From the NCBI RefSeq assembly GCF_006335115.1, contig NZ_VDMJ01000006.1, positions 219,883 to 264,701 on the forward strand: 44,819 nt of DNA, in the 5' to 3' direction. Origin of the DNA: Streptomyces sp. NP160. Lineage in GTDB: Bacteria; Actinomycetota; Actinomycetes; Actinomycetales; Quadrisphaeraceae. Under the pieces are notes generated by a model. The model saw only the letters and a program-made list of their open reading frames with translations, was not told where the DNA came from and made no database searches. Below, piece after piece: positions 1-44,819 of this stretch. A program made the position numbers and the translations under genes. Position 1 is the first letter of the stretch. Each line of letters starts with the position of its first letter.

Positions 1-78
1 TTCTGCATGCTCGGCGGGACGGTCCCGTGACGACGGACTCGCAGGAGTGCCCCGGGCGGGGCGTGCGAGGGTGGGCCG

Positions 79-435
79 GTGCCCGTGGAGATGAGCGAGG
101 AGGAGTTCGAGGACGCCGTCGCCGACGGCCTCGACGCCCTGCCGGAGGAGCTCACGCGGATGATGAGCAACGTCGTGGTGCTCGTCGAGGACGAGCCGCC
201 CGAGGGGGAGGACGAGATCCTCGGCCTCTACGAGGGCATCCCCCTCACCGAGCGCGACTCCGGGTGGGACGCCGGGGCGCTGCCGGACCGGATCCTCGTG
301 TTCCGCGGCCCGACCCTGCGCGCGTGCGAGACGCGCGAGGAGGTGGTCGACGAGGTCGCCGTCACCGTGGTGCACGAGGTCGGCCACCACTTCGGCATCA
401 GCGACGAGCGCCTCCACGAGCTCGGCTGGGCCTGA
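79..435 (+). CDS. Minimal zincin metallopeptidase (DUF1025 / Zincin_1 family)
   Basis: Protein of 118 aa. Near the C-terminus it carries HEVGHHFGISDERLHELGW, the HExxHxxGxxD zinc-binding motif of the single-domain actinobacterial and proteobacterial 'minimal zincin' family (PF06262). The two histidines and the aspartate would bind zinc and the glutamate would be the general base. The family is usually 115-150 aa, so this copy is full length. There is no signal peptide or membrane segment, so it is probably cytoplasmic. The N-terminus (MPVEMSEEEFEDAV) matches the family's usual acidic helix. GTG at 79 follows a G-rich stretch; an ATG at 91 is a possible alternative start. Substrates of the family are unknown. 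It is a single gene, followed by the palindromic repeats at 481-540. Confidence 0.85.
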   Translation: MPVEMSEEEFEDAVADGLDALPEELTRMMSNVVVLVEDEPPEGEDEILGLYEGIPLTERDSGWDAGALPDRILVFRGPTLRACETREEVVDEVAVTVVHEVGHHFGISDERLHELGWA

Positions 436-480
436 CGCCCGCACCAGCGGCGCCGCTGGGTGGATCCGCGCCACTGCGTG

Positions 481-540
481 ACTGGCACGGGGTGGCCCCG
501 TGCCAGTCCTACTGGCACAGGGCCACCCCGTGCCGGTCAG
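481..540. repeat. Two back-to-back palindromic elements (REP-like)
   Basis: Positions 481-507 form a perfect hairpin: a 12-base arm ACTGGCACGGGG, loop TGG, and its complement. Positions 511-537 hold a second copy in inverted orientation with two substitutions, separated by three bases. They lie between the zincin gene and the convergent 3' end of the topoisomerase gene, so they could act as a bidirectional terminator. The near-identity of two adjacent palindromes looks more like a dispersed REP-type repeat. There is no T-run. Confidence 0.7.
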
Positions 541-579
541 CGGGCGGGACCGGCGCCGCCGGGCACCCCGAGGAGCGGG

Positions 580-1659
580 TCAGCGGCGCTTCGCGCGGCG
601 CGCGGCCTGGCCGGGGTTGCGCAGCAGGTCGAGCACGGCCCGCTCGACGGCCCCGTGCGTGCCGGGCTCCCCGAAGGCCGCGCCCTCGCCGAGGTCGGTC
701 AGCGCGGGCTCGATCGTCGTCCCGTCCTCGAAGAGGTCCACCACGCGCGGGTCCACGTAGGAGGCGCGTGCCACTGCCGGGGTGTTGCCGAGGTACTCCG
801 AGACCTCCCGCATGGCCCGCGCCACCGCGCGCTTGCGCGCCGTCGGCGACTCCGCGGCGTGCGTCGACACCGCCAGCGCCACAGCCGCCAGCACCGTGGC
901 GTGCCAGGTGCGGAAGTCCTTCGCGGAGACGTCCTCCCCGCCGAAGGCCGCCTTGACGTACTCGTTGATGTCGGAGCTGGTGACGTCGTGCCACCCGGCG
1001 GCGTCCTTCCACGCCAGGAGGTCGTCACCTCCGCCGCGCCGCCGCTTCATCACCCCGACGGCGTCGTGCACCTCGGCGTCCACCAGCCGCAGCGTGCGCC
1101 GCTTGCCGTGCTTGGCGGTGTAGTCGAAGACCACCGCGGACCCGTCCAGCCGCACGTGCTGCTTCTCGATGGTCGCCAGGCCGTAGGACTGGCCGCTCTC
1201 CACGTAGCCCTCGCCGCCGATCCGGAAGAACCCCAGGTCCAGCAGCCGGAACGCGCACCCCAGCGACCGCTCGCGCGGCATCCCCGGCAGCGCCAGGTCC
1301 TCGGCGGCCCGCGCACGGGCCTCGGGCAGCCGCTCGGCCACCTGCAGCACCCGCTCGAACTTCGCGCGGTCGCGCTGGAGCCGCCACTGCGGGTGGTACA
1401 GGTACTGGCGCCGGCCGGCCTCGTCCGTGCCGACCGCCTGGATGTGGCCCTCGGCCTGGGGGCAGATCCACACCTCCTTCCACGCCGGCGGGATGACGAG
1501 CGCCCTGCAGCGCTCGCTGTCCGCCGCGGGCAGGCGCTTGCCGGAGCCGTCCAGGTACGTGAAGCCCTTCCCGGAGCGGCGCCGGGTCCAGCCCGGCGCG
1601 TGCGGGGAGACGGTGAGCAGCTCCAGCTCCTCGACCTCCACGGCGACGGCGGCGCTCAC
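580..1659 (-). CDS. DNA topoisomerase IB (eukaryotic-like, poxvirus type)
   Basis: Protein of 359 aa that should relax supercoils by nicking one strand through a 3'-phosphotyrosine. The N-terminal domain (about residues 15-110) contains GKGFTYLDGSGKRL and the IPPAWKEVWICP motif typical of bacterial topoisomerase IB. The catalytic domain shows RSLGCAFRLLDLGFFRIG with the conserved arginine, KQHVRLDG and KDFRTWHAT (lysine, arginine and histidine of the active site). The nucleophilic tyrosine is in ARASYVDPRV. A basic tail (ARRAKRR) ends the protein. It starts 7 bases after the DUF3140 gene and is probably co-transcribed with it. Length is typical for the bacterial family. These enzymes are common accessory topoisomerases in actinobacteria. 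Confidence 0.93.
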   Translation of the reverse strand: MSAAVAVEVEELELLTVSPHAPGWTRRRSGKGFTYLDGSGKRLPAADSERCRALVIPPAWKEVWICPQAEGHIQAVGTDEAGRRQYLYHPQWRLQRDRAKFERVLQVAERLPEARARAAEDLALPGMPRERSLGCAFRLLDLGFFRIGGEGYVESGQSYGLATIEKQHVRLDGSAVVFDYTAKHGKRRTLRLVDAEVHDAVGVMKRRRGGGDDLLAWKDAAGWHDVTSSDINEYVKAAFGGEDVSAKDFRTWHATVLAAVALAVSTHAAESPTARKRAVARAMREVSEYLGNTPAVARASYVDPRVVDLFEDGTTIEPALTDLGEGAAFGEPGTHGAVERAVLDLLRNPGQAARRAKRR

Positions 1660-1666
1660 GGCGACG

Positions 1667-2014
1667 TCACTTCTTGAGGGGGTCGTTGCCCCAGTTCATG
1701 AGGGAGTAGCGCCAGCGCGAGTGCTCGACGTCGTCCTCGGGTCCGCCCTGCGCCGCGTGGCGGTCGACGTAGCCGACCACCTTGCGCATGTGCTGGACGT
1801 CGTCGTCGGTGAGGTCGTCCTTCTTGGTGCGGAGGATCTCGACGATCCGCCGTCCCGAGGCGTGCCCGGTGGACTCCCCGGAACCACCCGACTTCTGCCC
1901 GACCTCCTGCGACTCGTCGGTCTCGAGCCAGTCCTCCAGCTCCTTCGCCGTCATGTTCACGGCGCTCTTCCAGTCGTCCCAGACCTCGTCGAGTCCGTCG
2001 GCGCGCTTCGTCAC
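1667..2014 (-). CDS. DUF3140 family protein
   Basis: Protein of about 115 aa with the DUF3140 signature: DGLDEVWDDWKSAVNMTAKE near the start, then ELEDWLETDES, GRRIVEILRTKKDDLTDDD and HMRKVVGYVDRH. It ends in RWRYSLMNWGNDPLKK. The family is widespread in soil bacteria and has no established function; its members resemble a small helical DNA-associated protein. I chose GTG at 2014 because the family begins there (VTKRADG) and a -10-like hexamer GACCAT ends exactly six bases upstream, the arrangement seen at several other genes here. An open frame extends upstream to 2095 but its Arg/Pro-rich residues look non-coding. The stop lies 7 bases before topoisomerase IB, suggesting an operon. Confidence 0.82.
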   Translation of the reverse strand: MTKRADGLDEVWDDWKSAVNMTAKELEDWLETDESQEVGQKSGGSGESTGHASGRRIVEILRTKKDDLTDDDVQHMRKVVGYVDRHAAQGGPEDDVEHSRWRYSLMNWGNDPLKK

Positions 2015-2124
2015 CCGCCGATGGTCCGTCGGGCGGCGCCGGCCCGCACCTCCGCGGCGCCCACCCGCCACGCTCGGCGCAGCGGCCGCACGCACCCCGG
2101 GCGGCGCGCGGCATGCTGTGCCCC

Positions 2125-2580
2125 GTGCTGGTCACCAACCACGTCCTGGCCGGAGCCGTGCTCGGAGCCGGACCGCTCGCGCAGCGGCCCGCGCGGGCCT
2201 TCGCCACCGGGGTGGTGTCGCACTTCGTGCTCGACCGCGTGCCGCACTGGGGCGACGAGCGCCGTTCCGTCTTCCTCGTGACGGCGGTGTGCGACGGGCT
2301 CGCGGGACTGGCGGCCATCGCGCTGGTGGCGCGCGCCAGCAACCGCCAGCGGCCCGCGGTGCTGCTGTCCGCCCTGGCGGGCATGGCCGGTGGCGCGTTC
2401 CCCGACCTCGACAAGCCCAGCACGCTGTTCTTCGGCCGCTCGCCGTTCCCCGCGCGCTTCGACGCGTTCCACGGGCGCATCCAGCGCGAGAGCCCGCGGC
2501 GCCTGCCGCAGGAGTTCGTCGTCGCTGCCGCTCTGGGCGCGATCGTGGCGCTGCTGCTGCGCGGCTCCCGCCGCAGCTGA
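2125..2580 (+). CDS. Small membrane protein resembling YdjM/DUF457 hydrolase-like proteins
   Basis: About 151 aa with three to four hydrophobic segments: TNHVLAGAVLGAG, a middle helix around VTAVCDGLAGLAAIALVA, ALAGMAGGAFPDLD, and the C-terminal AAALGAIVALLLRG. The pattern of a leading histidine (TNH), SHFVLDRVPHWG and GGAFPDLDKP resembles the membrane-bound metal-dependent hydrolase-like family PF04307, in which histidines and aspartates sit at helix ends. This assignment is tentative and no activity can be claimed. GTG at 2125 is preceded by a CATGCT -10-like box seven bases upstream; ATG at 2113 is the alternative. It is divergent from DUF3140 and ends just before the hairpin at 2586-2610. 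Confidence 0.7.
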   Translation: MLVTNHVLAGAVLGAGPLAQRPARAFATGVVSHFVLDRVPHWGDERRSVFLVTAVCDGLAGLAAIALVARASNRQRPAVLLSALAGMAGGAFPDLDKPSTLFFGRSPFPARFDAFHGRIQRESPRRLPQEFVVAAALGAIVALLLRGSRRS

Positions 2581-2585
2581 GCGCT

Positions 2586-2610
2586 GTCGTCGTCCCCTGG
2601 GGACGACGAC
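2586..2610. terminator. Bidirectional hairpin terminator
   Basis: A perfect 12-base inverted repeat (GTCGTCGTCCCC) around a single T sits between two convergent genes, six bases after the + strand stop and five before the - strand stop. No U-tract is visible, as is usual in this GC-rich phylum. Confidence 0.7.
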
Positions 2611-2614
2611 GGGG

Positions 2615-3175
2615 TCAGCTGCCCTGCGAGACCTCGGCCACCGCGGCCGCGCGCTCGGGGCTGCCCGGCTGGGTGGACTCCAGCAGGCGCTGCAGGTGCG
2701 CCAGCGAGCGCGACGCCTGGGAGCGCAGCGACGGGCCGCCCACCAGCGGCAGGTGCGACGCGGCGTGCTCGGCGGTGCTGCGCGCGCCCCCGGACTCGGG
2801 CGCGATCCGCAGGGTCACCTCGGTGTGGTGGGCCCCGGGGAGGCTGTGGACCTCGGCCTCGAAGTGGCCGGTGCCCTCGACGTCCCACTCGAGGCGGTCC
2901 ATGACGGCGCCGTCGCGCCCCCCGGTCAGCCCGGGCAGGCCGCCGTGGTCGTGCAGGTGCTGGGCCACCTCGCCCGCGGGACGGGCGATGGCCACCGTCT
3001 GGACGACGGTCCACTCCGGCCCCGGCTCGCCCACGCGCCCGATCGGGGTGGTCGGGCGCTCGGCGCTCCTCGTGCCGCCGGACGACCGGCGGGCGCGCAG
3101 CAGCAGCCACGCGGACACGCCGGCCAGGCCGGCGAAGAGCACGAGGGGCAGGGAGGAGCGCCGGTCGTTGTCCAC
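2615..3175 (-). CDS. Membrane-anchored SRPBCC (polyketide cyclase/START-like) protein
   Basis: About 186 aa. The N-terminus has one hydrophobic helix (LPLVLFAGLAGVSAWLLL) followed by an Arg/Ser-rich linker. A domain of about 120 residues then shows the features of the SRPBCC fold: VVQTVAIARPAGEVAQHLHD (first strand and helix), WDVEGTGHFEAEVHSLPG and TEVTLRIAP, and a long C-terminal helix LRSQASRSLAHLQRLLE. SRPBCC domains bind hydrophobic ligands; no ligand can be named here. The C-terminal helix of the fold is present, so the protein appears complete. GTG at 3175 is chosen because the membrane helix starts directly after it. It is divergent from the acidic small protein at 3312. Confidence 0.68.
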   Translation of the reverse strand: MDNDRRSSLPLVLFAGLAGVSAWLLLRARRSSGGTRSAERPTTPIGRVGEPGPEWTVVQTVAIARPAGEVAQHLHDHGGLPGLTGGRDGAVMDRLEWDVEGTGHFEAEVHSLPGAHHTEVTLRIAPESGGARSTAEHAASHLPLVGGPSLRSQASRSLAHLQRLLESTQPGSPERAAAVAEVSQGS

Positions 3176-3311
3176 GGGCCCGATGATGGCCGCACCGGCG
3201 GCCGTCGGCCACCGCGAGGAGATCGCCTCGCCCGGACGGCGGCGCGCGGACCACCCCGGAGGCGGTGGAGATCCACATGCCCCTGCCCGGGTGCGGTGGC
3301 ACGTTCGGGTG

Positions 3312-3503
3312 ATGAGCGAGAACGCCGACGACACCCAGCTCGACCCCGACGGCGACCCGGCCAACCTGCCCTCGCCGCCGGACACCTCCGGCGCCGCGCC
3401 GAAGGACGTCTCCGACACCGCGCCCGTCCAGGAGGACCCGGAGGACGACGACGACCCGGACGCCGACCCGGGGAACCTGGGCTCCTCGCGCCGCCACGTC
3501 TGA
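3312..3503 (+). CDS. Small acidic, probably disordered protein
   Basis: A 63-aa protein, about one third Asp/Glu and rich in Pro, Ser and Gly. It contains two copies of a DPDxDPxNL motif (DPDGDPANL near residue 12 and DPDADPGNL near residue 48), spaced by a PEDDDD tract. There are no cysteines, membrane helix or recognisable domain. ATG follows a GTG by three bases and there is no clear Shine-Dalgarno sequence. Codon composition is consistent with coding sequence (GC-rich third positions). I do not recognise a family; an unstructured acidic protein is all the sequence supports. It precedes the DUF6941 gene by about 50 bases. Confidence 0.55.
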   Translation: MSENADDTQLDPDGDPANLPSPPDTSGAAPKDVSDTAPVQEDPEDDDDPDADPGNLGSSRRHV

Positions 3504-3556
3504 GGTGGCCCGCGCCTGAGCACGCCCAGCCCTGGTCGCCCGGGCAGGATGGGCGG

Positions 3557-3952
3557 GTGGCCGAGCTGGACTACGCCCTGCTGGCGGACTACGCGCGCGT
3601 CGACGCCGACGGCACCCTGACGGCGGTCGGCGCGCACCGCACCGTCATCGCCGTCCCGCAGCTGCCGGCGCAGCAGGTGCTGGCCGCCGCGGGACGGCTG
3701 TGGATGGGCCGCCGCGAGCCCGCCGCGTGGCTCGAGCTGTCGGCCCGCACCCCCGAGGGCGACGTCGGCACCATCTCGGCCTGGGAGGTGCGTCCGGGGC
3801 TGGAGCAGTCGGAGGCCTCCGGCCGGGTGTCCGCGTGCTTCGCCGTGGCGGTGGTGGCGCCGCTGAGCAGCGCGGGCGCCCACGCGCTCGTGCTGTCCGT
3901 CAATGACGCGGTGGTCGCGGAGCTGCCGTTCGGCGTCGTCGTCGAGGTCTGA
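3557..3952 (+). CDS. DUF6941-like protein
   Basis: A 131-aa cytoplasmic protein starting VAELDYALLADYARVDADGT and continuing LTAVGAHRTVIAVPQLPAQQ. This is the 'ALLADYA..D..GkL...G' opening of DUF6941-type proteins, followed by a predicted beta-sandwich with alternating hydrophobic residues (AWLELSARTPEG, CFAVAVVAPL, LVLSVNDAVVAELPFGVVVEV). No catalytic residues are evident and the function of the family is unknown. GTG at 3557 is preceded by CAGGAT ending six bases upstream, which suggests a leaderless transcript. The stop lies 107 bases before the integrase-like gene. Confidence 0.7.
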   Translation: MAELDYALLADYARVDADGTLTAVGAHRTVIAVPQLPAQQVLAAAGRLWMGRREPAAWLELSARTPEGDVGTISAWEVRPGLEQSEASGRVSACFAVAVVAPLSSAGAHALVLSVNDAVVAELPFGVVVEV

Positions 3953-4059
3953 GGTCGCCGGGGTCCGCGCCGCGGCCCGAGGTCCGGGCGGCCCGCGCCC
4001 ACAACCCCGCTTCGGCGAAACCGGCACGTCGCGGACGGTCGCGGTCTAGCGTCAGCGAC

Positions 4060-5340
4060 GTGGGACGACCCGCCCTGGCGACAGGGGCCGCAGGCCTGGT
4101 GAGCACGCACGTCGAGACCCTCGACCCGCTCACCGGGCGGTGGGTGCGCGCTGCGATCGCGCACGGCATGGGGCGCAGCCGCTGGGTGGCCCGCTGCCGC
4201 CTGCGGGGCGCAGACGGCGAGGCCCGCCAGGTGCGCGCCACGGGCGCGACGCAGCGGGAGGCCGAGGCCGCGCTGGCCGAGAACCTGGCGCGCCGGGCCC
4301 GCTCGGAGGCCGCGGCGGCAGCTGCCGCCGACGACCGCGTGACCACCGTGGCCGACACCGCCGCCACCTGGCTCGACGTGCTGGCCGCCACCGGCGCCCG
4401 CCCCGGCACCCGCGACCTCTACCGCCGCTCGGTGGTGGCGCACCTCGTGCCGCGCCTGGGCATGCTCAAGGTGCGGCACCTGTCCGCGTCCGTCGCCGAG
4501 CGCTGGCTGGCCGAGGTGGCGGACAGGTCGGGCCCCGCCGCGGCCCGGACCGCCCGCAACTGCCTGCGGGGCGTGGTGGACGTGGCGCTGGCCAAGGGCG
4601 TGCTGGAGGCCGACCCCCTGCACGGCGTCGAGCTGCCCGTCACCGCGGCCCCGGCCGCCGCTCCCGTGCTCACCGTGGCCGAGGCCGCGCACCTGCTGGT
4701 GGTCGCCGCGGCGGACGCCGACGCGGTCCGCCACGGCCTGACCGACCTCGTGGCCCTGCTGCTGGGCACCGGCGCCCGCCTCGGGGAGGCGCTGGCGCTG
4801 CGCTGGGCCGACGTCGACGTGACGCCCGGCGCCGCCGGCGTGCGGGTCGCGGCGCGCCTGGACCGGGCGTCGGGCCGCGCCACCGAGGTGCGCCGCACCA
4901 CCGACGAGCGGTTCGTGCCGATCACCGACTCCCTCGCCGCGCTGCTGCGCGCGCGCCGCCAGCGGCCCAGCGCCGACGTCGGCGAGCAGGCGCTGGTCTT
5001 CCCGACCTCGCGCGGCACCGCCGCCGACCCCGCCGCCACGACCCGCCGGCTGCGGGCGCTGTTCGACGCTGCGGGCCTGCCGGGGGTCACCTCGCACGCG
5101 CTGCGCGCGACCCGCGCCCAGCGCCTGCTCGACGCGGGCACGGACCCCGCCGAGGTGGCCCGCCTGCTGGGCACGTCCCGGCTGCGCACCGGGGAGGTGC
5201 ACACCACCGGCGCGGTGCCGGCGGTCGCCCCGGCCGCGCTGATCCCCCGCCAGCGCCACGTGGAGCTGGCGGAGGACCAGCGGGACGCCGCAGCCCCGGG
5301 TCAGGGCGCGGGCGCCTCCGCGGGCGCCGCGTCCCGCTGA
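4060..5340 (+). CDS. Tyrosine-recombinase-like integrase lacking the catalytic tyrosine
   Basis: A 426-aa protein. An N-terminal arm (about 20-85) has the Arg-rich, Gln-Arg-Glu-Ala pattern of AP2-like integrase arms. A SAM-like core-binding domain (about 95-190) contains TWLDVLAATGARPGTRDLYRR and HLVPRLGMLKVRHLS. A catalytic-domain fold (about 205-385) includes TGARLGEALALRWADVD, which holds catalytic Arg I, and SHALRATRAQ, which holds the HxxR pair. Where active members have LGH...Y, this protein has LGTSRLRTGEVHTTG: the second His/Trp is Thr and the nucleophilic Tyr is missing. The hairpin lysine is also not evident. It should therefore not catalyse strand exchange. A TCTAGC box ends nine bases before GTG 4060. 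The 3' end overlaps the convergent ATPase gene by 40 bases. No attachment site is adjacent. Confidence 0.82.
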   Translation: MGRPALATGAAGLVSTHVETLDPLTGRWVRAAIAHGMGRSRWVARCRLRGADGEARQVRATGATQREAEAALAENLARRARSEAAAAAAADDRVTTVADTAATWLDVLAATGARPGTRDLYRRSVVAHLVPRLGMLKVRHLSASVAERWLAEVADRSGPAAARTARNCLRGVVDVALAKGVLEADPLHGVELPVTAAPAAAPVLTVAEAAHLLVVAAADADAVRHGLTDLVALLLGTGARLGEALALRWADVDVTPGAAGVRVAARLDRASGRATEVRRTTDERFVPITDSLAALLRARRQRPSADVGEQALVFPTSRGTAADPAATTRRLRALFDAAGLPGVTSHALRATRAQRLLDAGTDPAEVARLLGTSRLRTGEVHTTGAVPAVAPAALIPRQRHVELAEDQRDAAAPGQGAGASAGAASR

Positions 5341-7565
5341 GCCGGCGACGGGAGCCGGTAGCGCACCAGGCGGGCGGAGTTCACCGCCACGAACACCGAC
5401 GAGGCGTTGTGCGCCACGGCGGCCAGCACTGGTGACAGCGCGCCCGCGGCGCCGAGCGCCAGCCCGACGCCGTTGACGGCGATCGAGGCGCCGTAGTTCT
5501 GGCGGATGAGGCGCAGGGTGCGGTCGCCGAGGTCGCGCAGGTGCAGCAGTCGGCGCAGGTCGTCACCGACCAGCGCGACGTCGGCCGTCTCCACGGCCAC
5601 GTCGGTGCCCGACAGGCCCATGGCGATGCCGAGGTCGGCCAGGGCCAGCGCGGGGGCGTCGTTGGTGCCGTCCCCGACGACGGCGACCACGTGCCCCTCC
5701 GCCTGCAGCTCGCGCACGACGTCCTGCTTGTCCTCGGGCATGACCTGGGAGCGGAACTCGGTGATGCCCAGCTCGGCGGCCACCGCGGCGGCCGTGGCGG
5801 GGTTGTCGCCGGTGAGCATGACGACGCGCCGCACGCCGGAGGCCCGCAGCGCGTCGAGCACCTCGCGCGCCTCCGGGCGCACCTGGTCGCGCAGGCTCAC
5901 CAGGCCGGTCAGGACGCCGTCCACGGCGAGCAGCAGCGGCGTCTCGGCCTGGGCCTGCAGCCGCTCCACCCAGTCCCGGGCGCGCTCGTCCACCTCGACG
6001 CCCTCGCGGTCCATGAGCCCGGGGCTGCCAACGAGCAGCACGCGTCCGCTGGCGAGCACGCGCATGCCGAGGCCGAGGATCGCCTCGCACTCGTCGTGGG
6101 TGGGGATGACGAGGTGGCGCTCCTCGCCCGCCCTGATGACCGCCTGGGCGAGCGGGTGCTTGGAGTGCACCTCGGAGTTGGCGGCCTCGGTGAGCACCTG
6201 CTCCGGGGTCCAGTCCTCGCGGAAGGACAGGACGTTGGTGACCACGGGGCGGCCGAGGGTGAGGGTGCCGGTCTTGTCGAAGACGAACGCGTCGACGCGG
6301 CCCGCGGCCTCCAGGTGGGAGCCGCCCTTCATGAGGATGCCGCGGCGGGCACCGTTGCCGATGGCGGCGCTGATCGCCGTCGGCGTGGCCAGGCCGACGG
6401 CGCAGGGGCAGGCGATGAGCAGCATGGTCATGGCGCGGCGCACGTCGCGGGTGACTACGAGCACGCCGAGCGCGAGCGCGAAGGACGCGGGCACGAAGCG
6501 GCGGCTGAACGCGTCGCCGACGGTCTGCACGGGTGCCCGGTCGGCCTGGGCGTGCTCGACGCGGGCGACGATGCGCCCCACGGCGGTGTCGGAGCCGGTG
6601 GCGGTGGCGCGCACCACGAGGCGGCCGCGCAGCACCACGCTGCCGGCCAGGACGGCGTCCCCGACCGCGCGCTGCACGGGCAGGTTCTCGCCGGTGAGGG
6701 CGGCCTGGTCGACCACGGCCTCGCCCTCGACCACCTCGCCGTCCACGGCGAGGGTGGACTGGTCGTGGGCGACGACGAGGTCGCCGACGCGGAGCTCCTC
6801 CAGGGGCACCCTGACCTCGACGGTGCTGCGCAGCACCTCCCCCTCCACGACCTCCGCGACCTCGCGCTGCACCCACGCCTCGGTCTGGGCGCCGGTGAGC
6901 AGGTCGGCGATGGCGCGCCGCGTGCGGCGCAGGGTGAGGTCCTGCAGGTACTCGCCGATGTTGAGCAGCCACAGCACGGTCAGGGCCACCACGTTCTCGC
7001 GCAGCAGCAGGCTGGCGATGGTGGCCGCGGTGACGAGGACGTCGGTGCCCAGGCCCCGGCCGGAGCCGATGGAGCGCAGCGCGCCCTTGAGGAAGGGGTA
7101 GCCGGAGAAGATCGTGACGCCGGTGGCGACGGTGCGCGAGGTCGGCCCGAGCAGCGGGGGCCTGCCGAAGGCGTACCGGCGCAGGCCCAGCAGGGCCAGG
7201 GCGACGCCGCCCACGATGATGCGCGCCACCTCGCCGTTGCCGACGTCCGCCGAGCGGGGCGTGCGGGAGGCGACCGCCCCGGCGGCGACCCCGGCCGCGG
7301 AGGCCGCGGCGTCGCAGAGCTGCTCCAGGGTGGTCCGGTCGCGGTCGCAGTGGACGACGACGGCGCCGGTCACCGGGTGGGCCCGCACGAGGTGCACGCC
7401 GTCGAGGGAGTCGAGGGCGTCCTCGGCGGCCACCGCGCGGGCCGGGTGCCCGCGCAGCCAGTCGGCCTGCAGGCGCACCCGGCCGCCGGCGTCGGCGGCC
7501 ACCCTGACCCGGGGGCGGTCGCCCGCCCCGCCCGCCCCGCCGGTGGCTGCGGTCTCGGCCGTCAC
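5301..7565 (-). CDS. ctpC: CtpC-type P1B-ATPase, Mn2+/Zn2+ exporter
   Basis: A 754-aa heavy-metal ATPase expected to pump Mn2+ or Zn2+ out of the cytoplasm. The N-terminal HMA-like region (about 20-100) has no CxxC, as in mycobacterial CtpC. The actuator loop carries DQAALTGENLPV. The transmembrane metal site is IACPCAVGLATP. The phosphorylation site is VFDKTGTLTLGRP, with SKHPLAQA (HP motif), MLTGDN and VGDGTNDAPAL completing the ATP-binding domains. The C-terminal helices contain NYGASIAVNG and AHNASSVFVAVNSARL; this HN..SS signature is characteristic of CtpC rather than CopA/ZntA. It starts 7 bases after the PacL1-like gene, forming the same pair as Rv3269-Rv3270 of M. tuberculosis. Whether Mn or Zn is the main substrate is debated for the family and cannot be settled here. 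Confidence 0.9.
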   Translation of the reverse strand: MTAETAATGGAGGAGDRPRVRVAADAGGRVRLQADWLRGHPARAVAAEDALDSLDGVHLVRAHPVTGAVVVHCDRDRTTLEQLCDAAASAAGVAAGAVASRTPRSADVGNGEVARIIVGGVALALLGLRRYAFGRPPLLGPTSRTVATGVTIFSGYPFLKGALRSIGSGRGLGTDVLVTAATIASLLLRENVVALTVLWLLNIGEYLQDLTLRRTRRAIADLLTGAQTEAWVQREVAEVVEGEVLRSTVEVRVPLEELRVGDLVVAHDQSTLAVDGEVVEGEAVVDQAALTGENLPVQRAVGDAVLAGSVVLRGRLVVRATATGSDTAVGRIVARVEHAQADRAPVQTVGDAFSRRFVPASFALALGVLVVTRDVRRAMTMLLIACPCAVGLATPTAISAAIGNGARRGILMKGGSHLEAAGRVDAFVFDKTGTLTLGRPVVTNVLSFREDWTPEQVLTEAANSEVHSKHPLAQAVIRAGEERHLVIPTHDECEAILGLGMRVLASGRVLLVGSPGLMDREGVEVDERARDWVERLQAQAETPLLLAVDGVLTGLVSLRDQVRPEAREVLDALRASGVRRVVMLTGDNPATAAAVAAELGITEFRSQVMPEDKQDVVRELQAEGHVVAVVGDGTNDAPALALADLGIAMGLSGTDVAVETADVALVGDDLRRLLHLRDLGDRTLRLIRQNYGASIAVNGVGLALGAAGALSPVLAAVAHNASSVFVAVNSARLVRYRLPSPAQRDAAPAEAPAP

Positions 7566-7572
7566 GGCGTGC

Positions 7573-7857
7573 TCAGTGGTCGTGGTCGTGGCTGTGCCCG
7601 GCCGAGGGGGTGCGCGGCACGGGTGCGGGCTCGCCGAGCTCGGCGTGGGCCTGCGCGACGACGTCGCCCGTGGCCAGCCGCAGCTTCTCGACGCCCACCT
7701 CGGCGGCGCGCGAGGCGCGGATGCCCAGCTTGGCGGTGCCGACGGCGCTGCGGCGCAGGGCCGTGCCGCCGCGGCCGTCGGAGAGCGCCTTGACGATGCC
7801 GGCCGAGGCGGCGGCGGTCAGCAGGAGCCGACCGAGGGGAGCGACGACAGCGACCAC
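7573..7857 (-). CDS. PacL1-like small membrane metallochaperone (DUF1490)
   Basis: A 94-aa protein with an N-terminal hydrophobic helix (VVAPLGRLLLTAAASAGIVK), a helical body (SAVGTAKLGIRASRAAEVG, EKLRLATGDVVAQAHAE) and a C-terminal metal-binding tail GHSHDHDH. This is the architecture of mycobacterial PacL1 (about 93 aa, DUF1490), which ends in an Asp/His motif, binds Zn2+ and assists CtpC. GTG at 7857 is chosen because GGAGG lies five bases upstream, an excellent Shine-Dalgarno sequence. Extending to the ATG at 7971 would place the start upstream of the putative -10 box. It is the first gene of the pacL1-ctpC operon, and its promoter region is annotated separately. Confidence 0.85.
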   Translation of the reverse strand: MVAVVAPLGRLLLTAAASAGIVKALSDGRGGTALRRSAVGTAKLGIRASRAAEVGVEKLRLATGDVVAQAHAELGEPAPVPRTPSAGHSHDHDH

Positions 7858-7902
7858 GGGGGCCTCCAGATCGTGGTTCTGCGGGGCGGGGGCGCGACCA
7901 TG

Positions 7903-7950
7903 ATGACAACCGTTCTCGTCATGGGCGCGCTGGGGCGGTGCTTGATCATA
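7903..7950 (-). promoter_or_regulatory. Promoter and candidate metal-responsive operator of the pacL1-ctpC operon
   Basis: On the minus strand a clear -10 box TATGAT occupies 7950-7945, about 90 bases upstream of the PacL1-like start. Just downstream (7922-7903) lies the imperfect palindrome ATGACAACCGTTCTCGTCAT (forward-strand reading), with matching ATGAC/GTCAT arms. Its size and position after the start point suit a repressor of the Zur/Fur or ArsR/SmtB class. Which regulator binds is inference; no regulator gene is adjacent. Confidence 0.5.
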
Positions 7951-8037
7951 GGACCGGCGCAGGATGGTCATCCCGGCGTCGGCCGCTGGTCACCCGCGGG
8001 TGGCCCACCGGACCGGCGGCGCGCCCAGCCTGGCCGC

Positions 8038-9156
8038 GTGAGGGTCGCGATCGTCACCGACTCGTTCCTGCCCGCGATGAACGGCGTGGTCCGCTCCGTG
8101 CTCCGGGTGCTCGAGCACCTCCAGCGCGAGGGCCACGCAGCGCTCGTGGTGTGCGCCAGCCCGGGCGCCCCCCGGACCGTGCACGGCGCGATGGTGGTCG
8201 ACGTCCCCTCCCTGGGGCTGCCCGGCTACACCGAGGTCCGGGTGCCGCTGCCGTCGGCGACCCGGCTGCGCGCCGTGCTCGCCGCCTTCGCCCCCGACGT
8301 CGTCCACCTGGCCTCGCCCTTCGGCCTGGGCGGCACCGCCGCGCGCGCGGCCAACGGCCTCGGCGTGCCCGTGGTCGCCGTCTTCCAGACCGACGTCGCC
8401 GGCTTCGCCAGCCGCTACCCCCTGACCGCGAGGATCGGCACCGCCCAGGAGGCGGCCTGGCGGCGGGTGGAGGCGATCCACCGCCGGGCGGAGCTGACGC
8501 TCGCCCCCACCGCCACCGTGGCCGGGCAGCTGCGGGCCCGCGGCATCCCGCGGACCCGCGTGTGGGCGCGCGGCGTGGACGACGCCTTCGACCCGGCCCG
8601 CCGCGACCCCGCCCTGCGCGCCCGCCTCGCCCCGCACGGCGAGGCGCTGGTCGGCTACGTCGGGCGCCTGGCGCCGGAGAAGCGCCTGGAGGACCTCGCC
8701 GTCCTGACCGGGGTCCCGGGGACGCGGCTCGTGGTGGTGGGGGACGGGCCGTCGCGGGCGCGGCTGCAGACCCTCCTGCCCGACGCCGCCTTCCTGGGCC
8801 AGCTGGCCGGGGAGCGCCTCGCCGCCGCCGTCGCCAGCCTCGACGTGTTCGTCCACACCGGGGAGCACGAGACCTTCTGCCAGGCCGCCCAGGAGGCCCT
8901 CGCCAGCGGCGTGCCCGTGGTCGCGCCCGCCGCGGGCGGCCTGCTCGACCTGGTGGACCCCAGCCGCACCGGCTGGCTGTACGCCCCCGGCGACCTCGCC
9001 GGCCTGCGCGGGCACGTCGCCGACCTCGCCGGTGACGCCGCCAAGCGCCGGGCGCTGGGCGAAGCCGCCCGCGAGCGCACCCGCGGGCGCACCTGGAGCG
9101 CGCTGTGCGGGCAGCTGCTCGAGCACTACCGCGACGCGCTGTCCGTCACGGTCTGA
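8038..9156 (+). CDS. GT4 glycosyltransferase, MgtA/PimB-like mannosyltransferase
   Basis: A 372-aa GT-B glycosyltransferase. The N-terminal domain opens VRVAIVTDSFLPAMNGVVRS, the glycine-loop opening typical of MgtA/PimB-type alpha-mannosyltransferases that act on glycolipids. DVVHLASPFGLGG and VFQTDVAGFASRY follow. The C-terminal nucleotide-sugar domain has YVGRLAPEKRLEDL, VVVGDGPSRARL, and the EX7E-like block GEHETFCQAAQEALASGVPV. No membrane helix is present, so it would act at the cytoplasmic face, probably with GDP-mannose on a lipid or glycolipid acceptor; the donor is inferred from the family. CAGCCT ends exactly six bases before GTG 8038, suggesting leaderless expression. It stands alone, flanked by oppositely oriented genes. 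Confidence 0.87.
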   Translation: MRVAIVTDSFLPAMNGVVRSVLRVLEHLQREGHAALVVCASPGAPRTVHGAMVVDVPSLGLPGYTEVRVPLPSATRLRAVLAAFAPDVVHLASPFGLGGTAARAANGLGVPVVAVFQTDVAGFASRYPLTARIGTAQEAAWRRVEAIHRRAELTLAPTATVAGQLRARGIPRTRVWARGVDDAFDPARRDPALRARLAPHGEALVGYVGRLAPEKRLEDLAVLTGVPGTRLVVVGDGPSRARLQTLLPDAAFLGQLAGERLAAAVASLDVFVHTGEHETFCQAAQEALASGVPVVAPAAGGLLDLVDPSRTGWLYAPGDLAGLRGHVADLAGDAAKRRALGEAARERTRGRTWSALCGQLLEHYRDALSVTV

Positions 9157-9195
9157 GCGCCCGGCGTCACGGACTCCCGAGCTCAGGGGTCGAGC

Positions 9196-9501
9196 TCAGA
9201 GGTCGAGCACGTGGTGGGCGCCCATGACCACCAGCATCTGGCGCGCCGTGCCGTGGAGCCCCTCGAGCCGCAGCCGGTGCGGGCGCACCTGGCGCGAGAG
9301 CCCGATGAGGAAGCCCAGCCCGGCGGAGTCGACGAAGCCCACCTCGTGCAGGTCGACCACGCGCACCCCGGCCAGCTGCTCCGGGGCCAGGCGGTGGCCG
9401 GCGACCGCGTAGACGTCGATGTCCCCGCTCAGCACCAGCCGGCCGGGGTCGGCGGGGTCGAGCGCCATGCCCGGCGGCTGGGGCGACTCGTCAGCGGACA
9501 C
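9196..9501 (-). CDS. STAS-domain anti-sigma-factor antagonist (RsbV/SpoIIAA-like)
   Basis: A 101-aa single-domain protein. RLVLSGDIDVYAV is the first strand pair of STAS, and VVDLHEVGFVDSAGLGFLIG contains the phosphorylatable serine (about residue 59) in the D-S-x-G context. The protein would bind an RsbW-type kinase when dephosphorylated and release a sigma factor. Plausible partners in this window are the HATPase at 23353 and the SpoIIE phosphatases at 33770 and 36625, but they are not linked. GTG at 9501 is preferred over GTG 9531 because CAGCAT ends exactly six bases upstream and the STAS domain starts shortly after it. Confidence 0.85.
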   Translation of the reverse strand: MSADESPQPPGMALDPADPGRLVLSGDIDVYAVAGHRLAPEQLAGVRVVDLHEVGFVDSAGLGFLIGLSRQVRPHRLRLEGLHGTARQMLVVMGAHHVLDL

Positions 9502-9596
9502 CCGGCCATGCTGGCCCACCCGGCGGCTCACCGCACAGGCACCCCGGCCCGGCGCGCCTCCCGGCCCCCGGGGGCCACCCGTGCGACGGTGATCGG

Positions 9597-10595
9597 GTGG
9601 GCGCGGCTCTGGTGCGGCGGGCTGCCGCCTCGGCGGTGGCCGGCGCGCTGACCCTGGGCGCGCTCGCCGCCTCCGTGGTCGCCCCGCCGCCGGCGCAGGC
9701 GGCCACCGCCCCCGCGCGCTGGTGGGGCCCGGACCGCTACGCCACCGCCGCGGCGGTCTCCCGCGAGGCCTTCCCCGACGGCGCGCACGACGTCGTGGTG
9801 GTGAGCGGCACCCGCTTCCCCGACGCCCTCGCCGCTGCGCCCCTGGCGGCGCAGCTGGGCGGCCCGGTGCTCACCGTGCCGCCGGGGCCGCTGCCCGCCG
9901 TCGTGCGCACCGAGCTGGAGCGGCTCTCCCCGGCGGTGGTGCACGTGGTGGGCGGCTCCGCGGTGGTGGGGGACGACGTGGCGCAGCAGCTGGCCCCGCT
10001 GGCCTCCGAGGGCGTGGTGCGGCTGCAGGGGGCCGACCGCTACGAGACCGCGGCGTCCGTGGCCACCACGGACTTCTCCGGCGCCTCGGAGGTCGTGCTC
10101 GCCTCGGGGCAGGACTTCCCCGACGCGCTCGCCGCCGGCTCCGCCGGGGCTGCGCTGGGCTCCCCGCTCCTGCTCACCGAGCGCGGCGCGCTCCCCGGCC
10201 CCACCAGGGCGGCGCTGACGGCGCTCGCGCCGACGCGCATCACGCTGGTGGGCGGACCCGCGGTGGTCACCCCGGACGTGCAGCAGCAGCTGCGGGCGCT
10301 GCTGCCGGACACCGTGGTGGTCCGGCTCTCCGGCGACGACCGCTACGCCACCGCCGCGGCGGTGGCGCGCGACACGTGGGAGTCGGTGCCCTCGACCCTG
10401 CTCGCCAGCGGGGAGGTCTTCCCCGACGCCCTCGCCGGCGCCGCGCTCGGCGCCCCGCTCCTGCTCACCCGCCGCGACTGCCTGCCCGCGGCCACCGCCA
10501 AGGCCTACGCCGACCTCGGCGTGCAGCAGGTCACCGGCCTCGGCGGAGCGGCCGTGCTGTCCGACGCCTCGCTGACGGCCACCCCCTGCCGGTGA
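9597..10595 (+). CDS. Secreted protein with three cell-wall-binding repeats (CWB2, PF04122)
   Basis: A 332-aa exported protein. The signal peptide has an Arg pair, a hydrophobic core (ASAVAGALTLGALAASVVA) and a probable cut after PAQAA. Three consecutive CWB2 modules follow, each starting with a DRYATAAAV or DRYETAASV motif (near residues 46, 146 and 250). Each continues with a VVVSG/VLASG strand, the FPDALAAA/FPDALAAG/FPDALAGA motif, and a VVGG/LVGG/GLGG turn. In Clostridium, three CWB2 modules form a trimeric unit that binds secondary wall polymers. No enzymatic domain is present, so the protein may be a bare wall-binding unit. GACGGT ends six bases before GTG 9597, fitting a leaderless start. 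It converges on the aminotransferase gene. Confidence 0.88.
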   Translation: MGAALVRRAAASAVAGALTLGALAASVVAPPPAQAATAPARWWGPDRYATAAAVSREAFPDGAHDVVVVSGTRFPDALAAAPLAAQLGGPVLTVPPGPLPAVVRTELERLSPAVVHVVGGSAVVGDDVAQQLAPLASEGVVRLQGADRYETAASVATTDFSGASEVVLASGQDFPDALAAGSAGAALGSPLLLTERGALPGPTRAALTALAPTRITLVGGPAVVTPDVQQQLRALLPDTVVVRLSGDDRYATAAAVARDTWESVPSTLLASGEVFPDALAGAALGAPLLLTRRDCLPAATAKAYADLGVQQVTGLGGAAVLSDASLTATPCR

Positions 10596-10611
10596 CGGGG
10601 ACCACCGGGGA

Positions 10612-11817
10612 TCAGGACGACGACGGGCGCAGCCGGGAGGTGAAGCGCCGCAGCCTCGCCAGCCCCTCCACCAGGTCGGCGCGCGAGGCCGCGTACGACA
10701 GGCGCACGTGCGTCTCGGCGGTCGCAGCGCCGAAGTCCCGTCCCGGCGTCAGCGCCACGTGCTCCTCGGCCAGCAGCCGCTCGCACAGCTCCCACGCCCC
10801 CAGGCCCGTGGCGGAGACGTCGACGTAGGCGTAGAAGGCGCCGTCGGGGGCCACCGGCACCTCGAGCCCCGCGCGCCCGAGCCCGTCCAGCACCAGCGCC
10901 CGGCGCTCGAGCAGCTCCAGCCGCCGCTGCTCCACCAGCGCCAGGGACTCAGGGGTGAAGACCGCCAGCGCCGCGTGCTGGGCCGGTGTGGAGGCGCAGA
11001 TGAAGAAGTTGGCGGCCATCCGCTCCACGGCCTCCACCGCCCGCTCGGGCACCACGGCCCAGCCGAGCCGCCACCCCGTCATCCCCGTGTGCTTGGAGAA
11101 GCTGCCGATGACGACTGCGTCGTCGTCCAGCGCCAGCGCGCTGCGCGGCGGCGCGCCGTCCACGGGGTCGGCCAGGTCCAGGTAGATCTCGTCCACCACG
11201 CACCAGGCCCCGCGCTCGCGCGCCAGCCGGCAGACGGCCGCGAGCTCCGCCGGGTCCACCGTGGTCCCGGTCGGGTTCGAGGGGGTGGCCACCAGCAGCG
11301 CGCGGGTCGCCGGCGTCCACGCGGCCGCCGCTGCGGCCGCCGACAGCTGGTAGCGGGTGGCGGGGGTGGTGGGCACCTCCACCGCTCGTCCCCCGAGCGC
11401 CCTGACGATCTGCCGGTTGCACGGGTAGGAGGGGTCGGCCATGAGGACGTCGTCGCCCGGGTCCACGACCAGGGCCGTCACGAGCACCAGCGCCGCCGAC
11501 GCCCCCGAGGTGATGACCACCCGCCGCGGGTCCACGTCCACCCCGTGGCGCTCGCGGTAGCGCCGGGCCACGGCCTCGCGCAGCGCCGGCAGGCCCAGCG
11601 CCGGGGTGTACGGCAGCGGCCGCCCGTCGGTCACCGCGTGCAGCGCCGCGAGGACGGCGGGCGGAGCGCCCTCGTCGGGCTCGCCCAGGCTGAGGGCCAC
11701 CACGTGGTGCCCCTGGGCGCGCAGCTCGGCGGCGCGAGCGGCGAACGCCATGGCGTGGAAGGGCTCGACGGCCAGGGCGCGGCGCGAGGGGCTGGGCGGT
11801 GCGAGCGGGGCTGCCAC
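10612..11817 (-). CDS. Class I/II PLP-dependent aminotransferase
   Basis: A 401-aa fold-type I aminotransferase. [17 protein letters not shown] is the N-terminal substrate loop and [18 protein letters not shown] the usual following helix. [11 protein letters not shown] binds the cofactor phosphate, SNPTGTTVD contains the conserved Asn, and [10 protein letters not shown] has the Asp that contacts the pyridine nitrogen. [19 protein letters not shown] contains the Schiff-base lysine and phosphate-binding arginine. Near the C-terminus [13 protein letters not shown] carries the substrate-carboxylate arginine. The specific amino acid cannot be deduced; aspartate or aromatic/branched-chain specificity is possible. 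On the minus strand, CAGCCT ends exactly six bases before GTG 11817, supporting this start and a leaderless transcript. Confidence 0.88.
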
Positions 11818-11950
11818 CCGCGCAGGCTGCCACGTCCGCCGGGCTGCCCATGACTCGCGCGGTGCTTGCCCTCCAGGTGGAGGCCCCCCGGCCCGATGTC
11901 GACAGGACCCGGGTCGTGACCGTGCTCGGGGCTGGGGGAGGAGGACGACC

Positions 11951-13516
11951 GTGTGGGGACGAGCTGGGGGACGGCCGGGAAGCGGTGCCGGGGTGCAGCA
12001 CCCGCGTGACGTGGAGGCCCTCGAGGCGGTGCTGACCGCGCTCGACGCCCCGATGGTCGACGAGCTGGAGGTGCAGGTCCGCATCTCGCAGGTGCTGGCC
12101 CAGCAGCTGCGCTGCACGTACGCCGCCGTGTGGGTCCCCGACGCCACCGGGGAGTTCGTGCTGCGCGCGGCCAGCGGCTCCCTCGCGAGCCGCGTGGAGG
12201 GGGGTGGCGCGCTGGGCCTGCGGGCCTCGACCGTCGCCGGTCCGGACCACCGCACGGTGATGGCGGTGACCCACCCCGTGAGGCTGCCGCTCGCAGCCGG
12301 CACCAGCCGCGCCGCGGAGCGCTGCGAGCGGTTCGTGCGCGCCGGGGCGACGCACGGCGCGCTGCTGCCGATCGTCGAGGACGGCCGCACCGTCGCGCTC
12401 CACGAGCTGCGCGGCACGGTCCCGCTGCCCTTCTTCGACGGCCGCGAGGAGAAGTGGGCCGCCATCTCGCGCATCGCCGCGCACGTGGTCGGCACCGTCC
12501 GCGCGCGCCGCGACACCGCGCAGGTGCTCGAGGACCGCGAGGCGGTGACCACCGTGGTCACCGCCGTCAACGCGGCGCGCAGCCGCGAGGAGGTGCTGAG
12601 CCGCGCTCTCGACTCCGTGCGCTCGGCCTTCGGGTGGGCCTACGGCTCGTTCTGGGCGATGGACACCGCCGCGCGCGAGCTGCGCTTCGCGCAGGAGTCC
12701 GGGTCCGCCGGTGAGGAGTTCCGCCGCGTCACCCTGGCCGCGTCCTTCGCCGAGGGCGTCGGGCTGTCCGGCCGCGCCTGGCGCGCGCGGGACCTGGTGG
12801 CGGTGGAGGACCTCGGCGAGATCACGGACTGCGTCCGCGCCCCTGCCGCCCAGCGCGCCGGTGTGCGCTCCGGCGTGTGCTTCCCGGTGGTCGTCGGCGG
12901 GGCGGTGATCGGGACGATGGACTTCTTCACCACCGTCACCACCACCCTGTCCGACTCCCGCGCCGCGGCGCTGCGGCAGGTGGCGGAGCTGGTGACGCTG
13001 CGCCTCGAGGCCCTGCAGCGCTCCGAGGACGACGTGCGCGCCGCCGGCGCCCTCTTCGACACGGTCTCGCGGCTGCGGTCGGCCTCCGACGACGCCGCCC
13101 GAGTGGGCGAGGCGGGTGCGGCGCAGGCCCGCGCGGTGGAGCAGGAGGTGCAGGCGCTCAGCGCGGCCTCGGCCGCCATCGGGGACATCATCAAGGTGAT
13201 CTCGTCCATCGCGGCGCAGACCAACCTGCTGGCCCTCAACGCCACCATCGAGGCGGCCCGCGCGGGTGAGGCCGGCCGAGGGTTCGCCGTGGTGGCGGGT
13301 GAGGTCAAGGAGCTCGCGCGGGCCACCGCCCAGGCCACCGAGGAGGTCGCGCAGCGCATCGCCGACATCCAGCGCTCCTCGACCTCGGTGGCGGAGGGCA
13401 TCACCGCCGCCGCCGCCACCATCGGGCAGCTGGACGCGGTGCAGGCGCGCACCGCCGACGTCCTGGCCGAGCAGGCCGCCATGGCGGGCGCCTTCGAGGG
13501 CGGCTCCACCCGCTGA
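11951..13516 (+). CDS. Soluble GAF-GAF methyl-accepting chemotaxis-like protein
   Basis: A 521-aa protein with no signal peptide or membrane helix. A first GAF-like domain covers about residues 30-185 and a second about 200-355 ([40 protein letters not shown]). The C-terminal 150 residues form a methyl-accepting signalling hairpin; its tip reads [16 protein letters not shown] and [13 protein letters not shown], the CheA/CheW contact region. There is no HAMP domain. GTG 11951 is strongly supported by GGAGGAGG six bases upstream. No chemotaxis genes occur in this window, so the output may be remote CheA or something unrelated. A hairpin terminator follows the stop. Confidence 0.88.
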
Positions 13517-13532
13517 CGCGCCCGACACGCAC

Positions 13533-13575
13533 CGACGAGGGCCGCTCTCCCCGCGCAGGGGAGCGGCCCTCGTCG
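13533..13575 (+). terminator. Hairpin terminator of the GAF-MCP gene
   Basis: Arms CGACGAGGGCCGCTC...CCCC and GGGGAGCGGCCCTCGTCG pair over 18 bases with a two-base bulge and a GCGCA loop, 17 bases after the stop codon. The ACGAGGGCCGC stem base is shared with the hairpin at 13781-13816. Confidence 0.75.
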
Positions 13576-13656
13576 TCCTGGTCCTGCTCCTCCCCCGTCA
13601 CCTGCTCGATCACCCCAGCGACGGGGTGGCAGGCCACCGCCGCCTCGTCCCATCTC

Positions 13657-13765
13657 GCACTTTCCGCGGAAAGTCCGCCAAGGACCCCCGCCCATGTGGC
13701 ACTTTCCGCGGAAAGTGCGCCAAGGACCCCCTCCCGGTTCGCGCTTTCGGCGGGAAGTGCGAACC
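13657..13765. repeat. Three palindromes in 42-bp tandem register
   Basis: The 20-base palindrome GCACTTTCCGCGGAAAGTGC is perfect at 13699-13718. A copy with one mismatch is at 13657-13676 and a diverged copy (GCGCTTTCGGCGGGAAGTGC) at 13741-13760, which is extended by GGTTC/GAACC arms to 13736-13765. The centres are exactly 42 bases apart. The first two units also share the spacer GCCAAGGACCCCC. They lie between two terminators in a convergent intergenic region, and no credible gene overlaps them. Confidence 0.8.
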
Positions 13766-13780
13766 AGGGGGAGGACGACG

Positions 13781-13816
13781 ACGAGGGCCGCCCGGCGGGT
13801 GCCGGGCGGCCCTCGT
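13781..13816. terminator. Strong hairpin terminator of the exosortase operon
   Basis: A perfect 16-base stem (ACGAGGGCCGCCCGGC and its complement) with a GGGT loop lies 30 bases beyond the wecB stop codon. It would end transcription of the minus-strand operon and could also stop read-through from the plus strand. Confidence 0.8.
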
Positions 13817-13845
13817 GCTGGACCCCGCCTGCGGGGGCGCAGGGC

Positions 13846-15042
13846 TCAGCCGTGCGGCGGCCGTCCCGCGGCGTCCGGGACGGTGGCGAGGAGCTCCTCG
13901 AAGGGGCGCAGCGGGCCGGCGAGCGGACCCGTGACGCCGAGGGCCAGGTCGGCGATGCGCTCGCCGGCCCGCCCGTCGCCGTAGGGGCTGGGCGTGCGGG
14001 CCAGCCTCGCCAGGTGCTCGGGGCGCAGCAGCTCCGCGGCCGCCTGCGCCACCCCGGCCGGACGCGACAGGCGGCAGAAGCCGGCCGCCACGCTCTCGGG
14101 GCGCTCGGTGGTGGTGCGCACCACCACCATGGGCCGGCCCAGGACGGTGACCTCCTCCTGCAGGCCACCGGAGTCCGAGACCACGAGCACCGCGCGCTCG
14201 ACCAGCGCCAGGAACGTCGCGTGGTCGACCGGCTCGACCAGGTGCACCGAGGCGGGCACCGGGAGGCCCCACGCGGTGATGCGGGCGGTGGTGCGCGGGT
14301 GCGCCGGCAGCAGCACGGGGGCCGGGAGGTCTCCCAGGGCGCCGAGCAGGGCGGTCAGGGCGGCGGGGTCGTCGGTGTTCTCCGGCCGGTGGACCGTGGC
14401 CAGCACCACGTCGTCCCGCTCGAGCCCGGCCCGGCGCAGCACGTCCTGCGCGGCCCGCGGGCCGTGCGGGCCCCGCAGCGACGCGTGCACCGCCTCCACC
14501 ACGGGGTTGCCCGTGACGTGGACGGCGTGGGGGTCGGTGCCGGCGCGCAGCAGGTTCGAGGCGCTCTCGGCGGTGGGGGCGCAGTGCACGTCGGCGAGGG
14601 CCCCGATGAGCAGGCGGTTGACCTCCTCCGGCATCCCGCGGTCCCCCGAGCGCAGTCCCGCCTCGACGTGCACCACGGGCAGGCCGAGGTAGTGCGCGGC
14701 CTGGGCGCCGGCGTTGGCGCTGTTGGTGTCGCCCTGGACCAGCACGGCGGAGGGAGCGAGCTCGCGCAGCTGCGCTGACAGGCCGACCACCATCGCGGCG
14801 ACCTGCTCGCCGCGGGCCAGGCCCGCCAGCGACGCGGCCGGTGCGGCGACGTCGGTGAGCCCGCACGCCTCCACGAAGGACCCGGCGAGCGCCCGGTCGT
14901 AGTGCTGGCCCGTGAGCAGCGTCCGGGCGCGGGCACCGCGCGCGGCGAGCGCGTGCACGACCGGCGCCATCTTGATGATCTCCGGTCGGGTGCCCATGAC
15001 GACGGCGACGGTCCGCCCGTCCGCGCGACCGCGGGAGCTCAC
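13846..15042 (-). CDS. wecB: UDP-N-acetylglucosamine 2-epimerase (non-hydrolysing)
   Basis: A 398-aa GT-B-fold epimerase that converts UDP-GlcNAc to UDP-ManNAc. VAVVMGTRPEIIKMAPVVHA is the family's N-terminal signature and LLTGQHYD and VQGDTNSA follow. VEAGLRSGDRGMPEEVNR holds catalytic residues, ATVHRPENTD and LPAHPRT line the UDP pocket, and VVSDSGGLQEEV binds the nucleotide in the C-terminal domain. Length matches the family. Its start overlaps the stop of the anchored-protein gene by four bases (GTGA), so it is the last gene of a five-gene translationally coupled operon. ManNAc or a derivative may feed the polymer made by the upstream GT2; that link is inference. There is no adjacent wecC. 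Confidence 0.92.
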   Translation of the reverse strand: MSSRGRADGRTVAVVMGTRPEIIKMAPVVHALAARGARARTLLTGQHYDRALAGSFVEACGLTDVAAPAASLAGLARGEQVAAMVVGLSAQLRELAPSAVLVQGDTNSANAGAQAAHYLGLPVVHVEAGLRSGDRGMPEEVNRLLIGALADVHCAPTAESASNLLRAGTDPHAVHVTGNPVVEAVHASLRGPHGPRAAQDVLRRAGLERDDVVLATVHRPENTDDPAALTALLGALGDLPAPVLLPAHPRTTARITAWGLPVPASVHLVEPVDHATFLALVERAVLVVSDSGGLQEEVTVLGRPMVVVRTTTERPESVAAGFCRLSRPAGVAQAAAELLRPEHLARLARTPSPYGDGRAGERIADLALGVTGPLAGPLRPFEELLATVPDAAGRPPHG

Positions 15043-15863
15043 GAGGCACCCCCGGCGGCGTGCGGCGCGGGGGCCGGCCGCAGCGCGCGGCGGGCGGCGC
15101 CCGCCACCACGGCGGCGCCGGCCAGCGCGATCGGCAGGCCCGCCGCGGGCACGGCGGGGGTGGGGACGACGACGGCGTTGCGTCCGCAGGTGACGGCGCC
15201 GACGCGCACCGCTGCGGTGCCCGACAGCAGGCCCAGCTGCAGCGCGGTGGTCGACACCGGGCCGGCGGTCGCCTGCGTGCCGGTGGACCCGGTGCTGACC
15301 GAGACGAGGCCGAGGAGGCTGCCGCTGGTGCCGGCGCTCACCGCGGCGGTGGCGCCGAGAGGTCCGGTGAGCTGGCCGCCGATGATGGTGGTCTTCGTCG
15401 ACGAGGTCCCGGTGCTGCTGGCGGTGCAGCTGGAGACGACGGCGTCAGCGGTCAGCACGACCGTCGACGTCAGGGCGATCCGCACCCCTCCGCTGCCGGC
15501 GCTGACGGCGCACGTCCCGCCCGGGCCCACCACCACGCCGCCCCCGCTGCCCACCAGGCCCGCGCACGAGCCCGAGAGGCCGGTGGCGAAGGCGCGCACG
15601 TCCGCCACCGCCACGCCGGCCGTGACGATGCTCTGACCGCCCAGCACCCCGCTCGGGGTGGGGCCCCGGTCGTCGGAGGTGCCGTCGCTGGAGGCCGAGA
15701 CCGGTGCGACGGCGAGGTTCGCACCCGCCGCCGTCGTGACCGTCAGCGGGCTCGCGGTGGCCTGCGAGGTGTCGGCCTGGGCGGCGCCCACCGGCACCGC
15801 CACGAGGGCGGCGGTGAGCACCGCGGCCGCCGTCGTCGTCCTCCGCCAGCTGGTCGTGCTCAT
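15039..15863 (-). CDS. Secreted Ser/Thr/Gly-rich protein with a PEP-CTERM-like C-terminal anchor; probable exosortase substrate
   Basis: A 274-aa protein. The signal peptide has Arg residues, the core AAAVLTAALVAVPVG and an AQA cleavage site near residue 30. The mature part is a low-complexity, beta-rich Ser/Thr/Gly/Val/Ala sequence with four cysteines (in GSCAGL, GTCAVS, SSCTAS and VTCGRN), enough for two disulfides. The C-terminus is tripartite: VPTPAVPAAGLP, a short hydrophobic helix (IALAGAAVVAGAA) and the basic cluster RRALR. This resembles PEP-CTERM-type sorting signals. The mature part is reminiscent of actinobacterial 'choice-of-anchor' proteins found next to exosortases. ATG 15863 overlaps the GT2 stop (ATGA) and has AGGAGGA upstream. 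Substrate status is inferred from sequence and context. Confidence 0.75.
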   Translation of the reverse strand: MSTTSWRRTTTAAAVLTAALVAVPVGAAQADTSQATASPLTVTTAAGANLAVAPVSASSDGTSDDRGPTPSGVLGGQSIVTAGVAVADVRAFATGLSGSCAGLVGSGGGVVVGPGGTCAVSAGSGGVRIALTSTVVLTADAVVSSCTASSTGTSSTKTTIIGGQLTGPLGATAAVSAGTSGSLLGLVSVSTGSTGTQATAGPVSTTALQLGLLSGTAAVRVGAVTCGRNAVVVPTPAVPAAGLPIALAGAAVVAGAARRALRPAPAPHAAGGAS

Positions 15864-17290
15864 CGCTGTCCTCCTGCGGTGGTCTCGGCGTGCTCGGGCG
15901 TCCGGGGGCGGGGGATGGCCCCCGCCGGCGCTGCGGCCGGCGCGACGCGGCGCGCGGTCTTCTTCCAGTCGGTGCGGCCGCGCACGGTGCGCCAGAAGGC
16001 CCACCACACGGCGACCTGCAGCAGGTAGGCGTAGGCGGCGTTGGCCACGGACAGCAGCGCCGCGCGGCGCCGCGTGACGTGCCCGCCGGTGGTCTCGCGG
16101 TACAGCGGCCCCCACATGACGTGCGGGACGATGCCGAAGACCACGGCGAGGGGCAGCAGCCCCCAGGCCCCGCTGACCCACCAGCCGGACGCGCCGCCCG
16201 CGGTGGACAGCGCGTAGTGCACGTCCACGGCGATCGCCGCCGGGAAGACCACGGCGCCGACGAGCTGCGTCCACGGCACGGACAGGTAGTAGGTGATCTC
16301 CAGGGCCGCGGTGAGGGGGACGTTCGGGGAGGTCACCACCTGCCACCAGTACCTGGCGCACTGCATGCCGCCCTGGGCCCACCGGCTGCGCTGCCGCAGC
16401 AGCGGCTTCACGGTGCGCAGCCCGGTCTGGGCCACGAAGGTCTCCCCGCAGTACTCGGTGCGCCCGCCCGTGAGCAGCACGTGCAGGCCCAGCTCGAAGT
16501 CCTCCAGCAGCGAGCCGTGCCAGGGCGAGCCGTGCTCGGCGGCGATCCGGTCCAGCGCCGACAGGCGCGTGAACTGGCCGTTGCCGCCCATGCCGACGCT
16601 GCCGGTGGCGCGCCGCAGGGTCTGCATGGCCGCGATGGGACCGGAGAACTCCAGGTCCTGCAGCTGCACCAGGAGGGGGTCGCCGCCGGGTGCGCGGGAC
16701 GTCGCGAGCTGCAGCGGGCAGGTGCTCGTCAGCGCGTCGACGTCCTCCACCACGCGCACCAGCACCTGCACCGCGGAGACGGTCGGGTCGCCGAAGAGCG
16801 TGGGACCGCACACGGTGGCCAGGCAGGACCTGTCGAGGCGGGCGTCGGCGTCCACCACGCCCACCACGACGCGGGTCCGGTCGACCTCGGGCCCGAGCGC
16901 CGCGTCGATCGCGCGCCAGGCGGCGTTGAGGGCCGCGCCCTTGCCCTGCCGCGCCTCGGGGAGGCGCCGGCTGACCAGGCGGACCTGCGGGCGGGTGGCG
17001 GCCAGCTGCGCGAGCAGGGTGCCGGTGGCGTCGGAGGAGGCGTCGTCGACGCACCAGACGACGGCGTCCGGGAAGGTGGTGACGAGGTGGTCGACCGTGC
17101 CGACGACCACGCCCTCCTCGTCCAGGCACGGGACCACGAGGTGGAAGGCGTGGTCGGCGCGCGCCGCGGGGAGGTGGTCGCCGCGGCGCACGAAGCGGTG
17201 AGTGATGAGCCCGACGTACGCCAGGAAGGCCACGCAGAGCAGGAACGCCGCGGTGTTCAGCAGCGCCAGCCAGGAGCGGGGGTCATCCAC
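15860..17290 (-). CDS. Membrane-bound processive GT2 glycosyltransferase (polysaccharide synthase)
   Basis: A 476-aa protein. An N-terminal membrane helix (AFLLCVAFLAYVGLITH) leads to a cytosolic GT-A domain, and three to four membrane helices form the C-terminal third. Catalytic motifs of processive beta-glycosyltransferases are all visible: CVDDASSDAT, GVVDADARLD (DxD), LLEDFELGLH (the ED acceptor-base motif) and QRSRWAQGG (QxxRW). This organisation matches synthases of hyaluronan, cellulose and poly-GlcNAc type; the sugar cannot be told from sequence. GTG 17290 lies inside the end of the exosortase gene (8-base overlap), and its stop overlaps the next start by four bases. Being co-translated with an exosortase and wecB suggests exopolysaccharide production linked to surface-protein anchoring. 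Confidence 0.88.
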   Translation of the reverse strand: MDDPRSWLALLNTAAFLLCVAFLAYVGLITHRFVRRGDHLPAARADHAFHLVVPCLDEEGVVVGTVDHLVTTFPDAVVWCVDDASSDATGTLLAQLAATRPQVRLVSRRLPEARQGKGAALNAAWRAIDAALGPEVDRTRVVVGVVDADARLDRSCLATVCGPTLFGDPTVSAVQVLVRVVEDVDALTSTCPLQLATSRAPGGDPLLVQLQDLEFSGPIAAMQTLRRATGSVGMGGNGQFTRLSALDRIAAEHGSPWHGSLLEDFELGLHVLLTGGRTEYCGETFVAQTGLRTVKPLLRQRSRWAQGGMQCARYWWQVVTSPNVPLTAALEITYYLSVPWTQLVGAVVFPAAIAVDVHYALSTAGGASGWWVSGAWGLLPLAVVFGIVPHVMWGPLYRETTGGHVTRRRAALLSVANAAYAYLLQVAVWWAFWRTVRGRTDWKKTARRVAPAAAPAGAIPRPRTPEHAETTAGGQR

Positions 17291-17864
17291 GGCGCACCCC
17301 CCTCGCCCCGCGGGTCACCAGGAAGAGGAAGAGCAGAGCGGCGCCCACCACGCCGACGGTGCTGACGGTGGTGCCCACCAGCACGTGCGTGGCGGAGTAG
17401 CCGCGCTCCAGGCCGAGCGCGCGGATGCCGCAGAGGATCACCAGCAGCCGCACCTGGTTCGTCACCGCGACGACGGCGACGGCGGCGCCGAGGGCCGCCA
17501 GCGTGCGGGGCGCCGAGGCTCGCTGGAGCGTCAGCACCAGACCCGCCGCGAGCAGGAACGGCACCAGGAGGAAGGCGACGGTGCAGCCCAGGGTGATGCC
17601 GTAGCCGACGGCGCGCCCGTCCAGGTCGAAGGTGACGGCGGTGCCGACGCGCTGGACGTCGGGCGTGCCGACGGCCCTCGCCACCTGCTCCGAGACCGCG
17701 GCCTCGGCGACCCGCAGCCACCGGCCGCCGACCAGCACGGCGACGACGGCGGTGGCGGTCCCGGCGGCGACGGCAGGCCTGGCCAGCCCGAGGTCGAGGT
17801 CGTTCTCGACCGCCAGCGCCGCGAGCTGCTCGCGCGGTGACGCCGGGGTGGCGGGGGTGCTCAC
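17283..17864 (-). CDS. Exosortase/archaeosortase family transpeptidase
   Basis: A 193-aa integral membrane protein with four to five helices. The conserved active-site trio of the exosortase/archaeosortase superfamily is recognisable: Cys94 in GYGITLGCTVAFLLVP, Arg139 in VTNQVRLLVILCG, and His160 in GYSATHVLVGTTVS, each at the start or end of a membrane helix as in the family. The superfamily cleaves C-terminal PEP-CTERM-like signals on the outer face of the membrane and transfers the protein to a surface acceptor. It is short relative to proteobacterial EpsH, like other actinobacterial and archaeal forms. GTG 17864 overlaps the upstream stop by four bases. The likely substrate is encoded two genes downstream. 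Confidence 0.83.
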   Translation of the reverse strand: MSTPATPASPREQLAALAVENDLDLGLARPAVAAGTATAVVAVLVGGRWLRVAEAAVSEQVARAVGTPDVQRVGTAVTFDLDGRAVGYGITLGCTVAFLLVPFLLAAGLVLTLQRASAPRTLAALGAAVAVVAVTNQVRLLVILCGIRALGLERGYSATHVLVGTTVSTVGVVGAALLFLFLVTRGARGVRRG

Positions 17865-18799
17865 CGGGTGGCCCGGTGGCGGGCGGAGAGCAGGTCGCCC
17901 TCGGCCGCCACCCAGACCTCGGCCAGGGACGTCTGCCCGCGCCGCACCGCGCTCCCGGCGCGCGCCTGCGGCGCCGCCGAGCGGAGCTGCTCGAGCACGC
18001 GCTCGGAGACGGCGAGCGGTCCCTCCTCGGGGGTGCTGGTGGACAGGACGCCGAACTGGCGGGCGCCGGTGCGGGCGACGACGCCGGCGGAGCCCGAGGA
18101 CTCCCGCAGCGCGCCGGCGAGCCGGCGGAGAGCGCGGGTGGAGCTGACGGTGCCGACGTCCACCACGGTGACCGCGGCCGGCTCGGCCAGGGAGCGGCCG
18201 CGGTCGTCCTCGTGCTGGAGCAGCTGGCCCCACGAGCGGCGGTCGGGCAGGCGGGTCAGGTGGTCGCGGCTGGACGGCTTCCGGGCCCAGTCCTCGCGGC
18301 GCTCCTGGTCCACGCGGTGCAGCTCCCGCGCCAGCGTGGCGCCGAGGAAGGAGGCGTTGCGCGTGACGCGGGCCCGCAGGGCGTCGTCGTCGGTGGTGGG
18401 CGTCCTGGACCAGCCGCACAGGGAGCCGACCAGGCGGCCGCCCTGGAGCAGCGGCGCGCCCACGTAGGCGCGCAGGCCGAAGCGCTCGGCCTTGGCGCGC
18501 ACCTCCGGGTCGCGGCGGCGGCGCAGGTCACCCGCGAGCGCCGCCTCCGGGCCGCGCTGGAGGGAGGCGCACAGCGTGTCCTCCCAGCGGTGCTCGGCAC
18601 CCACCGGGACGACGCAGCCCTCCGTGCCGGCCAGCACGGTCCAGCCACCGGCGACGACGCGGGCCACGCCCCACATCTCGAACCGGTCCCCGGCGTCGGC
18701 CGCCAGTCCGTCGAGGGTGAACGCGGTGCACGGCTCCCACAGCGCCGCTCCACCCGACACCTGGACCGCCAGCGCACTGTGCTCGACCAGCGTGGTCAT
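17861..18799 (-). CDS. GAF protein with degenerate GGDEF domain, first gene of the exosortase operon
   Basis: A 312-aa soluble protein. A GAF domain occupies about residues 10-160 (FTLDGLAADAGDRFEMWGVA, FGLRAYVGAPLLQGGRLVGS). A C-terminal region (about 175-310) keeps the diguanylate-cyclase skeleton: RDHLTRLPDRRSW corresponds to the usual DxLTGLxNRR. The GGDEF signature is replaced by TGARQFGVL, so cyclase activity is not expected. It may bind a ligand or GTP and regulate the operon products. ATG 18799 has GGAGGGG just upstream. Its stop overlaps the exosortase start (GTGA), so it is translationally coupled as the leading gene. The divergent AAA/LuxR regulator begins 274 bases away. Confidence 0.75.
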   Translation of the reverse strand: MTTLVEHSALAVQVSGGAALWEPCTAFTLDGLAADAGDRFEMWGVARVVAGGWTVLAGTEGCVVPVGAEHRWEDTLCASLQRGPEAALAGDLRRRRDPEVRAKAERFGLRAYVGAPLLQGGRLVGSLCGWSRTPTTDDDALRARVTRNASFLGATLARELHRVDQERREDWARKPSSRDHLTRLPDRRSWGQLLQHEDDRGRSLAEPAAVTVVDVGTVSSTRALRRLAGALRESSGSAGVVARTGARQFGVLSTSTPEEGPLAVSERVLEQLRSAAPQARAGSAVRRGQTSLAEVWVAAEGDLLSARHRATR

Positions 18800-19073
18800 G
18801 GTTCCCCTCCAGAGAGCTCCGCCGGTCTCCGCCCGCGCCTCTCGAGCGGATCCGGTGCTGGAGTGGTCGGCGGTCGCTCGGGGCGGCCGGAGGCCTCTGC
18901 CCATGACGGGTCGCCGGCCTGAGGGTGAGGACCTGCGGCGCTGCCCCCGGTGCGCGGAGGGGCTGGCCGCCACGGCGCGGCAGGGCGCGGCGCGCGCGGT
19001 GCAGCCGGGGGCGGTTCCCGGTCGGCGCCCACGAGGTGGGTTCCTCGGGCACTCCTTCTAGTACTTTTTGCCA
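18800..19073. promoter_or_regulatory. Divergent intergenic region between exosortase operon and AAA/LuxR regulator
   Basis: This 274-base gap should contain promoters for both directions. On the plus strand, TAGTAC (19059-19064) ends nine bases before ATG 19074, consistent with a leaderless transcript. A heptamer CTTCTAG occurs twice, at 19055-19061 and 19077-19083, one copy on each side of the start codon. The stretch around 19060-19075 is unusually AT-rich for the window. I see no gene and no clear minus-strand -10. Confidence 0.4.
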
Positions 19074-21926
19074 ATGCTTCTAGGTAGGGGAGCGCAGAGG
19101 CAGGCGCTCACCTCCGCGCTCTCCCGGGCGGCGACCGGTCAGGGGGCTTCGGTGCTGATCACCGGGCCACCGGGCAGCGGCCTCAGCGCGCTCCTCGAGG
19201 AGCTGGCCGAGGCGGCCTCCTCCGCCTCCGCGGACTGGCTGGTGCTGCGCGCCCGCGCTGCGCGGGATGAGTCCTCCCTGCCGCACGCCCTGCTCCACCA
19301 GGTGCTCAGCCCCCTGCTGGCCGAGCTCGACGGTGTGCTCGACGAGGGCCGCCGCTCCGCGCTGGAGGCCGCCGTCGGCGTCCGCGCCCCGGACGAGGGC
19401 CGGGTGCCCGTGGCGATGGCCGCCCTCGGAGCCCTGGAGGTGCTCGCCCGCCACCGCCCGGTGCTGGTGGCCGTGGACGACGCGCACTGGGCGGACCCGG
19501 GCAGCGCCGCCGTCCTCCGCTTCCTCGCCCGCCGGCTCGCCCGCACCGCGGTGTGCCTCGCGCAGGTGCTGCCGGACGAGCAGATGGCGCAGCCCCCCGC
19601 TGAGGCGGCAGCCGGCCGGACCGGGGGTGCCGGGACCGACGAGGTGGTGGTGGTGGTGGTGGAGCCCCTCGGCGACGCGGACTCGTTCGCCGTCATCGAC
19701 GCGGAACGACCCGACCTCGACCCGCTGCTGCGCACCGCCGTGGCCGAGCTGTCGGCCGGCCGTCCCCGCAGGCTGGTGGACCTGGCGCGCCTCACCGAGC
19801 CGCTCGGCGCGGCGGCCGGGCCGGACGCGCTCCGCCGGAGGCTGCTGCGCGGCTCCCCGCACCCGTCGGTGGCCGCGGCCCGCCGGGCCCTGGACGGGGT
19901 GCCTGAGGACGCGCGGCGCGAGCTGGCCGCGCGGGGGCTGCTCGACGACCCGGCCGGCGCGCACCTCACCGCCCTGGTGGCGCGCACGGGCACGGCCGCC
20001 GGGCAGCAGGCCGGCGCCCACGACCGGCTCTCTGCGGGGGAGCCCCCCGCGGCCGACCTCCTCCTGGCCGCCGTCGCGGCCGAGGCCGCAGAGGAGGCCG
20101 AGACGGCCGAGCTCCGCGCGGCCTGGGCGCTGCGCCTGGAGGAGGCCGCCCCAGCGGCGCCGCCCGCCGCGGGCCGGCGGATGGCGGCCGAAGCGCTGCG
20201 CCAGCGCGTGCTCGCCGACCCGGCGGCCGCGGCGGGCCTGGCAGGTCCCCTCGAGGCTGCGGCGCGCTCCCTGCTCGGGGTGGACGCCCAGCGCAGCGGG
20301 GAGCTCTTCGCCCTGGCCGCCGACCTGCACCTCGCCGCCGACGGCGGGAGCGGCGCAGCGGAGCCCGGCTCGGCCGGCGCTGCCGCGCTGCACCGGGCGG
20401 CCGAGGTGGCGCTCGCAAGCGGCCGCACCGGGCGCGCCCACGACCTGGCTGCGCGCGCCGCAGCGACGGACGGCGGGGGTGCTCGCAGCAGCGCCTCCTC
20501 CGGAGCGCACGAGCGCTGGCGCGGGCTCGCGGCCCTGGCCCGCGGCGACCGGGCCGCCGCCGTGGAGCACCTGCAGGACGCGCTGGGCCACCTCGCGGCC
20601 GCGGCAGCCACCGCGCAGGGCCCCGGGGTCGCCGGAGGTGAGGGGGACGCCGGCGCGTCGGGAGCAACCGAGGAGGTCCTGGCCACCGGCACGGCGCTCG
20701 TGCTGGTGGCCGGACGCCGCGCGAGGCCGCTCGCCGCGCTGGACGCCGCCCTGCCGGTGCTGCCCGCGGACGTCGCCGCCCGGCTGCGCTCGGTCTCCCG
20801 GCTCGCCCTGCCGTGGGACCGCACCGGCCCCGCGGAGCAGCGGCGCGCCCTGGACGACGCGCTCGAGGTGCTCTCGGGCGCCGGACTGCCGGTGCTGCGC
20901 CTCGCAGCCGACGCCGGCCGCCTGCTCGGCCGGAGCCAGCAGGTGGGCAGCCTCTGCCGGTCGATCGCGGCCGCCTGGCCCACCACCGGTCCCGCCGCGG
21001 TGGACCTCCACCTGGCCCTGGTCGCGGTCTCGCTGGACCTCACCGGGGTCCCGGAGGCGCGCCACCACGTGCAGCAGGCGCGAGCGGCGCTGCGCCACGC
21101 GCCCGAGGCGGCCGCGGCCGTCGGGCAGGCCGAGCTGCTCCTGGAGCGCCTGGGGAGCGGCCAGGTCCCGGACGGGGCGCTGCCGGACGCCGTCGACCTG
21201 CCCGAGAGCACGGAGCGCTCCGGCGCCGTGTGGTGCCGCGCCCACGCCCACCGCCTGCGGGGGGACCTGGCCGCAGCGGCCGCGGAGCTGCTCGCGCTGT
21301 GGCCGCCGGACGGCGCCCCCGCCGACGCCGGCGCCCTCCTGAACGCCCTCCCCACGGTCCATGCGCTGCGCGAGTCGGGTGCGGACCCGGCGGCCCTGGC
21401 CCGCGTGGTCGAGCAGGTCACCGCGTGGGCCGCCGGCAGCGGGGCGCCGCTGGCGGTCTCCAGCGCCCTCGCGTCGCGCGCCACCGCCAGCGAGGACCCC
21501 GCCGAGCAGCGGGCGCTGCTGGAGGAGGCGGTCGCGGCTGCGGGCCAGGGGCCGGCGGCCGCGGCGCCGCAGCTGGCCCTCGGCATGCTGCTGCGCCGCT
21601 CGCGGCACGGGGTCTGGGCGCGCGAGCCGCTCGGGGCGGCCCTGCGGATCTTCGAGGACCACGGCTCCACGGCCTTCGCCGAGCTCGCGCGCCGAGAGCT
21701 CGAGGCGACAGCGCCCCAGCGCCCGCCCCGCCCGATGGGGTCGGCGGTGCTCACCGGCCAGGAGCGCACCGTCGCGTCGCTGGCGGCCAAGGGCCTCGCC
21801 AACGCCGACATCGCCCGCAGCCTGGGGATCAGCGCGCGCACGGTGGCCCACCACCTCCAGCACGTCTACGCCAAGCTCGGGGTGCCCGGTCGACAGCACC
21901 TCCGGGCCCGGCTGGAGGACCGGTGA
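19074..21926 (+). CDS. Large AAA-ATPase/LuxR-type transcriptional regulator
   Basis: A 950-aa protein with the layout of MalT/LAL regulators. An N-terminal nucleotide-binding domain (LLGRGAQRQALTSALS, ITGPPGSGLSALLEEL, VLVAVDDAHWADPGSAAVL) is followed by a long Ala/Leu-rich helical region of probable TPR-like repeats (about 330-870). A C-terminal LuxR HTH (about 890-950) reads LTGQERTVASLAAKGLAN and SLGISARTVAHHLQHVYAKL. The Walker B region DDAHWAD is intact, but in Walker A (GPPGSGLS) the lysine is replaced by leucine, so ATP use may be altered or lost. It is divergent from the exosortase operon and could regulate it (inference). ATG 19074 is preferred; TTG 19068 is an in-frame alternative. 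Confidence 0.87.
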   Translation: MLLGRGAQRQALTSALSRAATGQGASVLITGPPGSGLSALLEELAEAASSASADWLVLRARAARDESSLPHALLHQVLSPLLAELDGVLDEGRRSALEAAVGVRAPDEGRVPVAMAALGALEVLARHRPVLVAVDDAHWADPGSAAVLRFLARRLARTAVCLAQVLPDEQMAQPPAEAAAGRTGGAGTDEVVVVVVEPLGDADSFAVIDAERPDLDPLLRTAVAELSAGRPRRLVDLARLTEPLGAAAGPDALRRRLLRGSPHPSVAAARRALDGVPEDARRELAARGLLDDPAGAHLTALVARTGTAAGQQAGAHDRLSAGEPPAADLLLAAVAAEAAEEAETAELRAAWALRLEEAAPAAPPAAGRRMAAEALRQRVLADPAAAAGLAGPLEAAARSLLGVDAQRSGELFALAADLHLAADGGSGAAEPGSAGAAALHRAAEVALASGRTGRAHDLAARAAATDGGGARSSASSGAHERWRGLAALARGDRAAAVEHLQDALGHLAAAAATAQGPGVAGGEGDAGASGATEEVLATGTALVLVAGRRARPLAALDAALPVLPADVAARLRSVSRLALPWDRTGPAEQRRALDDALEVLSGAGLPVLRLAADAGRLLGRSQQVGSLCRSIAAAWPTTGPAAVDLHLALVAVSLDLTGVPEARHHVQQARAALRHAPEAAAAVGQAELLLERLGSGQVPDGALPDAVDLPESTERSGAVWCRAHAHRLRGDLAAAAAELLALWPPDGAPADAGALLNALPTVHALRESGADPAALARVVEQVTAWAAGSGAPLAVSSALASRATASEDPAEQRALLEEAVAAAGQGPAAAAPQLALGMLLRRSRHGVWAREPLGAALRIFEDHGSTAFAELARRELEATAPQRPPRPMGSAVLTGQERTVASLAAKGLANADIARSLGISARTVAHHLQHVYAKLGVPGRQHLRARLEDR

Positions 21927-21949
21927 CGGGCGCCGCGCACCCCCGGGCC

Positions 21950-22327
21950 TCAGTCGAGGTCGCCGGCTCCACGCGCGCGGGCCGCGGCCTGTCCGCTGCT
22001 GCGCACGCCGTACTTGCGGCGCGCCGCGGCCAGGTGCTGCACCACCGTGCCCTGGGCCACGCCCAGGGCCTCCGCGATGCCGGTGGTCGAGAGGCCCCGC
22101 TCGACGTGGAGCAGCACGTCGCGCTCGCGCGGCGTCAGCACCACGGCCACCCGCCGGGAGCGCTCGGCCTCCTCCAGGCGGCGCAGGTCGTCCTCGGAGA
22201 CGAGCACCGCGCGGGACCCGCGGCTGCTGCTCAGGACGACGCGCACCTCACCACCGGCCACGGCGTCGAGCAGGCGCAGCCAGTCCTGCGAGGAGGCGGT
22301 GGCCTCGTGCCTCGGGTGAGCGGGCAT
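21950..22327 (-). CDS. LuxR-type HTH protein with Phd/YefM-like N-terminus
   Basis: A 125-aa protein. Residues about 15-55 (QDWLRLLDAVAGGEVRVVLS, then RGSRAVLVSEDDLRRLEEA) follow the pattern of Phd/YefM antitoxins: a helix, an 'eGE.vvv' strand, a 'g.pavlvS..dl..L' strand-helix. Residues about 62-110 form a LuxR/GerE HTH (VLTPRERDVLLHVERGLSTT, GIAEALGVAQGTVVQHLAAA, RRKYGVRS). There is no receiver domain. ATG 22327 directly follows the palindrome CAGGACGTCCTG, a plausible self-binding site; the frame upstream of it is Arg/Cys-rich and unconvincing. No toxin gene is adjacent, so it is more likely a stand-alone transcription factor than an antitoxin. It is convergent with the AAA/LuxR gene. Confidence 0.75.
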   Translation of the reverse strand: MPAHPRHEATASSQDWLRLLDAVAGGEVRVVLSSSRGSRAVLVSEDDLRRLEEAERSRRVAVVLTPRERDVLLHVERGLSTTGIAEALGVAQGTVVQHLAAARRKYGVRSSGQAAARARGAGDLD

Positions 22328-22339
22328 CAGGACGTCCTG
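22328..22339. promoter_or_regulatory. Palindrome at the Phd/LuxR start codon
   Basis: CAGGACGTCCTG is a perfect 12-base palindrome abutting the ATG of the minus-strand regulator. It overlaps the position where a -10 or Shine-Dalgarno element would be expected. It may be an autoregulatory operator; this is inference from position and symmetry only. Confidence 0.35.
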
Positions 22340-22440
22340 TCCGGCGCGACGGCGGAGGTGCGTGCAGGGTGGACACAGTACGCGGCCGGCCCCTGCGGAC
22401 GGCGGGGTCACGACCTCGTCAGCCACCCGGAGCCCCACCC

Positions 22441-23220
22441 GTGGTGAGCACCGGGGCGGGCGAGCGCGGGGGAGGTGAGGACCTGGAGGAGCACCAGCCC
22501 CGCCGGACGGCGCTGCGGGCGGCGCGCGCCCTGCGAGCCGCCGCCGGTGCCGACGCGCCCGCCACCGACCTGGCCGACCGCCTGGCGGCCGCGGCGGCGG
22601 AGGCCCTCGGGGCCGAGGGCGCCACCATCAGCGCCCTGTTCGCCCCCGGCATGTCGGTGCCCGTGGGGGTCAGCGACCAGGTGGCCGCGCGCGCCGAGCA
22701 GCTGCAGTTCACCGCCGGCGAGGGCCCCTGCTGGGAGGCCTACCGGACGGGGGTCGCGGTGGTGGCCGACCTCTCGGACGTCCCCACGTCCCGCCGCCGC
22801 TGGCCCGCCTACGCGCGGGCCCTGCAGCACGAGACCGGCTACGCCCTGGTGGTGGCCGTGCCGGTCCGCCTCGCCTCCGGGCTCCTCGTGGCCCTCAACA
22901 CCTACGAGGCGTCCCCCGCCGGCCCGCCCTGGTGGCTCGACGCCTCCCGGGTGGGCGCGGCCCTCGGTGAGGTGCTGGACGAGGCCTCCCCGCCCCCCTC
23001 GGCCGGGGGAGCCGTGTGGCTCGACTCCTCCACCACCGCACGCCGCAGCACCGTGTGGACGGCCGAGGCCGTGCTCATCGACAACGCGCCCTTCCTCGAC
23101 CACGACAGCGCGCTGGACGCCCTGCGCACCTACAGCCTCATCGAGGGCACGACCGTGGACGACGCCGCCGCCGCCCTCCTGGCCGGACGCCTGACCACGC
23201 GCGAGGTGCTGGGCCGCTGA
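22441..23220 (+). CDS. GAF protein with divergent ANTAR domain
   Basis: About 259 aa. The GAF domain (about 45-180) contains ISALFAPGMSVPVGVSDQ, FTAGEGPCWEAYRTG and GYALVVAVPVRLASGLLVAL. The C-terminal 55 residues align with ANTAR RNA-binding domains: RRSTVWTAEAVLIDN in place of the usual RdiIgqAkGiLMe, then DSALDALRTYSLIEGTTVDD and AAAALLAG. The conserved Gln/Lys-Gly-Ile block of ANTAR is not kept, so antitermination activity is uncertain. Compare the canonical copy at 30437-31168. GTG 22441 or the GTG three bases later may be the start; a CGGAG lies just upstream. It is divergent from the Phd/LuxR gene. Confidence 0.75.
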   Translation: MVSTGAGERGGGEDLEEHQPRRTALRAARALRAAAGADAPATDLADRLAAAAAEALGAEGATISALFAPGMSVPVGVSDQVAARAEQLQFTAGEGPCWEAYRTGVAVVADLSDVPTSRRRWPAYARALQHETGYALVVAVPVRLASGLLVALNTYEASPAGPPWWLDASRVGAALGEVLDEASPPPSAGGAVWLDSSTTARRSTVWTAEAVLIDNAPFLDHDSALDALRTYSLIEGTTVDDAAAALLAGRLTTREVLGR

Positions 23221-23352
23221 GCGCCCGCTGAGCGCCCACTGAGCACCGCTGGCCGGGGCCGACCGCGCGGCGCACGCGCACGGCCCGGGCGTCGCCTACC
23301 CTCGGACCCGGCCGCCGAGCACGCTGACGGTCGAGCTCGAGAGCGGAGACCT

Positions 23353-24336
23353 GTGGACGGGCGAGCGGTGTCCACGCAAGACCTGCCGGCGGTGCGCAGC
23401 GCGCTGGCCACCACGACGTACCCGCCGGAGGTCGCGTCGGTGCGGGCCGCGCGGCGGTTCGTCGTGGACGTGCTGTCCTCCAGCGGGCTGCCCGGGCTCG
23501 CCGACGACGCCGGCCTCGTGGTCTCCGAGCTCGCGGCGAACGCCGTGCTGCACGCCCGCAGCCCCTTCGACGTCGTCGTCCAGCGGCTCCAGGCCGGGGT
23601 GCGCGTCAGCGTGCGCGACTCCTCGCCGGCGATGCCCGTGCTCGTGGCGCCGAGCGCCTCCGCGATGAGCGGTCGCGGTCTGGCGCTCGTCGAGCGCCTG
23701 GTCGCCCGGTGGGGCGCCGGCCCCTCGCGCGGGGCCGGCAAGAGCGTGTGGTTCGAGATCGACGAGGAGCCGGCCGGCGACCCCGTCCCCGACGTCGCCG
23801 AGCTCAGCGTGGAGGAGCTCCTCGCCGCGTGGAGCGACGAGGTGGACGCCCTGGCCGACGCCCCCCGCGAGCTGGTGGTGCCGGTGCCCCCGGCGGGACC
23901 GACCTCCGAGGTGGTGCTCCCGGTGCTGGTCGCCGCTCACCTCCTCGCGGCGAAGGAGCGCATGGACGACGTCCTGCGCGAGCTGCAGCTGGTGCTGCTG
24001 GCCCAGGGCGGCGCGGGGACCGCCGGGGTGGGGGACCGCGCCCTCGGGGTCGCCCGCCGCCTCGACGAGGCCGCCCGCGCCTTCGACGACGTGCGCCGGC
24101 AGGTGCGCCACCAGGTCAGCCGCGCCGTGGCCGACGGCCAGGAGCGGGTGGCGCTGGTCCTGCAGCTGCCCCCTGGCACCGCCGAGCGCGCCACCGCCTA
24201 CCGTGACGCGGTGGAGGCCGCGGAGGTGCTGGCCGAGCTCGGCGGGGCGCTGCTCAGCGCGGCCCGGACCCCCGCCCAGCAGCGCGCGGTGCGCCGGGCC
24301 TACCTCGACGAGGTCATCGCTGCGACCCGCGGCTGA
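23353..24336 (+). CDS. RsbW-like HATPase anti-sigma/serine kinase with helical extension
   Basis: A 327-aa protein. An N-terminal GHKL ATPase domain (about 15-140) shows the N-box DDAGLVVSELAANAVLHA, VSVRDSSPAMPV (G1 region) and the G2 box SGRGLALVERLVARWG, as in RsbW/SpoIIAB-type kinases that sequester sigma factors and phosphorylate STAS proteins. The remaining 185 residues are helical with heptad-like stretches (LAAKERMDDVLRELQLVLL, LDEAARAFDDVRRQVRHQVS) and no recognised domain; most RsbW proteins lack such an extension. GTG 23353 has GGAG about eight bases upstream, and TACCCT at 23297-23302 is a possible -10. Natural partners would be the STAS protein at 9196 and the SpoIIE phosphatases, but no sigma factor is adjacent. 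Confidence 0.8.
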   Translation: MDGRAVSTQDLPAVRSALATTTYPPEVASVRAARRFVVDVLSSSGLPGLADDAGLVVSELAANAVLHARSPFDVVVQRLQAGVRVSVRDSSPAMPVLVAPSASAMSGRGLALVERLVARWGAGPSRGAGKSVWFEIDEEPAGDPVPDVAELSVEELLAAWSDEVDALADAPRELVVPVPPAGPTSEVVLPVLVAAHLLAAKERMDDVLRELQLVLLAQGGAGTAGVGDRALGVARRLDEAARAFDDVRRQVRHQVSRAVADGQERVALVLQLPPGTAERATAYRDAVEAAEVLAELGGALLSAARTPAQQRAVRRAYLDEVIAATRG

Positions 24337-25117
24337 GAGGACGCGCGCCGCCCGGCCGGCGGCGACGCGGCGCAGGCCCGCGCTGTGGGCCGAGGCGCTG
24401 CTCGTGGTGGCGTTCCTGGTCGCCTACGAGTCGGTGCAGCGCCTCGCGGGTGACGACGTGGCGGCGGCGTTCGCGCACGCCCGCGCGCTGCTGGGCGTCG
24501 AGCAGGCGCTGGGGCTGGCGCCCGAGCAGGTGCTCGACCGGGCGGTGGCCGCCTCACCGGTGCTGTCGCTGCTCTCGGCCGCCTGGTACTCCGCGCTCCA
24601 CTACACGGTCACCCCCGCCGTGCTGGCACTGGCGTACTGGCGCCTCCCGGCGCTCTACCGGGCGGTGCGCAACGCCTTCTTCGCCACCACCGCGGCGGCC
24701 CTGGCCGGCTACTTCCTCCTGCCCACCGCGCCGCCGCGGCTGCTGGCGGGGTACGTCGACGTGGTGTCCGCCACGGCGGGGACAGGGTGGTGGTCCGCTG
24801 CCCCGCCGGTCGGCACCAGCGGGGTGGACCAGCTGGCCGCGATGCCGTCCATGCACGTGGGGTGGTCGCTGTGGTGCGCCCTGGTGCTCCTGCTCGTGGT
24901 GCGGCGGCGGTGGCTGCGGACGGTCGTGCTGCTGCACCCGGCGGTGACGGTGCTCGTGGTGCTGGGCACCGGCAACCACTGGCTGCTCGACGTCGTGGCC
25001 GGGGCCGCGCTGACCGCGCTCTCGTGGACGGTGCTGGTGCGGTGCAGCGCCGCGGACGGCACGGCCGCCGCGGCCCGCGCCGGGGACGGCCGTGACCTCG
25101 TGCGCGAGCCCCGCTGA
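24203..25117 (+). CDS. PAP2-family membrane phosphatase / inositolphosphotransferase-like protein
   Basis: A membrane protein of the Aur1/PAP2_3 type with five to six helices. Motifs in order: LLPTAPPRLLAGYVD (C1/C2-like), AAMPSMHVGWSLWCAL (the SMH motif with catalytic His) and GTGNHWLLDVVAGAAL (HxxxD second catalytic motif). It probably acts on a phospholipid or polyprenyl phosphate on the outer face of the membrane. The only canonical in-frame start before the first helix is GTG 24203, which overlaps the previous gene by 134 bases and encodes an Arg-rich stretch. The true start may be a non-canonical codon near 24320-24385, or GTG 24404, which would cut into the first helix. The domain call is firmer than the start. 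Confidence 0.78.
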   Translation: MTRWRPRRCWPSSAGRCSARPGPPPSSARCAGPTSTRSSLRPAAERTRAARPAATRRRPALWAEALLVVAFLVAYESVQRLAGDDVAAAFAHARALLGVEQALGLAPEQVLDRAVAASPVLSLLSAAWYSALHYTVTPAVLALAYWRLPALYRAVRNAFFATTAAALAGYFLLPTAPPRLLAGYVDVVSATAGTGWWSAAPPVGTSGVDQLAAMPSMHVGWSLWCALVLLLVVRRRWLRTVVLLHPAVTVLVVLGTGNHWLLDVVAGAALTALSWTVLVRCSAADGTAAAARAGDGRDLVREPR

Positions 25118-25148
25118 GCCCGCAGGCCACCACGGGCGGTCGGCCACC

Positions 25149-25241
25149 TGCAGCGCCAGGCCGTCGTGCACGCGCCAGGTCCTCGAGGTCCTGTCCGGCC
25201 TCGAGGACCTGGCGCTGCGCTGCGACCTGGCGCTGCACGAC
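25149..25241. repeat. Nested inverted repeats between PAP2 and gcvP genes
   Basis: A perfect 17-base stem joins 25172-25188 to 25199-25215 (GCGCCAGGTCCTCGAGG and its complement) with a 10-base loop. An outer pair, TGCAGCGCCAGG at 25149-25160 and its complement at 25226-25237, flanks it. GTCGTGCA (25163-25170) can alternatively pair with 25234-25241. It lies in the convergent space between two stop codons, so transcription termination is a reasonable role, although the structure is more elaborate than needed. Confidence 0.7.
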
Positions 25242-25267
25242 TGGTGCAGTGCGCGACCAGCGGGAGC

Positions 25268-28180
25268 TCAGGCGCCAGCGCTGCTGTAGGCCTCCACCGG
25301 CGGGCAGGAGCAGACGAGGTTGCGGTCCCCGAAGCTGCCGTCGATGCGGCCCACCGGCGGCCAGTACTTGTCCGGGTCCGGCCCGGCGGGGAAGGCGGCC
25401 AGCTGGGCGCTGTACGGCAGCTCGCCGGACAGCGCGCGCTCGGCCGTGTGCGGAGCGCCGCGCAGCGGGGACGCCGCCAGCTCCCACTCGCCGTCGGCCA
25501 CCTTCTGCGCCTCGGCGCGGATGGCCAGCATCGCGTCGACGAACCTGTCGACCTCGGGCAGGTCCTCGCTCTCGGTGGGCTCCACCATGAGCGTGCCGGC
25601 CACCGGGAAGCTCGTGGTGGGGGCGTGGAAGCCGTAGTCGATGAGCCGCTTGGCCACGTCGTCGACGGTCACGCCGGTGGCCTTGGTGAGCGGGCGCAGG
25701 TCGAGGATGCACTCGTGGGCCACGAGCCCGCCGTCGCCGGTGTAGAGCACCGGGTAGGCCTCGCCCAGCCGTGCAGCCACGTAGTTGGCCGACAGCACCG
25801 CCGTGGCCGTCGCCGCCGCCAGGCCCGACCCGCCCATGAGGCGCAGGTAGGCGTACGAGATGGGCAGGATGCCCGCCGAGCCGTGCGGCGCGGCGGCGAT
25901 GGCGCCGGTGCCGCCGGGAGCGGTGCGGCGGGCCGGGTCCGGGTGGGCCTCGTGCGTGGGCAGGTGCGGGGCCAGGTGCGCGCGCACGGCCACCGGGCCG
26001 ACGCCCGGTCCGCCACCGCCGTGGGGGATGCAGAAGGTCTTGTGCAGGTTCAGGTGCGAGACGTCGCCGCCGAACTCGCCGGGCTTGGCGTAGCCGAGCA
26101 GGGCGTTGAAGTTGGCGCCGTCCACGTACACCTGGCCGCCCGCCTCGTGCACCAGCTCGCACACCCGCGTGATGCCGGGCTCGTACACCCCGTGGGTGGA
26201 AGGGTAGGTGACCATGATCGCGGCGAGGTCCTCGCGGTGGGCCTCGCACTGGGCGCGCAGGTCGTCGAGGTCGACCGAGCCGTCGGGCGCCGAGGCGACC
26301 ACCACCACGCGCATGCCCGCCATCACCGCCGAGGCGGCGTTGGTGCCGTGCGCGGAGCTGGGGATGAGGCAGACGTCGCGCTGCTCCTCGCCGCGGGCGC
26401 GGTGGTACCCGCGGATGGCCACCAGGCCGGCGAGCTCGCCCTGCGAGCCGGCGTTCGGCTGCACCGAGACGCTGTCGTAGCCCGTCACCTCGGCCAGCCA
26501 CGCCTCGAGCCGCTCCACGAGCACCCGGTAGCCCTCGGCGTCCTCCGCGGGCGCGAACGGGTGCAGGTCGGCGAAGCCGGGGAGGCTGATGGGCTCCATC
26601 TCGGCGGTCGCGTTGAGCTTCATGGTGCAGGAGCCGAGCGGGATCATGCCGCGGTCGAGGGCGTAGTCGCGCCGCGAGAGGCGGTGCAGGTAGCGCAGCA
26701 GCGCCGTCTCCGAGCGGTGCTGGTGGAACACCGGGTGCTCCAGGTACGGCGTGGTGCGCAGCAGGTCGCGGGGGAGGGCGTCGGGGGTGCGAACGTCGAG
26801 GTCGGCCAGGGCGCGCTCGTCGGTGGCGGCGGCGTCCAGGCCGAAGGCGCGCAGCACGCGGCCGACCACCTCGAGGTCGGTCCGCTCCGAGCAGGAGACG
26901 CCCACGTGGTCGGCGTCGGCCAGGCGCAGGTGCACGCCGGCCTCGCGCGCCGCCGCCACGACGGCCGCGGCGCGGCCGGGCACGCGCGCCAGGACGGTGT
27001 CGAAGAGCTGCTCGTGCACCACCTCGACGCCGCCCTCGCGCAGGGCGGCGGCCAGCACGGCGGCGGTGCGGTGGGTGCGCTGCGCGATCGCCCGCAGGCC
27101 GTCCGGCCCGTGGTAGACGGCGTACATCGAGGCCGCCACCGCGAGGAGCACCTGCGCGGTGCAGATGTTGCTCGTGGCGCGGTCGCGGCGGATGTGCTGC
27201 TCGCGGGTCTGAAGCGCCAGGCGGTAGGCGCGCTGGCCGGAGGAGTCCACCGAGACCCCCACCAGACGGCCGGGCAGGTTGCGCTCCAGGCCCTTGGCCA
27301 CCGCCATGAACGCGGCGTGCGGGCCGCCGTAGAACAGCGGCACGCCGAAGCGCTGCGAGCTGCCCACCACCACGTCGGCGCCCAGCGCGCCGGGCGCCTC
27401 CAGCAGCGTCAGCGCCAGCAGGTCCGCGGCGACGACGAGGCGCCCGCCCCGCTCGCGCACCTGCTCGGCCAGGCCGCGCAGCGCGGGGACGCGGCCCGAG
27501 GCGCCGGGGTGCTGGACCAGCACGCCGCTGACCCGCTCGGGGACCCCGGCGGCACCGGCCAGCCCGGCGGACAGGTCCGTCACCACCACCTCGACGCCCA
27601 TGGCGGCGGCGCGGGTGCGGACCACCTCGACCGTCTGGGGGAGCACGTCGACGTCGACGACGAACGGGCCCGTGGCGCTCTTGTCGGCGCGCCGCACGAG
27701 CGTCATCGCCTCGGCGGCGGCGGTGCCCTCGTCGAGCAGGGACGCCCCCGCCACCGGCAGCCCGGTGAGGTCGGAGACCAGGGTCTGGAAGTTCAGCAGC
27801 GCCTCGAGGCGGCCCTGGGAGATCTCGGGCTGGTACGGCGTGTAGGCCGTGTACCAGGAGGGGTTCTCGAGCACGTTGCGCCGGATGACCGGCGGCGTGG
27901 TGGTGCCGTGGTAGCCGAGGCCGATCATCGGCTCCAGCGGCCGGTTGCGGCTGGCGAGCTCGACCAGCTCGGCGGCCACCTGGCGCTCGGTGCGGGCCTC
28001 GAAGAGGTCCAGCGGGCCGGAGGTGCGGATGCCGGCGGGCACTGCCGCGTCCATGAGCTCGGCGAGGGAGCCGTGGCCGACGACGGCGAGCATCGCGGCC
28101 ACCTGCTCGGCGTCGGGGCCGACGTGGCGGGCGGTGAAGGCGTCCTCACCGAGCTCGGCGAGGGTGGAGTGGTCTGACAC
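25268..28180 (-). CDS. gcvP: Glycine dehydrogenase (decarboxylating), P protein of the glycine cleavage system
   Basis: A 970-aa homotype P protein with the alpha and beta halves fused. It decarboxylates glycine with PLP and passes aminomethyl to lipoyl-GcvH. [17 protein letters not shown] is the family N-terminus. [20 protein letters not shown] and [20 protein letters not shown] lie in the first half. The PLP lysine is in [20 protein letters not shown], and [14 protein letters not shown] and [13 protein letters not shown] precede it. Full length. GTG 28180 has GGGAG about six bases upstream. The leader contains a glycine riboswitch, so expression should respond to glycine. gcvT is divergent; gcvH is not in the window. 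Confidence 0.97.
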
Positions 28181-28249
28181 GGAGGCTCCCGGGGCGCGAC
28201 GCAGCGGTCCTCCCCCTCAGTCACCCTCCAGTGAGCTCCTGAGTCGCCT

Positions 28250-28355
28250 CGCCCGCGCGGTCCTGGTGCCTGAGAGGTTCCGGGGAGGGTTGCCCCTTCG
28301 GCGCCCTGCTCGCCGACGGTCCGTCACCGGTCCGGCGTCAGGGCTCTCCCGCGCG
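28250..28355 (-). promoter_or_regulatory. Glycine riboswitch upstream of gcvP
   Basis: On the minus strand the conserved glycine-aptamer blocks occur in order: GGGAGAG (P1 strand, 28350-28344), GCGCCGAAGGGGCAA, GGAACCTCTCAGGCACCAGG, and GGACCG (ending near 28258). A GCGAGGCGACTC segment follows, possibly a remnant of a second aptamer, so this looks like a singlet. A TACCGT box at 28378-28373 could be the promoter -10. The gcvP start lies about 70 bases downstream. Glycine binding would be expected to switch gcvP on; the expression platform could not be folded by eye. Confidence 0.85.
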
Positions 28356-28514
28356 GGATGAACAGCAGCACCACGGTACCCCGTCAGCGCGTCGCCCGGG
28401 ACCGGCGGAACCGGGTCCGCGGAGCCGCCCGCCGGGTGCGCCGCAGCAGGTGGCACGCTCTGGGCCGTCCGACCGGACCCCGTGCAGACACCCGAGACGA
28501 CCGGAGGAGCCCCC

Positions 28515-29633
28515 GTGGCCCAGGAGACACCGCTGGCGGGCGTGCACCGCGAGCTCGGCGCCAAGCTGGTCGACTTCGCCGGCTGGTCCATGCCCGTCAG
28601 GTACGGCTCGGAGACCGCCGAGCACGTCGCCGTCCGCACCGCCGCCGGCCTGTTCGACCTCAGCCACATGGGCGAGGTCGAGGTGAGCGGGCCCGAGGCC
28701 GCGCGCGCCCTCGACAGGGCCCTGGTCGGCCGCGCCTCGGCCATCGGCGTGGGGCGCGCGCGCTACTCCCTGGTCGTGGGCGAGGACGGCGGGACCATCG
28801 ACGACCTCGTCGTCTACCGCCTCGCCGAGGACCGGTTCCTCGTGGTGGCCAACGCCGCCAACAGCGGCGCGGTGGCCGCTGAGCTCGCGGTGCGGGCCGA
28901 GGGGTTCGACGCCGACGTCCACGACGCCTCCGGCGAGTGGGCGCTCGTCGCGGTGCAGGGACCGCGCTCGGTCGACGTGCTGTCCGGGGTGGTCGAGGTG
29001 ACCGGCTCCGGCGGCGCGGACCCGGCCTCGCTGCGCTACTACGCCATCGCCCCCGCCGTGCTGGCCGGCCACGACGTGCTGCTGGCGCGGACCGGGTACA
29101 CCGGCGAGGACGGCTTCGAGGTGTACTGCCGCCCCGACGCCGCCGAGGGCGTGTGGCGGGCCCTGCTGGCGGTCGGCCGACCGCACGGCCTGGTGCCCGC
29201 GGGACTGTCCTGCCGCGACACGCTGCGCCTGGAGGCGGGCATGCCGCTCTACGGCCACGAGCTGACCCGCCAGACCACGCCGTTCGAGGCGGGCCTGGGG
29301 CGCGTGGTGGCCTTCGACAAGCCTGACGGCTTCGTCGGTGACGCGGCGCTGGCGCGCCGCCGGGACGAGGGTCCCGCCGTCGTCCTCGTCGGGCTGGTGG
29401 CCGCCGGCAAGCGGTCGCCGCGGGCCGGCCAGGCCGTGGTGGACCCCTCGTCCGGGGAGGAGGTGGGCGCGGTGACCAGCGGCTCGCCGTCGCCGACCCT
29501 CGGACGCCCGATCGCCATGGCCTACGTGCCGGGCGATCTGGCCGACGCGGGCACCCGGCTGGAGGTGGACGTGCGCGGCAGCCGCGAGCCGGTCGAGGTG
29601 GTGGCGCTGCCGTTCTACGCGCGGGAGCGCTGA
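28515..29633 (+). CDS. gcvT: Aminomethyltransferase, T protein of the glycine cleavage system
   Basis: A 372-aa T protein that transfers the aminomethyl carbon from lipoyl-GcvH to tetrahydrofolate, releasing ammonia. HRELGAKLVDFAGWSMPVRY is the N-terminal signature. FDLSHMGEVEVSG, YSLVVGEDGGTIDDLVVYRL, ARTGYTGEDGFEVYC and GLSCRDTLRLEAGMPLYGHE follow, the last carrying residues of the folate site. The C-terminal GCV_T_C domain is complete. GTG 28515 is chosen because GGAGGAG lies five bases upstream; GTG 28482 is weaker. A CACGCT box at 28454-28459 may be its -10. It is divergent from gcvP and lies outside the riboswitch transcript. Its last 19 bases overlap the convergent methyltransferase gene. 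Confidence 0.95.
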   Translation: MAQETPLAGVHRELGAKLVDFAGWSMPVRYGSETAEHVAVRTAAGLFDLSHMGEVEVSGPEAARALDRALVGRASAIGVGRARYSLVVGEDGGTIDDLVVYRLAEDRFLVVANAANSGAVAAELAVRAEGFDADVHDASGEWALVAVQGPRSVDVLSGVVEVTGSGGADPASLRYYAIAPAVLAGHDVLLARTGYTGEDGFEVYCRPDAAEGVWRALLAVGRPHGLVPAGLSCRDTLRLEAGMPLYGHELTRQTTPFEAGLGRVVAFDKPDGFVGDAALARRRDEGPAVVLVGLVAAGKRSPRAGQAVVDPSSGEEVGAVTSGSPSPTLGRPIAMAYVPGDLADAGTRLEVDVRGSREPVEVVALPFYARER

Positions 29634-30385
29634 GCCAGGACCACCAGCTCCAGGCCCGGCCGGTCGGGCGCGTCGCGGACCTCGACCACGTCCAGGCCCG
29701 CGGCGGCCACGGCCGCGCCGACCTGCTCGCGGCTGCGGAAGCGCAGCACCGAGCGCGAGGTGAGCACGGCCCCGTCGGCGGCGAACGCGAAGTGCTGCGT
29801 GAAGACGACGGTGGGGGAGGACGGCGGCCCGCTGACGTCGTCCACCTGGGTCCACGTCCGCACGTCTCCGACGCCCGGCAGCCGCCGCACGCGCTCGGTG
29901 GCCGCCCGCGTCCACGCCTCCCACCCGCGGGCCTCCGGCACGCGCGTCTCGAGCACCAGGTGCCCGCCGGGGACCAGCGCGTCGTGCGCGGCGCGCAGGA
30001 GCGCCGCCCAGCCGTCGTCGTCGGTGACCGCCTGCGCGGCGTTGCCGGTCATCGTGACCAGGTCGACGACGACGGGCGGCTGCAGCCGCCCCAGCACCCG
30101 CGCGTCCCCGTGCACCCACCGGACGCGGTCGGCGCCCGGCTTGGCCGCCGCGACGGACAGCGAGCCCGCTGCCGGGTCGAGCCCGGTCACGTCCAGACCG
30201 CGCTCGGCCAGCAGCAGCGCGAGCACCCCCGTGCCGCACCCCAGGTCCAGCACCCGGCGCGCGCCGAGCTCGGCGGCCAGCGCCAGGTAGGGCTGGAGGT
30301 CGGAGCGGTCGGGGTCGAGGGCGTCGTAGACGCTCACGAGCCGCGGGTGCTCGTAGTGCGCGTCGGGGGCCACCGGCCCATGCAC
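29615..30385 (-). CDS. Class I SAM-dependent methyltransferase
   Basis: A 256-aa cytoplasmic protein. The SAM-binding motif I is RRVLDLGCGTGVLALLLAER, motif II is LDVTGLDPAAGSL, motif III is VRWVHGDARVL, and the post-motif region is VVDLVTMTGNAAQAVTDDDG and LVPGGHLVLETRVPE. The C-terminal half (VVFTQHFAFAADGAV, LRFRSREQVGAAVAAAGLDV) is typical of small-molecule methyltransferases. The substrate is unknown. GTG 30385 gives the whole conserved N-terminus (DAHYEHPRLVSVYDAL); GTG 30373 is equally possible. A hairpin just upstream separates it from the GAF-ANTAR gene. The 3' end overlaps gcvT by 19 bases. Confidence 0.85.
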   Translation of the reverse strand: MHGPVAPDAHYEHPRLVSVYDALDPDRSDLQPYLALAAELGARRVLDLGCGTGVLALLLAERGLDVTGLDPAAGSLSVAAAKPGADRVRWVHGDARVLGRLQPPVVVDLVTMTGNAAQAVTDDDGWAALLRAAHDALVPGGHLVLETRVPEARGWEAWTRAATERVRRLPGVGDVRTWTQVDDVSGPPSSPTVVFTQHFAFAADGAVLTSRSVLRFRSREQVGAAVAAAGLDVVEVRDAPDRPGLELVVLAQRSRA

Positions 30386-30393
30386 CCACGGCG

Positions 30394-30415
30394 ACCCCCT
30401 CTGCGTCGAGGGGGT
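30394..30415 (-). terminator. Short hairpin terminator after the GAF-ANTAR gene
   Basis: Eight-base arms ACCCCCTC/GAGGGGGT with a six-base loop lie 22 bases past the GAF-ANTAR stop and nine bases before the methyltransferase start. ANTAR proteins act on paired hairpins, so an attenuator role is possible, but only one hairpin is clear here. Confidence 0.5.
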
Positions 30416-30436
30416 TCCCGCCGAGGCGACCGAGCG

Positions 30437-31168
30437 TCAGCCCTGCGGGATGTCGCCGGTGGCGGCCAGCTCGAAGGCGATGTCGTGCAGCTTGCGGTTG
30501 GTGTGCTGGCTGTAGCGCGCCAGCAGGTCGAAGGCCTGGTCCGCGCTGAGCCGATGCCGCTCCATGAGGATGCCCTTGGCCTGGCCGATGATGTCGCGGT
30601 TGGCCAGCCCGCGGCTGAGGTTCTCCACCTTCTGGGCGCTCGCGACGGCGACGGCGGCGTGCGCCGCCAGCAGCAGCCCGACGTCCTCCGACTCGTCGTC
30701 GAAGGCGGCCGGTGCCCCGGCGAGGAGGTTGAGGGCACCGAGGTTGTCGCCGTCCACGTAGAGCTGCAGGCACAGCATGCTGGCCGCGCCGACCTCCCCG
30801 GCGCGGGCGGCGAGCCTCGGCCACCGCTCGGTCTCGGCGCCCAGGTCGTCGACGCGGGTGGTCTGGTGCTCGAAGGCGGCGTCGAGGCACGGTCCCTGTC
30901 CGACCTCCGTCTGCAGGTCGTCCAGGCGCCGGCCGGTGTCGCTGGTCGCCGCGGCCGAGACCACGGTGCGGCGGGCCCGGACCAGCGAGATGGTGCCGTG
31001 CTCGGCGTGCGGGACCAGCGCGACGGCCGACTGCACCACCCTGTCGAGCACCTCCTGGGAGCTCGGGTCGCCGTGCATCTCCCGCGCGAGCTCCGCGAGC
31101 TGCCGCGCCAGGGCGCCGGCGTCCGTCCGTGGCTCAGCTGCGCCGGTGGAGCCCTGGTCTGCGCCCAT
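30437..31168 (-). CDS. GAF-ANTAR RNA-binding antitermination regulator
   Basis: About 243 aa. The GAF domain (about 25-165) contains GTISLVRARRTVVSAAATSD, VGQGPCLDAAFEHQTTRVDD and ASMLCLQLYVDGDNLGALNL. A canonical ANTAR domain follows (about 175-235): NRDIIGQAKGILMERHRLSA, DQAFDLLARYSQHTNRKLHD, IAFELA. ANTAR proteins bind tandem hairpins in nascent RNA and prevent termination; GAF-ANTAR forms are abundant in actinobacteria. ATG 31168 is preferred over GTG 31216 because a CACGCT box ends exactly six bases upstream, matching the leaderless arrangement seen elsewhere in the window. It is transcribed toward the methyltransferase. Confidence 0.9.
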   Translation of the reverse strand: MGADQGSTGAAEPRTDAGALARQLAELAREMHGDPSSQEVLDRVVQSAVALVPHAEHGTISLVRARRTVVSAAATSDTGRRLDDLQTEVGQGPCLDAAFEHQTTRVDDLGAETERWPRLAARAGEVGAASMLCLQLYVDGDNLGALNLLAGAPAAFDDESEDVGLLLAAHAAVAVASAQKVENLSRGLANRDIIGQAKGILMERHRLSADQAFDLLARYSQHTNRKLHDIAFELAATGDIPQG

Positions 31169-31225
31169 CTCGCCAGCGTGGCAGTCATGGGCACCGGCCA
31201 CCTCTGGATCAGCCACCGGGCCACC

Positions 31226-32194
31226 TCACATGCGCAGGGTCTGGCTGGGCAGCTCCCCGAAGGCCTCCAGGTGGGCGGCGGCGAACCTGCCCGCGTTGGC
31301 GAACCCCCACCGCGCCGCCACGGCGGCCACGGTCTCGTGCGCCGGGTCGGCGCTGCGCAGCTCGCGGTGCGCCAGCTCCAGCCGCACCCGGCGCAGGTGG
31401 CCCAGCGGCGAGGTGCCCAGGTGCCGCCGGAACCCGTGCTGCAGGGCGCGCGGGGTGGCGCCCGCCGCCGCGGCGATCTCGTGCAGCTGCACCGGCTCGT
31501 GCGCGCGGGCCTCGATGTGGGCGACGGCGCGGCGCACCGTCGCGGGCATCGGGCCGGCGGGCTCGCGGAGGTGGTGCTGGGAGGTGGCGGAGTGGGGGAA
31601 GACGTGCAGGCAGGCGACGGCCGCGGTGCGGGCCATCTCCGCGGCGAGCAGCGGTGAGCCCAGCGGCGAGTCCGGGTCGGCCAGCGCGCCGGCGACCAGC
31701 TTGAGCAGCGAGCGCCAGTACCGGTGTGCGGCCGGTGAGACCGGGGTGAGCGCTCCGAAGGTCACGGGGCCGTCCGCCAGGAGCCGCGCGGCGTCGTCCA
31801 CGTGGTGCGACGGCAGGCGGAGGGTGGTGACGTCGAAGCCGTCCATGGCGAACTCGACCGGGGTGCCCAGCGGGTAGAACGCGACGTCGCCCGCGGTGGC
31901 GGTCACGCTCCCGACGGGGCTGTCGACGTGCACGCTGCCCGCGTGCACGAGGAAGAACGTGAAGTCGCTGAACCCCTCGGCGCTCGTCCCGCTGTAGTCG
32001 ATCGACGTGCGCACCCGGTCGGCGCCGAGCCCGGGGACGTCGTGGGTGAGCGCGGAGAAGCGGGCACCCTCCCGGATCGGTGCGAAGCGGGAGGAGTTCT
32101 CCGCGTACGTCTGCCGGATGAAGCCGGTGACCTCGGACTCGTCGGCCGAGAAGACGGTGCGGTGGACGGGGGTCGGCGGTGGTGCTGTCGGCAT
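31226..32194 (-). CDS. AraC-family transcriptional regulator
   Basis: A 322-aa protein. The N-terminal ligand-binding region (about 15-185) resembles the AraC_binding_2 cupin-like domain (SDFTFFLVHAGSVHVDSPVG, GDVAFYPLGTPVEFAMDGFD). The C-terminal double HTH (about 220-320) has RAVAHIEARAHEPVQLHEIA, GATPRALQHGFRRHLGTSPL, RRVRLELAHRELRSADP and AARWGFANAGRFAAAHLEAF, ending GELPSQTLRM. The effector is unknown. ATG 32194 has GGAG eight bases upstream inside the small palindrome CCGTGGCTCCACGG (32195-32208). It lies divergent from the CDGSH/diiron pair and could control it; this is inference from position. Confidence 0.9.
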   Translation of the reverse strand: MPTAPPPTPVHRTVFSADESEVTGFIRQTYAENSSRFAPIREGARFSALTHDVPGLGADRVRTSIDYSGTSAEGFSDFTFFLVHAGSVHVDSPVGSVTATAGDVAFYPLGTPVEFAMDGFDVTTLRLPSHHVDDAARLLADGPVTFGALTPVSPAAHRYWRSLLKLVAGALADPDSPLGSPLLAAEMARTAAVACLHVFPHSATSQHHLREPAGPMPATVRRAVAHIEARAHEPVQLHEIAAAAGATPRALQHGFRRHLGTSPLGHLRRVRLELAHRELRSADPAHETVAAVAARWGFANAGRFAAAHLEAFGELPSQTLRM

Positions 32195-32459
32195 CCGTGG
32201 CTCCACGGGAGTCGCCGGGAGGGTGTCTGCTCGCCCTCGGGACAGTCTGGTGCGCGGAAGGCCGCCGAGCGAAGGGCTGGGCGCCAGGAGGTGGTGCGCC
32301 GGTGGCGCGGGGTGCCACCGTGGAGGAGCGCCGAGGGGTTCTCCGGGACCCCCTCGGCGAAGCCCGGGCGGGTTCCACCCCCGAGCCCACCCGGGCGCCC
32401 GCCGCCCCCTGCGCCGCGGTCGAGGGGCGCGCGGCACCGACGCCGCCCACACTCGGAGG
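32195..32459. promoter_or_regulatory. Divergent intergenic region with two hairpins
   Basis: No gene is credible between the AraC start and the CDGSH leader. Two inverted repeats stand out: GGTGGC/GCCACC at 32301-32319, and GCCGAGGGG/CCCCTCGGC at 32330-32358 with an 11-base loop. CACACT at 32448-32453 looks like a -10 for the plus strand. CCGTGGCTCCACGG at 32195-32208 abuts the araC-type start and may be an operator. Confidence 0.4.
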
Positions 32460-32510
32460 ATGAGGCTCGTCCTGCGCGACGGGGCGGAGGCGCCCGAGCA
32501 TGCCGGCTGA
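32460..32510 (+). CDS. Possible 16-residue leader ORF overlapping the CDGSH gene
   Basis: ATG 32460 lies exactly six bases after the -10-like CACACT box, as at other apparently leaderless genes here. It encodes MRLVLRDGAEAPEHAG before TGA at 32508-32510. The CDGSH start codon (32500) lies inside its last codons in another frame, so ribosomes finishing the leader could re-initiate on the CDGSH gene. It may be a translation-coupling leader or chance; the evidence is positional. Confidence 0.35.
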   Translation: MRLVLRDGAEAPEHAG

Positions 32511-32709
32511 CCCGGTCACCCGCGTCGTCGTGACGGGCGAGGGGCCGCTGCTCGTCGACGGTCCCCTCGAGGTGGAGCTCCCCGGCGGTGCTCGCGTGCG
32601 CTCCGACCGCCCCGTCGTGGCCCTGTGCGCCTGCGGGAACAGCCGTCGCTACCCGTTCTGCGACACCAGCCACCGCCGCCGCGTCCGCACCCGCCAGGAG
32701 CCGTCATGA
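32500..32709 (+). CDS. CDGSH iron-sulfur domain protein (mitoNEET-like)
   Basis: A 69-aa protein that is essentially one CDGSH domain. VVALCACGNSRRYPFCDTSH provides the CxC...C..H pattern, three cysteines and one histidine that hold a redox-active, labile 2Fe-2S cluster. Asp replaces nothing essential (the FCDTSH block is canonical). The N-terminal half is a small beta-sheet region (TRVVVTGEGPLLVDGPLEVE). It would act in the cytoplasm in electron or cluster transfer. Its stop overlaps the next start (ATGA), so it is translationally coupled to the haem-oxygenase-like protein and likely serves as its redox partner. That partnership is inference from coupling. Confidence 0.88.
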   Translation: MPADPVTRVVVTGEGPLLVDGPLEVELPGGARVRSDRPVVALCACGNSRRYPFCDTSHRRRVRTRQEPS

Positions 32710-33752
32710 CCGACACCGCGACAGACCCGGCGACCGACCCCGCGGCCGGCGCGCGCACCAGCGCGCCCCCGCTGCCCGGCGCTCGCGGGCCGCTCTCGGA
32801 GGCGGTCCTCGCCCACCTGCGCGGACCGTCGGGCGCCCTCGCCGGCGCCTGCGCGCCCCACCTGGACGCCGCCGACCCGTACGGCGACGACCTGCAGCTC
32901 GCGCTGTACGCCTGCTACGAGCTGCACTACCGCGGGTTCGAGGGCGTCAGCGACGACCTCGAGTGGGACCCCGCGCTCATCGCCCTGCGGCGACGCCTGG
33001 AGGAGCGCTTCCTCGCGGCGGTCCGCGGTGACGTCGCCGGTGGCGACGACGTCGCGGGCGAGGTCGACGCCCTGCTCGTCGAGGACGTCGACGCCGTCGG
33101 GGTGTCCGCCCACCTGCGCCGGCGCGGTGAGCTGTGGCAGCTGCGGGAGCACGTCGCCCTGCGCTCGACCTACCACCTCAAGGAGGCCGACCCGCAGGCG
33201 TGGGTCATCCCCCGGCTCGACGGTCCGGCGAAGGCGGCCCTGGTCACCGTGGAGCACGACGAGTACGGCGCCGGCCGTCCCGAGCGCATGCACGCCCGGC
33301 TCTTCGCCGACATGATGCTCGAGCTCGGGCTGAGCGACCGCTACGGCGCCCACGTCGACGTCGCCCCCGCGGCCGTGCTCGCCGAGGTCAACCTCATGTC
33401 GCTGTTCGGCCTGCACCGCGCGCTGCGCGGTGCCCTGGTGGGGCAGTTCGCGGCGGTGGAGCTGACCTCCTCGCCCGGGTCGGCGCGGATGGTCAGGGCG
33501 GCGGAGCGCCTCGGCTGCGGGCCGGCCACGGTCGGCTTCTACGCCGAGCACGTCGAGGCGGACGCCGTGCACGAGCAGGTGGTGCGCCGCGGCGTCATCG
33601 CGCCGCTGCTGGCCGCCGAGCCGCACCTGGCCGCGGACGTCGTGCTGGGGATCCAAGCGGCCGGGCTCCTCGACGCCCGGCTCACCGAGCACCTCCTGGG
33701 CGCCTGGTCGCAGGGCCGGTCCGCGCTGCGCGGGCCGCTGCCGGAGGACTGA
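32706..33752 (+). CDS. Iron-containing redox enzyme (haem-oxygenase-like diiron fold, HDO type)
   Basis: A 348-aa helical protein of the 'iron-containing redox enzyme' family, part of the haem-oxygenase-like diiron oxygenases/oxidases (relatives of UndA, BesC, SznF and CADD). Likely iron ligands lie in YACYELHYRGFEG, LVTVEHDEYGAG with PERMHARLFADMM, and YAEHVEADAVHEQVV, giving Glu/His/Asp residues at the usual helix positions. NLMSLFGLHRALRGALVGQ and AVELTSSPGSARMVRAAERL are conserved in the family. Substrate unknown. The 3' end is marked by a strong hairpin. The pair with CDGSH suggests a two-component oxygenase whose electrons arrive through the 2Fe-2S protein. Confidence 0.82.
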   Translation: MTDTATDPATDPAAGARTSAPPLPGARGPLSEAVLAHLRGPSGALAGACAPHLDAADPYGDDLQLALYACYELHYRGFEGVSDDLEWDPALIALRRRLEERFLAAVRGDVAGGDDVAGEVDALLVEDVDAVGVSAHLRRRGELWQLREHVALRSTYHLKEADPQAWVIPRLDGPAKAALVTVEHDEYGAGRPERMHARLFADMMLELGLSDRYGAHVDVAPAAVLAEVNLMSLFGLHRALRGALVGQFAAVELTSSPGSARMVRAAERLGCGPATVGFYAEHVEADAVHEQVVRRGVIAPLLAAEPHLAADVVLGIQAAGLLDARLTEHLLGAWSQGRSALRGPLPED

Positions 33753-33787
33753 GCGCTCGGCCGCTCGCCTCAGGGGCGGCCGAGCGC
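33753..33787. terminator. Bidirectional hairpin terminator
   Basis: A perfect 12-base inverted repeat (GCGCTCGGCCGC and its complement) with an 11-base loop starts one base after the diiron-protein stop. It overlaps the last codons of the convergent SpoIIE gene. Confidence 0.75.
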
Positions 33788-36466
33788 CCCGGGGCCGTCG
33801 TCGACCCCGCCGGGGAGGCGCCGGGGTCCGGCCTCGGGCGGGCGCGGCCGGTCCTGCGGGTACAGCCGCACGGCCACCAGCGCCACGTCGTCCTCGGTGC
33901 GGTCGGACAGCATCCGCTCCAGCACCGCGTCGCACAGGGCGTTCGCGTCGAGGTCGAGCGCAGCCAGGTCGGCGAGCACCGACCGCAGCCGCGCGAGGCC
34001 CTCCTCGAGCGACTGCCCGCGGCGCTCGACCAGGCCGTCGGTGTACAGCAGCACCGTCGAGCCGCGCGGCAGGACCGCGACGTGCTCGTGGCGGTCGGTC
34101 CCGGGGAGGACTCCCAGCAGCAGGTCCGCCACGTCGGCGGCCAGCTCGTCCACCGCGCCGTCGGGGAGCACCACCACGGGGGGCGGGTGGCCGGCGTTGG
34201 ACCACCGCAGCACGGTGGCGCCGCGGGCCTCGTCGTCGTCGGTCTGCTCCAGCCGCGCCACCACGGCGGTGGCGGTGGTGCCCACCCCGAGGGTGCGCAT
34301 CACCTCGTCGACCTGGCTGAGCAGCGCCGCAGGGCCGGTGGGGGCGACGGCGCCCAGGCCCCGCAGCAGGGTGCGCACCTGGCTCATGGCCGCCGCGGCC
34401 TGGGTGTCGTGACCGACGACGTCGCCGATGACGAGCACCGTGGCGCCGCCGGGCTGCAGGAAGGCGTCGTACCAGTCACCTCCCACCTGGGCCGCCTCGG
34501 CAGCCGGGGTGTACCGGACCACCACGTGGGTGTGGTCGGGCTCAGGTGGCGCGGTGAGCAGCGAGCGCTGGAGGCCCGACGCGAGGTCGCGCTGCTGGCG
34601 GTAGAGCCGGGCGTTGTCCAGGGCCAGACCCGCCCTTCCCGCGACGTCCACGGCGGTGTCCAGCTCCTCCGGGCTGAGGGGGGCGCGCTGCGCGCCCGCG
34701 AACAGGCTGAGCACCCCGAGCGTGCGCCCGCGGGCGCGCAGCGGCACCACCGCGCCGTGCGCGGGGGCCAGGCGGGTCAGCACGTCCACGGCCTCAGGGT
34801 CGCTGAGCGCAGCGGAGACGGCGGCCGTGGCGTCGCCGGGGACGACGACGGGCCGGCCGGTCGCCAGTGCCCGCAGGAGGAACGCCTCGGGCCTCAGGGC
34901 CTGGAGCCGCAGCCCGGCGTACTGCTCGACCAGCGCCTGCTGGCCGGGGTCGACGTGGGCGCCGCCGACGTCGCGCAGCCCGCGGACCCCGCCCGCGGCG
35001 GGGCGTCCGCTGACGTCCGGGTGGTCGTCGTCGACCAGGGTGACCAGCGCCCAGTCGCCGAGCCCGGGGACGACCAGCCGGGCCAGCTCCCTCAGGGCCT
35101 GCTCGGCGTCCAGGTGCTCCACCAGCGCGGTGGTGACGTCGGCGATGAGGGCGGTCCTGCGCGCGGCGGCGGCGGCGGCGTCCTGGGCGCGGCGGCGCTC
35201 GGTGATGTCCAGGAAGTAGACCGAGAGCCCCTCCGCGGTGGGGACGGCGCGCACCTCGTACCAGGCGTCCAGCGGTGCCGGGTAGTGGGCCTCGAAGGTG
35301 ACCGGCTCTCCGGTGCGGACCGCCCGCCGGTAGTGGGTCTCGAAGTCCGAGGAGACCGACGCCGGGAAGAGGTCCCACATGCTGGCGCCCAGGAGCTCGG
35401 CGCGGGAGAGCTGCAGGAGGCGCTCGGCGTGGGTGTTGACGTAGGAGAACCGCCAGGACCGGTCGAGGGCGAAGAAGGCCGCGTTCATGGCCTCGTGCAC
35501 GGCGGCGACGGCGGCCTCGCCGGCTCGGGTGCCGGTGATGTCCAGCGTGGCGCCGAGCAGCCGCTCCACGTGGCCGTCCGGCCCGCGCAGCGGCCGGCCC
35601 TTCGCGCTGATCCACCGGGTGGCGCCGTCGGGCAGCAGCACCCGGTACTCGCACTCGAAGTCGGTGGCCCCCTCGATCGACGCCGTGAGGGTGCGCGAGA
35701 CGCGCTCGAGGTCGTCGGGGTGGACCCGGTCGTTGAACGCCTCGATGGTCCTGTCGAACTCCTCGGGGGAGTAGCCGAACTGCTCCACCAGGCGCTCGTC
35801 CCAGTGCAGCTGGCCGGTGGTGAGGTCCCAGTCGAACGAGCCGACCCCCGCCGAGGCGATCGAGAGGTCCCACAGCAGCCGGCGGGCCTCCTCCTGCACG
35901 GGTGCCGTGGTCGAGGACGCGAGCTCCAGGGCGGTGGTGGCGAAGGCAGCCAGCTGCTCGAGCACCCGCTGCTCCTCGGCGGTCCAGCGGCGCGGCAGCG
36001 GGTCGAAGACGCACAGGGCGCCGGTCACGCGACCGTCCGCGGAGACGAGCGGTGCCGCGAGGTAGGCGCCGACGGGCCCGGACGCGACAGCGGGCAGACC
36101 TGCCACCCTCCCGTCCGCGGACGTGTCGTCGATGACCACGACGCCGCGGCTGACCGCTGTCAACGAGCACAGCGCCTCGTCGAGCGGCACCTCCTCCGCC
36201 AGCCCGCGGGCCAGGCCGGCCGCCGCGGCGATGGTCTGCACCTCGGTGAGCAGGGAGACGTGCGCCGCGGCCGTCCCCAGGAGGTGCATCGCGAGCTCCG
36301 CCAGGTGCTGCAGCGCGGGAGCGGCCGCGGCGTCCGCCGCCAGGCGGGCGGCCGCGCGGCTGGACGGCAGACCACCGGCGGACGGCAGGGGCCTCGTGAT
36401 GCGCCGGGGCGCCTGGTCTCCTGCAGCTGTCACGACGGGTCCGCCTCCACGAAGCCCGACGCTCAT
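33770..36466 (-). CDS. GAF-PAS-PAS-GAF-SpoIIE phosphatase (RsbU/RsbP-like)
   Basis: An 898-aa multidomain PP2C phosphatase. Domains in order: GAF (about 45-165, GPVGAYLAAPLVSADGRVTG), PAS (about 205-315, FDWDLTTGQLHWDERLVEQF, FECEYRVLLPDGATRWISAK), PAS (about 325-435, AAFFALDRSWRFSYVNTHAE), GAF (about 455-640) and SpoIIE PP2C (about 665-875). The phosphatase metal ligands are in VGGDWYDAFLQPGG and VIGDVVGHDTQAAAAMSQVR, with LRWSNAGHPPPVVV and LLLYTDGLVERR-type motifs (here VLLYTDGLVERRGQ) and DRTEDDVALVAVRL. It should dephosphorylate a STAS antagonist after sensing a signal through PAS/GAF. No membrane helix. ATG 36466. It is divergent from the second phosphatase, which also has the SpoIIE domain. 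Confidence 0.92.
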   Translation of the reverse strand: MSVGLRGGGPVVTAAGDQAPRRITRPLPSAGGLPSSRAAARLAADAAAAPALQHLAELAMHLLGTAAAHVSLLTEVQTIAAAAGLARGLAEEVPLDEALCSLTAVSRGVVVIDDTSADGRVAGLPAVASGPVGAYLAAPLVSADGRVTGALCVFDPLPRRWTAEEQRVLEQLAAFATTALELASSTTAPVQEEARRLLWDLSIASAGVGSFDWDLTTGQLHWDERLVEQFGYSPEEFDRTIEAFNDRVHPDDLERVSRTLTASIEGATDFECEYRVLLPDGATRWISAKGRPLRGPDGHVERLLGATLDITGTRAGEAAVAAVHEAMNAAFFALDRSWRFSYVNTHAERLLQLSRAELLGASMWDLFPASVSSDFETHYRRAVRTGEPVTFEAHYPAPLDAWYEVRAVPTAEGLSVYFLDITERRRAQDAAAAAARRTALIADVTTALVEHLDAEQALRELARLVVPGLGDWALVTLVDDDHPDVSGRPAAGGVRGLRDVGGAHVDPGQQALVEQYAGLRLQALRPEAFLLRALATGRPVVVPGDATAAVSAALSDPEAVDVLTRLAPAHGAVVPLRARGRTLGVLSLFAGAQRAPLSPEELDTAVDVAGRAGLALDNARLYRQQRDLASGLQRSLLTAPPEPDHTHVVVRYTPAAEAAQVGGDWYDAFLQPGGATVLVIGDVVGHDTQAAAAMSQVRTLLRGLGAVAPTGPAALLSQVDEVMRTLGVGTTATAVVARLEQTDDDEARGATVLRWSNAGHPPPVVVLPDGAVDELAADVADLLLGVLPGTDRHEHVAVLPRGSTVLLYTDGLVERRGQSLEEGLARLRSVLADLAALDLDANALCDAVLERMLSDRTEDDVALVAVRLYPQDRPRPPEAGPRRLPGGVDDGPGALGRP

Positions 36467-36624
36467 GCTCGACGTCGCGGGTGGCCGGTGCTCGACCGGT
36501 GCACCATCCTCGCGCAGCCCGGCGGGTGCCTGCGCCCCCGAGGGGGCGGTGTCCGGGAAGGCGCCCCGAGATCGGGCGCGTCGGGCATCCTGTCCACCGT
36601 GGGGATGACTCGGGCAGCGACCTG
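36467..36624. promoter_or_regulatory. Divergent promoter region of the two SpoIIE phosphatase genes
   Basis: A 158-base gap between two start codons. The plus strand has CATCCT at 36587-36592 as a possible -10 and no clear Shine-Dalgarno sequence before GTG 36625. CCCCCGAGGGGG at 36535-36546 is a perfect 12-base palindrome. Nothing else stands out. Confidence 0.3.
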
Positions 36625-37899
36625 GTGATCAGCGGTGGTGAGGACCACCCGCTGAGGCCGGCTCCCCGGTGGGCGTGGATGGGCGTGGCGGCCTGCGCGG
36701 CGCTGGTCGCCCTCGACCTGGGGTCGGGCGCCCTGTCCGGTGACCGGGTCGCCTCCAACGTCGCCGGGACCCTGGCGCTGGCCCCCACGCTGACGGGCAT
36801 CGGCGGGTCGCGGCGCCACGTCGGCCTGGTCGGCGCCGCGGCCACCGCCTCGGCGGTGCTCATCTGCCTCCTCGACGGCGTGCCCCTCCTCACGGGGGCG
36901 GTCCGCTGCGCCGTCGTCGCCGTCGCGGCGGTGGTGGTCGCGCTCGTGGCGGGTGCGCGCCAGCAGCAGCTGGCCCAGCTGCAGGACCGCCGGCAGGCCG
37001 CGCGCACGCTGCAGGCCGCGATGCTCACCGAGCTGCCCCAGCCCGACCACCTGCAGCTGGCCTCGCGGTACCTGCCTGCCAGCAGCGGGGACCAGGTCGG
37101 CGGCGACTGGTACGACGCGCTCGTGGACGCGCACGGCTCGACCGTGCTGGTCATCGGGGACGTCGTCGGCCACGACATCCGCGCCGCGGCGACCATGGGG
37201 CAGGTGCGCGCGGTGCTGCGCACCTGCGCCGTGCAGGGCGGACGGGCGCCGTCCCAGGTGCTGGCCGCCACCGAGGTGGCCCTCGACCGCCTGGGCCTGG
37301 ACGTGCTGGCCAGCGCCACCGTGGTGCGCATCGACCAGAGCCCCGTGGAGGCCGAGCGCGGGCTGCGGCGCATCACGTGGTCCAGCGCCGGCCATCCGCC
37401 GCCGGTGCTGCTGGTGCCGGCACCGCGCGGGGGCTCGGGCGCGCAGGCCCAGGTCCTGCGCCACGGGGGTGATTGCTCCCCCGGCTCGGCGGTGCAGAGC
37501 GGGGAGCAGGGGGCCGACGTGCTGCTCGGCGTCGGCAGCGGGCACGCGAGGGTCGACCACTCCTGCGAGGTGCCGCCCGGCGCGACGCTGCTGCTCTACA
37601 CCGACGGGCTGGTGGAGCGGCGCGACGCCGACCTCGACGTCGGCACTGCGGCGCTGTGCCGGGTCCTCGAGGCCGAGGGGTCCCTCGGCCTGGAGGACCT
37701 CCTCGACGAGGGGCTGCGCCAGCTGGTCGGCGACGAGCACGGGGACGACGTGGCGGTCCTCGCTGTGCGTGCGCACAGCGAGGACGGCCCCCGTCCGGCG
37801 GAGGCCGGCCCGTCCCACGGAGCCGGCCCCGCCGACGCCGACGGGCTGCCGCCCGCCCCTGACGCGGCGCCCCTGGCGCCGCGGCTCGCGACCGGCTGA
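36625..37899 (+). CDS. Membrane-anchored SpoIIE/RsbU-type PP2C phosphatase
   Basis: A 424-aa protein. The first 115 residues contain four hydrophobic segments (AWMGVAACAALVALDLGSG, AGTLALAPTLTGIGG, HVGLVGAAATASAVLICLL, CAVVAVAAVVVALVAGA). A helical linker (QQLAQLQDRRQAARTLQAAM) and a SpoIIE PP2C domain (about 140-390) follow: VGGDWYDALVDAHG, LVIGDVVGHDIRAAATMGQV, ITWSSAGHPPPVLL, LLLYTDGLVERRDAD and DEHGDDVAVLAVR. All metal-binding aspartates are present. A 40-residue Pro/Ala-rich tail ends it. No sensor domain is evident outside the membrane helices, which may themselves sense. Start GTG 36625. It is divergent from the GAF-PAS phosphatase, possibly antagonistic or redundant inputs to one STAS pathway. 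Confidence 0.88.
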   Translation: MISGGEDHPLRPAPRWAWMGVAACAALVALDLGSGALSGDRVASNVAGTLALAPTLTGIGGSRRHVGLVGAAATASAVLICLLDGVPLLTGAVRCAVVAVAAVVVALVAGARQQQLAQLQDRRQAARTLQAAMLTELPQPDHLQLASRYLPASSGDQVGGDWYDALVDAHGSTVLVIGDVVGHDIRAAATMGQVRAVLRTCAVQGGRAPSQVLAATEVALDRLGLDVLASATVVRIDQSPVEAERGLRRITWSSAGHPPPVLLVPAPRGGSGAQAQVLRHGGDCSPGSAVQSGEQGADVLLGVGSGHARVDHSCEVPPGATLLLYTDGLVERRDADLDVGTAALCRVLEAEGSLGLEDLLDEGLRQLVGDEHGDDVAVLAVRAHSEDGPRPAEAGPSHGAGPADADGLPPAPDAAPLAPRLATG

Positions 37900-37965
37900 G
37901 GCTCGTACCGGGACGCGTCGGGGGCCTGCCGTCCGCGGGGCTACAGCCCCTGCCGATAGACGAGC

Positions 37966-38382
37966 ATGAGCACCGCCCGTGGACGCGACCGGAGCGCCGG
38001 CCCCGACGTCGAGGCGCTCCAGGCCGCCTGCGAGCAGCTCGTCCGGACCGCGGCGGACCCGTCTGCCGCGCGCGCTCTCGTCGTCCGGGTGTGGGCCCTC
38101 GGAGCGGCTGCGGCCGACGACCTGCTCCTCGACCTGTGCGACGTCGCGGCGAGCAGCGCCGCGCGCACCGGGGCGGAGCCGAGCGCCGCCGACCTGCTCG
38201 ACGCGCTGGGACGCCACGACGCCGCCGGGCAGCTTCGCACCGCCGTCGACCGCGGTGTGGCGGAGCACCGGGAGGCGGGGGCCCGCGCCGCGCGCGCAGA
38301 ACGCGCTGCGGACGCGGCTCGCGCCGTCGTCCGCATCGCGACGGTCACCCACCACCGACGCGTCCGGACCAGCGCGGCCTGA
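37966..38382 (+). CDS. Hypothetical helical protein
   Basis: A 138-aa protein with no signal peptide or membrane segment, rich in Ala and Arg, and predicted to be mostly helical (ALQAACEQLVRTAADPSAAR, DDLLLDLCDVAASSAARTG, AEHREAGARAARAERAADAA). I recognise no domain. ATG 37966 follows the small hairpin GGGGCT/AGCCCC (37937-37950) and a CGATAG box six bases upstream. It is transcribed in the same direction as the upstream phosphatase with a 66-base gap, so it may be regulated separately. GC-rich third positions support coding. Confidence 0.6.
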   Translation: MSTARGRDRSAGPDVEALQAACEQLVRTAADPSAARALVVRVWALGAAAADDLLLDLCDVAASSAARTGAEPSAADLLDALGRHDAAGQLRTAVDRGVAEHREAGARAARAERAADAARAVVRIATVTHHRRVRTSAA

Positions 38383-38422
38383 AGCCGCGCCGACCGCCGC
38401 GCGTCGAGCGGCCGGGCGCCCG

Positions 38423-39490
38423 TCAGCGGCGAGGCAGCGACCTGTCCGCGACCAGTCCGGTGACCAGGGCGTAGACGGCCTTGTGGACGACGTCGACGAC
38501 GAGGTCCGGGCGCGACCACGTCCACGGCGGCGCCCCGACGCCGGTGCCGTTCTCCAGGGTCTGGTCCACGGCGAGGCGGACCCCGGTGAAGACGGGCCAG
38601 GCCGCCGCGCCGCGCAGTCCGCGCTGGGCCATCACGGCCCGCAGCACCCCGACCGCCGCGCCCTGCCCGTAGTGCATCACCCAGACCACCGGCGTGCTGT
38701 CGTGCACGTCGCGACCCAGCAGCGCCTGCAGGGTGTGCGCCGGCATGAAGGAGCCGGTGCGGCCCGTCACCGCCTGCTCGGCCTTCTCCGTCGCCGTCAT
38801 CGCCGCCGCTCCCAGCGCCCCGGCGAGCAGGCCCACCACCACCGTGCGCCGGCCGGTGCCGACGGGGGCCACCGCGTCGACGGCGTCCTTGACGCGGTCG
38901 GAGGCGGCCAGACCGAGGGCGGCCAGCGCGTTCCACGGCGGCCGGCGGGAGACCTTCGGGTGCGGACGGGTCGGGGAGGCGGTGCGCGCCGCCTCCCAGG
39001 CGGCGCCGATGGCCTGCAGCTCGGCGTCGTCGGCCACCTGCTGCAGGCGGGGCAGCAGGTCGTCCTCCTCGTCGTGGGCGTCGTGGCGGATGACGGCGAA
39101 CGCCTCGCGGACCTGCGCGTCGTAACCGGGGGCGCGGGGGTCGGCGCGCTGCAGCGCGTGCAGGAGGTCGTTGACCTGCTGGTGGTCGCCCTCGATGTGG
39201 GCGGTCAGCTCGTCCCCGGCGTCGGGGAAGTGCTTGCGGTAGGCCGGGAAGAGCACCACCTCCTCGGCGAAGGCGTGGCGCAGGGCCCGCTCGCCGAGCT
39301 CGGCGACGATGCGGCCGCGGGCGTCGGGGTCGGGCTCGTCGTCGTAGGCGCGCATGAGCTCGTCGAGCGCGCGGTGGTCGGCGCTCTGGCGGTCCACGAT
39401 CGAGCCGGGTCCCCCGCGCTGCCGCTCGCTCTGGTCGGGCACCGGCACGAGCCAGCTCTTCCTCGGCCGGTCGTTCTCGTCCTCGCTCAC
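38423..39490 (-). CDS. Hemerythrin HHE domain fused to a membrane-associated C-terminal domain
   Basis: A 355-aa protein. Residues about 30-165 form an HHE hemerythrin domain with diiron ligands in SADHRALDELMRAY, RHAFAEEVVLFPAYRKHFP, AHIEGDHQQVNDLLHALQ and IRHDAHDEEDDLLPRLQQVA. After a Pro-rich linker, a C-terminal domain (about 210-355) has glycine-rich hydrophobic stretches (RTVVVGLLAGALGAAAMTAT, GQGAAVGVLRAVMAQRGLRG, HKAVYALVTGLVADRS), suggesting membrane association. HHE proteins bind oxygen, nitric oxide or iron. The fused region has no function I recognise. GTG 39490 is chosen because GGAGG is eight bases upstream and the protein then begins VSEDENDRPRKSW; the open frame further upstream lacks such support. 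Confidence 0.8.
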   Translation of the reverse strand: MSEDENDRPRKSWLVPVPDQSERQRGGPGSIVDRQSADHRALDELMRAYDDEPDPDARGRIVAELGERALRHAFAEEVVLFPAYRKHFPDAGDELTAHIEGDHQQVNDLLHALQRADPRAPGYDAQVREAFAVIRHDAHDEEDDLLPRLQQVADDAELQAIGAAWEAARTASPTRPHPKVSRRPPWNALAALGLAASDRVKDAVDAVAPVGTGRRTVVVGLLAGALGAAAMTATEKAEQAVTGRTGSFMPAHTLQALLGRDVHDSTPVVWVMHYGQGAAVGVLRAVMAQRGLRGAAAWPVFTGVRLAVDQTLENGTGVGAPPWTWSRPDLVVDVVHKAVYALVTGLVADRSLPRR

Positions 39491-39693
39491 CGTCGTCCCC
39501 TCCGGGGTCGTCGCGGCGGCGCTGGTCTCACCGTGCTCCCTCCGTCCTACCCCAGCCCGCGCACGGCCGCACCTGCGGCTGTCGCCGCCGACCGGGCCCG
39601 GTGGTCGTGCCGCAGGAGGTGCTGCGGCGTGCTCGTGACCCGTCAAGGCGGGGCCCGATGAGGCCGATGGTGGAGGAGGAGGAGGGGGGACGA

Positions 39694-40656
39694 GTGCGCG
39701 AACCGGGGCAGACGCAGGTGCGAGTGCTGGCGCTGGTGTACGCCGTCAGCGGACTCCTCCTGCTGGTCTCCGCGGCCACGCCCCTCAGCCCGAGCTCACC
39801 GCTGGCGGTGATCCGCACCCTCGGCGTGGCGGGCGTCGCCGTCGCGGTGGCGCTCCCGCTGCTGGGCCGGCGCTGGCCGGCGGGCACCGTCCACGCCGCG
39901 TTCGCGCTGTTCTCGGTCCTCGTGGCGGTCGCTGCTGCCGTGTCGGTGACCGCGGTGGGGGTGGTCGGGCTGGGGCCGGCGGTGATCGCCGCCTGCCTTT
40001 ACGCCGCCCACGCCTTCCCGGTCTCGACCGGCAGGGTCCACGTGCTGCTCCTGCTGTCGGCGGCGACGGCCGGCGCACTGCTCAGCCCCGCCGGTACGCC
40101 CCTCGTCCCGTGGTCGATCGTCCCGGTGACGGGGGCAGCGGTCTTCGAGGTGCACGGCCTGCTGGTGCGCCGGCTGCAGGCGGCGGCCGACCTGGACCCG
40201 CTGACCGGAGTCGCCAACCGCCGCCACTGGCACGAGGTGGCGTCGCGCGACCTGGTCAGGGCCCACCGGGCTGGTCGACGGCTCAGCGTCGTCCTCATCG
40301 ACCTGGACGGCTTCAAGGCCGTCAACGACGTCCACGGGCACGCCGCGGGAGACGAGCTGCTGAGGGAGCTGGCGCGGTGCTGGCAGCGGGAGCTGCGCCG
40401 CGAGGACCTGCTGGGGCGCCACGGTGGGGACGAGTTCGTGATCAGCCTGCCGGGCACCAGCCCCTCGGAGGCCGCGGCGCTGGTCGCACGGCTGCGGTCC
40501 AGCCATCCGATGCCCTGGTCCGCGGGCATCGCCACCTCGGACGAGGGCTGTGACGCGACGTCCCTGCTGGCCCGGGCCGACGCCGACCTGTACGCGCACA
40601 AGCGGGCGAGGCAGAGCGCCGGTCCGCGTGACGAGGTGCCCGACGCGCTGCGCTGA
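39694..40656 (+). CDS. Membrane diguanylate cyclase (GGDEF)
   Basis: A 320-aa protein. Five to six hydrophobic helices occupy residues about 10-150 (ALVYAVSGLLLLVSAA, GVAGVAVAVALPLLG, FALFSVLVAVAAAVSVTA, VLLLLSAATAGALL). A GGDEF domain spans about 165-310: DLDPLTGVANRRHWHE, LSVVLIDLDGFKAVNDVHGH, and the catalytic RHGGDEFVISLPG. A RRED sequence five residues before GGDEF matches the RxxD inhibitory site, so c-di-GMP feedback is likely. GTG 39694 follows a GGAGGAGGAGG tract and is preferred to upstream alternatives. It makes c-di-GMP at the inner face of the membrane. The polysaccharide synthase at 15860 is a conceivable, unproven target of such signalling. Confidence 0.9.
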   Translation: MREPGQTQVRVLALVYAVSGLLLLVSAATPLSPSSPLAVIRTLGVAGVAVAVALPLLGRRWPAGTVHAAFALFSVLVAVAAAVSVTAVGVVGLGPAVIAACLYAAHAFPVSTGRVHVLLLLSAATAGALLSPAGTPLVPWSIVPVTGAAVFEVHGLLVRRLQAAADLDPLTGVANRRHWHEVASRDLVRAHRAGRRLSVVLIDLDGFKAVNDVHGHAAGDELLRELARCWQRELRREDLLGRHGGDEFVISLPGTSPSEAAALVARLRSSHPMPWSAGIATSDEGCDATSLLARADADLYAHKRARQSAGPRDEVPDALR

Positions 40657-40729
40657 CGCCGTCCGCTGACCCGGAGCTCGACCGCGGCCACCGCACCGGC
40701 CCCTCCCGCCGTGGCCGACGGGGAGCCCC

Positions 40730-41176
40730 TCAGCGCTCGTGGGCGAGGCGGTCGACGAGCTCCTCGACCCGCTGGCCGATGTCGTCGCGGACGAGCCGCA
40801 TCCGCTCCACCCCCTCGATGCCGCGAGCCGACGGCTCGTCGGTCTCCCACACCTCCACGGGGGTGCCGCCGACGGGCTCGACGCGGGCCTCGCCGCCGAG
40901 GACGACGACGAGGTCGGCGTCCCGCACGTCGTCGTCGGTGAGCTGGTGGGTGCGGGCGGTGGAGATGTCGACGCCGACCTCGGCCAGGCTCGCCACCGAC
41001 TGCGCGTTCAGCTGCTCCCCGGCCCGGGTGCCGGCGGAGGAGACCTGCACCGCCAGGCCCCGCTGCTCGGCGGCCCGGCGCATCAGGCCGGCGGCCATCT
41101 GGGACTTGCCGCCGTTGCGGACGCAGACGAACAGCACGCGGGGCTCGCTGGTGGTGAGGGGCTCGTCAGTGGTCAT
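40730..41176 (-). CDS. arsC: Low-molecular-weight-phosphatase-type arsenate reductase (mycothiol-linked class)
   Basis: A 148-aa protein with a Rossmann-like LMW-PTP fold. The P-loop is VLFVCVRNGGKSQMAAGLMR: catalytic Cys followed five residues later by Lys-Ser, as in actinobacterial arsenate-mycothiol transferases of the Corynebacterium ArsC1' type, rather than the CxxxxxR of phosphatases. SSAGTRAGEQLNAQSVASLA and DADLVVVLGGEARVEPVGG follow, and VEVWETDEPSARGIEGVERM carries the late acidic motif. It would form arsenate-mycothiol, later reduced by mycoredoxin. ATG 41176 overlaps the acr3 stop (ATGA), so the two are translationally coupled; Acr3 would export the arsenite produced. Confidence 0.88.
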   Translation of the reverse strand: MTTDEPLTTSEPRVLFVCVRNGGKSQMAAGLMRRAAEQRGLAVQVSSAGTRAGEQLNAQSVASLAEVGVDISTARTHQLTDDDVRDADLVVVLGGEARVEPVGGTPVEVWETDEPSARGIEGVERMRLVRDDIGQRVEELVDRLAHER

Positions 41177-42309
41177 CGGGTGCTCCGAGAGGTCACGGCT
41201 GCTGGGGGGACGGTGGGGTCGTCGGGGAAGAAGCGGCGCCCGGCCCACAGGGCGACGTAGACGAGCGCGACGAGGACGGGCACCTCGATCAGGGGGCCCA
41301 CGACGCCGGCGAGGGCCTGGCCGGAGGTGACCCCGAAGGTGCCGATGGCGACGGCGATCGCCAGCTCGAAGTTGTTGCCCGCGGCGGTGAAGGACAGCGT
41401 GGTGGTGCGGGCGTAGTCCAGCCCGATCAGGCGGCCGAGGACGAAGCTGCCGCCGAACACGACGACGAAGTAGGCCAGCAGCGGCAGCGCGATCCGCGCG
41501 ACGTCACCGGGGGCGGAGATGATGGCGTCTCCCTGCAGGGCGAAGAGCAGCACGATCGTGAACAGCAGCCCGTACAGGGCCCAGGGGCCGAGGCGGGGCA
41601 GGAAGCGCTGCTCGTACCAGTCGCGGCCCTTGGCCCGCTCCCCGACGGTGCGGGTCAGGTAGCCGGCGAGCAGGGGGATGCCGAGGAAGACCAGCACCGA
41701 GACCACGATGGCGGCCACGGAGAAGTCCGCGCTGGTGGTCGGCAGGCCCAGCCACACGGGCAGCACCTGCAGGTAGAACCAGCCGAGCGCTGCGAAGGCG
41801 AGGATCTGGAAGACGGAGTTGATCGCCACCAGGACGGCGGCGGCCTCGCGGTCCCCGCAGGCCAGGTCGTTCCAGATGAGGACCATGGCGATGCAGCGGG
41901 CCAGTCCGACGATGACCAGGCCGGTGCGGAACTCGGGCTGGTCGGGCAGCAGCAGCCACGCGAGGGCGAACATCAGCGCCGGCCCGAGGCCCCAGTTCAG
42001 CACCAGGGAGGCGGCCAGCATCCGTCGGCCGGCGGTGTCGGAGCTGACGCGGCCGAGCTGGGTGTAGCGGACCTTGGCCAGGACCGGGTACATCATCACC
42101 AGCAGGCCGAGGGCGATCGGCAGGCTCACCGAGCCCACCTCGACGGCGGAGAGGGCGTCGTCCAGGCCGGGGACCAGGCGGCCGAGCGCGAGCCCGAGGG
42201 CCATCGCACCGGCGATCCAGACCGGCAGGAACCTGTCCAGCGCCGACAGGCGGGCGAGCACCGGCGCCTCCGGGCTGGCGGTGGGGCGTTCGGAGACGGT
42301 GTCACTCAC
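41173..42309 (-). CDS. acr3: Arsenite efflux permease Acr3
   Basis: A 378-aa protein with ten predicted membrane helices. Family hallmarks: FLPVWIAGAMALGLALGRLV near the N-terminus, MMYPVLAKVRYTQLG, LNWGLGPALMFALAWL, LARCIAMVLIWNDLACGDRE (containing the conserved Cys of the pore), LGIPLLAGYLTR, and TTTLSFTAAGNNFELAIAVA. It exports As(III), usually driven by proton motive force. GTG 42309; the region upstream is shared with divergent arsR. The stop overlaps arsC by four bases. Length is normal for Acr3(1)/(2) proteins. Confidence 0.95.
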   Translation of the reverse strand: MSDTVSERPTASPEAPVLARLSALDRFLPVWIAGAMALGLALGRLVPGLDDALSAVEVGSVSLPIALGLLVMMYPVLAKVRYTQLGRVSSDTAGRRMLAASLVLNWGLGPALMFALAWLLLPDQPEFRTGLVIVGLARCIAMVLIWNDLACGDREAAAVLVAINSVFQILAFAALGWFYLQVLPVWLGLPTTSADFSVAAIVVSVLVFLGIPLLAGYLTRTVGERAKGRDWYEQRFLPRLGPWALYGLLFTIVLLFALQGDAIISAPGDVARIALPLLAYFVVVFGGSFVLGRLIGLDYARTTTLSFTAAGNNFELAIAVAIGTFGVTSGQALAGVVGPLIEVPVLVALVYVALWAGRRFFPDDPTVPPAAVTSRSTR

Positions 42310-42421
42310 GGCGTGGGGTCCTCGGGCTGCGTGGGCGGGGTGGCCTCGATCGGAACCGTGGCACGGGCATCGACGAGCGTCAACATAGACGGTCGTGGAT
42401 GTCTGGTGGCACACTCGTTTC
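42310..42421. promoter_or_regulatory. Divergent ars promoter/operator region
   Basis: A 112-base gap between acr3 and arsR. A locally AT-richer segment around 42380-42420 contains CATAGAC...GTCTGGTG (42384-42408), a weak dyad, and possible -10 elements: CATAGA for arsR on the plus strand and TATGTT for acr3 on the minus strand, overlapping at 42380-42390. ArsR binding here would repress both directions. The operator itself is not convincing enough to delimit. Confidence 0.45.
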
Positions 42422-42814
42422 GTGGCGACCGCCGTGCAGCTGACCCGCACCGCTCCAGGCGCGGTCGACGAGCTCGACGTCCCGGCGGCCGGTGCCGAGG
42501 CGGTGACGTGCTGCGCGCCCCTGGTGCGCGAGCCGCTGAGCGCCGAGGACGCGGTCGTGCTGGCTCGCACGCTCAAGGCGGTCGCCGACCCCGCGCGGTT
42601 GCGGCTCCTGAGCCTCGTCGCCTCCCACGACGGCGGCGAGGCGTGCGTGTGCGACCTCACCGAGCCCCTCGGCCTGTCCCAGCCCACCGTGAGCCACCAC
42701 CTGAAGGTGCTGGTGGAGGCGGGGCTGCTGACCCGTGACAAGCGAGGCGTGTGGGCCTACTACGCCCTGGTCCCCGGGGCGCTGGACTCCCTGGCCGGGG
42801 TGCTGACCACTTGA
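42422..42814 (+). CDS. arsR: ArsR/SmtB-family arsenic-responsive repressor
   Basis: A 130-aa winged-helix repressor. LARTLKAVADPARLRLLSLV is the family N-terminus. EACVCDLTEPLGLSQPTVSH contains the CxC arsenite-binding motif at the start of the recognition helix region, and HLKVLVEAGLLTRDKRGVWA YYAL is the wing. An additional Cys pair (TCCAPL, about residue 30) precedes the domain and may supply a third thiolate ligand. As(III) binding would release DNA and derepress acr3-arsC. GTG 42422 is taken as the start; ATG 42395 would add a Trp/His-rich extension that overlaps the probable operator. Confidence 0.9.
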   Translation: MATAVQLTRTAPGAVDELDVPAAGAEAVTCCAPLVREPLSAEDAVVLARTLKAVADPARLRLLSLVASHDGGEACVCDLTEPLGLSQPTVSHHLKVLVEAGLLTRDKRGVWAYYALVPGALDSLAGVLTT

Positions 42815-42869
42815 TGGACCGACCGCCCCGCGTCGACCGCGGAGCGGGCAGAGCGGGAGGAGCGCGGCC

Positions 42870-43445
42870 GTGATCAGTCCCAGGACGGCCCGGGCCGAGG
42901 ACGTCGTCGTCCGCGCGATGACCGAGCAGGACTGGCCGGCGGTCCGGGAGGTCTACGCCGCCGGCATCGCCACCGGGCACGCCACCTTCGAGGCCACCCC
43001 GCCCAGCTGGCACGACTTCGACGCGGCCAAGGCCCCCGAGCACCGGCTCGTGGCGGTCGACGCCGCCGGGGGAGTGCTGGGGTGGGCCGCCGTCGTCACG
43101 GTCTCGGACCGCTGCGTCTACGCCGGGGTGGTGGAGCACTCCGTCTACGTCGCCCCGGACGCCCGAGGTCGCGGCGTGGGCCGGCTGCTGCTGGACGCGC
43201 TGATCGCGTCCACCGAGGCCGCTGGTGTGTGGACCGTCCAGTCCGGCGTCTTCCCCGAGAACACCGCCAGCCTGGCCCTCCACGCCGCCGCGGGGTTCCG
43301 CACGGTCGGGGTGCGCGAGCGGCTCGGGCTGATGAGCCACGGACCGGAGGCCGGGCGCTGGCGCGACGTGGTGCTCCTCGAGCGCCGCAGCGACCTGGTC
43401 GCGACCGGCTCCCCCCGGAGCGCTGTCCGGCCGGCGCCCCGCTGA
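42870..43445 (+). CDS. GNAT acetyltransferase, PAT/ArsN1-like
   Basis: A 191-aa GNAT enzyme. VVVRAMTEQDWPAVREVYAA, GHATFEATPPSWHDFDAA and EHSVYVAPDARGRGVGRLLL (acetyl-CoA loop R-G-x-G-x-G) match phosphinothricin N-acetyltransferases, as do ENTASLALHAAAGFRTVGVR and MSHGPEAGRWRDVVLLER. Homologues in ars operons (ArsN1) acetylate the natural arsenical antibiotic arsinothricin. The position 55 bases after arsR supports ArsN1, although a phosphinothricin or general amine substrate cannot be excluded. GTG 42870 has GGAGGAG about ten bases upstream. Confidence 0.87.
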   Translation: MISPRTARAEDVVVRAMTEQDWPAVREVYAAGIATGHATFEATPPSWHDFDAAKAPEHRLVAVDAAGGVLGWAAVVTVSDRCVYAGVVEHSVYVAPDARGRGVGRLLLDALIASTEAAGVWTVQSGVFPENTASLALHAAAGFRTVGVRERLGLMSHGPEAGRWRDVVLLERRSDLVATGSPRSAVRPAPR

Positions 43446-43474
43446 CCCGGCGCGGTGCGCCAGGTCCCGGGGCG

Positions 43475-43498
43475 GCGGCGGCAGGCGCCTCCCGCCGC
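43475..43498. terminator. Weak hairpin in convergent gap
   Basis: GCGGCGG/CCGCCGC arms with a 10-base loop lie between the acetyltransferase stop (43445) and the convergent membrane-protein stop (43521). The stem is only 7 bases. Confidence 0.4.
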
Positions 43499-43520
43499 TG
43501 CCGGGGCAGCGGCCTCGAGG

Positions 43521-44069
43521 TCAGCGCGAGCTGGTGCGCTCGGCGCGGGTGAGCTCGTCGTGGTGGTCGTCGCCCTCGACCTCCTTGGCCAGCAGGCCGG
43601 AGCCGAGCGCCCACAGGGCGGAGCCGATGATCGCGACGTAGACGCCGACCTGCGCGGCGAGGTCGTCACCGCGCTCCAGGCCGCCCATCGGCTGGAGGGC
43701 GAAGGCCACGAACTGCACGGTCGCGGCGAGCCCCGAGGCCATGGACACGAGCGTGAGGCCGCGGTGCTGACCGCGTCGGGCCCGCTTGGCGGCGTAGAGC
43801 ATCGCCAGCAGCAGGCCGAGGGCCAGGTAGGCGGTGAAGGGGACCAGGGAGTCGGTGGCGTAGCCGGTGCGGGGGTCGCCCTCGCCGGCCGGGTCGACCC
43901 AGTCCATGAAGGGGGCGACGTTGAGGACGACGACGCCGAGCGCCGCGACGCCGAGACCGGCCTTGCCGGCGCGCCGGTCGTCGCGGGTCCCGCTGGCCGA
44001 GCTGCCCGGCGTCCTGCCGGTCCCGTCAGCGCCGTGGTGGTTCGAGGAGGTGTTCGCGGGGGTGGTCAT
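43521..44069 (-). CDS. Small four-helix membrane protein of unknown function
   Basis: A 182-aa protein. A disordered N-terminal 35 residues (NHHGADGTGRTPGSSASGTR) precedes four hydrophobic segments: AGLGVAALGVVVLNVAPFMD, VPFTAYLALGLLLAMLYAA, LTLVSMASGLAATVQFVAFA and VGVYVAIIGSALWALGSGLL. It ends in an acidic/His tail (EVEGDDHHDELTRAERTS). I do not recognise a characterised family. ATG 44069 has AAGGAG four bases upstream. It follows the desaturase gene on the same strand after a 107-base gap. Confidence 0.72.
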   Translation of the reverse strand: MTTPANTSSNHHGADGTGRTPGSSASGTRDDRRAGKAGLGVAALGVVVLNVAPFMDWVDPAGEGDPRTGYATDSLVPFTAYLALGLLLAMLYAAKRARRGQHRGLTLVSMASGLAATVQFVAFALQPMGGLERGDDLAAQVGVYVAIIGSALWALGSGLLAKEVEGDDHHDELTRAERTSSR

Positions 44070-44176
44070 GAGGACTCCTTGGGTGGCCGTCGGCTGCGCC
44101 GGTGGCCGGGTCGAGCGCTGCGCACGGGTTCGGCGCAGGACCTGGGCTCTGCGCCCAGAGGTCGGGGGGTCAGCCG

Positions 44177-44819
44177 TCAGGCGCGCAGGTGGGCCGCCGA
44201 CTGGCAGGTGAAGGGGTCGCCGGCCTTGAGGCCGACGCGGTTGAGGTGGCCGATGATCGAGCGGTAGGACCCGACGAGGGTCTGCTCGGTGTAGGCGATG
44301 CCGTGCTCGTCGCAGAAGGCGCGCACGATCGGCTGCACGCGTGGCAGGTTCGGCCGGGGCATGCTCGGGAAGAGGTGGTGCTCGACCTGGCGGTTCAGCC
44401 CGCCCATGGCGAAGTCGACCCACGCACCCCCGGAGACGTTGCGCGAGGTGAGCACCTGCCGGGACAGGAAGTCGAGCCGGGCGCCGCGGTCGATGACGGG
44501 CATGCCGACGTGGTTGGGGGCGAAGGCGCCGGCCATGCACACGCCGAGCACGGCCAGGTGCACGACGACGAAGGCGAGCGCCTGCAGCGGGGTCATGACC
44601 AGCAGCAGCCCGGTCAGGTACAGCCCCCAGTGCGCCGCCAGCAGGGCCACGTCGGTCCAGCGGCCCTTGGCGCCGCGCGCCGCCAGGGCGCGGGCGGAGG
44701 CCACGTGCAGGTTGGCCCCGGCCAGCAGCAGCAGGGGCAGGAAGAACCACCCCTGGTGCCGGGTCAGGCGCGCCTTCAGGCCGCGGCGGCTGCGCGCCTC
44801 CTCCTCGTGGAAGGCGACG
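44177..44819 (-). CDS. Fatty acid desaturase, C-terminal part (5' end beyond the window)
   Basis: The frame runs off the right edge; 213 codons of the C-terminal part are visible. It starts FHEEEARSRGLKARLTRHQG, followed by a membrane helix (WFFLPLLLLAGANLHV), a second hydrophobic pair (GLYLTGLLLVMTPLQALAFV) and the third histidine box GGLNRQVEHHLFPSMPRPNL. This QxEHHLFP box is typical of membrane acyl-CoA/acyl-lipid desaturases of the front-end (linoleoyl-desaturase-like) group. The first two histidine boxes must lie beyond position 44819. NHVGMPV and LVGSYRSIIGHLNRVG are also conserved. It would introduce a double bond into membrane fatty acids, using a di-iron centre. Confidence 0.9.
   Translation of the reverse strand, partial: VAFHEEEARSRRGLKARLTRHQGWFFLPLLLLAGANLHVASARALAARGAKGRWTDVALLAAHWGLYLTGLLLVMTPLQALAFVVVHLAVLGVCMAGAFAPNHVGMPVIDRGARLDFLSRQVLTSRNVSGGAWVDFAMGGLNRQVEHHLFPSMPRPNLPRVQPIVRAFCDEHGIAYTEQTLVGSYRSIIGHLNRVGLKAGDPFTCQSAAHLRA

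Follow-up and report, generated by a model that had tools for sequence, protein, structure and literature searches.

A five-gene operon on the minus strand of the window (the whole 44,819-nucleotide stretch of DNA that was analyzed) probably constitutes an exosortase sorting system that has one dedicated substrate in the genus and is wired to an amino-sugar polymer pathway. We infer that the host belongs to the genus Quadrisphaera. The operon set out in the first-pass annotation is real: the five frames are open, and the genes, their four overlaps and the Cys94/Arg139/His160 trio are all present in the sequence. The features are as follows:

17861..18799, minus strand: protein with GAF and degenerate GGDEF domains, 312 aa (Pfam domains)
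17283..17864, minus strand: exosortase, 193 aa, with Cys94, N136-x-x-R139, H160-x-x-x-G164 and Glu54 (TIGR04178 and residues)
15860..17290, minus strand: membrane GT2 polysaccharide synthase near the XrtP-associated type, 476 aa (NF053846, Glyco_tranf_2_3)
15039..15863, minus strand: secreted substrate, diverged CoaP-like (choice-of-anchor P), 274 aa (homology chain, signal-peptide-like start)
15042..15188, minus strand: C-terminal sorting tail CGRNAVVVPTPAVP, with hydrophobic helix and basic residues (12-tail alignment, tail profile)
13846..15042, minus strand: non-hydrolysing UDP-GlcNAc 2-epimerase WecB, 398 aa (TIGR00236)
13782..13815, minus strand: perfect 15-bp stem with a 4-base loop, directly 3′ of the operon

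Components of the operon

The genes are joined by overlaps of GTGA between the GAF/GGDEF gene and the exosortase (17864-17861), of the 8 bases GTGGATGA between the exosortase and the GT2 (17290-17283), of ATGA between the GT2 and the secreted protein (15863-15860), and of GTGA between the secreted protein and WecB (15042-15039). At the other same-genus loci (L053-L055), the 8-base overlap and the two 4-base overlaps that follow it were each kept in 3/3, and the overlap of the GAF gene with the exosortase in 1/3. Conservation of the five-gene order, one of the checks proposed earlier, was found in four of six genus genomes. The stem-loop 3′ of the operon may possibly mark the end of the transcript; it has no T run, and the terminator scan, which required one, did not pick it up. 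The terminator and promoter scan of the window gave nothing informative, and the sole match of an RNA-family search was a glycine riboswitch located elsewhere.

The 312-aa protein exceeded the Pfam cut-offs for GAF (23.8 vs 22.4 bits) and GGDEF (27.6 vs 23.8 bits) and fell under the NCBIfam cut-off for GGDEF (27.3 vs 37.4 bits). GARQF replaces the GG(D/E)EF expected of an active diguanylate cyclase, and the motif was degenerate in 15/15 aligned stretches, the window's included. Homologues were detected at three same-genus loci, five Klenkia/Modestobacter loci (two copies each) and one Mangrovihabitans locus. This protein is probably a regulator or sensor.

The proposed identity of the exosortase was borne out by TIGR04178, which it passed at 28.1 bits (30.1 in a second search) against a cut-off of 23. 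It scored under the NCBIfam cut-offs for XrtP, XrtR and XrtS, with the exosortase P model (NF012139) reaching 73.4 of the 200 bits needed; that cut-off was passed by none of the 394 class genomes, the best score being 111.9. The Cys/Arg/His trio, whose loss in homologues had been named in advance as grounds for dropping the assignment, was retained throughout: E54, C94, N136, R139, H160 and G164 were invariant in all 27 GT2-linked exosortases found by profile, as were the Cys, N-x-x-R and H-x-x-x-G in 12/12 members of an earlier, smaller set. CTV stands where EpsH has Cys-x-Gly. The AlphaFold2 model had a mean pLDDT of 86, and searches of solved structures with the exosortase gave no match.

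The GT2 scored 474.7 bits against the NF053846 model ('XrtP-associated glycosyltransferase'), short of a cut-off of 520 that 7 of the 394 class genomes passed, with nearly all of the 440 positions aligned. It passed Pfam Glyco_tranf_2_3 (66.1 vs 27 bits) and carries DAD, ED and QRSRW motifs. The PgaC/IcaA cut-off TIGR03937 was missed (62.6 vs 422 bits), and TIGR03111 gave no match at E up to 1 for the window GT2 and about 10 bits vs 364 for its relatives at L090 and L093. WecB passed TIGR00236 (286.6 vs 210 bits) and was the sole UDP-GlcNAc 2-epimerase match found in the source genome.

The tail of the secreted protein consists of VPTPAVP, a hydrophobic stretch and basic residues, so ordered as motif, helix and basic cluster, with the cluster short (RRALR) and no PEP motif. 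Across 12 tails, C, G, N, P, P, P, G and R were invariant and PEP was absent. AlphaFold2 predicted a beta-rich protein (mean pLDDT 74) and placed the tail helix at residues about 240-260, where confidence is low; the best hit of a structure search had an E of 0.0066 and a TM of 0.14. The window substrate did not match NF040603 (27 bits) or NF053845 (35 bits) at E up to 1, and NF040603 found nothing in the source genome at E up to 10. With NF040603, the L053 and L055 substrates gave no match, those of L090 and L093 did not pass, and those of L094, L098, L038 and L039 passed the cut-off. Membership in choice_anch_P by score was rejected on the lack of a match and a profile comparison with L038/L039 that returned 2% probability. 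The protein was kept as a diverged CoaP relative because it shares 37% identity with the L094 substrate and likewise with that of L098, both of which pass NF040603. A tail profile gave one strong match in each of the four exosortase-bearing genus genomes and no further match below E 0.009 in six genus genomes, counts that rest on 150 of the 327-427 candidates per genome. Among relatives the bodies of the tailed proteins vary (CoaP type, ice-binding, Ig/cadherin-like) and the tails share one plan. One substrate per enzyme is not a general rule, since locus L057 has three substrate paralogues.

Relationship to known sorting systems

The closest counterpart is the exosortase P system of NCBIfam (NF012139, NF053846 and NF053845/NF040603), whose models were grouped as one system from their names; it has the same three components in the same phylum, and the relative L038 (G287) scores above the cut-offs for the GT2, choice_anch_P and CoaP_CTERM. 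The window differs in that its exosortase and GT2 fall short of these models and its substrate does not match, and in the addition of WecB and the GAF/degenerate-GGDEF gene. Because TIGR04178 was passed, the XrtP and NF053846 cut-offs were missed and the substrate is CoaP-like by way of its relatives, the operon is, by sequence comparison, a diverged branch of this system (XrtP, its glycosyltransferase and CoaP). The view that actinobacterial exosortases are barely charted did not hold, as NCBIfam has models for XrtP, XrtR, XrtS, the XrtP-associated glycosyltransferase and CoaP. The open literature searched yielded no paper on XrtP with exosortase, a result confined to that literature, and only off-topic titles for exosortase with UDP-GlcNAc 2-epimerase.

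Three other systems were compared. A passage of PMC12854382 describes the XrtG system of Firmicutes as a CTERM protein, XrtG and two glycosyltransferases; like the window, it unites exosortase, tailed protein and glycosyltransferase in a monoderm, whereas the window GT2 lacks a TIGR03111 match and that passage names no WecB. Passages of Haft 2006 (PMC1569441) give N-x-x-R and H-x-x-x-G as EpsH motifs and count actinomycetes among the lineages without a PEP-CTERM/EpsH example. The window resembles PEP-CTERM/EpsH in these motifs, in the motif-helix-basic tail and in the link to exopolysaccharide, but has neither the PEP motif nor C-x-G, has a monoderm host and, by the tail profile, has one substrate per genus genome. 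The superfamily signature TIGR04178 is common to the window exosortase and ArtA, and it also matches the control genome Haloferax volcanii. According to a passage of PMC7157517, haloarchaeal ArtA substrates are lipid-anchored.

Linkage of exosortase, GT2 and tailed protein

Few sampled genomes of the class have an exosortase: TIGR04178 matched 12 of 394, the source genome included. Searches also returned a partial weak match in G450 and a match at E 2.2e-4 in G325. The GT2 adjoins the exosortase in 11 of the 12 exosortase-bearing genomes (NF053846-type in nine, a more distant GT2 in two, none by tblastn in one), and WecB lies within about 4 kb in 10. When loci were found by the GT2 alone, the exosortase was directly upstream in 12/12, two of these being genus contigs already in the set. 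Distances among exosortases correlate with those among GT2s (Spearman 0.87; 0 of 2,000 permutations as high). On the GT2 tree the exosortase-GT2 link needs at least four changes and therefore does not reflect a single unbroken inheritance.

Co-occurrence with a tail-bearing protein, a further prediction of the first-pass annotation, was upheld across several actinobacterial families: a tailed secreted protein lay within 3.2 kb in 19 of 22 exosortase loci vs 2 of 28 exosortase-free loci with the same GT2 (p = 8.7e-9, a value that overstates independence since the loci, treated as independent, are related). The exosortase loci include four from Quadrisphaera, four from Klenkia, three from Micromonospora and two near-identical ones from Streptomyces; L088 and L089, which duplicate the contigs of L054 and L055, were excluded from the 22. 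The 22 vs 28 comparison also excludes L119-L126; five of these loci, L120-L124, are included in the tree and among the 27 exosortases. Tailed proteins were called by a home-made rule that required a signal-like start and a hydrophobic stretch preceded by a P and followed by two or more K/R; it was set early and reused unchanged. The distance and size limits were chosen after the lists had been seen: 150 aa, 3.2 kb between midpoints on the same strand and, for WecB, 3.5 kb. By this rule no tailed protein was found at L121 and L124 of the five distant loci L120-L124. The two Streptomyces loci (L041 and L097) lacked both a tailed protein within 3.2 kb and a WecB match, the stretches examined at L093 and L122 had no WecB match, and L091 is interrupted by a contig end. 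WecB was near the GT2 in 20/28 loci without and 18/22 with an exosortase (p = 0.51), and was therefore discarded as an indicator of an exosortase system. Because WecB also follows the GT2 without an exosortase, the GT2 and WecB look like a core and the exosortase and substrate like an add-on, and the presence of WecB alone does not tie ManNAc to anchoring. Of the earlier interpretation, the exosortase, its trio and its co-occurrence with a tailed protein, a GT2 and WecB are supported; that anchoring and polymer synthesis are one process and that a ManNAc polymer is the acceptor are conjectures.

Proposed mechanism and the acceptor

To our knowledge, the attachment target of bacterial exosortase substrates is not settled. 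Here enzyme, substrate and polymer pathway share one compact operon, and the pairing recurs in distant relatives, which makes it a good place to ask what the trimmed proteins attach to. Named strains exist in Quadrisphaera, Klenkia, Modestobacter and Micromonospora; with these, the compact operon and one strong tail in each exosortase-bearing Quadrisphaera genome, the acceptor question is reducible to one deletion and one mass-spectrometry target.

In the sorting system that we favor, WecB would convert UDP-GlcNAc to UDP-ManNAc, and the membrane GT2 would draw on these nucleotide sugars to polymerize and export an amino-sugar chain. The signal peptide would secrete the CoaP-like protein and the tail would hold it in the membrane, where the Cys94/Arg139/His160 exosortase may cut near VPTPAVP and hand the C-terminus so created to a membrane- or wall-located acceptor. 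The beta-rich CoaP body could then hold the polymer at the cell surface, with the GAF/degenerate-GGDEF protein probably acting to adjust expression or synthesis.

The favored system specifies no acceptor and so overlaps with an ArtA-like account, which we consider quite possible though short of probable, in which the exosortase cleaves the tail and attaches the protein to a lipid of the membrane while the GT2/WecB polymer is separate and merely co-expressed. The lipid anchoring of ArtA substrates (passage of PMC7157517), the 20/28 loci with GT2 and WecB but no exosortase, and the repeated changes in exosortase linkage on the GT2 tree agree with this account; the adjacency of GT2 and exosortase in 11/12 genomes speaks against it. 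It is unlikely that the exosortase is instead a protein-to-polysaccharide ligase that couples the CoaP C-terminus covalently to the GT2 chain or to a lipid-linked start of that chain with ManNAc. If it were so, the sorting enzyme and its substrate would share one overlapping operon with the enzymes that make the acceptor and its sugar, and the acceptor chemistry of these actinomycetes would account for the exosortase-GT2-WecB pairing seen in most of the exosortase-bearing ones sampled. It is rather improbable that the C-terminal helix is a plain, never-cut membrane anchor and that the exosortase acts otherwise, e.g., in polymer export: the two Streptomyces loci that have exosortase and GT2 but lack a tailed protein within 3.2 kb fit this, but the catalytic residues are invariant (27/27), similar tails sit on differing bodies, and the tail occurs once, strongly, per exosortase-bearing genus genome. 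Finally, short overlaps are, as is generally known, frequent in compact GC-rich genomes, yet a chance neighborhood within a surface-polysaccharide locus is extremely improbable because other genera, at 41-65% GT2 identity, keep both the order and the junctions, beyond what chance would give, and the exosortase, full-length GT2 and WecB are missing together from two genus members.

Anatomy and family assignments of the operon

The coordinates, minus-strand orientation and gene overlaps that the first-pass annotation had claimed for the five genes were all borne out in the sequence:

17861..18799, minus strand, protein with GAF and degenerate GGDEF domains
17283..17864, minus strand, exosortase
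15860..17290, minus strand, GT2 glycosyltransferase
15039..15863, minus strand, secreted substrate with a C-terminal tail
13846..15042, minus strand, WecB epimerase

The exosortase scored above the NCBIfam superfamily cut-off (TIGR04178; 28.1 vs 23), with exosortase P (XrtP, NF012139) as its best specific match at 73.4, below the cut-off of 200. The GT2 was matched over nearly its full length by the 'XrtP-associated glycosyltransferase' model of NCBIfam (NF053846) at 474.7, below the cut-off of 520, and WecB exceeded its NCBIfam cut-off (286.6 vs 210). The reaction of WecB is established for the family, as are the motifs of processive GT2 enzymes. In the first protein, the GAF and GGDEF domains were marginally above the Pfam gathering scores, with GGDEF under the NCBIfam cut-off, while the secreted protein had no family match in the NCBIfam/Pfam scan. 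The genome was found to hold one exosortase match, by the operon's exosortase as query and by TIGR04178 alike, and one WecB match. XrtP, this type of GT2 and the CoaP proteins (NF053845/NF040603) already have NCBIfam models. Since the window proteins missed every one of these specific cut-offs, and since the window adds WecB and the GAF/degenerate GGDEF gene within the same overlapping operon when compared with the NCBIfam XrtP system, the operon is a variant of a known system.

Exosortase motifs were taken as given in passages of Haft 2006 (PMC1569441). Residues R29, E54, C94, N136, R139, G151, H160 and G164 were invariant in 12 aligned exosortases, and E54, C94, N136, R139, H160 and G164 in 27. 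The AlphaFold2 model of the exosortase had a mean pLDDT of 86, and searches of the PDB by sequence and by fold returned no similar structure.

Linkage of exosortase, GT2 and WecB

In the genus of the window, presumably Quadrisphaera, the exosortase and a full-length GT2 were present in the same four of six genomes; other GT2 matches in the genus, including one in genome G009, were short and weak. Window-type WecB was likewise detected in these four, with genome G011 carrying a second WecB of 41% identity. In genomes G008 and G009, neither the exosortase nor WecB gave a match and a full-length GT2 was absent. The three other Quadrisphaera loci (L053-L055) displayed an identical five-gene order, with the exosortase-GT2, GT2-substrate and substrate-WecB overlaps retained in all three and the GAF-exosortase overlap in one. 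Four Klenkia/Modestobacter loci in which both junctions were checked (L090, L092, L098 and L099) had GTGA between exosortase and GT2 and GTGA or ATGA between substrate and WecB, sequences that would permit a 4-base overlap of the same kind. Locus L091 had GTGA at the former junction and stops before the others.

In most exosortase-bearing actinomycetes sampled, the exosortase adjoins GT2 and WecB, a rule that did not turn up in searches of open papers. A GT2 family search of 394 class genomes gave some match in 384; outside the window's genome 36 matches exceeded 170 bits, the next lower being 95 bits. All 36, together with three genus loci and the window's own, were examined (40 loci), and an iterated profile identified an exosortase in 12. 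In 12/12 loci found by GT2 alone the exosortase lay directly upstream of GT2; this search named as relatives Quadrisphaera, Modestobacter, Klenkia, Mangrovihabitans, Micromonospora, Streptomyces and one MAG. The XrtP model matched 10 of the same 394 genomes, none above cut-off; nine were loci of the window kind with GT2 adjacent, and the tenth (G325) was weak (E 2.2e-4). TIGR04178 matched 12 class genomes, namely the same nine plus (i) G045 and G052, where a more distant GT2 (29-31% identity) adjoins the exosortase and WecB is nearby; and (ii) G023, where neither GT2 nor WecB was detected by tblastn in the 16-kb stretch examined. Ten of the 12 genomes have WecB no more than about 4 kb from GT2; G281 and G023 are the exceptions. 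In a phylum sample of 396 genomes, the superfamily model matched seven, including the window's own. Loci of five of the six others were examined: GT2 adjoins the exosortase in G752, G579 and G616, and was not found beside it in G699 and G482, whose contigs span 10.6 and 4.2 kb. Separately, exosortase loci L119 and L125, with no GT2 match in the stretch examined, encode large proteins with PEAP/PESP-type tails and perhaps carry an exosortase of another type within the phylum.

Of the 22 exosortase loci, 18 had WecB within 3.5 kb of GT2, as did 20 of the 28 loci without an exosortase. Seven proteins were picked from the exosortase-free loci for a domain scan, which identified DUF2334 in four (L047, L049, L058 and L066), GH113 in one (L047) and a BcsB-like protein in one (L071), neighbors that fit polysaccharide synthesis. 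Therefore, GT2 and WecB look like a core polymer module, and exosortase and substrate like a sorting module added to it. Exosortase linkage required at least four changes on the GT2 tree, and exosortase and GT2 distances were correlated (Spearman 0.87). The exosortase-free GT2-WecB loci L047, L049, L058 and L066 may represent an amino-sugar polymer pathway of their own in Actinomycetes.

The substrate, its tail and the GAF/degenerate GGDEF gene

A candidate tailed substrate was scored wherever a secreted protein, 150 aa or longer and ending in a motif-helix-basic tail, lay within 3.2 kb on the same strand. Such a protein was found in 19/22 exosortase loci versus 2/28 exosortase-free loci of the same GT2 subfamily (L071 and L073; Fisher p 8.7e-9, uncorrected for relatedness). 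The three exosortase loci outside the count were L041 (nearest 7.2 kb away), L097 and L091 (contig end). Five further distant loci had a tailed protein in three cases (L120, L122 and L123) and none in L121 and L124. Substrate bodies varied: CoaP-type in L038, L039, L094 and L098; Ig/cadherin-like in L061 and L064; and without family match in the candidates of L041 and L044. A secreted tailed protein at L065:5658-6569 has an ice-binding-like domain (PF11999, 166.9 bits) and is a probable exosortase substrate, and three paralogues whose tails resemble one another stand in tandem at L057:10181-12598, following a single exosortase-GT2 pair. The tails of these different substrates share one plan, and a shared plan on unlike bodies is the mark of a sorting signal. 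The tail profile gave one strong match in each exosortase-bearing genus genome (n = 4; E 1.1e-14 or lower), with no further match below E 0.009 in the six genus genomes among the candidates scored, a part of all candidates.

The window substrate is 83, 58 and 50% identical to its genus homologues, 36% to that of Modestobacter L090, and 37% each to those of Micromonospora L094 and Klenkia L098. Among the last three, L094 and L098 pass the choice_anch_P model, and the window substrate itself does not. Because of its identity to these two, it is best read as a diverged CoaP-type protein.

Homologues of the GAF/degenerate GGDEF gene were detected in 10/22 exosortase loci and 0/28 exosortase-free loci (E 1e-8), carried by Quadrisphaera, Mangrovihabitans and five Klenkia/Modestobacter loci (two copies each). 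GGDEF occurred in none of 15 aligned stretches, the motif being G-x-R-Q-F or similar. At the same threshold no homologue was found in Micromonospora or more distant exosortase loci; thus, the gene is not a constant part of the system.

Proposed sorting and flanking elements

Operon anatomy and gene linkage were observed directly. In the proposed mechanism, the exosortase would cut the substrate near VPTPAVP, the motif ahead of the hydrophobic helix and basic residues of its tail, and would then transfer the cut protein; the sugar of the polymer made and regulation within the operon are likewise putative. Parts of a cyanobacterial study tie exosortases and PEP-CTERM proteins to polysaccharide retention at the surface (PMC12188702), and a lipid is described as joined to substrates of the haloarchaeal archaeosortase ArtA in sections of another (PMC7157517).

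Directly after the operon, a perfect palindrome, CTTTCCGCGGAAAG, lies at 13660-13673 and 13702-13715 of the window within a ~42-base repeat. It has 21 sites in the genome, several spaced 41-42 bases, and the backwards-read pattern has none; the sites are a dispersed palindromic repeat family. A glycine riboswitch aptamer was detected at 28248-28361 (minus strand; 53.8 vs the Rfam gathering score of 32). Divergent from the operon is a large putative LuxR-type regulator (19068-21926, plus strand), labeled by reading its C-terminal end. In L054 and L055 a homologue adjoins the operon; none was found in L053. The secreted protein at 9597-10595 (plus strand), which we take to resemble a cell-wall-binding repeat 2 protein, has similar genes downstream of the operon in L053-L055.
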